A DNA stretch of 64,000 bases from Cystobasidium ongulense (lineage: Eukaryota; Basidiomycota; Cystobasidiomycetes; Cystobasidiales; Cystobasidiaceae). Below, one piece after another: positions 1-64,000 of the stretch. Position 1 is the first letter of the stretch; every line of letters begins with the position of its first letter. The DNA is taken from NCBI GenBank assembly GCA_022835595.1, contig BQUP01000005.1, positions 558,001 through 622,000 of the forward strand, in the 5' to 3' direction. The notes under the pieces were generated by a model. It saw only the letters and a list, made by a program, of their open reading frames with translations, searched no databases and was not told where the DNA came from. A program made the position numbers and the translations under genes.

Positions 1-417
1 AAGCGTCGTAAGCTCCAATTCATCCTTTATTGCGTGCAGTCCTACAGATCCTTCGAACTCAGTATAATCCACATGTAGCATAAAACAGAACGGACATTAG
101 ACATCTGCAGCATGAAAAGGCTTTTGCCTTATAGACAGCAACGACATTGCATTTACATTTCTAGTTGTAGTTACGTTGACTTTTGCAAAGCTGGCCAGAC
201 ATACTATCTAAATCCGAACAAACCAGTAAATGCAGCAAGATGGCTTTGACAGAACTTTATAACGGCCGTGATTGGGTATGGCTAGATCTCACAGAGCCGT
301 AGTTTGGGTCGGAGAGGAAGGGACATTGAGGTGGTGATGTAGATGGGGAGATGGGATTGTGATGCAGGCTTCCACCGACCGTGGGCCAAAGCTAGCATCT
401 TGAAGGTGTTTGGCTTG
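1..417. other. Left edge, 3' flank of the P-type ATPase gene
   Basis: I see no open reading frame, RNA gene or repeat here. The stretch lies just downstream of the stop codon of the minus-strand ATPase gene and probably holds its 3' UTR. A neighbouring gene may begin beyond the window. Confidence 0.5.
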
Positions 418-3400
418 CTACCAGGCTAGCCAAGCAAGTGGACTCTTCGGGAATGCACGATTGAGAGCCTTCCTACTCTCGTCTAGCAAGAGGAGACCGA
501 CTGCAAAGGCCACAGGAATGAACCAGTACTCAACCGATACTCCTCTAGTAAGAAAAGTTTTGTTGAAAAAGGGAACGCTGGGGTTGTCGGAATATCAGTA
601 TACCGTATGCTGCAAATACAGAACGAGACGGCTTACTAGGAGAAGAAAGAAGCAATGACCAGGGATAGGCCCATAGCTGGGAAGATAGCCAAATTGCGTC
701 CAATGCCGCGAAACGGATTCTGCTGCAAGATTGAGAGCTTTCTTGTCCTTGAGCTCAACAAGTTGCCGAATTGCATTATCACAAGAGTGTAGAAGTAGAC
801 GCTTTGAGCTCGGTTGATCTCTTCATTGTAGAAATCCGCAGAAATGCCTTCGGGCAGAACGCCATAAGCTAAAGCAATCTGGCTGAACCGAATGCCCCGC
901 TTTTGTAGGTACCAGAAGGCCATCGCGCAAGCGCATAGGGATTCCGTCAGACCGAGGAAGCCGTAAGCGTGAAGCAGGAGACGCCATGTGACGAGTCGAT
1001 CCTTTCTTGGGTTTCGAGGAGGACGAGACAGCAAATCGGCTTCTGGCTTCTCTAGGACCATTGTCAGGGCTGGAAGGACGTCGGTAGCGACACAGATAAT
1101 GACTAGGGAAAGGACTGGGCATCAGGCAGTGCTATTGGACGAACAGAGATTGTCATAACTCACTCATTTGAAGGTTGCTGAGTACTTGAGGTAGACCGAA
1201 GACAGCATTTAAGATGACGGGCATGAGCTCAGAGAAGGAACCAGCGGCTATATGACACATGTTAGATAGGAAGCGAGGTTTCTTAAGGACAGGTGTAAGC
1301 TTACGGAGCAGATATAGAATGGTCTTTTGCAGATTGTCAAATACGAGACGACCTCTCTGGATAGCAACGACGATAGAAGAGAAGCTCTCCAAGAGAACCA
1401 TATCTGCCGCTTCAATCGCAACATCGGATCCTCCGCCCATTGCAATACCAATATCGGCTTGCTTGAGAGAGGGACTGTCGTTGACGCCGTCACCGGTCAT
1501 GCCCACACAATAATTTCTTTTCTGTAGTTCCTTGACGATACGAAGCTTCTGTTCGGGACTTGTACGAGCAAAGACGACCTCTTCATATGAACAGGCGGCA
1601 TCCCAGTTAGGGTCGGTCATTTTGAGCATGTCATCACCTTCGAGTACGAGTGAAGTACGGCCAAGGTGTATGTCACCCCTGCCATCAACCATTATTCCCT
1701 TTTCCGACTCCATGTCGTTGAACAAGTCGTTTAAGCCGTGAACCCGGGTAGCATCGGTAATGATGTTGCATTTCTCGGCAATAGCAGTGGCAGTCAATTT
1801 GAAATCACCGGTGACCTATAGTATGTCAATCTATTAGCATTCGCTTTGGCAACAAGCAGTTAGATACTGTGTCTTCACTCACCATAAATACCTTGATTCC
1901 CGCTTGCCTGCAGATCGAGATAACCTCGGGGATCTCTTCTCGAGGAGGGTCCACGATTCCGACGAGCCCGATGATCTCGAGATCCCTGGTGTGAGAAGTT
2001 ATATAGTCGGCGAATTCTTGCGAGTCTGACGAGTACTCAGAGGCGGGAATATATTTTCTCGCTAGCAGGATCACTCTCTGCCCCTTTGAACTCCATCTTG
2101 CTTGGACTTCCGTAATTGTGTTCCTACTATGGGCATCCAGGGGAATCGATTTATTCAGAGAGGGATCGAAGACCGAAGAAGCACGCTTGATAAGAATATC
2201 AGGTGCACCTTTCACGAGCATGAGGTGAGACCCTTTTTGTTCTGGCATGGCCACTTTTTCTTCTTCGTAGGCAAATTGTGCGTGTTCAACGACTTTGATC
2301 GCATACTTGGTAGCGGAGGAGAAAGCCTGTGTGTAAAGGACGGGAAAGTGGCTCCTGGTGGTGTCCGCATGAGCGATGAAATCCGCAAATCGAAGCAGTG
2401 CACTATCCGTTGCGTCGCCTTGTATCTTGCGGGGCACAGGCATGCCTTCCTCTCCTGCTGGTTCAGTAAACTGCATCCATACAAACATTACTATCTGTAT
2501 ATACTGTCTTTGAACCGACAGAACAGAGCTTACCTTGGCTGCGTTGCAAACGGCGGACAGTATCTGGATATTGCGGATACCATGAGCATCCTTTCGACCG
2601 ACAAGCTTGTCGCGCGCCGTTATAGGTGTATCTTCGGCTCCCAAGGTATAGACCGACACGACTTGCATCTTGTTCTCAGTCAATGTACCGGTCCTACCGA
2701 AAGAGTAAAATTAGCTTGCGTATATTTGGTATACAAAAAATGCAAGTCCACTTACTTGTCCGTGCATAAACAGTTGATTGATCCCAATGTCTCGACAGTA
2801 GATAGGGACTTGCAAAGCACTTTCTCCTTCGACAATGACTTGGCGATCTTAACCAAAGACAGCGTGACGGCGACAGGTAGACCTTCGGGAATGAAAGCAA
2901 CCATCACAGAGACGACATTAATAAGGAGTTGCGAAGTATTGATGAAACCAGGGTAGCTCTTTCTGATCCATCCTGCCCATAATGCAACAATGAAAATGGC
3001 TACAATGGTAGCTAAGGAAGCGATGATGAGAACGAATCGAAGGATTTCTTTTTCGAGCGTGGTCAATCCTGATCTGCCTTTAGCGGACAGCTTGCTGATG
3101 CGCCCAAAGACTGTGTTATCGCTGGGAGTTGTACGTGTTAGCCGAGGCTTCCGAGCTTGGGACAAATACAAGTGACGACTTACCCTGTCTGTATCACTAT
3201 ACCTGTACCAGAACCGCTGACAACCAGAGTACCTTGCAGCGCGATATTCTTTGTCTCTAAAAAGTTGGTCGAAGTGTGGTCAACTTTGCCGTCAATAGCA
3301 TCAGACTCTCCGGTCAGGATCGCTCTGTCGAACTTGAGATCCGAAGACACATTGAAGAGCTGGAAAAGCACACAACGCGAAAGGGACGGAAGAACGTATT

Positions 3401-4527
3401 ATAAGCATGGACTAAAGTGAGATCTGGGCTAGATCAACGTGGTAAATAAGTGAGACTCACACGAACATCGGCAGGAACTTTTTGTCCCAAAGTAAGGTCG
3501 ACGATATCACCAGGTACTAGAGCAGAGCTAGGAATTCTACTATCTTTTCCATCTCTTAGGACTGTGACCTCGCCGGGCAACATGCCAGTGATAGACTCTA
3601 GAATCCTCGAAGCTGAGAAGTCTTGCCAAAAGTTGAAGATTGCTTGTAATGCAAGGACTATGAGGAGGACGATAGCTAAGGCGAGATTCGACGGGGCAGG
3701 TGGTTTGCCGAGTGGTTTCCTGCAATGCACAAAGAGGTGGGTAAGAATAAAATGAAAGCATTCAGATCAACATCTTGTACTAGTATCGTGTGTTGAGGGA
3801 GAAGAAGGGAAGAATGAGGGAGGGAAAGAGGAGAGCTTACCACGCGATGAAGCAGAGGATAGCAGCTCCGAGAAGAAGAGGACCGAAGCCACCAAAGATG
3901 TACTTGAAGATCTTCTTAAGGATATTCTTCGAAGGAGGGGTAATTTCATTCTTGCCGTATTCTTTGGCTTTCCGATCAACTTGAGTGGACTCGAGACCGA
4001 CGGTAAGGGCTACACTCAGTCTCTCGGCAACTTGGTCTATGGTCAAGGTGTGCCACTGAAGGTCGGCGATGTCTGTAGTGAAGGAATTATCATTTCGAAA
4101 GCGCAAGCATCAGCCCTGAGTCGAAGAGTATATGACACTCGAGCTAGAGACAGACAGCCATTTACACACCTTTGACAGCGCCTTTGGGAACGACACGACC
4201 ATCCTTTGTGTCATTGACGTTGATGGAAAGAGTGCGGAAGTCGACGGGAAGAGCGGTCCTAGCCTCAATCCTCTGTAGATTCAGAGTACTCGTTCTCTCC
4301 AGTCTCGCTCCCGAGTGATTGCGAGTAGAGCCAGCGATGGAGATCCTACCCGTCTCGGTGCGTAACAGAGCACGATCACCTGGACCGCCGTAGCTGGTAG
4401 CAGTGCGAGGAGGGACATCGCTTCCGTTGACAGCGAGAGCACCTCGAGGGTTGCCACCAGTTTTCTCGATATCTGGGGCGAAGCCGATAGACGTGTGTCT
4501 GGGAAGAGCTGCGGATGTTCCTGACAT
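418..4527 (-). CDS. P-type ATPase, type IIC (Na,K-ATPase alpha-like)
   Basis: Predicted membrane cation pump that moves Na+/K+-type ions with ATP. Visible motifs in order: N-terminal cation-ATPase domain (QWHTLTIDQVAERL), first membrane pair, the actuator motif TGES, the M4 motif PEGLP, the phosphorylation site DKTGTLTEN (split by an intron), the nucleotide-site KGAP, the hinge TGDGVNDSP, and the M5-M6 region ending in TDVLPAL. This order and the GDATDSALLRF stretch fit subfamily IIC. The start is the ATG at 4525-4527 (MSGTSAALPRH), followed by a soluble tail. About ten exons. The last intron takes the second possible acceptor (ending ccccag), which gives YVPFFN and then the VEYWF and final DESRK segments, ending at TAG 418-420. 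No beta subunit gene is seen here. It could also act as a K+/Na+ uptake ATPase; the ion is not decidable from sequence. Confidence 0.9.
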
Positions 4528-6090
4528 TCTCTCTAGAGTGCTGTGTTGTTGCAGAGGAAGTAATAGAAGGGGAGGAGTGTGTTGCGAAAGAAAGCAAGAG
4601 AAAGCCGGTGGAAGGGGAGGTGAAAGAAGAAGGAATAGGGAGAGGTCGGGATGAGAGAAAGAAGAGGAGAGAGACGAGACGAGACGAGACGAGATTAGAC
4701 AAGAGAGAATGAAAGCAAGAATGGAACAGGAAGAATGGACCGCCAAAAAATAGTGTGTCACGAGTGTGTCACTTTCGAGTCCCTTTCAAGCAGTGTCGGA
4801 AGGGCGCGGTGGCGCGCGCGACCCAAAACCCGACAATAAATTAGAATGAAGGTAGATATGCTCAGGAACGTCAGTGGTGCCATTGTATGGTTGGAGGATG
4901 TGAAAGGAGGATGGCCGGTCAAGAGATATATGTGGAAATGATCCAAGATTTGGGCAGCTTGCTTTGCAACTTTCGCGGGCGCTCTTCGAAGAGCGGGAAA
5001 TTTTGGATCTCGGAAATTATTTGATAATTTGGTAGTGTTGCAGGTGACTCTGGGCGTACGTATGCACACCTCTCGATTATAATAATACAGTCTGTATTAT
5101 CAGCGTACCATACGCCATCGTCGCGCTCCCACGAGCAGCTCCTTGCCCGAAAAAAAGCCCTTCCTGCACAGCCACTGAAAACACCTCGAGCTGGCTGCAA
5201 TCTCTGCTTGCTGTAGGTAATAATAATATCATATGTATAGATTTGCTTTACATTCCAGCACGTCTCCCGAAGCGGACGCGCTGTCCATTGGTCCAACCTT
5301 TGTCTCCTCCTGTCCTGATCTCGCGGTGGTCTGCGGCGGCCGTGCGCTTTTCTGGTATTTTTTGCAACAAACACGGGTGCAGCCTGGCGTGTTTCCGTCA
5401 TGTCTGTGCCCCAAACGAGGCTGCAGGTAGCGCGCCTCTGCTCGTCAGCTGCACCGCCTCCCGCTAGATCATGATCAAGATCAGTTACGACGACGGGAAT
5501 CTCGCGGGAACGGCGTCGTAGATGGGGCTACCCCACCCAGATCACTTTCCAAAGTCCAACTTTTGCGCCGTGCATGCATGTGCTTGCCTATTTGAGGACC
5601 GTGGGAATTTCTGCGCAAAGGCTATATTGTTGTACACATGCTTCTTGCTGCGTCCGAGTGATCTGTTGGGGGCTTGAAATTTGCAGTTTTTCCCACGCTC
5701 TTCAGATCTTGCAGCAATCTTGCTTTCAGCTTGCGGTTGGGGGATTGCGTGCATGACCAGGGCGGAGTGCCGCGACGGTGACAACACTAAGTATGGTACA
5801 CCGCTACACACAGTGCTACGGTACATAGCGAAGTCCTTGTCTCCTTCTTGTCCATGTGTCCCTCTTCGTCGCCCCCATCGTCACAGGCTGAGCAGGCGAA
5901 GTTGCGAAATGCAGGAAGCCAACCTGGGCCAGACCATTTCTTGAAAAGGTCGATGGCAGTGATCGAGCTTACTTAATCCTGCTTACAAGTCGTAACGTCC
6001 TTTGTTATTCTTACTCGTCTCTCAAAGAGAATTTCTTGCCTACACGTTTTTAAGGGTTCTACAGTAGCTTACAGTGGCACAGCCATTATA
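4528..6090. other. Intergenic region, ATPase promoter side
   Basis: This 1.56-kb stretch separates the ATPase start from the 3' end of the first glycosyltransferase gene. It holds the ATPase 5' leader, which is purine-rich on the plus strand with a GAGAC repeat. Only short, unrelated frames are present and none shows a recognisable domain. No RNA gene was seen. Confidence 0.5.
4671..4694. repeat. GAGAC pentanucleotide microsatellite
   Basis: About four and a half units of GAGAC follow a GA-rich tract just upstream of the ATPase start codon, probably in its 5' leader. Confidence 0.8.
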
Positions 6091-7759
6091 CTACTTACCA
6101 AGTATGGCGCTGGCATGTGGTTCACACAGGTCTATGTAGCTCAACCAAGTCCCATCCGGCAGTCTAGCACCATAGCCGGATTCCTCGCTAGTATTGAGTA
6201 ACATTCTCTCGTAGAAGATCTCGGCAGGTAGCTTTCCAGTAGGATGCTCATTGACGTCCTGATTGCTAGGGTTGCCAGTTTCGGGCGTTGGCTGCATCCA
6301 CCACATCAACTTCCACCATACATCGGTCTTGACATGCTTCTTGGGACCTGGAAAATGCAGAAAGGCAGGCACGGTGTGACTGATGTGGTTATATACAAGC
6401 GAACGATTCGTCCATTGCTTATTCTTGTCCATAAAGGTCGTCAATAGGTTGGCCTGATGTGCGCTCGTGTCCGAGACTGACTCTTTGAGTGTTTGTAGAA
6501 TTAGATCTTTGTAGCTGAACGTAACGACCTGAAATAGCAGTTGATGTCCATCGGGTACAACAGCATGGGGCCGCTTGGCTTGTATGTCCCCATCGTTCAC
6601 TATTGCCATCACCTCTTGATCGCTTCCCCTCGCTTTCACCATCAATTGTTTATCAGCGATGAGTTTCAGCTTGGCTGACATTCTGGAAAAGAGGTCTTTT
6701 AGTTCGTGGCTTATCCCGATAAGGGCTGCCGACAACCAAGAGCCAAGGAGGACGACGAGGGTGGAGTAAGTAGGCGGATAATGACACGGAATTAGGATCA
6801 TCATCGTTAGAATGGAGGTGCTGGAGCAGCTATGCCGATGGACTTACTGCCGGAGTTAAGATATCTAGGTCTTCTTGTTTCGAGTCGCCCATACCGATGA
6901 TTTGTATGTTTCGATTTAGCGGGATGGACATCAAGAGGGATCATCTCGTTATCCTTGTCAGTTCGACTACCATAGACATCCAAAGGCAAGGGTGACTCGG
7001 GTAGACTTGCGCATCGCTCGTGGACAGGGGGCCAGCAATTCTTCTCTGCTCCAACAATGACACTTGAAGATGACTGGAACGGATAGTTCCGATGCTGCTC
7101 GAATACTAGATCACCAGGTAACTGAGCCCATGCGTCGTACCTGCGTGAATGCCAAGTAAGAGAAAACATCGATTGAATGCAGCTTCTTTGAGGTGGTCAC
7201 AGTTCTTGGCTTACCCATCAAGCATCACAACGACGTCTGTAGAATTCCCTGCTCTGTCTTCCAACCATGTTAGCATGCCTCCAATCTTCTTGTAATGGCG
7301 TGTATTTGTACGATCTTTCCAATTGATCTGTGACGAGTGAGACATAGACAGATGGAGGGGAAACGAACGTCAGTTTCGAAGCTGTGTAAATACGGGACTG
7401 TAGGCTGGGCTGTCGGCGCTACGTACGATTACAGGGGGATCGTATCCATTGATTAATAGAGAGAAGAGAGTCCTGCAGAAATTGGGATTGGATCGAGTGG
7501 CAGGCAAGACAACGATTGGTCTTGTTTGTAATATGGTAGATTCTCGTGGATTGCTATTGTGCGGGTCCTTAAATTGGTGCCACGAATAGCTGTTGTAGCT
7601 AGATGTGAACGAGCGGATGACAAGCACGAATGCGCAAAAGCTGGAGACAATGGCAATAACCTTGAAGCGACGAACGGGCCTTGGTCTTGCTAATGGAAAG
7701 GTCGTAGGCAAACTACCCCCCATGCCCAGCTTGTCCTCCTTACTGTGGTAAACGTACAT
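6091..7759 (-). CDS. PLOD/LH3-like glycosyltransferase, tandem copy A
   Basis: Predicted type II membrane glycosyltransferase of the secretory pathway. Four exons: 7427-7759, 7215-7327, 6848-7140 and 6091-6725; the sum keeps frame and gives 457 residues. The ATG at 7757-7759 (MYVYHSKED) is the first in frame; the open frame further upstream lacks an ATG. A single hydrophobic anchor (VIAIVSSFCAFVLVI) follows a basic stretch. The catalytic part has VVVMLDGYDAW, which carries the DxxD of the LH3/PLOD glycosyltransferase fold, then VIVGAEKNCWP and YLNSGTLIG, all matching landmarks of that family. The sugar and acceptor are unknown. It is the first of three tandem paralogues on the same strand. 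It ends ILGK at TAG 6091-6093. Confidence 0.75.
6791..7380 (-). repeat. Near-identical patch shared with 9149-9738
   Basis: This segment matches 9149-9738 at a constant offset of 2358 bases, with about two mismatches seen over the roughly 570 bases compared (for example cgtcgtacc against cgtcatacc). It covers exons 2 and 3 and introns of copy A. The flanking exons 1 and 4 differ far more from those of copy B. Confidence 0.85.
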
Positions 7760-8449
7760 CGCATTGACTGGTCGAAACGGCGCAGACAAGGCCTGGGCTA
7801 ACCCAACAGGTTGGACTGGTCCAACGTACTTGCACAAGGGTCAGCTTGACTAGAGTGCATCCCTCTGCCGAAACCTTTCACGCCGGATGGAGGCCTTTCT
7901 GGCCAGCTCGTTTTGGCTCATCAAACCTGAGCCCTCCGGAAGTCCAGGCGGATGTCGTGAGCGCTTGTCGGCACGATGATTCCGATGCACCAGATGATCT
8001 GACTCGATGCTTATGTGCCTAGGCGACTGCATTTTGTAGCCCGACGTGTCGAATTGGGACGAAGTAGAGACAGGCACGTTGATGGGCTATTTGCTTCCAC
8101 ATGTGGCGATTGAAATGAACGCCAACACAGGTTGTGTAACACGGCTTATGTGATTTCTCTTAGTCGACAACAGCTCTGTGGCTTTCTTCGTTATGCTTAG
8201 AGGCGTGAATCCTGCTTTGGAAGACTCAACGTTGGTTCCCTTTGGAAACGTTTTCTTCTAAGCTCTCGTAAACGAGCACGTGCAGAATACAACATGCAAT
8301 GCTATTCACAATTGGTGATGATACTACCGTATGACCCGCAGACTACTTTTCTTAGCGCTTGCTGATCTATAGTCCTGAATCCAAGTTTACGCATGTCCAG
8401 GATTGAGCCTCTTCAGTCGCTGACTTACACAGAAACAGGCATTGCACTA
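7760..8449. other. Intergenic, copy A leader and copy B 3' flank
   Basis: The part from about 7850 to 8060 resembles the stretch upstream of copy B (about 10190-10460): both contain a related block reading gcctttctggccagc and a similar minus-strand frame (MQSPRHISIESDHL against MHSRKRIRIKSEHL). The frame does not stay open in both copies, so I read it as a shared 5' leader, not a gene. Nothing else recognised. Confidence 0.5.
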
Positions 8450-10123
8450 CTAGCCAAGTATAGCACTGAAATAAGGTCTGCACATGTCCATATAGCTAAA
8501 CCAAGTCCCATCCGGTAATCTAGCACCATAGCCGGATTCCTCGCTAGTATCGAGTGCCATCTTGTCGTAGAAGATCTCGGCAGGTAGCTTTCCAGTAGGA
8601 TGCTCATTGACGTCCTGAATGCTAGGGTTGCCAGTCTCGGGCGTTGGCTGCATCCACCACATCAATTTCCACCATACATCGGTCGTGACATGCTTCTTGG
8701 GACCTGGAAAATGCAGAAAGGCAGGCACGGTGTGACTGATGTGGTTATACACAAGCGAACGATTCGTCCATTGCTTATTCTTGTCCATAAAGGTCGTCAA
8801 TAGGTTGGCCTGATGTGCGTTCGTGTCCGAGACTGACTTTTTGAGTGTCTGTAAAATTAGATCTTTTATGCTGAACGTAACGACCTGAAATAGCAGTTGG
8901 TGTCCATCGGGTACAACAGCATGGGGCCGCTTGGCTTGTATGTCCTCATCGTTCACTATGCCCATCACCTCTTGATCGCTTCCCATTATCTTGACAACCA
9001 GTCGTTTATCAGCGACGAGTTTCAGCTTGACTGACATTCTGGAAAAGAGGTCTTTTAGTGCATGGCTTGTCCCGATAAGGGCTGCCGACAACCAAGAGCC
9101 AGGAAGGACGACGAGGGTGGAGTAAGTAGGCGGATAATGACACGGGCAATTAGGATCATCATCGTTAGAATGGAGGTGCTGGAGCAGCTATGCCGATGGA
9201 CTTACTGCCGGAGTTAAGATATCTAGGTCTTCTTGTTTCGAGTCGCCCATACCGATGATTTGTATGTTTCGATTTAGCGGGATGGACATCAAGAGGGATC
9301 ATCTCGTTATCCTTGTCAGTTCGACTACCATAGACATCCAAAGGCAAGGGTGACTCGGGTAGACTTGCGCATCGCTCGTGGACAGGGGGCCAGCAATTCT
9401 TCTCTGCTCCAACAATGACACTTGAAGATGACTGGAACGGATAGTTCCGATGCTGCTCGAATACTAGATCACCAGGTAACTGAGCCCATGCGTCATACCT
9501 GCGTGAATGCCAAGTAAGAGAAAACATCGATTGAATGCAGCTTCTTTGAGGTGGTCACATTTCTTGGCTTACCCATCAAGCATCACAACGACGTCTGTAG
9601 AATTCCCTGCTCTGTCTTCCAACCATGTTAGCATGCCTCCAATCTTCTTGTAATGGCGTGTATTTGTACGATCTTTCCAATTGATCTGTGACGAGTGAGA
9701 CATAGACAGATGGAGGGGAAACGAATATCAGTTTCGAAGCTGTATAAATACGGGACTGTAGGCTAGGCTGTCGGCGCTACGTACGATTACAGGGGGATCA
9801 TACCCATTGATTAAAAGAGAGAACAGAGTCCTGCAGAATTCAGGGTTAGATTGAGTGGCAGGTAGAACAACAATGGGTTTTGTCTGTGATGTGGTAGATT
9901 CCAGTCTATTAGGTTTTCGGTTTTCCCTGGTGCGCTGGTATGCATAGCTGGTGTAGTATGGCATGAACATGCGGATGATAATAACGAGTCCAGCAAAGAT
10001 GGCGAAAAGGGTGACACGCTTGGAGCGGCAGGCCGCCCTTGGCCTTGCTAACAGAACGCTAGTAGGTAGACTGTTTTGGAGGCCACCGTTGTCCTCTTTG
10101 TTCAAATGGTGAAGGTCAATCAT
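8450..10123 (-). CDS. PLOD/LH3-like glycosyltransferase, tandem copy B
   Basis: Paralogue of copy A with the same four-exon plan (exon 1 is 9785-10123, exon 4 is 8450-9081) and 458 residues. The start is the ATG at 10121-10123 (MIDLHHLNKED). The membrane anchor (LFAIFAGLVIIIRMF) and the rest of exon 1 have diverged clearly from copy A, while exons 2-3 and their introns are almost identical and exon 4 differs by scattered changes. The DxxD (LDGYD), AEKNCWP and NSGT landmarks are intact. It ends ILG at TAG 8450-8452, one residue shorter than copy A. Both copies look functional. The pattern suggests gene conversion after duplication. Confidence 0.75.
9149..9738 (-). repeat. Near-identical patch shared with 6791-7380
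   Basis: Partner of the patch in copy A. A two-base insertion (cacgggcaatt against cacggaatt) inside the last intron marks the left edge of the highest identity. Confidence 0.85.
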
Positions 10124-10827
10124 GATGGCGGGTTGGTAGAGAGCGGACAAGCGCTAGAGTACCCCAACAGGGTGACCTGCGATGATGCATCTGCACCGAC
10201 TCACTGCAGCTACCTACACTGCAAGGCTCTGGCGATGCCTTTCAGGTCGGGTGGAAGCCTTTCTGGCCAGCCTTAATCGCTCCGACCCAGCAAACCCTCG
10301 GCGCGAGTTCCGCCGGGGACACCTGTTGCGCGAAGGTTACGACACGCCAGATGCTCTGACTTGATCCTAATGCGTTTACGCGAATGCATCGTGCTATGCG
10401 AATCTATTCGGTCGGGGCCAAGTAGCGACCGGCTTGCTGAGGGCTGCCTGCTGCTCTGCCGCTGCGATCGACCGCCATTGATCCACCTGAGGTGATAACC
10501 TAAGTATATCTGCGATAAGAGCATGAGGACTTTGTTCGTATACTACCAACAGGCGTGAAGGCCCATTCAGAAGGTTCGACATCAATCCTCCTTTCGGAAA
10601 TTTCTTTCCCATCTTATTCTAGCGCATGTGCTGATGGAAAATATGCAATGCTGTCACAAATGGTACTGTACACCTGATACTATATTGAATGCTTGCTGAT
10701 CTGTGCTCTTCTCCCATTTGAGGAGCGCGGGTATCGTCACTTCTAGGCCAGGTTGATTACTATGGCCGTTACTAATTTACTTACTAATTTACTCGCTACT
10801 ATATATCAATGGCCTCTCAACACTGAT
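10124..10827. other. Intergenic, copy B leader and copy C 3' flank
   Basis: The first part resembles the leader of copy A (see 7760-8449). I see no complete reading frame with a recognisable domain and no RNA gene. It probably carries the copy B promoter and the 3' UTR of copy C. Confidence 0.45.
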
Positions 10828-12484
10828 TCACGCGCCCCACTCTGCAGGGTTTGATCCATCACTCGCTAGTATCGAGGGAATGAACTCTGTACAAAGATCC
10901 GTAAAGCCATGCCATGTTCCGTTGGCAAGCCTGATGCCATAGCCATCGGCTTCGTCTGTATGACTTTGCAGATGCTTCAAGAATTTCTCGACAGGCCTTG
11001 AATCCTTCCCTTTGGTCGCAAAGAATTGATGGTTATTATCAGCCTCCTCTTCCTGCATCCACCACATCCTTCTCCACCAAATCTCCAAAGCCGGTTTGGG
11101 TCCTGCAAAATGGATGAAATTTGGTACTGTATTTGATATGCGGTTTGATGCCATTTGCCTGTCTTTCCATTCTCCTCTTGCTAATTTACTCAATATGCGG
11201 CTTTGTTCTTCTGGTAGATCGGCTAGAAGCTCCCCCAACGGACGAGGGTATAAATCTTTGTAACTATGCGCCATGACTTGGAACAGACGCAAGTGGACAT
11301 CGGGTGTAAGAAGTTGGGTTCCTTTGACTTCGATACGGTCCAGATTGACAAGTCCAAAGATTTCCTGATCACTTCCCACGCGGGTGACATGTACCTTTTC
11401 TTCTATGACACGATTCATCTTTCTGAGACCAGCGGTGTACAGCTCTCTTAACTGCTTCCGAGACCCTATCAGAGCTATAGATCGGGAGAAAGCTTTGATT
11501 AGTAACATTCTTGGCTAATCCAGAGCGTTTGACGTACTCCCCGAGTTTATATATCTTGGCCGAACAGTCTCATATCTCCCCCAAACCCACGATGATCTAT
11601 CGTCCAGATCCGGGTCAATATCTACGTGTGCTCCATACTTTCCAGTGACGTTGATTTTGTCCGTCAAGTCCCCGTATACATCCTTCGGTAATGGTGATTT
11701 AGGCAATCTCATACACCGAGGATGGTCTTCAGGATGCGGATAGCAGTGCTTTTCAGCTCCAATTATCGCGCCGGCATGTTCCGGGTATTCTTCATATTGT
11801 TGAAAGAATACGTCGGCTGGTAACTGTGGCCACACATCGTGCCTGTTATGGAAAAGTCCTGGTCAGATATATTGCTTGAATGCGGTTGCATTCGGGTGTT
11901 CCACGACATACGCATCTATTGTCAAGACAATGTCTTCCTCATCTCCATCTTCATGCAGCCATTCATGGCCTGCTGTGATTTTCGCGTAGTGATTTGAGCC
12001 TGCTGTTCCTCCCCAATTGACCTGTAGCGAGAGAAGAAGCGCGTATCCACGTGAAACTCGATCAGCATATCATTTTAGAGTTGAGGTAATTGTACTCCAA
12101 ACATACGATAGTAGGAGCGCCATAATCGTTGATGAGTAGGGCGAATAGAGTCCTACAGAATCCTGGATTTGGTGCGGTGGCAGGCAGCACTATGTATCTT
12201 TTCTTTCCACCTTTACTTGAAGCCTTGAAATTGTATAAACCGGCGGACCCGGCATAAGATGCCACTAAACTGTGACCATCCTGTAGAGCTTTCTGTATCG
12301 CAGCTACTGGAGCTGATGCAGACACGTTGGAAACTGTGTCACTGAAATATGAAACATTGCCCAGCAATAGTGCAAGCGCAAAGATGGAAATCACGATGGC
12401 TATGCGTGCAGGTGGAAAACGGCTGTTCTGTCTTGCGAGAGAAGCAAGCATCGGGGAGAGGCTTGGCATGGTGAACAGCACCAT
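10828..12484 (-). CDS. PLOD/LH3-like glycosyltransferase, tandem copy C (diverged)
   Basis: Third member of the tandem family and clearly older than the A/B pair. The start is the ATG at 12482-12484 (MVLFTMPSLSP), with a second possible ATG five codons on. A type II anchor (IAIVISIFALALLLGNV) follows a basic stretch. Joined across introns the landmarks read LTIDAHDVWPQLP (DxxD as DAHD), IIGAEKHCYP and YINSGTLIGS; a late NFIHFAGP stretch matches AFLHFPGP of copies A and B. The introns fall at the same places as in A and B. It ends NPAEWGA at 10828. Substrate unknown. Confidence 0.72.
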
Positions 12485-13065
12485 CTAGGCGAAGAGAAGA
12501 ACGGATTGTTGTGTCGAAGTACACTGATGAAGCTTCTATCGCGAAAGCTTGTGTAGGATTGAATGTGTGAATCCAAGGCTTTGGTGGCTGTTTCCGGGAA
12601 GATTTCCTATGCCGCTCTCCGAGAGATTTTCAGTACAAGACTGCGTGGAACGGGGACGATACGTAGTGGTAGGAGTAGAAAGGCGCGTGTCTTGCTTCTT
12701 GCTTCTTGATGGCTTAATCTTCAGATCCTTCTGGAAGTACCGCTCGGCGGGCTTTCTGCAACTTGCTGGAATTAGCAGCTTTTCACGGTGCTTCAAGTTG
12801 TTGAATGCCCGGATATTGACGCTTCGTTTCCATAGCCTGACCTATCTCAGGCAATCCATCCTCAATGAAGAGTCAATGAAGAACTCTGAGCCTGCAGTTG
12901 AAGTGGTCCGTAAAGAAAGTTGTAGCTCATGGAGAAACAAAACGCGTCGATCGCGGCTTTCGACGCGCAGAGCGGAATTCGGCTACTGCAAGTTAGGAAC
13001 AGCAACAGGACCGGCCACATTGCAAATGTACCCTATGTTACAGAGTAGGAACAGACGCACCCGCA
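12485..13065. other. Intergenic, copy C promoter side
   Basis: This lies between the start of copy C and the stop of the DUF202 gene, both on the minus strand. A 178-codon open frame on the plus strand crosses it into the DUF202 gene, but it shows no domain and overlaps coding sequence antisense. Nothing else seen. Confidence 0.45.
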
Positions 13066-13995
13066 TTACCGTAAAACAAGAATAAGACTGAAAGTGGTAC
13101 ATATCAACGCAAGCATCGCTAGTGCTGTGACGACGATGCTTCGGCGTGCAGGGGGGAAATAGTTCTTGTTGATCAGAAAGTGCTGCACACTGAGATATCG
13201 ATGTACAGCTGCACAATAAACAATTATCTCAGCTGTCGGTCACTCGCCAGATTACAAATAAGAGAGCAGACGTACTCACCTATAAGAACGAGGAATGCAC
13301 TGACCATCAAGAATGTTGCACCAACTGGTTTGCCCAACCGGTCATACCTTCTTTTCTCATCTGATTGCCCCTTTTGAAGTGTAGCTAGTATCCGATCCTG
13401 CCTTTCAGATGCGGCCACTAGATTAGCGAGTATTTGCGGGATATCCTCTGCAGGTATTGGAGAAGGTGTATTCGTAAGATTGCTCGCGATGTTCCCAGAA
13501 CCGTTCGGAAGGGTGTAGCGAGATGAAGATAGTCGAAAGAGTTGTGCGATGACTCGAAATGTTGAAAGAGACGTAGACTACTCAGCCTGCCTGGCTTGTC
13601 AACATGGCAAGAAAACCGGCACGCTTACCTATACCAATGGAGGCTAAAGTGATACTCGTCCGCAGCCATGCAAGAAAGGTGCGCTCATTCTGTGTGCACA
13701 AATGAATAGCGAAAGGTCAGTCTGCTGCAGTCCTTGCCTCTCCCCACGTAAAGGGTGTACTTACTGCTAAATGGTCCCTCGCCACCGAGCTGGTGTTCTC
13801 CAAGCATAGATTCTTGCTCGTGCACCAGCTCAAAGCAGTCTTGAGTCTACTACCAGGCACCTCTAATGATTTTGCTCTTGTATGACTCGGAGGCGCTATG
13901 CTCTCGCCTTTTCGAGTTGCTCCTTGTTGTTCGATCTTTTGAGTAGCAGGATGAAGTGTTTGGGTGGCCTTGCCTTTGCTCAGCCTAGCTGACAT
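13066..13995 (-). CDS. DUF202 family membrane protein
   Basis: Small membrane protein of the DUF202 (YidH-like) family. Joining across introns gives the family signature DHLANERTFLAWLRTSITL, then ASIGIG, a linker with LFRLSSSRYTLPNGSG, a second membrane span (GATFLMVSAFLVLI), HRYLSVQHFLINKNYFPPAR, and a third span (ALAMLALICTTFSLILVL). The start is the ATG at 13993-13995 (MSARLSKGK); a GTG three codons earlier is not needed. The N-terminal part is polar. It ends at TAA 13066-13068. DUF202 proteins are found in vacuolar and plasma membranes, some tied to the VTC polyphosphate machinery, but there is no SPX or VTC domain here. Exact role unknown. Confidence 0.82.
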
Positions 13996-14523
13996 GGTCT
14001 TCACCGACGACTAGACATCAAATGGTCTTTGAAATGTAGATGCTGATGCATGCTACGTCTGTGTCCGCAGTGTAGTAGGATACAACAGCCTCAAGAACGT
14101 GGTTCTGCTGAGGCAGTCCGGACTGTGGACGGCAGGCTTGTGAGAGAGCTTGACGCAGGTGAAACAGGACGGTACGGAGCGAATCTAGAAGTGATATGCA
14201 CAGGGTTCCTCAATCGTGTGCATCCAAGTTAGCTCCAGATTGGGTGATGTGGTTTCGCAAATTGGGAGAAGGTCAAAAGGTCAAAGCTCCTCCGCCACAG
14301 CGGCCTGCAATAACTTTCGGCAGTGATCATCATACTATTAGGACTCTCATGTGTTATAGCAGGCAAGCTTATCGGCAATAAAAGGAGATTGGACATTTGC
14401 AACAAAGTAGACTACGCTTCCTCTAAGGCACTGCTCCCCGGGACTTCGTTATTACAATCAGCTAGAGCGACTTCCGACAATGGTTGTGCGATTGCACTCA
14501 ATTCACTGTCTACTTTCCTAATG
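13996..14523. other. Intergenic region
   Basis: This lies between the DUF202 start and the Aos1 stop, both on the minus strand. The short plus-strand frames have no recognisable features. No RNA gene or repeat seen. Confidence 0.45.
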
Positions 14524-16007
14524 TTACGATGATAGTCCGAGCTGATGAAAATCGCCCATGCCGCTTGTACCGTCTAATGTAAAGAAATTAATGACAGGAG
14601 GTTCGCGTCCGCCGAGCGTATTAAGAGCGTCTTGACCCATGACACCGCCGAGGATCGCGCATGTAGGCATGAACTCGGTGTATGCAGTGTAGGCCAATGT
14701 TCTGTCAAAGAGGAAAAGGTTAGCGCTCACATCGCTATACCGTACTGCTGTATCAGTTGCTTACTCGAGGACCTCATGCGGCAGAAGGCTTGGGTCTATA
14801 TCGTGTTTTGGCAAAAGCTCCTTTGAGATAGTCTTGAGCGTTGAAACATCACCTTCACTACTTGGCAGCGATCCTTTGTTCTGCTTTTGGTATTCCCATA
14901 ACACTGCAGAAGCAGGATAGAAATTCAGCTTTGCTCTTCTCGAGGAAATGTTCTGAACCTCACCCAATGTTGCAAAGAGCATCGGGCTGAGCTTCTTCTG
15001 CTTTTTGGCACTCAAAGATTTGAACGAGTGCCGTATAGCCTTTGAGTAAGGAACGAAGGATTGCGTCTTTTTGAACGAGACTTTGACAGCTTCAGTGGCC
15101 GAGGAACTGTCTCTCTTTTCTGATGGATTTTCTGTTTTCTCTCTGCATTGCGAAACACATTAATCAGTTAAAGGTTTGACATTCAATAACGGGATTACGG
15201 TCAAGACCAGATGAACGCACATTATCCATTCATGCTCCAGTAAATCGGCGAAGATGTAGCCATTCAAACCGTAGCTTCCGCAGGCGTAGAACTTCTTGTT
15301 AAGTTTCCGGCATAGATCGTTCGTATTTGACTGTGTACGTGCTATTAGTCAATATAGGCGGGCAGATGTGTACAAGTAAACCCACTATCGTTGTTGCATC
15401 TGAATCGCACAGGATAATGAGATCATATTGGGAGAGTCGTGCCTCGTCTGACAGTTGTTGCATATCGGTAGATGTCACCACTTCTACACGAGGATTGAGT
15501 GCGTTGATTCTGCTTCTTGCTGCTTCCACGCGCTATACATGTGTATACGCCTCAGTGTTCCTGTCGTTCGTGAAGGCGTTTTGAAAGACCGCCAGCTCAC
15601 CTTGGAACCGACTTCCTCCTCACGAAAGAAGAATCCGCAGCCGAGATCCTCTTCTGATATGTCCTTGTCATCCAGTATCGTCAACCTGCCAATGCCAGCT
15701 AGCACAATGTTCTTGCAGACTTCAGTCGCCAAACCCCGAAGCGTGACCACGAGAACGGACGCCGAGCGCATACTACGACGGGAGCAGCGATTCAGCATGG
15801 TCAGCATACCTTTGTAGCTGTAATGGAACTATAACCAACCGATTCTGCGCCTCTACACCCCATAGCCGGATCTGTCGGTCGTATAGAGCCGCCTCGTCTA
15901 GATGAACGCGACCGATCAGCATGCTTCAAGCGACTTGCTGAATACTCCAGCTGACCTTCAGTAATGCCATTGGAATGGCCATTGCTCGTGCTCGCTTCTG
16001 TGGACAT
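14524..16007 (-). CDS. AOS1: SUMO-activating enzyme subunit 1 (Aos1)
   Basis: Regulatory half of the heterodimeric SUMO E1 (Aos1-Uba2), which adenylates SUMO before thioester transfer. The start is the ATG at 16005-16007 (MSTEASTSNG). The first intron must use the acceptor ending catctag, which gives EDEAALYDRQIRLWGVEAQ, the family hallmark. Next come ASVLVVTLRGLATEVCKNIV, the Rossmann GIGRLTILDD, SRINALNPRVEV, LIILCD, and a C-terminal block with GGVMGQDALNTLGGREPPV and NFFTLDG. It ends FHQLGLSS at TAA 14524-14526. At least six exons. The catalytic cysteine is expected in Uba2, not here. A RING protein with SUMO-binding motifs lies a few kilobases away, which may be chance. Confidence 0.92.
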
Positions 16008-16574
16008 GGTACTGCAATCTTCGATGTTGGGTTGAGAACAACGGCTTGCGGCTGGGTTTGTTGCAGACCATCGAAGGAAGCAAGGCGTAAGGGACGCGAT
16101 GATCCAACGACTTCCTGAAAGCAACTCATTCTGCAGCGTTCCATCGCTGAGTCTAGTCCAGCAAAAGACTATTCAGCTAAACAAGGCTAGCTCTACAACA
16201 TGAATCCGTGAAGTAGCTTTCATTTCTTAGCAACATTCCTGCAAACCTGAAGAGTGTCTGCAGCACTCTCGTTTGCAATTCGGACCTCCCTTCGATAGAA
16301 GGAGGATACACCATACCATCTGGGGTGTCATTCTCGTTGGCCGATTTTTACATCTAATAAAGTAATTTCTTCAAACAGACCACTGGCTGCGTGCTCTCAG
16401 CTCGTTCTGCCTAACCCTGAAAGCAATAAGCGATGACAACCATGAAGCTCCTGCTTATCGGCCGAGAACAACTGCCGAACGGTACCACTTGGCAGAAGCC
16501 GGACGTACGTCTGAATGGTTTATGGATGACAGATTACAATACAAGTCACGGTGGCAAGAAGCGTGTGATCTGTC
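16008..16574. other. Intergenic region
   Basis: This lies between the Aos1 start and the stop of the first BTB-like gene, both on the minus strand. No gene, repeat or RNA recognised. It should carry the AOS1 promoter. Confidence 0.45.
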
Positions 16575-17605
16575 CTACTCAGCAGACAATGTGCTGCGTG
16601 CCTCTGCTACTTGACGAACAATTCTGAACAGAGTCTTCAACTCACTATGGCATGTTCTGCAGCACTTGTTGTTCAACGTTTTCAGCTCTATGAAATCCAG
16701 AGCTAGGCGCGGTGGCGGAAGTTCTGTTTCGGAGCCGTAATCCCTGATACGTTGAACAGCTCTACCCCATAATGCCATCGAGGCAAAGGCACTGGAATCT
16801 AACATTTGTAGCCGCGGTATATTTTCCTGTTCTTCCTCCCAGTGGCACGATGATATCCCGCAAATTTCGACTTTTTGACTCTTCATCAAGGAGGCTAGAT
16901 TCTTGAGTCTATCCTGTGTGTCGCCCTTCATTTCAGCCCGTACGCTAGATCTAGTGATCGCAAAGATTCGAGGGGCTCAGTAATGTTATTTCAGCCTTAC
17001 AGCACTATTAATTGGTCCTACTTACCTCGCCAATCTGAGGAATTCGTTGCCGACTGCTTGCATAGCGTAGTGTTCAGCAACAGCGCAGCCCCGCATGATC
17101 TTTACTAATGTAAGACTTTGATGAGATTTGCTGCTGCTGCTAATCCCGGCAGCCTTTAGTACTATTTCCCAGCTTTGTAGTTCGCCCTTCACAATGAGTT
17201 GTGTGCACTCGTTATCAGCGAGTGCCTTTTTGATTTTGTTAGACAGCGATGATACAAGGCCAGGATCCACGCCAGATAGCAGCTTTCTACCTGACGTCTG
17301 TAGAGTTAGTGTATTGAATGGCGGATGCTCGACGTCGTCGGCTGCGCTGGACGGCTCGGCTTTTAAGGACGTCGTGCGCGCATCACTGTCTACACGGGAA
17401 GGCTTAGGTTACGGCATCACCAGCCAGCAGAATCTCGCCAACCAGGCCTAGAGGATGTGTGCACTTGTTGTAGTTGCCGTCCGTCTACGACAGCGAACTG
17501 CAGTAACGGCGAGTTGGTTGCAAGCATGATCGACTTCAACTGCAGCCGCTCGCTTTCCAGGCCATCACAGCCAAAGCGAGACTGGCGAGCTCGTAGAAGG
17601 GACAT
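16575..17605 (-). CDS. BTB-like protein, tandem paralogue 1
   Basis: Unknown function. The start is the ATG at 17603-17605 (MSLLRARQSRFGCDG). The N-terminal block reads LESERLQLKSIMLATNSPLL, which has the spacing of a BTB/POZ core. The middle exon (LLSGVDPGLVSSLSNKIK, then AVAEHYAMQAVGNEFLRLA) is helical and like the BTB-following region of the neighbour. The last exon ends with NKCCRTCHSELKTLFRIV. The neighbouring gene ends with NCCENCKKEVKTLFRLT, so the two are tandem paralogues sharing a C-terminal CCxxC motif that I do not know from standard BTB proteins. The first intron uses a weak donor (gtgcac), so that junction is the least certain. Stop TAG 16575-16577. Confidence 0.6.
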
Positions 17606-17909
17606 CTGATGCGTGTATAGATATCTGTACTCTGGATTTAGACTGCAGAAAGGCAGGCGTGAAGGGAGCAATTGTGGCCCGCCATATCTCAGCGACGGAG
17701 CACGTGCATTTCAGCAATAGAGCAATGTCTAGGACCGAGCATAAAGTTCAAACGGCACAAGTAAACAACGTACGAATCAACCTTGTTGCGACTAGAACAT
17801 ATTTATTCTCCCCAACAGCTTCCTTGCGGCTTGAATCTCAATGGAGGGCTGCACAGGACTTGATCTGAACGTTCTTTTTGTGGACTAACTTACTCCAGAC
17901 ATTACATTT
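17606..17909. other. Short intergenic region between BTB-like paralogues
   Basis: About 300 bases hold the promoter of paralogue 1 and the 3' end of paralogue 2. Nothing else seen. Confidence 0.45.
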
Positions 17910-19000
17910 TCATAGAAGCTGTCTCTCTTTAGCCAGCATCTTCGTGAGACGGAACAAGGTCTTAACTTCCTTCTTGCAATTCTCGCAGCAGTTTCTGGCG
18001 AGAATGTCCTTTTCGGTTTGAGACATTGCCATGTTGGACGAGGGCATATCTAGTGCTTCAGCATAACCTCTCATCTGCTCCTTGGCATCATGCCACAAAG
18101 CACTGGCAGCATTCGGCACGAGTGTACCTTTGCTGCTCTTTCGGCCGGCATAGTTTTTTGCACCGCTTGCATCGTTCCAATAACAGTTACTTGCGTACGC
18201 GTCTTTGTAGTCACACGTCTCAATTGAATGCATTGACATAATCGACAGAATACTTGAAAGTTGAGTCTTCCTGAGCTTCGTATATTCCATGACGGCTTTC
18301 AGAATGCATTGTTTCTGCATGTGCAAACCATTAGTACAGGCAGACTGACTGAGGGTTACAAGCGGTCTCACTTGGAGGCGCTCCACGAGGACGCTCGGTG
18401 GCTTGGAGAAGTCCATCGGTCCGGTTGCCGCCTTGCTTACTGCGCTTTCCCATTCCAGAGCACGTGTGACGAAAAGTTTCATGGGGTGAGAAGCATCTTC
18501 CAACAAAGTCTCCACCGCTACACGGGCCTTTCCGATCCAACTCCTGTGATATACTCGCTCGTCAGGAATGCAGGATAAAGTGGCAGGAATAGAGGGAGGA
18601 CAGGCGCTTACATAGCGAGTAGTATTAGAGAGGCTTCTGCCAGGTGCATTTCATAATACTTAGCGATCTCAAGCGCTTCCCCGATATGTTGTAAGGTGTA
18701 AGTTGTTTTCGGAGGCTCGGTCTTGTTGATGAGCTCCAAGACCAGGCACCAGCCTTTGAAAGATCCTCTAACTTCGTAGAGAGGTTTGCTTAGGTTTTCA
18801 GCGCGAGTTTTGAAGACAGGTGATTGAGCCAAAAGGCTATCAACCTTGACGTTTGACAGAACCTTTCCGTCCCAGAAGGAGAGGTCCATGAGACATTCGT
18901 CGCGACTGACGCGCTTCCACATGAAGTCTTCAGGCTCGCGGTCGAGGAGATCATCTGTAAATACTGACGGAGTCTCCGAAGTGTCTGAAGCGGGAGCCAT
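17910..19000 (-). CDS. BTB-like protein, tandem paralogue 2
   Basis: The start is taken as the ATG at 18998-19000 (MAPASDTSETPSVFT), just ahead of an acidic stretch and the BTB-like core DLSFWDGKVLSNVKVDSLLA, SPVFKTRA, with a later LQHIGEALEIAKYYEMHLAE block that resembles the end of a BTB fold. Three exons: the second starts MSWIGKARVAVETLLEDA, the third KQCILKAVMEYTKL. The C-terminus has RNCCENCKKEVKTLFRLT, matching paralogue 1. The frame is open further upstream, with another ATG at 19286-19288, so a longer N-terminus cannot be excluded. BTB domains mediate protein-protein contacts; the partner is unknown. Stop TGA 17910-17912. Confidence 0.62.
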
Positions 19001-19445
19001 GGTGGATGAAGAACGGCTATCCGGAAGCTTCTCGTTTGGGGTGAGAGAAGAGAGAGTTGCACAGAGTGCACCAGTAGGAGAGGGAGGGTCTGCATCAGTC
19101 TTGCAGAGAAGGGCTCTCCGAATCGGACAACTACGCTTTGCTTTCCATACCCTTGTATCCAAGCGACGAGAGCTAAGGAAGACACAACCCCAACTGGCAG
19201 TCGCTGCCATACTACCGGGGATCGGGAGGTTGGTCGTGTAGGCGACCTGGAGTGATAGTGCGAAGCCAACGGAAAGACCGGAGGGCATTTGACTGAATCT
19301 GCAAGTCAAAAAAAGAACTACGCTTCAGTCGAATAGAAGCGAGTCAGTAGCATTACAATCGCGGAATGTCTCAGTGTAGCGTGTATATATTCGCAGTTGT
19401 ATCTCTTCGTTGTGAGGCGACGGAAATGTGGAATTCCTTCGGAAC
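19001..19445. other. Intergenic region upstream of BTB-like paralogue 2
   Basis: Part of this stretch is an in-frame upstream extension of the BTB-like gene with a mildly hydrophobic beginning, which may be leader or an alternative N-terminus. The rest is the 3' flank of the RING gene. Nothing else recognised. Confidence 0.4.
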
Positions 19446-22042
19446 CTAAACGAACAATTCCCAAGCTCCTTCTCTTGATCCGATCGGTCTACCTAGATCA
19501 GTACCACCTTTACAATCTCTCACTGGACAAGTTAACCATTCAATATCTATCAGTGAAGGTTTCTCCACCTTTTGTTTCTTCGGCTTCGCTTTTGTACTAG
19601 TAGAGGTGGATTTGCCACCTTCAGGAGGGTCATCATCATCGGCTTTAGGTCTCTTACGTTTGCCTAAATTGATGGGAGCGTCTTGTTTCAGGATTTTTCC
19701 TTGTGTATGATCCAGGTCATTTTCATCCTTGGTAGCTTTAGCTTTACCTTTACCTCTAAAACGGCCCGTTGTAGCCGACAATTCCGGAAGAGTAGCATCC
19801 TCAACGGAAGCGTCACTACCGACGTTCGCTTTCGCCTTCCCATCACCCTCCTCGGGTGAAAGCGACATACTTTCGTCCCTCGCTGTTCTCGGGAGGTAGT
19901 TTCCATCTATCTCTCCTTCCTCCTGCTCATCATCAAGATCCGCATAATCCGGAACAGGAATGTTCCTTCTACCTGCTGCTCTACTGGCTCTCGTCGAGGC
20001 GTTAGTACTGGCAGCAGCAGCAGCACTAGACCCAGGAGCTCCTATTCGTATACCAGCTCGTTTCTTGCCTTTCACGTCTGCTGATCCAGTAGCAGTCGAT
20101 GACCTTGACCTATCAACTTCTTCAAAAGTCTCCTTGAGTCGCGAACCTTTCCATGTACCCAAATCACGCTTGACACTTCGATCTTTACCGACTTCGGCCT
20201 CTTCTGCAGTCCACCGCTTGAATCTCGCTGTCGCTACGTCCAAGCACCCTCTGCATATCACATGACCACACACGAGGACGTATGGTCTTCCAGTACTGGA
20301 TTGGTTGAGGTATAAAGGAGTGGAGCATGATGTACAAACTGGCGCTCGTATCGTGCGTGTAGTAGGTTTAGAAGGAGGAGGGACTAGAGTCTGCTTGGTT
20401 TCGAGGGAGTCGCTAGTAATTTTGTCCTTTGCTAGCTCGTCTAATTGATCGGCTGATGTTGCTCGCGTGCTATTGGAGATTTTGCCAGAAAAGAGAACAG
20501 ATGACGAGGTTGACCCACTTCCGTTCGGCGAATCGTGCGCTAGATCTAACACAGGTATGTCTGTATTGGCGTTTAAAGCAGCTGGGACTGACGTTGGATC
20601 GACCTTGAGAGCGTCCAGCTCCAATTCCCTGCCCTTGCCTTTGTTCCGCTTGGATTGCTGCACCAAGTCTTGTGCATCCTCAGCAACCGAGGTATTGCTC
20701 ACGCCCAATCCTGACGTGCTCATGGTCGTGGTATCTATAGCTACTTCCTCCTTATTCGCTGAAAGTGATAGAAGCGGTGCTGTAGTATTCTCTTCTTGTA
20801 TCTGCTCTTCCTCCTCTTCCACTTCAGGCGGAGGAACAATGTCTCTCTCGAATCCATCCTTTCCATCCTTCTTCTTGTTGAAGTTAGGATGAGATTGCCT
20901 AACCGAATAAGCTTTCACCTTCCTCTTTGGTGGATTGCCATGATTGTAATTTGCGGGTTGGGCGTTTAAGAACGCAGTGTTTGCTAGAGGATCACCACCA
21001 ACACCACCGAAACCTAGCATTTCCATTATGTTTTGGAATGCTCCCATTCCTCTTCCTGCTCCTCCTGCTCTATTTCCAGCCCCTCTCAAGCGACGCAAGG
21101 CTCCGAAATCATAATCTAAATCGTCGTATTGATCTCCACCGTCGCCAAAGTTGGCATTGTCGGGATCATCTAAGAAGTCGTTGACAGGATCAAAGTGATC
21201 TATGTTTCGCAAGAGTCCTTCGTATACCGCAGCTTGACGCCTGCCGCCGCGAGCAGCTCTTGGAGGTGGCGCGACTCGGCGATAGTAGTATTCGCCTGGA
21301 TCTGCAGCAGGAGCTCCAGCAGGGTTTCGCAAATTGTTTACGTTGTAAGGATTGTCGGTCCGACGTCTATTGCGCCTCGCATTGAAGCCAGCAGGCGGGT
21401 TGGCATTTGCATTGTTATCGCCGGCGTTGCCACCAGCAGTGCGACGAGCGCGCGCATTTGCGGCTGCTACAGCTGCTGGCCCTGGACCGGCGGCAGCAGC
21501 TCCATGGCGTAGAGGGTCCTCGTTGATGATGCGTAAATTATCGGTCGTAAGTTGTGCTGCAGACTGGCGTCCAGTTCGAGAAGAGGAAGGCATTCCGGCG
21601 ACGTCGCGCAGGCGATCTGTCGAAAGGCATTAGCATGACGGCGAACGAGCTTGACGAGACGCGAGGACCCACCCATCAGACTATAGTTGTCGCCTGGAGC
21701 AGGACGAGCATCGTTGCCGGTTGCGTGCGGCTGCGGGAGGTTCAGCCTGTGCTCTCCGAGGTATTCGATGTCATCGTCTGTGAGGTCGATGGGCGTGCTT
21801 GCTGCGTTGGTGGGATATGGCAGCCGGCGGGCATTGACAGCAGTAGAGCCTGTACTCGCTGATGTGTTGGCATTGCGTGCGTCGAGTGCATTGCTGTTGC
21901 TCGCGGTATTCCTCGCCGTCAGCGACCTGGCCACCAGCGGCGCATCTTCAGACGACGACGACGAGTACGAGGCTGGAGGTGAGGCTGCGGCTGGAGGCGA
22001 GTCACCGCCAGCAGTGAGGTCTATGACTGGTGTGCTGTCCAT
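19446..22042 (-). CDS. RING-type protein with SUMO-interacting motifs
   Basis: Two exons joined by a 56-nt intron (21617-21672). The ATG is at 22040-22042. The N-terminus carries two SUMO-interacting motif matches, TPVIDLT and TPIDLTDDDIEYLG, the second with the acidic flank typical of SUMO-targeted ubiquitin ligases. A long low-complexity part follows (Ala/Arg/Asn-rich, then acidic). The RING ligands appear as CTSC, then CGHVICRGC, then CPVRDC near the C-terminus, with roughly 200 disordered residues between the last two groups (poly-Ala/Ser, a basic KRKRPK stretch). This spacing is unusual but fits C3HC4 in order. It ends EGAWELFV at TAG 19446-19448. A role as E3 ligase acting on SUMO conjugates is inference. 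Confidence 0.72.
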
Positions 22043-24651
22043 GGCACGCTTCCCTCTACTTCATTTCGAGTATGAATGTTATTTGATGGTCGATTGGCCT
22101 CTATAAAAGAGAGTCGCATCTGAGAATTGCTTCTTGCCTCTGCTTCACACACTCGCAAACTTCGAGAGAGAGCAGCTCTATTCAAGCAAGACATGGAGCA
22201 GTAGCATTGTGAGTAGGAGCAGTCAGGACTCACCACCATCAACATTCCCCCATCCTCCCCCTCTACACGATGACAACCACCATTACTCTTTCCCCGTCCT
22301 ATCCATACATGCCGAGACGACAAAGAGCGCAGCAGGGCGTGGACTGGAGCGTAACACCTCTTGCCCTCGTCCTCTGTGTATCCGCAGTCTTGTCTCGTTC
22401 AAAGGACGAGGCTGCAACGCTAGCCAGTGTTACTTTTCGTCTGATTTTACACAGTCGCCCGTGAAAATTTGATGGGTCACCTGAAAATTGGCCCAGCGAA
22501 TTCTTCGGCGATCCTCCCTTCACTCGTTCACCACGCCGTACGCTGCGTACATTCAAGACAGCCTTGCTAATCATGTTCGTCCATCTTGGCTTCCTGTCTT
22601 GCAGTGCTCATTCCTGTCTGGCTCGGTTGTACCGTCCCTTCGAGGCAACCTGTAAGTGTACATACCATTCTTTCCACCACCAACACCACACCCCATCCCA
22701 CTTCAACACACTCTCCTACGATGTAACTGGCAAACCCGAGCCATAAATCCACTCGCAGTTTCCACAGAGCCGGGTCAGCCTTTTCGCCGGGGCTTCTCTG
22801 CCCTTTTCTTCTGATAAAGTCGAGGGGGCGGAGGAGGCGGATTATCACATCCTTCCATATGGTTCTTGGTCCATCTTTTCTTCTCACAAGGAAAAGGTGG
22901 ACGCCCGACTGCGAACCCTCCTTGGCTTCGGCCTTGCGAGTTGTCGGGTAGCAATGGTTGGCTGGCCGCCTTGATCGATGATGCTAAAACGGGAGTCTGA
23001 GGAATCTCTATCTCTTCCAATTTTTCACATTTCCATTCTTATTGTGACAATATGCTTATATCTTCCTCTCCCTTCTTCCCTGTTCGAAAACTTCGTAGGT
23101 TGTGCAATGTCACTATTACACAACATGTAGCCTTTCTTCTTTATCTGCTTTCTTATCATTGTGTACGTAGCTTTGTAATACTTGCGTGCAATCATCGTGC
23201 CCTATCACACCAGCCTTACTGACTTTGCTCACTTTGCTGTCTGTTTGCCTCTCACAGAAGTGCGCCTTTGACTCTGGCCTCACCCATCCACCTATTCCTT
23301 CCCTTCCATTCACATACACGATGAGAAGTTACCATTATTCATAAATAGGAAGAGCCGTCTTACCCTCTTGCTTCTTCGGGAGTAAGGCTGTCCTTTCCAA
23401 TGGGAAGGTTCAGGGGGGTCTTCAAGTTCAATTTCAGCGTACTCTGGCAATTATACGACTCGCTCGTCGAGGAAATTTCCCTTGAACGAAAGTGGTGATT
23501 GGATATGTCTTTTCGTTTTCTATTCCTTTACTCTATATACTTTCGTCGACTCTTTCCTCGTCAAGCTCCTTCTCTTCCTGCGTTAGAATCCTGTTTTTAA
23601 CAGCTCTTCGTTGATGGTTTATTACCGACCTGAATCATAGTTTTGCTTGGAATGAAGGAAGGGGATAAGACGTTCAGCTTATACCAATAGAGTTGCGTAG
23701 AGATTCAGGCAAGCGATAATTGAGTATGTGGGGCGTCTATCAAATGGAAACGAGGTGCGACTTTTTCTTTTCTCTTGTTATTCTCTTCTGGGAAAGATTC
23801 AATGGCATATTCTTGTGTGTCTCGAGTGCGATTGCGATTAGTAGGGATGATGGGAAAGGAATCCGATTACCACTTCCCTATGAAAGTATATCTGTTACGA
23901 AAGCACATTTAAAAAAGCAAGGATATATCGTTTGAATCTTTCTAGAGGGAATTTAATAGGATTTGAAAGACTAGTCATTCATGCGTCCTCGGTTTTAGAT
24001 ATTTCAGACCCTGATTCATCATTGCATAATCTGTCTTTATCTTTTGCGTCTTTCTATATAGTTGGCCGTTCTTCCTTTCACTTCGTTTCAAGTAGATCAT
24101 GGTTCAGGAAGGTGATTTGACTTAGGCGGAAAGTTTATAGAAGCGGGAAACGAGCGTGGGGTCAAGAGTATGAGTGAAAATGGGGAAGGTTTCGGCTCGA
24201 GTTGTAGGGAACGAGGGTGGAAGAAGGGAGGGTGTGTCTTTTTATCACCGAGAGAGAGGGGGTTTTCGCGACTTTGAGCTTGATGTCGTCCGTCGGAGTC
24301 GTCGATTTGGAAATTGGAGTACTCTCGGGAAGGACGATAAAACTTGGTTTCGATATATATATCTTTATTACCTGATATACACACACACTCCCTCCACTTT
24401 CACACCTTTACCACTCTATTATCTCAGTTTTCTGACATTTCAAACTCTTTCTAGTGCTGGCCGATGTCCAATTTTTGTTTAATACGCATTACTGTTATGA
24501 GTGATATGTAGCATAGTCGAGTCGTCAACGTGACATATTATTACAACAACACAATGACTGCTTCTCTAATGAACGCTATTGCTACACTGATTGTCATATG
24601 ATTTGCCGTTCCAAGCCTTCACAAACTGATACTTTCCGCGGACTCCACGCC
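22043..24651. other. Longest gene-free region of the window
   Basis: This 2.6-kb stretch lies between the RING gene start and the stop of the DHHC gene, both on the minus strand. It has pyrimidine-rich tracts and only short frames on both strands, none with a recognisable domain. I looked for tRNA box motifs and for U-snRNA core sequences and saw none. It could hold a long promoter or leader, or a non-coding transcript. Confidence 0.5.
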
Positions 24652-26456
24652 TCACATACCGTTATTCGGCGCGCGAAGCTGGGAATTTATAGCTTGGAGT
24701 TTATCGAAATTCTTCTTATTGATAGGCCATTCGTAGCCAGTCCCAGCACTTTTACCGATAGGTAGCCAAGCAGTTAAAGAATTCCAATCGCTTCCAAAAG
24801 TTTCTTTAAAATTAGCTTGCCAACTACCTAGATCATATAGGTTTATTCTTCCTGCTTTTCTTTCTAATTCTCTTGCTTGCATTCTTGATAATGATGATAA
24901 AGCGCTCGACTCAAATGATGCTGGTGCTGCTGATGAGTGCGAAGAAGATGCAGTAATTGTATTTGATGAGGTAGGGAGGAACGGGTTTGAAGGTCGGTAT
25001 GTGGATGAGGAATCTGCAAAGCCTGGTGGAGGAGGTTGCGCTTGTCCCTGTCCCAGGCGAGCTTTACTATTACTGTGCAAAAGATGCTGACCTGCTCCGT
25101 TCTTCGGTCGTTCAGGCAAGCCTGCAGCATGTGGATCAGGCACACCAGCTGAAAGCATAGTCTCTGCTCGAGCGGGAAGACTGAGTAATCGACCGTTTCG
25201 CTCCATGTTCTCGATGGTGGAACGGTTGTTCATGGCGAGGTAGAGGTGATAGGGGAAGAAACCTGTGAGCATGATTGAGAAGAGAAAGCCGAAGAGGACG
25301 AGGAAACCCCATCCTACAGGGGCAATGCCGAGTTCCTAAAAACAGTCGAGTATCAGTAATATATATCGAAAAGCGGAAGATATCGGCGTGAACTTACATC
25401 GACATCCATGTCCAAGACTTGTATGAGCACCCAAAGGGAAGTGACGCATATATAAACTGACAGAAGATCGGCATAGAACAAGAAAAGAACAAAAGTCTTG
25501 TAATTCTTGAAGCCGACACAACCTCCTATCCAAGGACAATGGTGATCCATTTTGAGTACGCAAAATCCACACGTTGAGCAATGATGCGCTCTATCGGGTT
25601 TTGAGAGGTTACATTTCCTACAGAAGCGTGCTTTGCCGTTTGCTTTGGCCATGAGAGAGCCATTGCTGCTGACTGTGCCTGGATAAATGATTTCAACGTC
25701 TTTCTTCCTTTTATTGTTACTGTCGTTGGATCTGCTAGTGCCGGGTTCTGGATCTTCATCGCTGCTGTCGCCATAGTCAACTTTCGGCTGAAGTTCGAGA
25801 TAATCTGGGTTCAGAGCTCCATCTTCATCGTCTGTACTTGTGTGACTTTGACTGTTTGAAGAACTGCGCTGTCGCCACCGTGACCCAGGCAACGGTGGCT
25901 GTGAAAGCTGGCCATGTGAACCAGACGCGTCACCAGACGCGTCATTCGGTGCAGTCGCTGATGGCTCCTCTATGTTCTGCATCAGAGGAGCAGATTCATT
26001 CTGCATTCCAGCTTCGAGGTCTTGGTTGTCTGCTGTACTCGAAGTGAGGACCTCTCCGACTGCGCCTGGCCCGCGGTAGACTGTAGCCAGCAGCGACCAG
26101 AGGAACATGATGAAGAGGGAGTGGAAGATGGAGAGGAGGGTGAGAGACCGCCATATGGAATGCTCGTGCAGGATCAGCCAGCGCAGGTTGAGTGAGACGA
26201 CCTGGACATTGCATTTTGGATGATCGCGCAGCTATTCAGCCTGGCTACCCCCATCTGGCCATTGATGGTGAATGGCTGCACTCACGTATCCATAGTAGAC
26301 GGCTGCCATGGCAGTGAGGAAGATGTAGTACGGCAGTCTCACCCAGAAGGAAGCCCTCTTGGGCGCAGGCGTCGACGATGCATCACCACGCACGAGGCAG
26401 TTCAAAGGCTGGCGATGCAGCAGCGCGCTGCCAGAGTAGCGGGTGAGCAGCCTCAT
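24652..26456 (-). CDS. DHHC palmitoyltransferase (Pfa3-like)
   Basis: Integral membrane S-acyltransferase that attaches palmitate to cysteines of target proteins. The start is the ATG at 26454-26456 (MRLLTRYSGSALLHRQ). An N-terminal span (LPYYIFLTAMAAVYYGY) and further spans (IFHSLFIMFLWSLLATVY) come before a long acidic, Ser-rich loop. The zinc-binding cysteine-rich domain reads ARFCRKCNLSKPDRAHHCS and then the catalytic DHHCPWIGGCVGFKNYKTF. Two spans follow, then a cytosolic tail with NMERNGR and, near the end, INLYDLGSWQANFKETFGSD, which matches the tail block common in Pfa3-type enzymes. The long linker between the second span and the DHHC domain is an elaboration. Stop TGA 24652-24654. 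Confidence 0.88.
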
Positions 26457-26586
26457 GCATGCATCTATCGAGCCTGGTTGCCTGCTTGAGCTGACTTGAT
26501 TCGCTGATCCAGTTCAATGCAAGCAGCGTTGTTGTCGTTTATGCAACTTGTCTTCTGTCTAATCAGTCATTGATCAACAACTCGAC

Positions 26587-28014
26587 ATGGACATGCGGAT
26601 GAAAAGCCTACCCGACCCGCGAGGCCCGCTGAGGAGCACGAGAGAGCAGATTGTAGAGGTAGGATGCACTTCGACTTGCATGCTCTGGTTCTGGTGCCAT
26701 GCTGACGCCATCAACAGGGCGTGTTCGGTCGTCATACAGGAATAGTAGATGTGTGTGCAGGAAGACGTACAGTACCAACAAGCAAAACACCTCCCTGATA
26801 CATGCATGTCTTAAACGTAACCCCAGTTCTGCGAAGAAAACTATGCAGTCACGCCGTACATTGCAGAGTTCTGGAATACGCTCTCGAACAGCGCCTACAT
26901 CGTCCTTGGACTCCTTGGTCTGCACTATGCGAAGCAAGAACAACTGCCTACCAGTGCATACGCGTGTAATATTGCCCTCATCGTCTTAGGCTGTGGGTCT
27001 GCCTTGTTCCACGGTGGGTGCACTCCTCATCCTCTTCGTTTATTCATGGCTGATGACGCGCTCGCAGGATGCTTGATGAAGACGGCTATGATGCTCGTAC
27101 GAACTACATCATACTCGCATCCATGTAGCTATCTGACTGTGTGCACTCGTCAGGATGATCTACCCATGATGTGGCTTGTCAGCGTGCTGTTCTACTACGC
27201 CATGCAGGTCAGTAGGCACTTTGACGTACATGAGCTTCAGTATACTCACGTGATATTGCAACAGCTCGATCCGAAAAAAACAAATTATCCACTCCTAGCA
27301 GGTCTCATCGCAATCAACCTCACAGTACTAGCGTGTGATCTCGCAGAAGTCAATCAAGTATATCATTATACCATCTTCGCATTGCTTGGACTAGCATCTG
27401 GAGGCAGATTCGCCTATCTAGCATACAAGTATCCTAAAGCCGTCTCCCCGCAAGTCAGACAAGATGCACTCGGATATTTCACACTAGGAGTAGTAACAAT
27501 CCTAACTGGATTCGGCGTAAGTTACTTCTAGCTGTCTTTTTCTTCTCGTACTTTAGCTGATCTTCTCTTCAACGGATAGATCTGGAATGTAGACAAGTAG
27601 GTCTATGTCACGCCCAGCTGTCCTCGCTTACATCATCTGACTACTTGTCGTCTTAAAGCATATACTGCGATGACATTCAGCCATACAAGGAGCGATATGG
27701 CATGCCAATTGCACTTCTTCTCGAAGGTCATGTTTGGTGGTACGCATATCTTCCGCACAACTGACTGTATGCGTCAAATGCTGATCGCCATTTTCTGTCG
27801 ACGTGCTTTTGTGTGTTTGAAATCTTGTCTTGATATTGAATACTACAGGCATATCCTTACAGCCATAGGCGAATATTTGACCGTCATGGCGGGAACTTGT
27901 GTCGTACTAGCTATCCAAGAAGGGCACCCGAACTTCGGCTTCGGGCGCGGCTATTTGGGCTTCCCGTACGTCAGGAGAACTGGCCCGTATTCAGGTTCCA
28001 AGAAAGTGCAGTAA
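26587..28014 (+). CDS. Alkaline ceramidase
   Basis: Seven-span ER/Golgi membrane enzyme that hydrolyses ceramides (Ydc1/Ypc1/ACER family). The start is the ATG at 26587-26589; exon 1 ends ...TREQIVE and joins FCEENYAVTPYIAEFWNTLS, a family hallmark. Then come GSALFHG (conserved Ser and His of the metal site), a short exon giving CLMKTAMML, DDLPMMW, and the late HVWWHILTAIGEYL, which holds the two further zinc-binding histidines. At least six exons, all with canonical GT-AG borders. It ends GPYSGSKKVQ at TAA 28012-28014. It faces the next gene convergently, with about 200 bases between stops. All key residues that I can place are present. Confidence 0.9.
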
Positions 28015-28216
28015 AGCATAGACCTGGCGATGCGTTTGTTCTGTTGAAACCTTGCGTGTAGCATAATTGAATCTCGCTTGTTCGGTGATGGCAGTAGTAG
28101 GTACATAGACGCAGATGTGACGGCCTCGAATTTATACCCATTCTCCTGCAATGGCACAGGCAGCAGCAGATGATTTGGCTCCTTCAAGATCATCTTGCAT
28201 CCAGTCTCGATTATCT

Positions 28217-29246
28217 TCAGACTTTGTCGAGAATCTCCTCAATGATAAGATCATAACGAAGTCTCGCAGCGCCACTCTTAAGAGCATCTTCCATCTTTTG
28301 AGTTTCTTCACTTGGGGGCTGTTTATTCCAAAAGGAGTCCCATCGTTGATCAGGCATTCTTGCTCGCAGTCGATGCAACACACAAACGGACAGAATATCC
28401 GCGATATCGGAAGGTCTGATTTCTATGTCTTTCGAAAATATCTGATGCGAGTCCAGTCCGGTATCCAGAGGGGTATCGTCCAAGCTCTTCAGACGTATCC
28501 ATAGCGTTGCTATTTTGAAAAGATGTTGAATATCACATCGTGCAGTCAATAGCGTGTTGTGTATAAGTGGATGGTGTCGAAGTGCGCTAAGAACGTCGGC
28601 AGCGTATATTCTGAGCTTCGGGCTATAATAGGCTTTCGGTGAGAGAGGGATGAGAGGTGGTATCGTCGCAGAACTCTTGGACCCAGGTATGTCATCTATC
28701 TCTAGGAATAAGCCAAAAGTATCGATCTGCATTACAGGGATTGAGGCGTTCTCAGATTAGCCCAATGGCATAGCAAACAAAGCGCAAGTACCGTACCATG
28801 TACGGAGCTATTCGCTCTCGGTCTGCCGTGATCCCGACAAGCAAGAAATTGCTCGGCAGATTGTAGGTCTCGCCCTTATGTTCAAAGCGCCTGTCGCGCA
28901 AAACAGCTTTGAGCGCAGTCTGTAGATAGCGCCGGTAGTCCTCTAGAAACGGTATGACCAAGACTTGCGGCACTTCTCTTAGAGGATGTGTGTCTTCTTC
29001 GAATGAAACAAGGAAGTGCTCCAGCACATCATCTGCATCATCGGCTGTCTTCGCGACCTCCGCTGGGATGATTTGAAGAGACCTGTGGATATTCGACGAG
29101 GAACAGAAGGACTGGATATGCTGATAGAGTCTCCCCAGCGAGTCGAGTTCGTCCAGCTGAAGCAGTAGGTTCTCCTGCCCTGATGTCGCCAGCAACAAGT
29201 GCAGCTCAAGCGCGTCGAGTGACGCTGCTGTGTTCTGCTGCGCCAT
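28217..29246 (-). CDS. Mg-chelatase-like AAA family protein without visible P-loop
   Basis: Two exons. The start is the ATG at 29244-29246 (MAQQNTAASLDALELH). The middle reads LPSNFLLVGITADRERIAPY, which looks like the sensor-1 region of MoxR/Mg-chelatase AAA proteins, followed after the intron by MIDTFGLFLEID. The second half (YYSPKLRIYAADVLSALRHH, then IRPSDIADILSVCVLHRLRA) fits the helical lid of fungal proteins annotated as magnesium chelatase. I see no Walker A motif in the N-terminal part. Either the family has lost ATP binding or an upstream exon is missed. Fungi lack chlorophyll, so the function is not chelation into protoporphyrin. Stop TGA 28217-28219. Confidence 0.5.
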
Positions 29247-29634
29247 CGCGTGCAAGGTGCGATGCGATGTGCTTTGCTACTGTGCGGATACGTTATGGAA
29301 GCATTATGGCCATGGAAAGAATCGCATCGATGCTGACTGTCTGGAGCTGAAGGTAGCCATGAAGCTGGCGGGTCGAGCGAGCCCTTGTAGCCGGCCGATC
29401 ATTTACTTGCAAACTGGTAGAAGTAGGGAATGCAGCTTCAATGCTACGGAAGGAAGAGAGCAATACGTGTCGCCGTGACGGAGCGATTCGCTACAGGGGG
29501 CAGGACCGAGGTCTGCTAGTTTGGAATTCGTAGTTGTTTTCGAGACACTACAGCCTACTACCCCATCAAGACAACATCCACTAGCATTCCTTTATCCTCC
29601 TAGAAGTACATATCACGAATATTGATCTAAGTTT
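29247..29634. other. Intergenic region
   Basis: This lies between the start of the Mg-chelatase-like gene and the stop of SWD2, both on the minus strand. No gene, repeat or RNA recognised. Confidence 0.45.
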
Positions 29635-31463
29635 CTACGAACCATCCGCTTCCTGGAAGCCTCCTGATGCTTCTCCATTATCCGGTAGCCAGAATGCCAA
29701 TTCGCCAATACCTCCTGATGCAAACATGCCATAGCGATGATTAAAGCGTACGACCCTACAAGGTGTGTTCTTGTGCCCTGGAAGAACTTTCATAGGCTGC
29801 AATGTGCAATCTGGTCCTGGTGGTGGTCGGTTTCCAGCTTCATCGCTACCAGGTGGTGGGTTGACATCCCATACGAAGATCTGGCCATCGTTAGAACCTG
29901 TGAAATGCGCGAGTCAACATTACGTATACAATATACGCCTACAGCGAGACACATACCTGAGATAACATAGCGGCTATCTGGTGACCAACTAGTCTCTTCC
30001 CCCGAAATGCCAGCTTGAGGCATGGGCGGCTGATCAGGATCCTGTCCGAACAGCTCGAGACCTTGATGTCCTATGATGATGGAAATTAGGACAGGTCAGG
30101 ATTGCGCCAAACTACGCAAGAGACAAAGTTCACCCTCGAGTCTGGCGACTACTTTATTGTCGAAACTGTGCAAAACATAATGGACTCCGCTACTTGTGCC
30201 GACAAGGATATATTTGCCATCGTAGCTGAACTTTGCTGACGTATAGATGGGAGTGCGAGGCGGCCACGACTGTTTTTGAAGCACAGGATCGACGATACTG
30301 ATATCGGCGAACGGGTCCTGCCGCGTTTGAAGTCTCTTAGCTCTCCAATACCTCCAATAAGAAGGATCGTAGACAGCCCACCACATCCAGTTTGCGTATG
30401 TCATACAGCAAAGTCGTGCTTTTGAGGTTCAAGGTCACCGCGAAGATAAGACCTGAGGGATCATATGCAACGCTTGGAACACCAGCAACGTTGAGTAAGC
30501 CCTACGGTTGGAATAATTGGAATCAGCATGCGAGGAGACGGAGAAGAACCAGCCAAGTATTCCAGAACCTACATGACAAGATTTACTACGCAGATCCCAC
30601 AGCCGGACCGTATCATCAGCTGCACCGGATAAGAATGTATCATCTGTCGGTGACATCTCCAGCGACGTAACTCTGCGGGATTCAGTCAACAGAATGCTAG
30701 GTACTTAGCGAAAATCTATCTAAACCGCAGATGCAATGTCTATGAGAGCACGTACCTTTTCGTGTGCCCCTTAAAGTAAGAAAGGTACGTGTTGTCTTTA
30801 AGATTCATATATCGTAAGGCATCATCTTCCTTTGTTGAAGCGTAGATAGTGCAATGATTGGAATGCGTGAAGCGAGCCAGGTGTGCGCCATACTTTTGTG
30901 ACAGCCTATGGTAAGTGGAATGAGGTCTACAGCAGGTATGCTTCAGTCTCGACATATACGGACAACGGAGATAACTTGGGCCCCAGCGAGCTTGCTCCGG
31001 TATGGTCACTTACCTTCCCTTGCGAGTATCGTATACACGTAGCTCTTCGTCTTCTCCAGCAGTCAATAGCCATTCTCCTCGGTCGTCGTAGCTTAGTGAA
31101 GTTACAGATTTATCTTTGTGCTCCTGATCTCTGAACACCTTTGCAGGCTTGAAGGATGACTGTGAGGTGAGATAGCAATGATTAATGCAAGTCAATCAGT
31201 AGTGTTTCTTCGGCCTGCGTGATCGGTCGACCCTCTTTCGAGCAGCTAATCCATGATACACGGTAACAAAGCAAGCTGACCATGACTTTGGCTGTTAGAT
31301 TTAGAACCGGCGGCGTGTCGTATGAAGATGCCTGAGCAGCAGCAGCAGCAGAGATGGGAGCTGCTTTTCGCGAGATACCAGCGCCGAGGTGGGTAGTCCC
31401 AGCTGCAGTGCCAGAAGTGGAAGCCACCGGCGAGGCAAACGTAGAATTTGCTGTAGCTGCCAT
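29635..31463 (-). CDS. SWD2: Swd2/WDR82-like WD-repeat protein
   Basis: WD40 propeller that in yeast serves in the COMPASS histone H3K4 methyltransferase and in the cleavage and polyadenylation factor. The start is the ATG at 31461-31463; the N-terminus is Ala/Ser-rich. Recognisable blocks in order: [85 protein letters not shown], the middle repeats, and the last blade [20 protein letters not shown]. The YGxxLxRFTH and [11 protein letters not shown] stretches are specific to this family. At least seven exons, some short. It shares a 156-bp divergent promoter region with the NDUFS5-like gene. Stop TAG 29635-29637. Confidence 0.9.
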
Positions 31464-31619
31464 AGTGCAGCTTGAGCTTGCTGAATGCTTCTTGAGGAGC
31501 TGCTTTTGATGTTATAACGTGTTCGAGTGCATCTGAATGGGTTGCTCTGAAGTCAGGCTGCACGATCCAAAGCGGCGGCTTCTTGCTCTTCTGGCAATCA
31601 GCAGCATTTACACCTCAAC

Positions 31620-32294
31620 ATGGCGGTGAGCAGCTCTCTGACTCAACAAGCACTACAGAATGTATACACTGACACGCTGGTCTCGCTCTACAGTCTGGCT
31701 TCGGATACAACGGAGGCAGAAGTCGATGCCATCCAATGTGGGCGGGTGAGTTGCCTGTAGCAATAGGATGGGCAGGATAGGCAGGAGGGCGTGCGAAGTT
31801 GCTCGAGCTGAACACGGACATGCCTATATTTGCTCTTTGCGTATACTATCACCAGAATTCGCAAAGTGCTACGCCAATGCAGAAACGCCGATGGACTGCG
31901 TTACTCAGAAGGAAGACTACATGGAGTGCCTGTTCCACACGAAAGAGGTGAGGCAGGGATTGTATAGGGCCAGCATCGCCGTCGACTGACGTGACACTGC
32001 ACTCTGCACGCTATCCTACTGCCCTGCAATACAATCTCTCAGATCAAGCGAGCACAAACGATCAAGTCTCATTACCTCGAATCCGAGCGCAAGAGACTGG
32101 CACAGAAGAAGTCGGAAGCAGAGGAGAAAGCAGTCGTGCCTAGTGGTGTGATGGGCCTCAACCTGATAGGATATGGAGACGACTCGGATTCCTCCTCGTC
32201 TTCGTCGAGCAACGGGCAAGGCGTGAAGCAGCCTGCCGAGGACAGCAAGCAGGCCGAGAAAGCTCCCATCGAGAGCAAGAAGCAGGCAGCGTAG
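31620..32294 (+). CDS. NADH dehydrogenase (complex I) NDUFS5-like subunit
   Basis: Accessory subunit of mitochondrial complex I, a twin CX9C protein of the intermembrane space. Four exons: 31620-31625 (only ATG GCG), 31694-31745, 31856-31947 and 32043-32294. Joined they give MASGFGYNGGRSRCHPMW and AEFAKCYANAETPMDCV, then QKEDYMECLFHTKE, with both CX9C pairs intact. Reading the first intron as coding destroys the conserved start, so the six-base first coding exon is well supported. After the conserved part there is a longer than usual tail with a Ser run (SDSSSSSSSS) and Lys-rich end. Stop TAG 32292-32294. Import would use the Mia40 disulfide relay. Confidence 0.88.
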
Positions 32295-32538
32295 TGGGTG
32301 AAATTAGTCGGGAGAGACTCCTCTGTTTATTACACGCTGCAATTCAGGCATACCTCGACTGTCTTTGATACATTAGAAAGCCGCTCTTCGAAAGCTCCGT
32401 CTAAAACGATTTGCACTACCTACTGAATGATATGGCTATGATACAGAACGAAAATGCTTGACTAATACGATATTAGAATGCTTAAAGCCCAGCCAACTTC
32501 AGACACCCGATACTGCCCCTCTAAGACTGAACTTCTGT

Positions 32539-34667
32539 CTATTTCGATAACGATAACCCCTTGTAATCCCAGCTCGTAGGATCATCTGGATCTCGATTCA
32601 TTACTCGCGCATACTCCAAGTATAAGCGGAACATGTACGCTTCCATATCTTCCATTCTCCAATGTGTCTCTGCCCACTTCTTGCCTGCCAGGCCAATCTC
32701 ACGCGCTAGCTCATCATGTCCAGAAGAGTGTTGATCTCCCATGAAGAAGGACGATATTGAACTAGATAGGCAAAGATGATTGTCAGCTAGAGTACTGGAT
32801 TATCGAGAGTATCCTGACTCACTGCAGATCGCTGTAGTCTAGCTTGACTGGTATATAGCTACGCACAATGAATCGGGTCAGCTCGCTGCCACTGATAGAT
32901 GACAATGGTTACCAACTCACTGTACCCAAGGTTGCACGCGATCTCCCCACCATTCTACGAATCCCTGACTTTTGAGCACCGCAGCTTTGGAGCTCATCAG
33001 TCTATGAAATCTCCCAGACCATCCATTTCCATCCACGTCGAATATATACTTGAAAGTATTAGCTTCCTCCTGTCTCATTCCTTTTTTGGCAAACGGTAGA
33101 TGTCTCTTCATGCTTTCGCATGTTCCATCGTGATTTGCACATTGTAAAGGTTCACCTGTGAATAGTATATCAAAGAATCGCTCGTTTAGACGTGGAAGGG
33201 GAGCTTCATAGGTAGACAAGGTGTTTGCATCTTCCAGCGAAGTGGTGTAGATTGTTTTATTGAGACTCGCATCTTGAGAGTTGGTGAGCAGAGCTAATCG
33301 CACTCGTTGGGTACTTCTCCATACTATCCCCCGGTCATATCTAGATCCAGTCGTACTTCCTCTCCACAATATCTTATTTTGCGTTTTATTCTCCCAATCT
33401 AGGTCCAGTCCAACTAGAGCTTCGTATTGCTCCAAAGGTGTAACAAGTATATCTGCATATAGTGTCATTTTCGAATGTGAGAAGAGAGGTAGTAGGTTGA
33501 CTGCTCGTGGTCCAACACCGTAGTTACCAGTCAAGGAGTGAAGAGGTACGTTGAGAGGATGAGCGCAAAAGTCCGAAGCTTCATAGTGTTTGGAGATAAA
33601 GGATGGCGAGGGAACAAGTTGAGCGGGTGCGAGTCCTCCGACTGCATTACGCAGATTTGATCCAGTCTTGCAGAACGCTTCCCAGCCTACATATTCAGGG
33701 GGATCGCCCCAGTCATCCCATCTATCTCTTGATAAAGTCTTTCCTTGTTTAGCGAGATCTTCCAATTCGGCACGTTTTTCTCCGCTCAGATGGACTACAG
33801 AAGTATCATGAGCCCATATAGTGATGTTCATGTCGGGTAGGAGATTTAAGAAGCGTTCAAGGAGACCGGTCTGTTCTTTCACACGCGTATGATCTGCCAT
33901 TCCGCCTGTTATATTGCCAATTTTTCCATCCTTGATCCATAGAGTGAAACTTCCACCATAGTGATAGTTCTGTGGATTTTCTATCATGTCGCGGGACCTC
34001 GCTTGTAGTGGTTCAGAGGGTAGGCCTAGTAATGGAAGCATGTCACGGTAGATTTGGTCGTAGTTGTCGACCAGAATGACATTGTTATCTTTTGCAAATT
34101 TGAACCTTTAGAAGCAGGCATATGATATAGCGAAGTAAAGAGCAGGAGTAGAGTGCTATCGACTTACCATTTGTCGAATCCTTTAGGTGGAGCACGTCCA
34201 TACTTTCGTTTATACGTTTTCACAGCGGTGGCGAGATCTTTGCTTTGTGAATCCAGTTTCTTCTGCCAATCCTTCTTCGCCTGTCTGATGAGGTACAGAA
34301 TAGGGTGTTCGACTTTGTTCGATGGGTTTGCACCAGGCCTCGCCATATCAGCGAGGTACAGCAGTCCATCTTGTTCTTTAAAAGCATCTTTGGGCTGTAG
34401 AAGTATACGACGCGTGTTGGACGAGGCCTCTTGAGCTGAATCTTTGCCATTTCCAGACGAAGAAGCGTGCCAGTGTGCATGTTGTAAGCGTGCAAAGTGA
34501 TCACTAAAGTTGAAGTGTGCCATGCTGCTACTCAATTCGAATCCACTTGCAGACGACGACACAGCATGTTGACCGTGGTGGAAATACAGGCCCGTCAACA
34601 GCGCGGCCAGGACGAGGAAGAGCACGAGCGGATGGCGCCGCACGAGCGCAGAGGCCCGGACAGACAT
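32539..34667 (-). CDS. CAP10/GT90 glycosyltransferase
   Basis: Type II membrane glycosyltransferase of family GT90, the family of the Cryptococcus capsule protein Cap10 and related xylosyltransferases. The start is the ATG at 34665-34667 (MSVRASALVRRHP), followed by one membrane anchor (LVLFLVLAALLTGLYFHH). A luminal stem follows. The catalytic part shows NKILWRGSTTGSRYDRG, the NERFFDILFTG stretch, KYIFDVDGNGWSGRFHRLMS and SSKAAVLKSQGFVEWW, which are characteristic of CAP10 domains. The final exon reads EIGLAGKKWAETHWRMEDME. It ends at TAG 32539-32541. Likely acts in the Golgi on a glycan or capsule-like polymer; the donor sugar is not decided here. Confidence 0.9.
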
Positions 34668-35386
34668 CTTGGAGGGACGAAGATGCTGCAGCAGCGTGCA
34701 TGGAGCTGCTCGACGGCGTGATCAACAAGAGGCAAAGAGCCGACGGTGTACAACTTTCGCTCTTTCGTCCCAACCCACTCGAAGCTATCTTGCAAGCAGC
34801 TCGGATGCAACGCTTCCTGCTGGATGACTCTTATGCTCATTAACGCGTAAAGCGCCCACATTCTTGCCTGCCTTTCTGGCCACCCCACGGCAGCAAGCAC
34901 AGCACGCCATGGTGCATGAGCTAACCACCTCGCATTGCTCGGAGGAACACGACGACCCTCGATGACACCTACACATTCTTCACTCACCTTCGAAAGATGC
35001 GATGCATTTCTGCCTCGACATTCTTGGAACCGAGGAGGCGGTCCAGTATTTCATTCTGCATGAATAAACGTGAAAGGAGAGCTCTCCTTTGAGTTGCATG
35101 TTCGTCGAGGGTCTCCCCGTCATGATGAGACAATTAGCTCGGCCTGTACTTGTCTCTTCTTTCCTCTTCTCTCTCTCTCTCTCTCTAATTTACACACCTC
35201 TGTCATTATCAGGAACTCCAGCCCGATCATTATAGACAATTGACAGATACCTAGCTATTTAACACAGCATCAGGCAAACACACACAGTAAGTTCACGCTG
35301 ACCTACTCTCAATGCTATAGTATGAGTGTACTGACTTGTCCACAGGGTCTTGTGTCACAGTCCACTTCATCTCACTCTCAGCTACC
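34668..35386. other. Divergent promoter region
   Basis: This sits between the CAP10 gene (minus) and a small unknown gene (plus). A CT microsatellite lies at 35167-35186, and a likely 5' leader intron (gtaagttcac to tgtccacag) ends shortly before the start codon of the plus-strand gene. The other short frames are not convincing. Confidence 0.45.
35167..35186. repeat. CT dinucleotide microsatellite
   Basis: A run of about nine to ten CT units about 200 bases upstream of the next start codon. Pyrimidine tracts are common in fungal promoters and leaders. Confidence 0.8.
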
Positions 35387-35917
35387 ATGCTATCATTCAA
35401 GACACCCGCTCTATTCCGATTGACAGAGCGCCTCTCCTTCAAAAAGCTCAAGGAGGTTAACGATGATGAAGACTTTGCAAGCTTTGACTCAATGCATGGC
35501 AATCCAGACCCGTTCTACGAAGCAGGATGGACAAAGAAATATACCATCCCTGCTTCACCTACTCTATCATTCTCCGAATACAACGGTGGAGCTAAACTGT
35601 CTCGCAAGAGTCGAAGACATCCTTCGCTAGAACAAGACCAACTACAGCAGCGTCAATTTTATGATCTAGAATACAATGCAGATGGTACCGAGAATACATA
35701 CGCAACCGCAGCTAACGTACAAGCTCGCACTTCGAAAATGAAGCGTCGTTTATCAATCATGATTGTTATCGATGATACACTTGATAAGATCAAATATACA
35801 CTCTCTCCTACCGAGAAGACTGAAGCAAAGAAGAAGGCGAGATTCTCACATGCAGGAAAGGTCAATGCAGATGTTAGGATCCAGTTTGACGGAGAGAAGT
35901 TCATTTACCGAGTTTAG
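35387..35917 (+). CDS. Small unknown basic protein
   Basis: Single-exon frame of 176 residues from the ATG at 35387-35389 (MLSFKTPALFRLTERLSF). I do not recognise a family. The protein has a basic amphipathic start, a charged polar middle, Lys/Arg-rich segments and an end reading VNADVRIQFDGEKFIYRV. The codon pattern and the clean start after a probable leader intron make it look real. No membrane span or signal peptide is evident. It is transcribed divergently from the CAP10 gene. No function is proposed. Confidence 0.55.
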   Translation: MLSFKTPALFRLTERLSFKKLKEVNDDEDFASFDSMHGNPDPFYEAGWTKKYTIPASPTLSFSEYNGGAKLSRKSRRHPSLEQDQLQQRQFYDLEYNADGTENTYATAANVQARTSKMKRRLSIMIVIDDTLDKIKYTLSPTEKTEAKKKARFSHAGKVNADVRIQFDGEKFIYRV

Positions 35918-36853
35918 AACGCTCGCCCCGTCTCTACTGAATATAGCTTTTTACTCTACACGAACCCGGAACTTCATATAGATACGATTAGGGCGTTGAG
36001 CAAGTCTGAATACTGTATGCATAACCTCAGTGATATCGCAACTTGTATTATATTAGAGCATCAGGTATAGCCGCAGGTACAAAGCACAATTTTTGGATTC
36101 CAGCAATTCATTCAACAGTCTTAATTCAGAATCGCGTAATGCAAACGGAGCAAACAATCGCCCCCGCTGATTGCCAACTACAAAATGACCATGAAATGTG
36201 TTTTGCATTGCATTTCAGTGGTGTGGAGGACCTACCCTCCGGTACGAAAAGGACGTGGTGATGTAGGAGTAAAAGAAAGAACACAAAGACAGACTCATCA
36301 ACAACTACACGATAACGGAGAAAAGGTGTATCAAGCCACTCGACGAAGTTGGGTGCACATGAAGGAAAGAGTAATGCGCCCGTATCCCTTTCAACAACAT
36401 CTGAACCCATCAACTCCGAGTTGACTCCGTTCACGAAAGTGGGATGTAGACGTGTAATACCCATCCAGGAAGTCGAAGTCGAACGCCACGAACGGAACGT
36501 AACGCGCAAATACATGCATCACGTGAAAAGCGTTAGCGGTGGAGATTGTGCACGATGAAAGAAGTAGAAGTCCAGCATCCTCAGCAGACGTAAAGACGGA
36601 GAGAGACCAGTGGAATATGAAAACATCCTCGTTCGGATACCATGCCCCTCGTCGGCAGTCGGCTCTTCCTCGTCGGAGCCTCGCCCATTGTTGCGCTTTT
36701 GTTGGGAGGATTTGAAAAGCGCCATGCCAGGAAGCAAGTGCAAGAAGCTGCTGGGGCTACAGCAGCCATACCGTCTTGCCCAAGTCGAGAGACTGTATGC
36801 GATAGTAGTGCATCACCACGTCTTGCTCACCCTGCTCTCCCCCAGCGCACACA
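35918..36853. other. Intergenic region upstream of the P450 gene
   Basis: About 0.9 kb contains only short overlapping frames with no recognisable domain. It probably holds the 3' UTR of the unknown gene and the P450 promoter. Confidence 0.45.
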
Positions 36854-38868
36854 ATGTCGACGATGCTCCAGCTGGCCGTCGTGGCCATCCTCGCCTACTT
36901 TTCGCTCAAGACGGTGCATGCAGGCGTGAAGAAGTTCAAGCACAACGCTAGAGTAGTGAGGTGAGCGATATCGTCGTGCATTCTGCGTGTGCGGCCCACC
37001 TGCTGATGCCCGCTCACCCCATCACATCCAAAGCCACATCCCAGGCTATCGCATCTACTTCCATCCGCACGTCCTGCTCGCCCAGAGCCTGCCTCGACTT
37101 GGGCGCTTCTTCAACATTGGCGAGCAGTACACATGGCGCTACAAGCACGACCTGTTCAGTCAATTCAACTCCGACCTCATCTCGTTCGTCTCGCATGTCC
37201 CCCAGGGAAGAACGCTGATCACGTGCGACCCGGAAGCGATAGCTTTTATCGTCAAGGACAGGAAGAAGTTCGTCAAGCCTTTGGGGATGTATGGTCCTCT
37301 CGCCATGTTCGGCCCTAATGTCGGAGTGACCGAGGGGAGTGAGTGGACCAAGCATCGAAGAATTGTAGCCGGCTCGAATCTCCTCGAGGTGGGTTCCGTA
37401 CTTTCTTCCCATTTCACGATAGACATGGGTAGCTGACACTGCGTCCCTTCACATGACCAGAACATCAATCATCTAGCATGGGTACACACAATGAAGACCC
37501 TCGAGCTTTGCCTGGAAAAATGGCAAGAGACAATGACTAAAACAGGCAAAAGACAGATTCAAATCAGTAACACTGCCACACTAACCCTGAAGGTAAGAAC
37601 GGCAAATTGCATCCAGATCTGATAGAGGCTGATGCATTAAGCTCCGCAACCAGCTTGCACTGTATATAATATTGGGGGCATGCTTCTCAGCTTCCGCGCC
37701 ATGGGATGATGATGCTCCTGGATCAATACCGTCGAATCATACAATGTCTCTCAGACATGCACTCCATGGCGTACTGGAGAATGTCTGGTGGAAGATTGCT
37801 CTACCGAAAGTGGGTCTTGGTATAGAAAAAATCGTAATTGACAGTATCGTATTTCCAGGCTGACTAGGTGGATAATCCGTACTTTACCTGTTATAGTTCG
37901 CGTACAAATTACCATTCTGCAACTTCTTCAAGCATGTCGCGCAATCCTTTGTCGAATTCGGCGATTACATGAACGAGATGGTAGCAGAGCGTCGACTTAG
38001 TGGCTCTGCCGCTGTAGTAGGAAGCAAACGCGTAGATCTATTAGACGCGCTCATTCAAGCAAGTGGAGGAGAAGACGAAAAGAACGCCAGTTCAGATCCG
38101 ACTGATCTACCGAAACAAAACAAGTACGCTAAATTGACCGATGAAGAGGTCGTAGGCAACATATACGTCTTTCTTCTTGCTGGGCACGATACTACCGCTC
38201 ACACGTTAGCATTCACATTCGGTTTACTTGCGCTTTATCCGGAAATCCAGCAGAAGACCTATAATTCGATAAAAGAAGTACTTCCTGACCTATCAGATGA
38301 GTTGAGCTATGACAAGGTATCCGATTTAAAGTATTGCGTAGCTGTCTTCATGGAGACTTTGAGGCTATACCCATCCGTGGTAATTATCCCTAAATGTTCA
38401 ACGGAAAATACTCTAGTTCCCGTAAAGACCTTTTCTACAGACGGGAAGACCGAATCGTCGGAAGGAATAAAGCAAGTCCTGATACCAAAATGGACAGTAA
38501 TATTCCTAGATGTTCCTGGCTTACACTATAACAAACGTTATTGGGGAGAAGATGCAAGCAGCTTCAAGCCTGAAAGATTCATAGATGATGAAGATGACAA
38601 AGAAGGAGGATATAAGTGGCCAAGAGAAGCATTCATGGGCTTTTCACAAGGTGCAAGAGCTTGCCTGGGCCAGAAGTTCGCGCAGGTTGAAGCCGTCACT
38701 ATGATTGCTGAATTCATAAGAAGATTCGAAGTCGTTATCGATCCTCGTGCGCTGCGGAAAGGAGAAAGTACAGAAGAGGCGAGGATTAGACTTTTGAATG
38801 GTTGTAAAACGGTCATCACTTTGACACCGACACCATTGCCAGTGATATTCAAGGAGCGGTCTCCATGA
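36854..38868 (+). CDS. Cytochrome P450 monooxygenase
   Basis: Membrane-bound haem monooxygenase. The start is the ATG at 36854-36856, with an N-terminal anchor (MLQLAVVAILAYFSL). Exon 1 joins SHIPGYRIYFHPHVLLAQ. Key motifs: I-helix LLAGHDTTAHT, K-helix ETLRLYP (ExxR), FKPERF, and the haem-binding FSQGARACLGQKFAQ with its axial cysteine, all intact. Also seen are the WTKHRRIV block near the C helix and a long charged stretch before the I-helix. At least five exons. Stop TGA 38866-38868, only 88 bases from the stop of the convergent SNIP1-like gene. The overall layout resembles basidiomycete CYP4/CYP63-type enzymes, but the substrate is unknown. Confidence 0.93.
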
Positions 38869-38956
38869 GAGATCTGACTCTTATTCCCTGTTCAAGCAAT
38901 ATGTAAAAGAGACAACAGTAGATACACTCTTCAATACTGTACATTTAACTAGTTGC

Positions 38957-40085
38957 CTAGTCGACGATAAGAACATCTGATTTGGGAAAGGTCAGCTTGG
39001 GGTTTCGCCAAATTGTAATACATTTGCATTAAAAAGGCTCACATTCTCGCGTCGAGTATGCAAACTTGATAAGATCATTCGGCTGAAGCTCATAGTACCG
39101 CGATGGGGGCACCTTCTGCTCATTGACTGTTGTACCGTTTGCAGAATCGAGATCGATAAGGTATGGTCTGTACATGGAATGATCAGCCAGAGTATGCACG
39201 CTCGAAGCCTGGCTTTAGCTCACTTTGTAAGACTTTTCGAGTCTCCAAACTCGTTTCTCTCGTGCACTTGACGGAATTGTAGGACAGCATGCTGCTTTGA
39301 CGCTGAAGGGTGTTCTATGGGGATATCGACCACCTGGTGGCGAGAAGGTCTATGGTTAGCTTTAATGCCTATTTTACGACAGCGAAAGTGTTCCATCTCA
39401 CTACTTTGTCTCTCCCGAAGAGGTACGCAGATTGTCTATTGACATGAATCATATCCACCTGTTCCTTGCCTTTAAAAACATACAATCTCCAACCTTTGCT
39501 TGGCTTTCTAGCTTCTGGCGGTTCATTATATTTCAACACTACACCTTTGAAAGTGTTCGTTTCTGCAGCTAATGCTCCTGAATTCCCAAAATTAGGTTTG
39601 GCAGCTTCAATAGCTTCTGCTGATGGTGACGGTGAACGTGATTGCTTCTTGCCAAATCTCTTGCTCTCGGGTACTCCTGCTGCAGCTAAAGCTGAAGACT
39701 GAGACGGTAACGCTCCTGTCGCACGTCCAGAATTGTTATTATTGCGGCTATCTTGTCTATCGTAGGTGTCTCTGTCCCGGTCTTGACGTTCTTTGCGCCT
39801 GGGTGGTGGTGAACGTGATCTTGAGTATGATCTTCCGCGCCCTCGGTCACGGTCATCTCGCTGCGAGCCTTTGTAGTCTCGCCTGTCGTCCTCCTTCTCA
39901 TCTTCGTACCTGCTTCTGTGCCGCCTGCTGTCGTCGTCTCGCCGTGACTCCCTCGGCCGTTCGTCTTTCTTTCCTGGCGAAGCATCTTTGCCTTCATCGT
40001 CTGACCTGTCTGCCCGCTTAGAAGCTCTCCGAGATGGCTCGCGAGAGGGCGATCTCGAACGAGGTCTATCCGCATACGAGGGCAT
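38957..40085 (-). CDS. SNIP1/Pml1-like FHA-domain protein
   Basis: Likely subunit of the RES complex that retains and splices pre-mRNA in the nucleus. The start is the ATG at 40083-40085 (MPSYADRPRSRSPSREP). The N-terminal half is an Arg/Ser/Asp-rich splicing-type region. A conserved entry helix follows (FKGVVLKYNEPPEARKP), then WRLYVFKGKEQVDMIHVNRQ, SAYLFGRDK and, across introns, HPSASKQHAVLQFR, LIDLDSANGTTVNEQKVPP and SRYYELQPNDLIKFAYSTRE, a complete FHA fold with its SxxH and NGT signatures. The last intron is needed to give REYVLIVD at TAG 38957-38959; reading through it would end in CEPF. Confidence 0.87.
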
Positions 40086-40499
40086 GGTATTATGAGTGAG
40101 CTGGTGAGACCGGAAACAACACCAAAGCAGATGAAAGTCATCTACGAAATACAAAGTGATCGAGGGTAAGGTATCTCGACTTCACGCAGGTCCTGCAGAG
40201 GTTTCACGCATTTAAGCTGGCTTGGTTGCATGAGCCTCGAAAGACTTGCCGTGGCCGCAGCTAATGCTCCGATTGACGGAAAACCTCGACTCTCGTACTT
40301 CACGTGCACGATTACTAGTACTACTGTAAATGCCACGCAGCGATAGAACGCATCTTTATCGATAAAGAGTTCTTCCCTTGCCTCGTACAGGTCTCTCTCT
40401 GATGCTATTCGTTACAATCAATAAGCGTACATCGTTCAGGACAATGCACTTTTGGTACTGGCCTAGTGAAGGGCACTGAGATCCCCTTATATAAGCAGA
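40086..40499. other. Intergenic region
   Basis: This lies between the SNIP1-like start and the ARP2 stop, both on the minus strand. A 64-codon frame at 40142-40336 begins only with GTG and has no recognisable feature. Nothing else seen. Confidence 0.45.
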
Positions 40500-42157
40500 T
40501 CATTTACGTTCAGGCGACAACTTGTCTAGGGCTCGGATGCCTTGTTCCTCCCATTCTGCCTTCGTGACCCAGAAGCTGAACACATGACACGACTTAGTCA
40601 TTTTACCTCTCCAAGATCCTGTAATATTGGCGAGACTTACGATGCGTTCTTGGCCAGAGTATCGGCTAACACGGCACCGCCCACAAAGACCATATTCTAT
40701 AGCAAGTAGATGAGTTAGCGGTCACCTCAGTCCGACATACAGGCTAGGGTACATACCTTTCTCGTAGGATGAGCATCGACACCGACCTTGAATTTCTGTG
40801 CATCGCAACAAATTAGCAAGCTGTCTCGTAGGCAACGACAGATACTCTTGACTTACATTCAAGCGAGACGGATCTCCGCCCAGCACACGCGTTAGGTATA
40901 GTTGCTTCATCTCCTTTTCCAGTCGACTGGGAAGACCGGGGTACATGCTCGAACCTCCACTAAGCACGACGTGTTTGTATAGATCAGAGCGAACATCGAC
41001 AGGTGCAGCTTGGACTGTGTTGAAGAGTAGCTCGGCCATGCCTGGCTGTTCCACATCGACTAAGCTAGGTTGGAACATGCATTCTGGAGCTTCGTAACGT
41101 TCAGCGCCGACTCGGATTTCGCGGCCATCGGGAAGCTGATACGATATCGACGTTTAGTCAGCTCCTTTGTATCCGGCAAGTACTGGTAGCAAATGGACCC
41201 ACGGTATATGATTCGGATAATACTGTGGTCTCTTCGGCAAGCTTCTTGTCTAGCTCAAGGTCGTAGCTGACAAGGAAATATCTCAGCTTAAGGAACCACA
41301 GCGGAGTGAATCGGCACACAAACTTACCTAACATAGCAGAGCTTCTCTTTGATCTGTCGGACGGTCTCGAAATCGGCTGTTCTGTTGAAGGCATATCCGC
41401 GCAAGAGGAGGAGCTTGATAAGGTATCGCGTCACGTCACGGCCAGCAACGTCGAGACGCTTTGTCAAATGAGGAAAGGCATGGCCGTCGTAGACTGGAAC
41501 AACGTGAGTGACACCGTCTCCAGAATCGATGACTACACCGGTTGATAGACCTGCGGGGAACTACATTATCAGTACACGCTGTTGACCGTATACTCTTAAG
41601 TAATACCACACACCTTGCGCATATAGCGTCAGAACGGCTTGAATGGCAACGAATACCCCATCGAATCCGTAGCTCTCGAACATGATCTGACACATCCTTT
41701 CCCTGTTCTTGAGCGGGTTCATCGGTGGCTCGGTAAGGAGGATCTTGCGTCCTCTTGTATCGGTCTGGAGCTTGTCAAAGAAGGTATAGTTCCACAACTC
41801 CATCATATCTTCCCAATTCTTGATGATACCATGCTCGAGAGGGTGTGTAATCTGCAGCAGGGAGCGGTATCTTGCTGCCTCGTCGCCGACAACGATATCG
41901 CCCAAGTCCGTGGGTAGGTTCGTGGCAGCGACACTGCGTTCTTCTGTGCGCAGGATAGGGCGACCAACAATGCTTGGGAAAGTGTGTTCAGGAAAGTCTG
42001 TTTGATTGCAGTGGATATGGACGTCCAGCATCAGCGAGTGCGCATAGCCAGGTCCCGCTTGTCATGGCGCGGTATGCAAGCACTCACTTTGCCCAGCATA
42101 GCCGACCTTTACAAAACCAGTACCCTGATCCAGCACAATAGGCGGTAGGTCGTCCAT
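40500..42157 (-). CDS. ARP2: Actin-related protein 2 (Arp2)
   Basis: Subunit of the Arp2/3 complex that nucleates branched actin filaments, as used in endocytic patches. The start is the ATG at 42155-42157 ([19 protein letters not shown]), which matches the family start, then [83 protein letters not shown] and [20 protein letters not shown]. The phosphate-binding loops and Arp2-specific blocks are all present. At least eight exons, several short. It ends [10 protein letters not shown] at TGA 40500-40502. It is divergent from CRIPT with about 350 bases between starts. Confidence 0.95.
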
Positions 42158-42510
42158 CGTGGATGTGGATGTCTGATATCCCTCTTGTCTTGCCTCAGCG
42201 ACTGCTTGCTCCGCTTGCCTCTCCCGACGTCACGCACACACGCTACGAAGCTGCCGAGGGCGCTGCAGACAGGACCCGCCGAGCTTGCGAGACGTGTGAG
42301 ATGTGCACGTAGCTCTCTTGTGCCGCCGTATCAGCAGCAAGTCAGGTCTGCCGTTTCTCTAAGAGTTGGTGGCTGATAGCGAAGCGAGTGCACCGCTCGA
42401 GGACGAGGACTGCCTTCTTCGACAGACGACAACGTCGAATCCAGCTACTCTACCTACACCTGCATAGCGACATCGATTATCACAACACACTAGAGTAAAG
42501 AGCAGCATCC
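42158..42510. promoter_or_regulatory. Divergent promoter region of ARP2 and CRIPT
   Basis: About 350 bases between two divergently transcribed start codons. No specific box was identified. Confidence 0.45.
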
Positions 42511-43134
42511 ATGGTCTGTGCAAAGTGCGAAGCTGCAGAACGCGCTTCCAAGAAGGGCGGGCTCGCTGTCACCGACGTCTGGAAACCGACAGGATCAGGC
42601 TCAGACCAGCGCAACGAACGCAAGATTGGTACCAACAAGCTGCTTGAAGCAAGGAAACGATACGCGGCACCCGCACCCAAAGCTGGTGCTGCTCTGAAAG
42701 GTGGTGCTGGACTTGGACCCATGAGAGGTGGCAGCTCGAGCAAGGATCAGCCATTCGCAAAGTGCAAGGTGTGCAAGGTCACTGTTGCAAAGGAAGGTGC
42801 AAAGATGTGTCAACGTAAGTGTCTTGCTTCTGTCGAGGCTTGTCCAGCAGAGCAGCTGCGAGGTTTTGACGATATCACGAAAGCCTGCCTGGCGGCGAAT
42901 AGGATGTACAGCCACGGACAAGCAGGTACACATGATAAACCGCCAGCAGATAGACTCCAAGACATCGATAAACCTCTGCATCTGCACAGTCAGACTCCCT
43001 CCGCCGTCCTCGCATTTACATGCTGACTCGCCATTCTTTTTTTTGCCACAGGATGCGCATACAAGGAAGGTGTCTGCTCAATGTGCGAAGCTCAGATCGT
43101 CGATACCTCGCAATACAAAATGAGCTCCAAATAG
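42511..43134 (+). CDS. CRIPT: CRIPT-family zinc-binding protein
   Basis: Small conserved protein first known as a PDZ-binding partner in animals and later linked to the spliceosome. Two exons. The ATG at 42511 begins MVCAKCEAAERASKK, followed by VTDVWKPTG, a Gly/Ala-rich linker with NKLLEARKRYAAPAPKAG, FAKCKVCKVTVAKEGAKMCQ and, after an intron with a ctgact branch-like site, RCAYKEGVCSMCEAQIVDTS. The four CxxC-type pairs of the family are all visible. It ends QYKMSSK at TAG 43132-43134. Compared with animal CRIPT the linker is longer and enriched in Gly and Ala. It is convergent with GEM1, 164 bases apart. Confidence 0.92.
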
Positions 43135-43298
43135 ACTAAGCAAATAAATCATCGCTTCACACAGGGGGAAGTTACCCTGCAGAGTCGTCCATATGTCCGT
43201 AACTATCCCAATACGTGCAACAAGAAGTACTGTCGTTGTCTCAATCTTGTTTACAATCCGGAGAAGTCGAAGCTTGTCTACATGTAATACGCTCGCCT

Positions 43299-45749
43299 TT
43301 ATGTCCTATCATGCCAGTACCGCTGGACAGATCCCAGCCAGCCAGATCTCTGTAGCAATATAAAACCCGTAGCTATACCTGCTGCCAAAGCGCTAGACCA
43401 GAGTAGCCAGCTGGTAGAACTTACAGACTTAGGGCTTGTCCGTTGCCTGTAAGGAAGTTGCATAAGCTTTTGGTTCTGCGCACGTGGGCATATATTTGTA
43501 CTTACCGAACAGCAATACGTCTGGACAACTCAAGACGTAGAGGCTCTAGCGAATCTATTACCAGCGGCGCGCTCAAGCCAGCAGCAGCACAAAAGTCCAA
43601 AGCCTTCTGGGTAGCCTGGTGGGGTGCATCGCCCGCCTGTTGTTCCTTGTCCATCTTCTCGTGTGAAATCCCGACAACCACAGTAGGGAGATCTAGGAGT
43701 TTCTGAGGTGCCGTCTCGCGTAAAGAGATCAGATGATGGACAGATGTGGGTGTGTCTTCTTCGGTGGTATTTCGATACACGTATATAGCTAAGTCTGCTT
43801 GATTCATTCGCTTGGTGCTTAGTTGGGTGACATCAGGCACGGGAAGGAGCTGTTCACCATGCGCGAAATACATTCAGCTCTGAGGAACCGACAACGCTCA
43901 GACACAGTCTATCGCTTACTATGAGATGACTTCCTTCGCTGAGTGTGACGATATCTGCTGTGATCTTCCCCATTTCTTCTCGACTATTAGTATCGCTGAA
44001 AAGCAAAGCTGTGAATACCTTGCGATTTCCCTTGTCTTTGCGTAGTATCTTGATAGCACCAAGTACGTTACGGTACGGCTGCTGTCCCTTCTTAGGTGTT
44101 CTGACATCTTCCAGCGTAGCTGACTGAGGGTAACCTAGCAGTGCCAAGGCTTCAACAGCGAGAGAGGGCTCAGTTGCAGCAAAATTCCTGTTTCGAGTGT
44201 AAGCTCAGTCTGATGAGTAGTCCGAACAAGAACTTACTGCAATCGACCGACAAAATCTTCTAATGAGGCACATGCTACTAAGCTGCTAGCCAGATCTTTG
44301 TTTATGCCTGCTGATGCCAAGTATTCATCGAGAGAATTGGAGTTATTTCCGGAAGGCTGTTCAATCTGTGTGCCATCATCAGTATACGTCGGTCAAAGGT
44401 TACTGCGATGCACCTACGCTATCTTCGAAGTCGCGCCATAATTCTGAAGCGAACTCAATGCCTGCCGATGACAGCTCAACGCAATCGTTTCCGTCTGATG
44501 CCAGTACAATCTTGGGACGTAAATAGGCGCTGTCCAGCTTGAGTTCGATATTGTAGCCGTAGTATCGGAGTATCCGCCAGACAGGCTCTGCTCGTCCACG
44601 CTGCAAGAAAGCGCAAATAAAAGCATGAAAATCGTCTTGAGAAAGTGCAACACTACTTTTGCCATGACTTTCCTGGTCCAGGTCCATTGATGGCTGAGTA
44701 TTGGCTACTTGAGCTATCAAAGAATCGATCTCAGATGCTGTTATATGCTGGTAGAACACCCTATATTGTAACTCTTGCAAATCTGCCGGAAAGATTGCCT
44801 TGCTTTCGCGCGCGAGCAGGGCGTATATTCGATTGAAGGCCTGCTCAGCAGGATTTCGGAGAGCCTGTTCCCCGAATTTCAGTCGTGTGACATCTAAGAA
44901 GAATGCGGTGAGCTCCACTCACTCGGTCTGCAGAACTGTACAAGGGGTACACTGGAAACTCGATGGCTTGCTGGGCGTGCCAGAATCTATATGGACATCA
45001 GACGCGCCTTTGTTCACATTGATATTAATAGACATACACTGAGGCGATAGGAGAGACTAAGTTAGTATCCTTTACATTCTGTTGACCGACAAATTTATAC
45101 ATACCTTCCGCCACGTTCTCATTGCTTAAACATGAACACGCCAAAATGGCCTCTAGCTGGGGATCTAAGAAAGAAGGCTTCAGCTCCAGAGACTAGACAA
45201 GTCAGGTCATTCAATGTGTGTGACTGACTTGTCGCTTTGATTTGCGTTTCGTTGATGTCGACGCCAGAGGTCTTCAAAAGGTCAGATTTGGTGGCTGCCA
45301 AAACCAGCGGGAGGTGACGAGCCGCTCGGCGCTTGCTAGACCCTGCATAGGACGATACAGCTTCCGTCCAGTATTGCGCCTTGAGCTGTATCTGGTCATC
45401 ATCTTCCAGCGAGCATACTATCACCACAGCATCTGCTCGATCGACCTGGGCTTCATGCCAGCTCGAGAGTTGCCCATTGCCGTTGCTTTCGCTCGAGACA
45501 GCTGCAGGCCAATTGTCTGTCAGTAGATACCTACACTCGCTGGCTCCGATGCTCACCTGGGCTGTCAACGATGTACAACGTCCCGCCGTTGAGCGCTGGT
45601 ACGCTCACGACTGGCAAGTGTCGAGCTGTTTTCGAGGTCGACGCGCTGGCCTCGGGCACCAGTGGAACATCTTTCAGAAAGGTATTGATGAGCGAAGTCT
45701 TGCCAGCATTGCTTTCGCCGAGCAGCAATATCCGAAAATCTCGCGACAT
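43299..45749 (-). CDS. GEM1: Miro/Gem1 mitochondrial GTPase
   Basis: Tail-anchored outer mitochondrial membrane GTPase with two GTPase domains flanking EF hands, acting in mitochondrial distribution and ER contacts. The start is the ATG at 45747-45749 (MSRDFRILLLGESNAGKTSL), with an intact N-terminal P-loop, then YIVDSPG (G3) and AATKSDL (G4). The EF-hand part reads LSQDDFHAFICAFLQRGRAE, PVWRILRYYGYN. The C-terminal GTPase region follows ALALLGYP but its expected P-loop is replaced by LLFSDTNSREEMGKI, so GTP binding there is doubtful. The C-terminal anchor (WLLWSSALAAGIATGFILL) and basic tail are encoded in the last exon, ending at TAA 43299-43301. Length and domain order fit the family. Confidence 0.88.
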
Positions 45750-45920
45750 GTTTGGAGCGAAGAAGTGACCGTAGGCTGCAACAGTAGTTGATAGCAACTT
45801 CTATTTTGTCATTGCCGGGACAAGGATGCCGTCTGAACAATAGAACGGCTACGCTAGGAAGACTTTCTTCTCATTGGGTCTGCGATACAACGCATCAAAA
45901 TAATCAGACTCTACGTCCTA

Positions 45921-47056
45921 TTAGAAATCTCGCAACAGGTCGCACAAAGCACTCTCTGGAGAATCGAATCTCCAGCTGGAGTCGTCGAAGTGCATATCCA
46001 AGCGCATTATTCCCAGACCCGGCTTTGGAGTAAGCATATCATCGATAATTTCGGTACGACTCTTGTGCGATGCATCTGGCCCTGTCCAGGTTGACAAGCT
46101 GCTTACCATCAAGACGACATCATTAGCGAATGCAGAGATCCCGGAATAAGCATGTCAAACTCACTCTTTCGACGATTTTGCGTACAGAGGGATACATGGA
46201 ATATTGTGCACAAGTCGTGCCTCTTGACTCCTCAAAGTCGAAGCAAAAGCAGCAGTCGACCCAGAGATTTCGTTTAATGAGCCGCTAAGCGAACCCATGG
46301 AAGAGGACGGTGTAAGAGAAGACATGCTGGACAGTGTGCTGTCGGAGTTGGAGTTCACAAGAGCGCTGCTGCCGAAGGAGGAATCCGAGAAATGCGAGTA
46401 CAATGTGGCTTCATTCTTGATTCGAGGGTTTCTGGCGAGAGGCACTTCGTCATCGTCATCTCCATAATCACTGGCATCGTCCTCGTCTTCGGCTGGTAAT
46501 GTGGGTGGAGCTGGGACGGCTGCATGCACGGTAGCCATTGGGACAGAAGCTGGGACCTTGTTGTTGGTGAGTCCTGACGCAAGTAGGAGAGGTCGAAAAG
46601 CCTTTGGTGCAGGCTGTAAGCGAGCTACTGCCACTTTTGGAGCGGCTTTCTTCTTATCGACAGAGCGGACTGCCGTGCCTGTTGCAGGTTGCGCCAAATT
46701 AGAAGGTGTAGAGACCTGTCGCACGATCCGTTGACTAGGTCGAGCAGGTCCAATCCCAAAGCGTTCCATCCTACGATAATGTGAAGACTTTGCTAGAGCT
46801 TCTTTTCGTCCAATACGCAATACTTGTTTGACTCGGTTACCAGCAGATGATTCAAAAGATTCTTGAGCACAGAGTGCAGACCTGTACCAACACTTGAGCT
46901 TAAGAATAGCAAAGCTGCTGGAAACCGGCAAACTCACATGGAGTCTAATCTGGCGCATGCGGAGCTACAGTATATCGAACTTTCCTCAGCTTCATCGCTC
47001 CGGATAATTCGTCCACAAAAGCAGACGATAGTCGGTATGATAGGGGGCGGCGCCAT
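45921..47056 (-). CDS. Unknown protein with N-terminal C4 zinc-binding motif
   Basis: Three exons. The ATG at 47054-47056 gives MAPPPIIPTIVCFCGRIIRS and YCSSACARLDSM, a CxC plus CxxxC pattern like the small zinc knuckle found at the start of some fungal proteins. The long second exon is basic, Pro/Ala-rich and then acidic (EDEDDASDYGDDDDEVPLAR), followed by a Ser-rich segment (SSMSSLTPSSSMGS). The last exon joins YAKSSKDLSTWTGP and ends in FDSPESALCDLLRDF at TAA 45921-45923. The exon phases agree at both junctions. I do not recognise the family and propose no function. Confidence 0.6.
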
Positions 47057-47460
47057 GACGTTTCGCAGATGTGCCAGGGTTGTTTGTAATGGTAGACAGG
47101 AAAGAACAAGTCAAGAAGGTCGGATGCATGTCAACAAACTCGCTGCCAAGGCAATCCAAAGCTACATTCTTGACAACATTCGGCATAACACGTCAAAGAA
47201 TGTTCCTGGAATGCTTCAGATACCCGGTCGAGTGATCCTGATTTGCTTGCAGTAGCTTGGCTTATGATAACAACGCTTGAACCTTTCTGGACATTTCGAC
47301 ATCGACTATGTTGAGCACTATCGGAATGTATGACAACTACCAACATTACTGCCTTGAAATGTAGATGACTAACGACTTGACTATGTAATACGAAACATAT
47401 CCCACAAACCATGTAATACGACTTAATCCCGCAAACATACTAGGTTCCTTTTCAGCTACT
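47057..47460. other. Intergenic region
   Basis: About 400 bases between two minus-strand genes. No gene, repeat or RNA recognised. Confidence 0.45.
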
Positions 47461-49894
47461 TCAACGAGAGGCAGACTCCAGTGCGTTGCGCGCTTTGCGA
47501 ATGTGTCGCTTCGCCACTAAGATGTTAGCAGTCCTGTTTAGATGATTGTAATAATCAGCTGCCGGTCGAAGCTCCTGTAACACGGTTTAGCTCACCTGAA
47601 TGTAGCAGAATACAGCAAGTTGATCTTCTCTTTCGTGACCAGGGTGGCAAACTGATGCGCAAGACCTGCCTTTTCCAGTCCAAAGCTAGACAAGTCCAAC
47701 TGCAGGCACTTGAAGAGACGTCTGCCAGATGCAAACAGTGTTTTCTCGTGCTCGTCTTCATCTGAATGTACTTCGCCACCGGATGTATGCACAACATTCT
47801 CCCAATCTGCGGTGTCGTCGAAGCCATCCCAACTCTCTTTTCGACCTGTATCACTTGCTTCCTGATTACTTCGCCCTATAGTCATGCCCGCCATCGCAGA
47901 GTGTGCTGCAGAAGGACTCGTATTGCTGTCATTGTCTTCCTCGTCGTCGTCGTCGTGTTCTCCACTCCACAATTCGGAAAGACCGCCACCAGGCGCATAG
48001 ACAACAGATTCGTCCGCTTCGCTGAACAGAGCACGCAAGAGACGGATATCTGTGATTAGCGATCCACCCTCTTCTGTCAAGGTGAGAGACAGAAAGGGGA
48101 TCTGCGCGAGGAATCACTTAGCACATGCAGATTGTCTGTTCGATATAGTTGCAGGAAGACATACAGGATAATTGGCGTCCGCCGTGGCTGTGAAAAGAGC
48201 TTGCGATTTAGAGCCCTGTGTCGAAGCTGAAAACGACCGTGAGGGTGTATTGCGCGACTCGAGATCGAGGGCTGGCCGCTGCGGTGTTGGCGTTGTGGAA
48301 TACAGATGAGAATGCTGCGAAGTCTCCGAATTGTCCCATTCTCCCGATGCGTGCAGCTTGTCTGCATCCGTCTCATTTGATACATCTGTACTGGCTGTCT
48401 TTCGCCGTGGAAGGACGTCTTCGGTATAGAATAGGGCGTGTATAATCTTTGCGCGCCAAATCTGCTCATGTTGCATACTCAATCCTACACAGACAATTTC
48501 ATCTGGTAACAGTGAGATATTATCAACTATCCCAGAAGCGTTGGAGGTGTCGGAAAGCATTGACTCTTGCATCTTATCAAATGAACGAGGGTCGTCTTGT
48601 GTAGATTCCCCTTCTCTACCTTCTAGTGCTGGCGACTGGAAAGGCGGAGGAAGAATGGTAGGACTGGAAACTTCGATATCTGGATTTGATGAGGCGCCAA
48701 AGGATGGCCGTGACCTCGAGAGGCTGGAAGCTATGGACTCGGTATCACTATGTTGAGCGGAGGTCCGAGACGGGGACGTTGTTGCCGAGCGAACAGTGAA
48801 GTTTTGTCCATCTATGACTAGTGAACTCGCGCTCCTAGTGAGTGACCGCGGTAATGCACTGGGCAGACTGCCAGTTCCTGCCGAGGAGGCGGGAGTCACA
48901 GTACTGGGCTGGTGGAGTTCGACGGGTGGAAAGTATGGAGATTGGGAACGGTTGATCTGGGCTGATAGCGGCTCGTCGCCATCCGCAGACATGAAGTTTT
49001 CGCGCTCAAGGATACTGATGACTAGTTCCAAGCGATGCCGCTTAATCTACCGTCGCAATCAAAGTTGGTGAGTCACACATCATCCATCAAAGTGTTAAAG
49101 GTACTGAAACTACCCACAAGCAAGAACTAACGGCGGTTGGTAATGGTAGCAAACAAAAGTCAGCATTTTGACAATTCCGCCACGATTTCTCCGTGATGGC
49201 CTGGAAGGCGAACGAAGGGCCACTCCTTCTCCCGATTGCAAAATGAACACTCACATCTGATATGTATGTAGACAAGAACAAGATTGATATTCCAGCAGCA
49301 GCGAGAGGAGCCGAGATGTCCCGAAGTCTGATGCCGCTTGTTTCGCCTTCTTCGTCGTGTCCCTCTACTTGCAAGGCCACCCAGAGATCATCAGATACTT
49401 CTATCCCAGAGTCCTCATCTGCTCTGATCGCAGCAGGGTAGTCTGCGCTACCTGCAGCCGCCTTGTCGGACAGAAATGCCCTATCAACCAACTCGGCATC
49501 TGCGAATATAGACAGTTCCACCGCATTGAGTGTAAGATTGAAGAAGGGGTCGCTTCTGTGAGTATCAGAGGACAAGTTGGTTGTCAGTATGGGAACGTTG
49601 TACGTCTGATCTGCTGCTGCCGCTACCGCTGCATGTTGCCATTCTCTATTTGCAATCTTAATCATGTCGATCACGCCGGCGGACGTGAAGCAGTACAGAA
49701 CAGCAGGAGCGGTAGTGGTATGCCAGTCGCAGTGATGGCATTGGCTGGAGTATGCTTATGGCTTACCGTCCTTGCGATGCGAGTTCGTTCTTGAAAGCTA
49801 GGCAGCGGACGACCTCGTACATATGGCTTCGCAAGGCCGCCCGACTGATAGAGACCAGCTTGAGGTTCACATCGAGGATAGAGACCTGCTGCAT
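47461..49894 (-). CDS. CASTOR/GATS-like ACT-domain protein
   Basis: The ATG at 49892-49894 gives MQQVSILDVNLKLVSISRAA, then NLTLNAVELSIFADAELVDR and ISAPLAAAGISILFLSTYIS, which match the paired ACT folds of CASTOR1/2, cytosolic amino-acid sensors that act on TORC1 control in animals. A long Ser/Pro-rich region separates this from the C-terminal ACT part (DLSSFGLEKAGLAHQFATLV, INLLYSATFR), which after an intron continues TANILVAKRHIRKARNALES and ends at TGA 47461-47463. The N-terminal and mid-gene splice sites are uncertain: one intron could be 22 nt or about 125 nt. Amino-acid binding in this protein is inference. Confidence 0.7.
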
Positions 49895-50283
49895 CCCAGA
49901 GGCTGGCAGCGAGTTGATGCTTTCCAAGCCGCTCCGCTCTTATTCACCAGCCCTGCCCTCTGTATGTGTTTGATTGCATCGGGTCAAAGCTGCGTCAGGT
50001 CAAGTGAAGCGAAGAATACCATTTCTGGATAACGATGAAGAAAGCACAAAATATAGTATCGTGTATTTTATCAAAGTATAAATATCTCGGAACTGCTACT
50101 CCTAGAAAGGTTACACGATCAAGGCGGGATCTAAAGTAGAACCAACAGGGTCAAGTAAAAAGGTAGAAAAGTGTAAAAGGCACGTCTAGTAGTTATAGAG
50201 TTGGGCAGAAGGAGATAATGTTTAGATTGTGATCGTGGTTAAAAGAGCACCATTGTGCAGAGCTTCGTCAGAGAACACGGGAG
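49895..50283. other. Intergenic region
   Basis: About 390 bases, AT-richer than its neighbours, between the CASTOR-like start and the stop of the tail-anchored protein gene (both minus). Nothing recognised. Confidence 0.45.
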
Positions 50284-51004
50284 CTAGATCAGAGAAATGA
50301 AGTACCCAGCCGCCATGGCAGCGAGCGCGGTCCAGCCGAACTTGGTAGACAGCTTCATACCAAAGCTTGCCTCTGCTTCTTCTTCTAACAAGCTGGAGGT
50401 GGAAGTGGACGAAGGCTTCGATAGCGCAAAGTCGCGAGTCCTTGAGCTAGTTGCGCTCAAGTCTATCTCTATGTCTTCGTCGTCGTCGTCATCATCTGAT
50501 GGTCTGGATGCGCTTGTAGGAGCAGCTGCAGCGGCTTGGCGGGTGTTGGCTGTCGGTACCTCGGCAAGAGTACCGACAACACCTGCAGTCAGGTCATACT
50601 CCGCAGCGGCATGGGAAATGGCAGCTTGTACAGCAGGATTCTGAAGGATTTCAGGTGGTATGTTGTCGGCATTATACGCCCCCGCACCGCCAGGTCCAAT
50701 CACAGCCGCGGTCTCAGCGACTGTAGGGAATCCATATTCATCGTCGGACAGAAGCGAGTCCATGTCCTGCACATCTGTCACATCCACAGCAGAAGCGGTT
50801 GATGCGTCAGGATCTACTATACCGCCAGGCACATCTATGGCTTGACGCTTCACGACTTTAATGGGACAGGAAAGGCTATGATGAGCTCGGCATGTACTCA
50901 TGCATGTCATCTTTGATGGAAGCGAACTCACCAGGTTCATACATGCGAACGGCCAATCTAGGCGCACCCATGGTCGGCTGCGCCATTTTCGTCAAGGCGA
51001 CCAT
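50284..51004 (-). CDS. Unknown acidic protein with C-terminal membrane anchor
   Basis: Two exons. The ATG at 51002-51004 gives MVALTKMAQPTMGAPRLAVR, then YEPVVKRQAIDVPGGIVDPD. The body is Ala- and Asp-rich, with a helix-prone NPAVQAAISHAAAEYD and an acidic run (DDDDDDEDIEIDL). The last residues (FGWTALAAMAAGYFISLI) form a single hydrophobic segment at the very end, which fits a tail-anchored protein of an intracellular membrane. I do not recognise a family. Stop TAG 50284-50286. It is divergent from the capping protein gene, with a long promoter region between. Confidence 0.6.
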
Positions 51005-51895
51005 AGTGCTGTGTTGGAATTTGACGTGTTAAGCTAGAGCAGTACTAAGCTGAACGATCTACTACCCTGATAGCGAGAGGTTGATGGTAAGCTAGAGGGG
51101 AATAACGGGTGATCCACTTAAATCAAAAGACAAGTGATAGGGAGACAAGAGGAGGAGAGGGCAAGGACGAGCTCGAGAGATGTAGCTGGGGAAAGCGACC
51201 CCATCAGATGAAAGCACAGCGCTGAAAGTGGCGAAGGCTTTAGGCCGGGCGGCTCAAAGGATTGCTCGTCCTACACCCAGCTTGTCGCCACTTGCTTGAC
51301 TGGACTGCAGCCGCCTGCGCGCAATATGTGATAACACACAGGTACAGCGCCTAGTACTGCCGGGGGCATGGCTAACTTGCGGAGGGTCATCTTGATAATC
51401 GCCCATCTGCTACCTAGTCAGTCGGCGGTCTAGACTTGCGGTCGGGAATGCGAGCATCTCATAGTGGATCAGGGGAAGACGTGTTGGAAGAGTGAGGTGT
51501 ATCGGAAGAAACGTTGTAGCTCGTAGAGTTGGGCGGGTTCAGATCGCATTGGTACTCTAGCCATAGACGACAGCGATTGCTGTGGCCGGGTAGACGTCCA
51601 GAGCTGCGAGACTAGCGCGCTGTACGGACGCAGACAGGCATCCAACATTGAGTTCTTGGTAGTACTTGTGTATGAATGTTTGCCATTATATACGATATCC
51701 AGGTCGTCAGAAGGAAAGTCTGATGTGGGCGAATCTCAAGAGCACCCGGTACCGACGTGGGATGATCGTGCTCCTCTTGCATTCGCGACATCATAATCAA
51801 GGCAACAAGAACGTGTAGGCGAAGATTATACACGACAGACAGACTACGGAGCCAGTCGTCCTGTCCATAAAGTATACCCGAATTCGGTACTCGTC
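51005..51895. promoter_or_regulatory. Divergent intergenic region
   Basis: About 0.9 kb between two divergent starts. Only short frames are present; no repeat, RNA gene or clear promoter box was identified. Confidence 0.4.
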
Positions 51896-53567
51896 ATGAG
51901 CGACCTCGAGGCCCGCTTGGCTTGTGCCTCGTCGTTCATACTGCAGAGCCCGCCAGGCGAGGTGAATGATGTCTTGTGAGGCGACACTCTCTATAGGTAG
52001 TACAGACTTTCAAGCTGAGAAATCATCTACCCTCTTGTCCCTTTGGCGATTCCTGTCAATGTCGCGTGATCTCACTACAGCAACGACGTACGCGCTCTCG
52101 TAGGCGATGATGCAGCACTGGAAGCAGGCATCCTACCTGCATTGCAGAAGTACAACGTCGAACAGCTCATAGTGGCAGACCTCCCAGATAAGCAGCAGGT
52201 GTGTCAGCGGTCATCACCTTTTTCGCCGCCATGCCCCGCGTTCCTGTGCGAGCAACATGGCTGTAAGATGCTACAATGCTGACCATTATAACAACTTCCC
52301 GTGCGCAATACAGCTTATGATATGCTCTCATGGAAATGTCCAAGATGACACAAACCGCTTCATTGAACCGTCAACCGCTAAAGCGTGGATATTTGACCAT
52401 CTCCGCTTGAGTGCAAGTGATCCAGTTGATATACAAGTAGATGCAGAATGTGAAGCTATCCGTGCAGAATTAGAGAAGACCGCCTCCAGCTATGGGAAAG
52501 AGCATTTCACCGAGGGTGTCAGCAAAGTGTTTACGAGCGAACAAAGGAAATTGAAGCCTGCACCAAAACCCAAAGCTAAGCCAGCTCCTGTCGAAGTCGC
52601 TCCTATAACAACAGACGATGTCGCAGAAACAGAACCAGTCAAGGAAGTTGATTACACAGATATGCCAGAAGACAGCACGGCTACTCAAGCGGACGAGACT
52701 AAGACCGACACAGATTTGGTAGACCCAGAGACGGAAGGGCCAGCTGGTGACGAGTCTACCTCTGCTGCTGTCGAGTCTGTCACTGCCTCTGATGTAGTCA
52801 ATGAAGAAGCGCAACCAGATACTATAGACACGGATATGGCAGTGAAACAGTCAAACGCAGAGGAAGACACGCCGAAAGATACGACGATGGAGACCGACGA
52901 GCCAACCGAAGAGCCTAAGCAGTCCAGCGGAGAAACTGCAACCGCAGCTGCACCAGTTTCTGAACAGCCCGAACATCTTCCAGAAGAACAGGAAGAGATG
53001 GAGGAAGAGACCCCAGCGAATCCTCTGCCTAAACGCTTCTCGCTCTACTTTGTGGGCAATAAGTACAATCCCTCCAATTACTGGTAGGCTCGAGGCATTC
53101 CAGGAGCAGAGTGCATCAACTAAGTATCTCTATTGATAGGACTGGCCGTTGGCGATCTTCATACGAATTGGACTTATCACAAGGGCAGGCTAAACTCCAA
53201 GGGAACATTCAGATAAATGTCCATCTTTTCGAGCAAGGGAACGTACAGCTAGCTACCAGCTTTACGCCGACGATACCATTGCCCGAACCTTTGAGCGCCA
53301 GTAGTCCACCAGCAGATATTGCTAAAGCTGTAGTCAAGGGCATCTCGAAAGTGGAAGAAGAATATCAGTTGGAACTGAATGAGGCGTATCGCGATATGGC
53401 GGACCGAACATTCAGAAATCTGCGAAGAGTGTTACCAGTAAGCGTGCACCTAAGTACCTGTTCGATACGCAGTCTGACGACGTTTCTCTGCCTAGGTCAC
53501 TCGTCAAAAGATGGACTGGGCAAAGGTTGCAAGTTACAAGATTGGTAGAACCCTCGGTGGCGAATAG
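51896..53567 (+). CDS. CAP1: F-actin capping protein alpha subunit with large insertion
   Basis: Alpha subunit of the heterodimer that caps actin filament barbed ends. Five exons (51896-51975, 52081-52198, 52314-53083, 53140-53437, 53496-53567) sum to 445 residues in consistent phase. Conserved blocks: ASSFILQSPPGEVNDV, FNDVRALVGDD, IFDHLRLSASDP, YFVGNKYNPSNYWTGRWRSS, and the C-terminal actin-binding part EAYRDMADRTFRNLRRVLPV, KMDWAKVASYKIG. Family members are usually near 270-290 residues. The excess is one acidic, Pro/Glu/Thr/Ala-rich insert of about 160 residues (roughly 143-304) between GVSKVF and KRFSLYF, inside an exon with no stop. The folded core appears complete on both sides. Stop TAG 53565-53567. 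Confidence 0.92.
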
Positions 53568-53861
53568 AGCATTTTGCATGGCTTTTAGGCAGGTTGTACG
53601 AATAGACTGATGCTGTGGGCCAAGCAACGACACTCTTCTTCTAGAGGCAGAGTAGGATACCATTGGATTACGCAGATGCTCTAATGAAGGCTACTGATCT
53701 GCAAATTTACCGGATCTGTTTTGACCGATTTGCGTCATAGTCTTTGTCGATGTGGCGCATCCAAAATCGCCGAATGGAAGACATAAATTTCTGAGACCAT
53801 TCTCTAGAGCTTTCTCTTCTTCTCAGCAATTAGCACATTCTACATTCCCAACGCAATCACC

Positions 53862-54451
53862 ATGTCCAAGACACCAGGAGGCCAAGCAGTATGTGTACGA
53901 TGCTCGGAGTGGCATTACTGACGCGCATTATTGACACACAATCTCCCACTGCAGCCAAGCGACAAATATGTCAAGCAGCAGCAAGCTGGTAAGTCTGCTA
54001 GAATAATCAGCTACGCGAAACCTTGCTCATCTCATTCGCCGGAATTATAGCCCAAGGTCTAGGTGCCGAGAGTGCTCCAGCCCATAAAGATCTGCAAAAC
54101 CCATTGGACGCACCAGTCGCTGGCGATTCGGGAGCTCTCCCCAACGTAGGCATCACAGAGATCAACAACAACTCCACCAATAAATCAGGTGAGACTACTT
54201 CCATGCCAGTTGCTTGCACTTGCTTTTGGCGTGTACTGACGCCGATCCCTTCTCGTCTGCGTGCAGGCGGTCTCAACACTGAAGGTGCCGATGGAACCAC
54301 GCGTGTAGGCGCCGGAGCTCCCGTAAGCATGCTCTCTTAGTCAGATAAGAGCGTCAAGATATATATGCTAAGGCGTGTTCTTGCTGTCTTCCTTCCTGCT
54401 TTATACGACCGTTCGTAGACTGCCAACATCCCCGCCGAGCAAAGGGATTAG
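53862..54451 (+). CDS. Small disordered unknown protein
   Basis: Assembled from five short exons. The ATG at 53862-53864 gives MSKTPGGQA, joined to PSDKYVKQQQAAQGLGAESA, PAHKDLQNPLDAPVAGDSGA, LPNVGITEINNNSTNKSG, GLNTEGADGTTRVGAGAP and TANIPAEQRD, ending at TAG 54449-54451. All junctions are GT-AG with agreeing phase. The product is under 100 residues, hydrophilic and rich in Gly, Ala and Asn, with no membrane span. The many introns for so short a frame argue against a chance ORF. No function is proposed. Confidence 0.55.
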
Positions 54452-54859
54452 ATTACCTTGTAGCCGCAGCATACCATCATCGTTAGTCCAACAAAGCACT
54501 AGAATGCAATGCCTATGAAATAGAAGAATGCCCTGTCACCTTGTCTGTTGCTCCAGGCTCACTACATGCGTACTGCTATCGCGTCGCTTGTCTGAAAAAT
54601 GAGCGCCTGTTCCAGGAGATGAATTTGACTGGCGGATGGCAGCATGACTTGATTGCAGCTCGATATTCGGCTGAATAGATTGGTTTGTATAGTTGGATCA
54701 AATTGTCAAGAGGAAGACTCTCGCATATTCGTAGTCCACCTGCCGGCGTCTTCTCTCGATCACGCTCGAGCACTCCGGCCGCTGCTGTCCGGCCGAGAGT
54801 CGACACTACAAAGCACAATCCACGACGAGCTTCCTCCCTTTGCTTCGCATCAAGCAACC
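54452..54859. other. Intergenic region upstream of the fusion gene
   Basis: About 400 bases. A minus-strand frame of 177 codons at 54576-55109 runs antisense into the hydrolase exon but has no recognisable domain. Probable promoter of the hydrolase-cyclase gene. Confidence 0.45.
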
Positions 54860-57257
54860 ATGGCAGCTTTCCAATCCAACTTTGTCCAAGTCGGCTCCAA
54901 CCAGCGCAAGATCCACTATGTCGAAGCTGGACCTGCTTCTGGAAACGACGCCGCACCAGTTGTAGCGCTTCATGGTCTTGGAGGGTGAGTTTCGCCGGGG
55001 ATGTGCAAGATACCTGCAGCTGCTGCATACAATATAACTCGGTGAGATTAGTATAGGCTGACCTTAAGACCGCCCTAGATCGTCGTCCTTCTGGCTTCCG
55101 GTCTTCCACGCCTCCAAACTAGCGGAACAGCGTCGTGTGATCGCCTATGACTTTGACGGCCATGGACACAAGAGCGAGTTCAGCGGAAGCACCAGCATTG
55201 ACTCGCTAGTATCAGACCTCAAAGATGTCTTGGACGGACTCTCAATCCAGAAAGCTGTAATACTGGGCCATTCCATGTCCGGCGTACGCTTTCCTATTAC
55301 TCCGGTTCCAATGTATGTGCTTGTTTTGACAGCCTTCTATGCTTCCATACAGCTCGTTGCGTCTCTCTTCGCCAAACAATACCCGGACCGCGTCGAAAAG
55401 CTCGTTCTCCTCCATCCTGTCCGTAATCTCGCTGAAGCCGGTCGCCAAGGCATGAAGGCTCGAGCAGGTGTCGCCACCTCCGGACCACTCGCCATGACTC
55501 AAATCGCCAATACCGTTTCAGCGGGTGCCGTCAGCAAGCACACTGCTGCCACAAATCCCACAGCGGTCTCCTTCATCCGCCATCTTGTAATGACTACGAA
55601 GCCCGACGCGTACGCTGCAGCTTGCTTAGCACTAGCCGATTCTCCTGAATTAAGCGGAAAAGACATACCTTGCGAATTAGCAATTATCGCAGGTGAAGAA
55701 GATTATCTGGCAGGTCCAGATGCTGTTAAGAAATGGGCAGCAGAAATTCCAAATGGCAAAGGAACTTGCACAGTGCTGAAGGATGTTGGACATTGGGGTG
55801 CTATTGAAAATCCTGTTGCTGTAGCCGATGCTCTGTTGCAGTACCTTCGACCGACGTAAGCAATGCATGCTGTAACAAGTGCCCTAAAGCAAGCATGCTG
55901 ATATGAATTCACTGGAATCGTGGTCGCTGCTAGCAGATCTTACAATATCTTGCTAGGCACATTCAGATCGCCGTATCTCTTCACCCTCTCGTTCGATACC
56001 AAAAGCGGCAAGCTGGAGCTCCTTCATACTAACCAAGCTATCGGTGGTCATTCCTGGCTGGATGTATCGCCAGATGGCAAAACATTATACACCACATGCT
56101 GGACTACACCTCCCGTAGTGGCATCATATTCTATCCTGCCCCCATCTTCGCAAAAGCCCTTCCCTACGGTAGAGCTATCAGCTAAGATTCCAAGCAAGAA
56201 CTTATCCGGATATGTGTGCTCTAATAAAAAAGCCATGTATTCGGCATGTGGACCTCAGGTCGATGTATTCCTACTGGATGAACAGACGGGAGCTTTAAAA
56301 ACACAAGAAGCTGTACAGAGCTTCGCACTCGTCAATCAGGAGGATATGCATAAAGGTAACTCGCAGATGGATTTTGGCGGATTAAGACATGGAGGACATG
56401 TGAGCTGCAACGGCGTTCAATCTGACTGTACGTTCTTGGCTCATGATGCTCTGGCCACTTTGCAGAGCTGCGACTTGTCTCCTGATGGAACAAAATTATA
56501 TGTGGCGGACATGTAAGTTGCTTTTCTCCAATGATAGCTGGGACGTACCGCTCACATAGCGGCGCTTCCTCAGTGGTCGAAATTGTGTTTGGATGTACCA
56601 CGTCGACAAAGAAACAGGCTTATTGAAGGAGGCATCCAAGAACATCGCCAAACGAGGCCACGACGGTCCACGACATGCATGGCCACATCCAAATGGCAAG
56701 ATTGTGTACTCGCTACAGGAGCACTCGTCCTATGTCGATGTACTTGAGTTGACTGAAGATGGTCAACGCTTGGAATGGCTGGAGGGAGTAGACATTCTCC
56801 CCGAGGGTGGTGACTGCCATCTCTTTTGGGCAGACGGTGAGTGTGATTATATTCTCCGTGACGTCCACACGGCAAAGGCTGATACAAGAGCTCCCTCACA
56901 GAGGTCCGTCTGTCGCCCAATGCAGATACGCTCTTCGGCTCAACACGAGGACTGGAAGCACATACCAAAGGTTTCGTTACCGCATGGGATCTCCTTCCCA
57001 ATGGTCGCCTAGCAAGACCAAATCAAGATGCCAAGCATCGTTTCGAGACGCATACTTCAGGAGGGTGGGCAAATGCAATTGCGACATGCCCAACACTCGG
57101 TCCAGATGGGCAAGTCTTCCTTACGCTCACTGATAGCGAAGAAGGATTCTTGCAAGTACTCAGCTATAGCAAGCAGGATGGCTTCAAGGTCGTTGATGAA
57201 GTGCGCTTGGGATCAGAAAAGGAACAGGTAGGGGCAAGTATTGCAGTTTGGCTTTGA
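54860..57257 (+). CDS. Hydrolase-lactonizing enzyme fusion of the beta-ketoadipate type
   Basis: Seven exons in agreeing phase (54860-54984, 55079-55283, 55353-55855, 55937-56399, 56466-56512, 56574-56836, 56902-57257) give 653 residues. Residues 1-277 form an alpha/beta hydrolase like 3-oxoadipate enol-lactonase: HGLGGSSSFW (oxyanion part), nucleophile GHSMSG, acid region GEEDYLAGPDAV, and catalytic-His region DVGHWGAIENP. Residues 278-653 form a seven-bladed lactonase of the carboxy-cis,cis-muconate cyclase family: YNILLGTFRSPYLFTLSFD, GGHSWLDVSPDGKTLYTT, RHGGHSCDLSPDGTKLYVAD, GHDGPRHAWPHPNGKIVYSL and HTSGGWANAIATCPTLGPDG. The 81-nt intron at 55856-55936 joins the two; if retained, TAA 55857-55859 ends the hydrolase alone. 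The propeller part has no in-frame ATG of its own. The two steps are successive in the pathway. Confidence 0.78.
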
Positions 57258-57535
57258 TTAGCATAGATAGTGGATACTTTATGTGTGTAGAAGTCACAAC
57301 CATTGCAATGTAGGGAAAGTTGCAGAGGGCTTAGAAGGAGTCAACAGCGGGTGGACTGTCAAACGAATTGAAGCTTGTGATTCCATCTTATTATGGCTCA
57401 AACTGATACAACCTAGATACTTCTTCGCACTGACGATAGCTGACCCACAAAGGAAGAGATTTTGACTATGCCTATATACTGTAGAGGTAAGAGCAGAGAC
57501 TGTAGACCTAAAACCAGCGCACTGGATCAAGCAGT

Positions 57536-59080
57536 TTACTTAGAGCCATTGGTGGCAATAGCGACGCCAATGCTCGATTCGACAGTTGCATCACCCTTTT
57601 GGGTTGCCTTTGCTAGCCAGAAGTTCTGTTCTAGTTCGTACTTGATCTTGCCTTCGTATTCTGCAGGTGGTTGGTATCCCTTGCTTAGAGGGTTGAAGTT
57701 GACAATGAGCTTGTCTTTGACGGCAAAGACGGAATCGTCGGAGAGGTCTGTGCGCAATCACGATAGAGATTAGCCTGGGTTGCTCTGAAAATTTCGCAAA
57801 TAAGTGAGTATCGCTTACAATCAGACTCGCTGTCGAAAACTTGAGTGATTAGAGTCTTGTGGCCTGGTGCCTCAACCCAGAACTGCAGAAAGGCACGAAC
57901 AGGTCAGCAACATGCCATTAATGGTCCAGAAGAAGAGTTGGACTCACGTGAATGTGAGCAGGTCTGTATGGGTGTCGGTCCATCATCGTAAGAAGCTGAC
58001 CGGCTTGATGGTCGAAAGGAATAGGGTAGGGAGTAGGCTTGAGGCAGATAGTCTCATATCGACCATTCTCATCAGTGCGGAATCGACCACGGCAATGGTA
58101 TTCTGGCTTTTCAGGTGATTGAGAGTCGTAAAGTCCATCAGGCTGTTTAAAAGCAGTTCTTAGAACATTGCTTCGCAGTGAGACCGTTTGTTCAGAAAGT
58201 AAATCCCACTCACAGCATCATGCCAGACATCGACAACGGCGCCAGCAAGTGGCTTGCCATCGGCACCGTGGATTACACCGAAAAGATGAGTGTATGGTGC
58301 ATTTGGCTCGTCTTGTCGGATGATAGTTGTGCCATTTGGCTGGATGGGTACACCAGATCGGTAGAAAGGTCCGAGAATAGCAGAAAAGGTTGTGTTATCT
58401 TCTCCCTTGCTTGAAGGTCCGCCGACGGCCTTGCGCTGGGCACGGGTCTGGTCGAGGGTGTCTGTGGCAGGACGATGAGGTGGTTATGCTATCAGTATAA
58501 GCCGCTGGAAAGCTAAGCCGACAGCCACTGACCGACAAGCGACTCAATTCCGAAAACGTCGCTGCAAAGGACGACTTCGTGGCGGTCTGGGGTGGTGACC
58601 TTGCCTGCACCGGCGAGAAGGTTGCATGCAGCCATCCATTCTTCAAGAGTCACATCTGCCTCGATACAGAACTCGTGCATCTTCTTAATGAGGATGGGCA
58701 TGACCTGGAGGGATAGCGCGTTCGGGGGAAGGCGGTGGATCAGAGGAGCAGGACATTACAGTCAGCTGGAGGACTCTATCATCACGTATATGTAGCTTGT
58801 GGAGCTCCTGAAAGTCATGATGGCTGCCAATGATACTGGCACCGGGATCTCTTCCGGAGCGTGTTCGAGCAATGCAATCATCCCACGGGAGCTCCAGCAG
58901 CAGCAGAGACGGGCAACGCACCTCTTTGACGCGAGGAGAGGCCTTAGGGCCGATGGCATTGATGCTGTGTAGATGTATGGGGTGAGTATCCAATCAGCAC
59001 TACTGCATATCTGGCTGCTCTTCGTTCTCTCCATCCACTCACACCGTGTCGGTATACGCAGAGAAGTCGAAGTCGGCCAT
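57536..59080 (-). CDS. Intradiol ring-cleavage dioxygenase (catechol/hydroxyquinol type)
   Basis: Non-haem Fe(III) enzyme that opens catechol-type rings between the hydroxyls. The start is the ATG at 59078-59080 (MADFDFSAYTDT), which joins VINAIGPKASPRVKEV and MPILIKKMHEFCIEADVT, the helical dimerisation domain of single-subunit catechol/hydroxyquinol dioxygenases. The catalytic part reads ILGPFYRSGVPIQPNGT, PLAGAVVDVWHDA, DGLYDSQSPEKPEYHCRGRF, GRYETICLKPTPYPIP and HPYRPAHIHFWVEAPGHKTL; the expected two Tyr and two His iron ligands are visible. At least six exons. Stop TAA 57536-57538, convergent with the fusion gene. The helical N-terminus argues against protocatechuate 3,4-dioxygenase; catechol versus hydroxyquinol is open. 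Confidence 0.88.
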
Positions 59081-59729
59081 GATGGATGTGCGGGTGGTGC
59101 AAGGTAGCTAACAGAGTGTGATAGTATGAGACCAACCTGCAAGCTGCGACTCGTGCTCATGCACCACGTCCACAAAAAGCTCTCCAGGCTTCCTGCTGGC
59201 TGCAATCGCCGCTCTTCTCCCCGCGTTCCCTTCTCGGCGGCTTTCGACGGCCGTTTCCTCCGATTCTCCGGCAAGCATTCTGCCGGATTCTGCGAGGTGC
59301 AAGTCGACCGTGTGGAAGGCTAGAAGCTGTGTAGAAGGTGATGGCAGGCCTGACCATACTTCACCAAGTAGGTATGCGAGCAATCATACTCGCGAACCGC
59401 TGTGGGCTTTCTTCAGTCATATATCTGGCGGCGCTCAGTGGTGGCATGCCGTTATACGCCGCCACCATCAGCGTCAATGGAACGCTATTCAGCCTACAAC
59501 TGCACCAGCTATGCCTAAGTCTAATTCGTGGTCTTGTATGCGACAATAACTAACTGTGCGTGACTCTACTGGCCTCGCGATAACGTATCTGCCAGTTCCT
59601 GTCTGCTTTGAAAGCACTGCTTCGATCACAGTCGCTCCATGCCGAAGGACTACAGCTTTCCTCTTTCCTAGCAACTTACTCTCTTCAAACACACGTATCT
59701 ACACCTGCACTCTGACTATCGAACGCATC
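59081..59729. promoter_or_regulatory. Divergent promoter region, dioxygenase and NTF2-like gene
   Basis: About 650 bases between two divergent starts. Such an arrangement could allow shared induction of both genes. No specific binding site was identified. Confidence 0.45.
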
Positions 59730-60176
59730 ATGGCCATCTCACAGGGACTTTCCGACTTCATCAAAGCCTTTTACGCCGCGAGCGACGTCGGTCCATCCGG
59801 GCACGAAGCCTATGTATCTCACTACACAAATGATACGACACTCATAATGGGACCCACAGAGTTTAATAACAAAGAAGGCGTGATGAAATTCAGAGAAGCA
59901 GGATGGGAAAAAGTATCAACTAGAAAACATATAGTCAATGGTATCTTCCCTTCAGCTGACAAACCGGAGGAGCAAGTTATGCTACATGGTATTGTCGATT
60001 ATGGTATGAAAGATGGAACAAGCAAGAGTGGTATTGAATGGGCTGCTTTGATGAATCTCACAAAGGAGAAGGGCGAATACAAGTTGCAGAAGTATCAAGT
60101 TTGGATTGTAAGTAGCGAGGTCTCCTGAAATAAAATGGAGCTTCCGCTAACTTGGATATTTCGCACGCAGCGATAA
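59730..60176 (+). CDS. NTF2/SnoaL-like small protein
   Basis: The ATG at 59730-59732 gives MAISQGLSDFIKAFYAASDV, then HYTNDTTLIMGPTEFNNKEG and a strand-rich second half (MLHGIVDYGMKDGTSKSGIE, YKLQKYQVWI). The pattern of N-terminal helices followed by curved strands fits an NTF2-like/SnoaL-like cone fold, which includes small hydrolases, isomerases and ligand-binding proteins. The reading ends with an intron (gtaagtagcg to gcacgcag, with a gctaac branch site) and a last coding exon of only CGA TAA (60171-60176), giving about 129 residues. It sits beside the aromatic-pathway genes, so a link to that pathway is possible but unproven. Confidence 0.65.
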
Positions 60177-60603
60177 CCGAAAACAACATGCATGAACCAG
60201 TGTACCGAATTGTAACCGGAACGTAGCGTAGGAAATGGCAGAACTTCCAGTACACTCCTCATAAATGTCCATGTAGAGATAAGAGAACCCGCAACAAAAT
60301 CTAGAAAGACAGCCTGAGGCTGTACGACGCGCGTGTACAAAGAGCCCAGCTCGACTGCATATGTGCAACGTGCAGAGCAATTTTAGAACAAGTATAGCAA
60401 CAGACGACACAGGTGTCCGTGACTGAATGATGCAGGTATCAGTGACTGACTGATGAAATGGTCAATTCTAAGCTTTACTTGACGAAGCACATCTACTGAA
60501 AAGACTGATAGAGCTACATTGTTATTGACTATACACGGAACGAGCTAGTGTATGGACAGTTTCTCTCATTGAACATGCCAGTAGCGTATCTGGCGACAGA
60601 TGC
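60177..60603. other. Convergent intergenic region
   Basis: About 430 bases between the stops of the NTF2-like and acireductone dioxygenase genes. It probably holds both 3' UTRs. The minus-strand short frames are not convincing. Confidence 0.45.
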
Positions 60604-61366
60604 CTATGCCTTCAAGGACTTGACGTATTCCTGTCTGAAAGGGTTGTTCTCTAGTTCCGTTCCACGCCGAGGGAGGGGTGTCCACTTGGGCTCAGCCTGG
60701 ATAAATAAAGAAGAGTAGTGTAAGTATCTGCAGGCAAGACTGTTGCCTAGTAGTGGTAGTTGCCCCACCTTGAACAGTCGCATGGCTTTCACGGCATTAT
60801 TAGAGTCAAGAGTGAAGCGGTGATAGATACCAGCGGGGACTATAATCAAGTCGTCTGTGTCGACCTGCAGATCACATTACGCGTGTAAGCATGTCTGCAA
60901 GAGTTGCAATGGTCGTGCCTGCTTACCTGTATTCTGATCCATCGGGCATCATCCTGAGTCCTGACATCAAAGTAGCCAGAACCGTCGCGAATATATCTAA
61001 TCTCCTCATCTTCATGAAGATGTTCCTCGTAGAATGACTTGATCTTGCTCTCATATGCCTCTCCGAGACCTGCTTTCGTGACGTTGATCTGTCCAAAAGT
61101 GAAAAAGAGGCGGTGGCGCCATCACAGCATGACAGTCAGTACTGTAACACGACGGACGGACACTTGTAAAGAGTTTAAGAACGCCTACTCACCTCGTCTC
61201 TAGCTACATATCCTCTGTCTGAAGCTATCTTGTTGACGTCGTCCATGCTCTGGTTGACGAAACCGAGGACTCCGACTTTCGCGAGCTCTTCGAGGCTGAG
61301 GTGCTCTCCCGAGTCATGGGGCGCCGTAGGATGAGCGTCTGACTCGTCGTGTATCCAGACCTTCAT
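60604..61366 (-). CDS. Acireductone dioxygenase
   Basis: Cupin-fold metal dioxygenase of the methionine salvage pathway, converting acireductone to the keto acid precursor of methionine. Four exons. The ATG at 61364-61366 gives [20 protein letters not shown], then [40 protein letters not shown] (metal-binding HxH and Glu), [37 protein letters not shown] (second histidine site) and a C-terminal [19 protein letters not shown]. It ends at TAG 60604-60606. All key metal ligands are visible and the length is normal. The position next to aromatic-catabolism genes is probably incidental. Confidence 0.93.
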
Positions 61367-62296
61367 TGTGTGTGGGATCTACGTAAGTTGAGAGCTTCCG
61401 GTTTGAGCTGACGCTGAATTCCAGTGGGGTTGGCAAATGAAAGAGCTCTGAACTGCACGTTTGCATCAAAGTGGGCCTCTTTCTCGCCTCAATCGTAGAT
61501 GACCATAGCAACCTGATGTGAAGATGCAGCAAGCTTGTACGATAGTGCAATCTGCCCATGTTCCTGTCGCCAATGGACACGTCTTCCCCGTCAAGCCATC
61601 CGAGCCGGTCGAATCTGGCTCTCTTTTGTTGGAAATCCTGATGAAAAGCCACAGATGGCACAATGCAAGCGCACGCACGCGGCTCAGGAGGCTTGAACAG
61701 CAACAGAACAACACAACCTGCATGCCATCTCCTCCTCCTGTCTGATCTTTTGTGCTTTTGTTCCTCCTGCTAAAGTTTGAATGGGCCCTTTCGGCTGTCC
61801 AAGCGTCGACTATAACCGCACCTAATCATCAAAAGCTAAAGGCAGATGATGTTCCTATCTCGCTCATCAACCAGCACAGAATTCTTGCATAGTTATCTTT
61901 TGCACCGTTGAATCACAGACCCCATTCCTTTCCTTCGCTTCTCACAGCAGGACATCCATTTCTTCTATTTACAGTGCACGGGCAGGTACCGTCACTTATC
62001 CTCTCTCCACAATTCCTGCTTATCATTATCATATCACAACTTCACACATTTACTACCAGTAAGCTGTTTAGAAAGCCCTTTCTTATCACGTACACCTTTC
62101 TGACGGACAGTTCCCCCTTCAGCTTACTTCCCTTTGCGAAACTCCCATTTTACGTAGCTGTACAAAGTACAGTACCAAATTCGGCCAAGCAACGACGTAT
62201 AGGTCAACATACAATACACTCGCATACACTCTTTTCAAAGTATCACATCGTCAGCATCAGATCGTAAGGCTACACATTGACAAATCACCCCTCAAC
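61367..62296. promoter_or_regulatory. Divergent promoter region with pyrimidine-rich leader
   Basis: About 0.93 kb between two divergent starts. The right half is pyrimidine-rich on the plus strand and lacks long frames with features, as expected for a fungal 5' leader of the gene at 62297. Confidence 0.45.
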
Positions 62297-63860
62297 ATGG
62301 CCTACTCCAATGCAACTCTGAACGGCTCAAGCGTATCATTCGTGCATACTGTACATTCACAAGGTTCCTATGAGAAATTGAACACTACCTACGATATACC
62401 ATCAACAAACCCATACTTGTACAAACCAGTCAAACCTACCAAATCTCGACTTAGACCAGCTCTACCTACTGTTTTCCTACAACTACCTGGAGATAAGCAC
62501 CAAACCTCGAGTCCTTGGACAAAAGAGCCACGTAGACAAGCTTCATACGAGAGTTTTAACTCCAACGCCAAGGAGCAGTTATTGGTGCAAGAACTTACGG
62601 ACAATACTGGATTCGTGCGCAATCACAGTCCGGCTGAATCGATGAATACAACTGTGATGCAATCAAATACAGCTGGGGCAAGCTTCAATCGATTCTCTAC
62701 TTGTTTCTCAGGATCGTCTTCCATTTCACTGCTAGATCCAGGAATGATGCACGTAGATAATGAGAAACCGGAAAAACCGACAAAGACGACCCAGTCGATG
62801 TTTTCAAATGCTAGATCTCGGCGACCCGCTACATCAGACAATGATAGCAGTGATAGTGAAAGTCTACTGCGCGGGTGGAGCACGCCTAGAATCGCAAAGG
62901 CTCCTACTTTACGAATATCAAGCAAAGAACTTCCATCTCTCCCCAGTACTATTAAGGGAAACATTCACTATCGCTCGGCATCTAGCTGCTCAATGTACCG
63001 TGACGACAGCGATATCACCTTTCCAGACGACGATTCCGACATTCTACATATTCGAGCACCAGAACGAAAGAAGGAACACCAAATTCAAGAATCTAAACAT
63101 CGTCCAAGTACCGCTGCGCTGAAACGCAAACAAATGGAATGGAAAGCTGAAGATAAGCTAAGTAGAACAGCCAAGATGGTTGAAGCAAACTTGAGAATCA
63201 GGCTCGAAGACCCCAAGGCAAAGGATTGTAGTACAACACTAGATGGACTCTTTGGAATTGGCAAAGAAGAGTCAAAAGCTCAACGATGTGGTTATGCTGG
63301 GTTGGGTATTGCAAGCGGGAAACGCACCTGGAAAGCTACTGATGATTATCAAACACTGTAAGTGCCACTTTTTGACTATTTGGGACAGCTGAACGATAAC
63401 AAGAATGATGCTGATACTTACCCTCATTTTCAGGCTTCGAGACCACGTGCGAAATTCCATATATAACCTGTCGCCGCGGTCACCTCGCTCAATGAAACGA
63501 AAGTTTTCCTCCCAAAGCAACAGTGTTCCAAGGAGTCCTAGTCAATCACCCAATTCCCAGAGATCAGTTTCTTCTCCAAATCTACTAAGTTCAAAGGCAA
63601 TACCAGCACCGAGAAGAAGGAAAGAACCACCGGCACCACTTGATCTCTCTTCAGTTTCGGCATTTTATACTGCAAGTCAAATCAAATTTGCTCAAAAAAA
63701 GACAATTGGAAAATCAGACAAACGCAAAGTTGAACAGCAGACAAGACAACAGCAAGATAATACACATGGACATTATGATGATGGACATTTGACGGAGATG
63801 AAGACTCCTCGAGCTCGTAGAATCACTTTGAAAAGTATTCTACGCTCTATCCTCAACTGA
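62297..63860 (+). CDS. Unknown basic disordered protein
   Basis: Two exons (62297-63357 and 63434-63860) give 495 residues. The ATG at 62297-62299 follows a long pyrimidine-rich leader. The protein is hydrophilic, rich in Ser, Arg and Lys, with repeated short basic-proline patches (RSPRSMKRKFSSQ, PRSPSQSPNSQRSVSS), a helical charged stretch (KRKQMEWKAEDKLSRTAKMV) and an end reading RARRITLKSILRSILN. I see no known domain, signal or membrane span. The Ser-Pro motifs could be kinase sites, which is only suggestive. No function is proposed. Confidence 0.6.
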
Positions 63861-64000
63861 GGAGAGTTTCCCTTCTGCGCGGTGTATTATAGTAGCGTAT
63901 GGTTCCCTGACATCTGCCTTGTAACGGCGATATAGGGTGAATGTGTATAGTAGTATTAGAACGCTGGTCGTCACGCGTCATGACCAAAAAAAATTGGAAA

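Follow-up and report, generated by a model that had tools for sequence, protein, structure and literature searches.

In a 64,000-nucleotide stretch of Cystobasidium ongulense DNA (the window), a single gene likely encodes one predicted protein of 653 amino acids, in which a PcaD-like hydrolase (residues 1 to 277) is followed by a carboxymuconate-cyclase-type propeller (residues 279 to 653) and which would work in aromatic ring breakdown. If the fusion is made, it shows neighboring pathway genes merging through the splicing-out of a stop codon, and it is a candidate for work on muconate conversion.

We rebuilt the gene model from the window sequence, which with its short GT-AG introns has the look of fungal DNA; a high number of short introns per gene would suit a basidiomycete host. 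At positions 54860 to 57257 of the + strand, seven exons give 653 codons and a TGA stop in a single frame, and all six introns are GT-AG, with lengths of 94, 69, 81, 66, 61, and 65 bases. An earlier sequence-only reading of this DNA had proposed seven exons with canonical borders in one frame over 653 codons, and the rebuilt model bears this out. The parts of the gene and its neighbor are as follows.

54860 to 54984, + strand: exon 1, hydrolase part, with the start ATG
55079 to 55283, + strand: exon 2, hydrolase part, whose 3' end is the nucleophile motif GHSMSG (Ser107)
55353 to 55855, + strand: exon 3, hydrolase part, with Asp227 and His257; the unspliced reading stops at TAA 55857 to 55859
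55856 to 55936, + strand: predicted linking intron, 81 bases, phase 2, whose donor GTAAGC overlaps the hydrolase stop codon
55867 to 55871, + strand: possible mini-exon ATGCT that would begin a separate propeller gene (rival model); its donor is GTAACA at 55872
55937 to 56399, + strand: exon 4, first propeller exon, opening with SYNILLGTFRSPYLF; its final codon is the conserved His432
56466 to 56512, + strand: exon 5, propeller
56574 to 56836, + strand: exon 6, propeller, with Arg481 and Glu497
56902 to 57257, + strand: exon 7, propeller, with Arg551 and the SGGWANAIATCP stretch; stop TGA
57536 to 59080, - strand: neighboring seven-exon gene for a 323-amino-acid intradiol ring-cleavage dioxygenase (hydroxyquinol/catechol 1,2-dioxygenase type), tail to tail with the fusion

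A Pfam search of the joined protein listed six families and placed two domains within one chain: Abhydrolase_1 (PF00561) at residues 33 to 264, with 81.9 bits against a cutoff of 25.8, and Lactonase (PF10282), whose best stretch at residues 286 to 552 scored 99.2 bits against a cutoff of 21.7. The top NCBIfam models for the hydrolase are all of PcaD type (PcaDC, 123.8 bits; TIGR02427, 118.4 bits over residues 18 to 276; PcaCD, 111.8 bits), and the best model of any other type, an acyltransferase subunit, scored 86.2 bits. Among the 25 models shown of 37, none was matched by the fusion protein at its curated cutoff. The hydrolase scored below the TIGR02427 equivalog cutoff (118.4 bits against a curated 255.85), a comparison that sets a fungal protein against curated models made for bacterial and archaeal annotation. 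We aligned the hydrolase with 6 of its 30 bacterial matches, and the triad Ser107, Asp227, and His257 was invariant in all seven sequences. The C-terminal LLQYLRPT falls roughly at the end of these stand-alone bacterial relatives. Judged by its sequence, the N-terminal half is predicted to be an alpha/beta hydrolase of PcaD-like type, in which the Ser-Asp-His triad is complete.

The solved relatives of the propeller (seven sequences at an E value of 0.001 or less) comprise YbhE-type and other bacterial lactonases and the Neurospora carboxymuconate cyclase 1jof. Four residues of 1jof that we take to be catalytic, His148, Arg196, Glu212, and Arg274, are matched by propeller residues H156, R205, E221, and R275 (H432, R481, E497, and R551 of the fusion), and SGGWANAIATCP together with the ensuing TDSEEG also has a counterpart in 1jof. 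The four residues are invariant in the three aligned sequences, one of which is a YbhE-type lactonase; since that enzyme carries them too, they neither settle the substrate nor prove cyclase activity. The C-terminal half belongs to the Pfam Lactonase propellers and is related to the Neurospora carboxymuconate cyclase. The names previously given to the two domains, enol-lactonase-type hydrolase and carboxymuconate-cyclase-type propeller, hold at the family level across Pfam, NCBIfam, and the solved relatives.

Searches with the propeller as a single sequence found one stretch fitting a pattern among the viral contigs and nine among the genome contigs, with no relative in either set. A small profile (A1) reached 80 bacterial loci, the best of at least 253 relatives, at 21 to 35% identity, plus four loci on viral contigs. 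We take the profile loci for bacterial 6-phosphogluconolactonases, given the YbhE relationship and the taxa; they are uninformative on the structure of a fungal gene.

Whether one protein or two is made depends on the junction between the halves. Read past exon 3, the hydrolase frame meets its own stop, TAA 55857 to 55859, which lies inside the donor GTAAGC at 55856. Removal of the 81-base linking intron would instead join ...LLQYLRPT to SYNILLGTF..., so that both domains, as predicted from the DNA, lie in a single reading frame and are connected through a few residues only. We scored donors with a matrix built from the 15 other introns of the locus (five from the fusion gene, four from an upstream gene for a 95-amino-acid protein, and six from the dioxygenase gene). 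These training donors were chosen by frame and homology and lean toward canonical sites, so the matrix is biased in that direction; on this scale the donor at 55856 scored 8.34 bits, a value that 0.93% of the window's 7,221 GT sites (both strands) reach. For points picked at random on the + strand, the frequency of an in-phase donor of at least 8.3 bits no more than 81 bases away is 0.012. The acceptor at 55937 is mediocre, at 4.25 bits, a score reached by 10.5% of 9,065 AG sites, and it would be shared by any splicing from the rival donor. From the frame, the donor scores, and the spacing described below, we hold with good confidence that the gene is better modeled as encoding one fused protein.

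The main competitor, which we consider unlikely, is a pair of tightly packed genes, with the hydrolase ending at TAA 55859 and the propeller beginning at ATG 55867. The sequence-only reading had stated that each ATG from 55860 to 55936 either leads to a stop or is out of frame. This is correct for unspliced sequence, but ATG 55867 to 55869 plus CT, spliced from the donor GTAACA at 55872 across a 65-base intron to the acceptor at 55937, gives MLSYNILLGTF in frame, which allows a model in which the propeller is a gene of its own and starts with a coding mini-exon of 5 bases. More widely, 106 combinations would splice an upstream ATG into the propeller frame, many of them from within the hydrolase's own frame. 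The 65-base intron falls within the length range of the locus introns, and MLSYNILLGTF is in register with the N terminus of the Neurospora enzyme (query residue 5 aligned with chain residue 4), a stretch that by itself scores 0.0 bits. With the rival start in the Neurospora register and the hydrolase ending close to the end of its free-standing relatives, both halves look whole, with almost no linker between them.

Against two genes stands first the donor itself. GTAACA scores 2.41 bits (top 17%) and lacks the G at +5 that all 15 other donors possess; besides the donor at 55856, no GT between 55701 and 55925 scored above 2.41 on the matrix. In a leave-one-out test the training donors ranged from 1.6 to 9.7 bits, and 1 of the 15 (at 1.6 bits) fell under 2.41; a donor as weak as the rival is therefore possible. 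The gap between two genes would also be 7 bases, too small to fit a terminator and a promoter into noncoding DNA; by comparison, the preceding predicted stop is 408 bases away and the following one 278. In addition, ATG 55863 lies just 5' of ATG 55867 in a different frame, and a joined enzyme is on record for Basidiomycota (PMC13094099).

Less probable still, in our estimate, is that one transcript serves two products, with retention of the linking intron yielding the hydrolase alone, ended by TAA 55859, and splicing yielding the fusion; the weak second donor may further yield an mRNA read in two frames. The stop codon inside the donor GTAAGC and the presence of two possible donors for one common acceptor count in favor of this reading. 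Because the donor contains the hydrolase stop, the linking intron would then act as a switch, a role we regard as doubtful, with retention versus splicing setting how much free enol-lactonase is made relative to the lactonase-cyclase fusion. The overlap can, however, be coincidence, since GTAA arises wherever TAA follows a final sense codon whose third base is G. Finally, a reading in which a functional hydrolase sits next to a decaying propeller remnant that lacks a start is very improbable: the first in-frame ATG of the unspliced first propeller exon does come only at 56235, but the propeller reads open for 375 codons across its four exons, its introns are GT-AG, residues typical of the family are retained, and neither a stop nor a break in the frame was seen in it.

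In the favored model, that of one gene and one fused protein, the fusion probably arose through splicing from a donor that overlaps the hydrolase stop codon to an acceptor where the adjacent propeller gene began. The neighboring intradiol dioxygenase would open the aromatic ring, the propeller would lactonize the resulting muconate, an isomerase or decarboxylase step would be supplied elsewhere, and the hydrolase would then open the enol-lactone to 3-oxoadipate. That a ring-cleavage dioxygenase adjoins a putative cyclase and enol-lactonase speaks for a function in the 3-oxoadipate pathway. The best solved relatives of the dioxygenase are 6-chlorohydroxyquinol dioxygenase 8r2x (181.3 bits) and PnpC (170 bits), with catechol 1,2-dioxygenases scoring lower; all five of its NCBIfam matches lie under the cutoff, and a single-sequence search of the viral contigs found no relative. 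We know of no cyclase on the hydroxyquinol route. That route leads to maleylacetate (PMC12366324), and the placement of the closest solved relative on it counts against the proposed pathway.

The sequence-only reading had further inferred that the lactone is channeled directly from cyclase to hydrolase, which comparison with known fungal branches does not support. Alongside its 3-oxoadipate-enol lactonase (AN4531), A. nidulans carries a muconolactone isomerase (AN4061) in the catechol branch (PMC8283699), and in the protocatechuate branch of A. niger 3-carboxymuconolactone is handled by a separate hydrolase/decarboxylase (PMC10406623). Direct channeling does not fit an isomerase standing between the cyclase and hydrolase steps. 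Given these intervening steps, we propose instead that the fusion would provide coexpression and proximity of two pathway steps.

Divergent from the dioxygenase gene is a 132-amino-acid open reading frame (59730 to 60125, + strand) that looks NTF2/SnoaL-like by eye. It had no Pfam match up to an E value of 10; a longer, 192-amino-acid reading had none up to 0.1 and no PDB match better than 0.034. A single-sequence structure model was of low confidence (pLDDT, 44.2). As a candidate for the missing isomerase step this frame is speculative.

Elsewhere in the window, a cytochrome P450 fragment (37897 to 38865, + strand; PF00067, 169 bits) lies about 16 kb from the fusion, and an F-actin capping protein alpha subunit (52173 to 53545, + strand; PF01267) has a long acidic insert in its first open reading frame. 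An acireductone-dioxygenase-like (cupin) protein, its pieces split by introns, was recognized by eye at 60620 to 61370 on the - strand. Also on the - strand, an open reading frame at 16578 to 16976 resembles by eye a piece of a LINE-type endonuclease and may be what is left of a transposon, and two frames at 6094 to 6843 and 8453 to 9187 have in common the stretch CHYPPTYSTLVVL.GSWLSAALIG.SH.LKDLFSRMS.KLK, which suggests a tandem gene duplication. Rfam gave no match at gathering score.

Among known systems, the hydrolase half has the fold, triad, and length of the 3-oxoadipate enol-lactonase PcaD (TIGR02427; PDB 2xua), although it scores under that family's curated cutoff (118.4 against 255.85). 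The bacterial bifunctional proteins PcaDC and PcaCD, named PcaL in some actinobacteria, likewise join an enol-lactonase to a second enzyme of the same pathway. Their partner is a carboxymuconolactone decarboxylase, unlike the propeller here: the PcaDC profile was matched only at positions 8 to 253 of 375 (123.8 bits against a cutoff of 390), so that the match is to the PcaD part, and no decarboxylase domain was among the six Pfam families listed. The Neurospora cyclase 1jof belongs to the same propeller family, and the residues we take to be catalytic and the SGGxxNAxxxCP stretch recur in the fusion; unlike the fusion it is stand-alone, and it aligned at 37.4 bits, with 28% identity over a 196-residue segment.

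The closest counterpart is found in Basidiomycota. The FAMeDB paper (PMC13094099), with a 2019 review behind it, mentions a multifunctional enzyme of this phylum that combines cyclase and enol-lactonase, the same two enzyme classes within one protein as here. The fusion, which the sequence-only reading had not known as a described enzyme, is therefore not new. The likeness lies in the enzyme classes, as the passage on it states no domain order and shows no sequence, and the literature on the fusion accessible to us held no report of an assay of the joined enzyme. A putative role as muconate cycloisomerase, as given there, would suit the adjoining intradiol dioxygenase. In Ustilago maydis, UMAG_02142 is listed as a putative muconate cycloisomerase, in an account (PMC5082525) whose available portion is silent on a fusion. 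The predicted protein of C. ongulense probably belongs with this cyclase-plus-enol-lactonase enzyme of Basidiomycota, and it adds to that record one further example, with an exact predicted junction.
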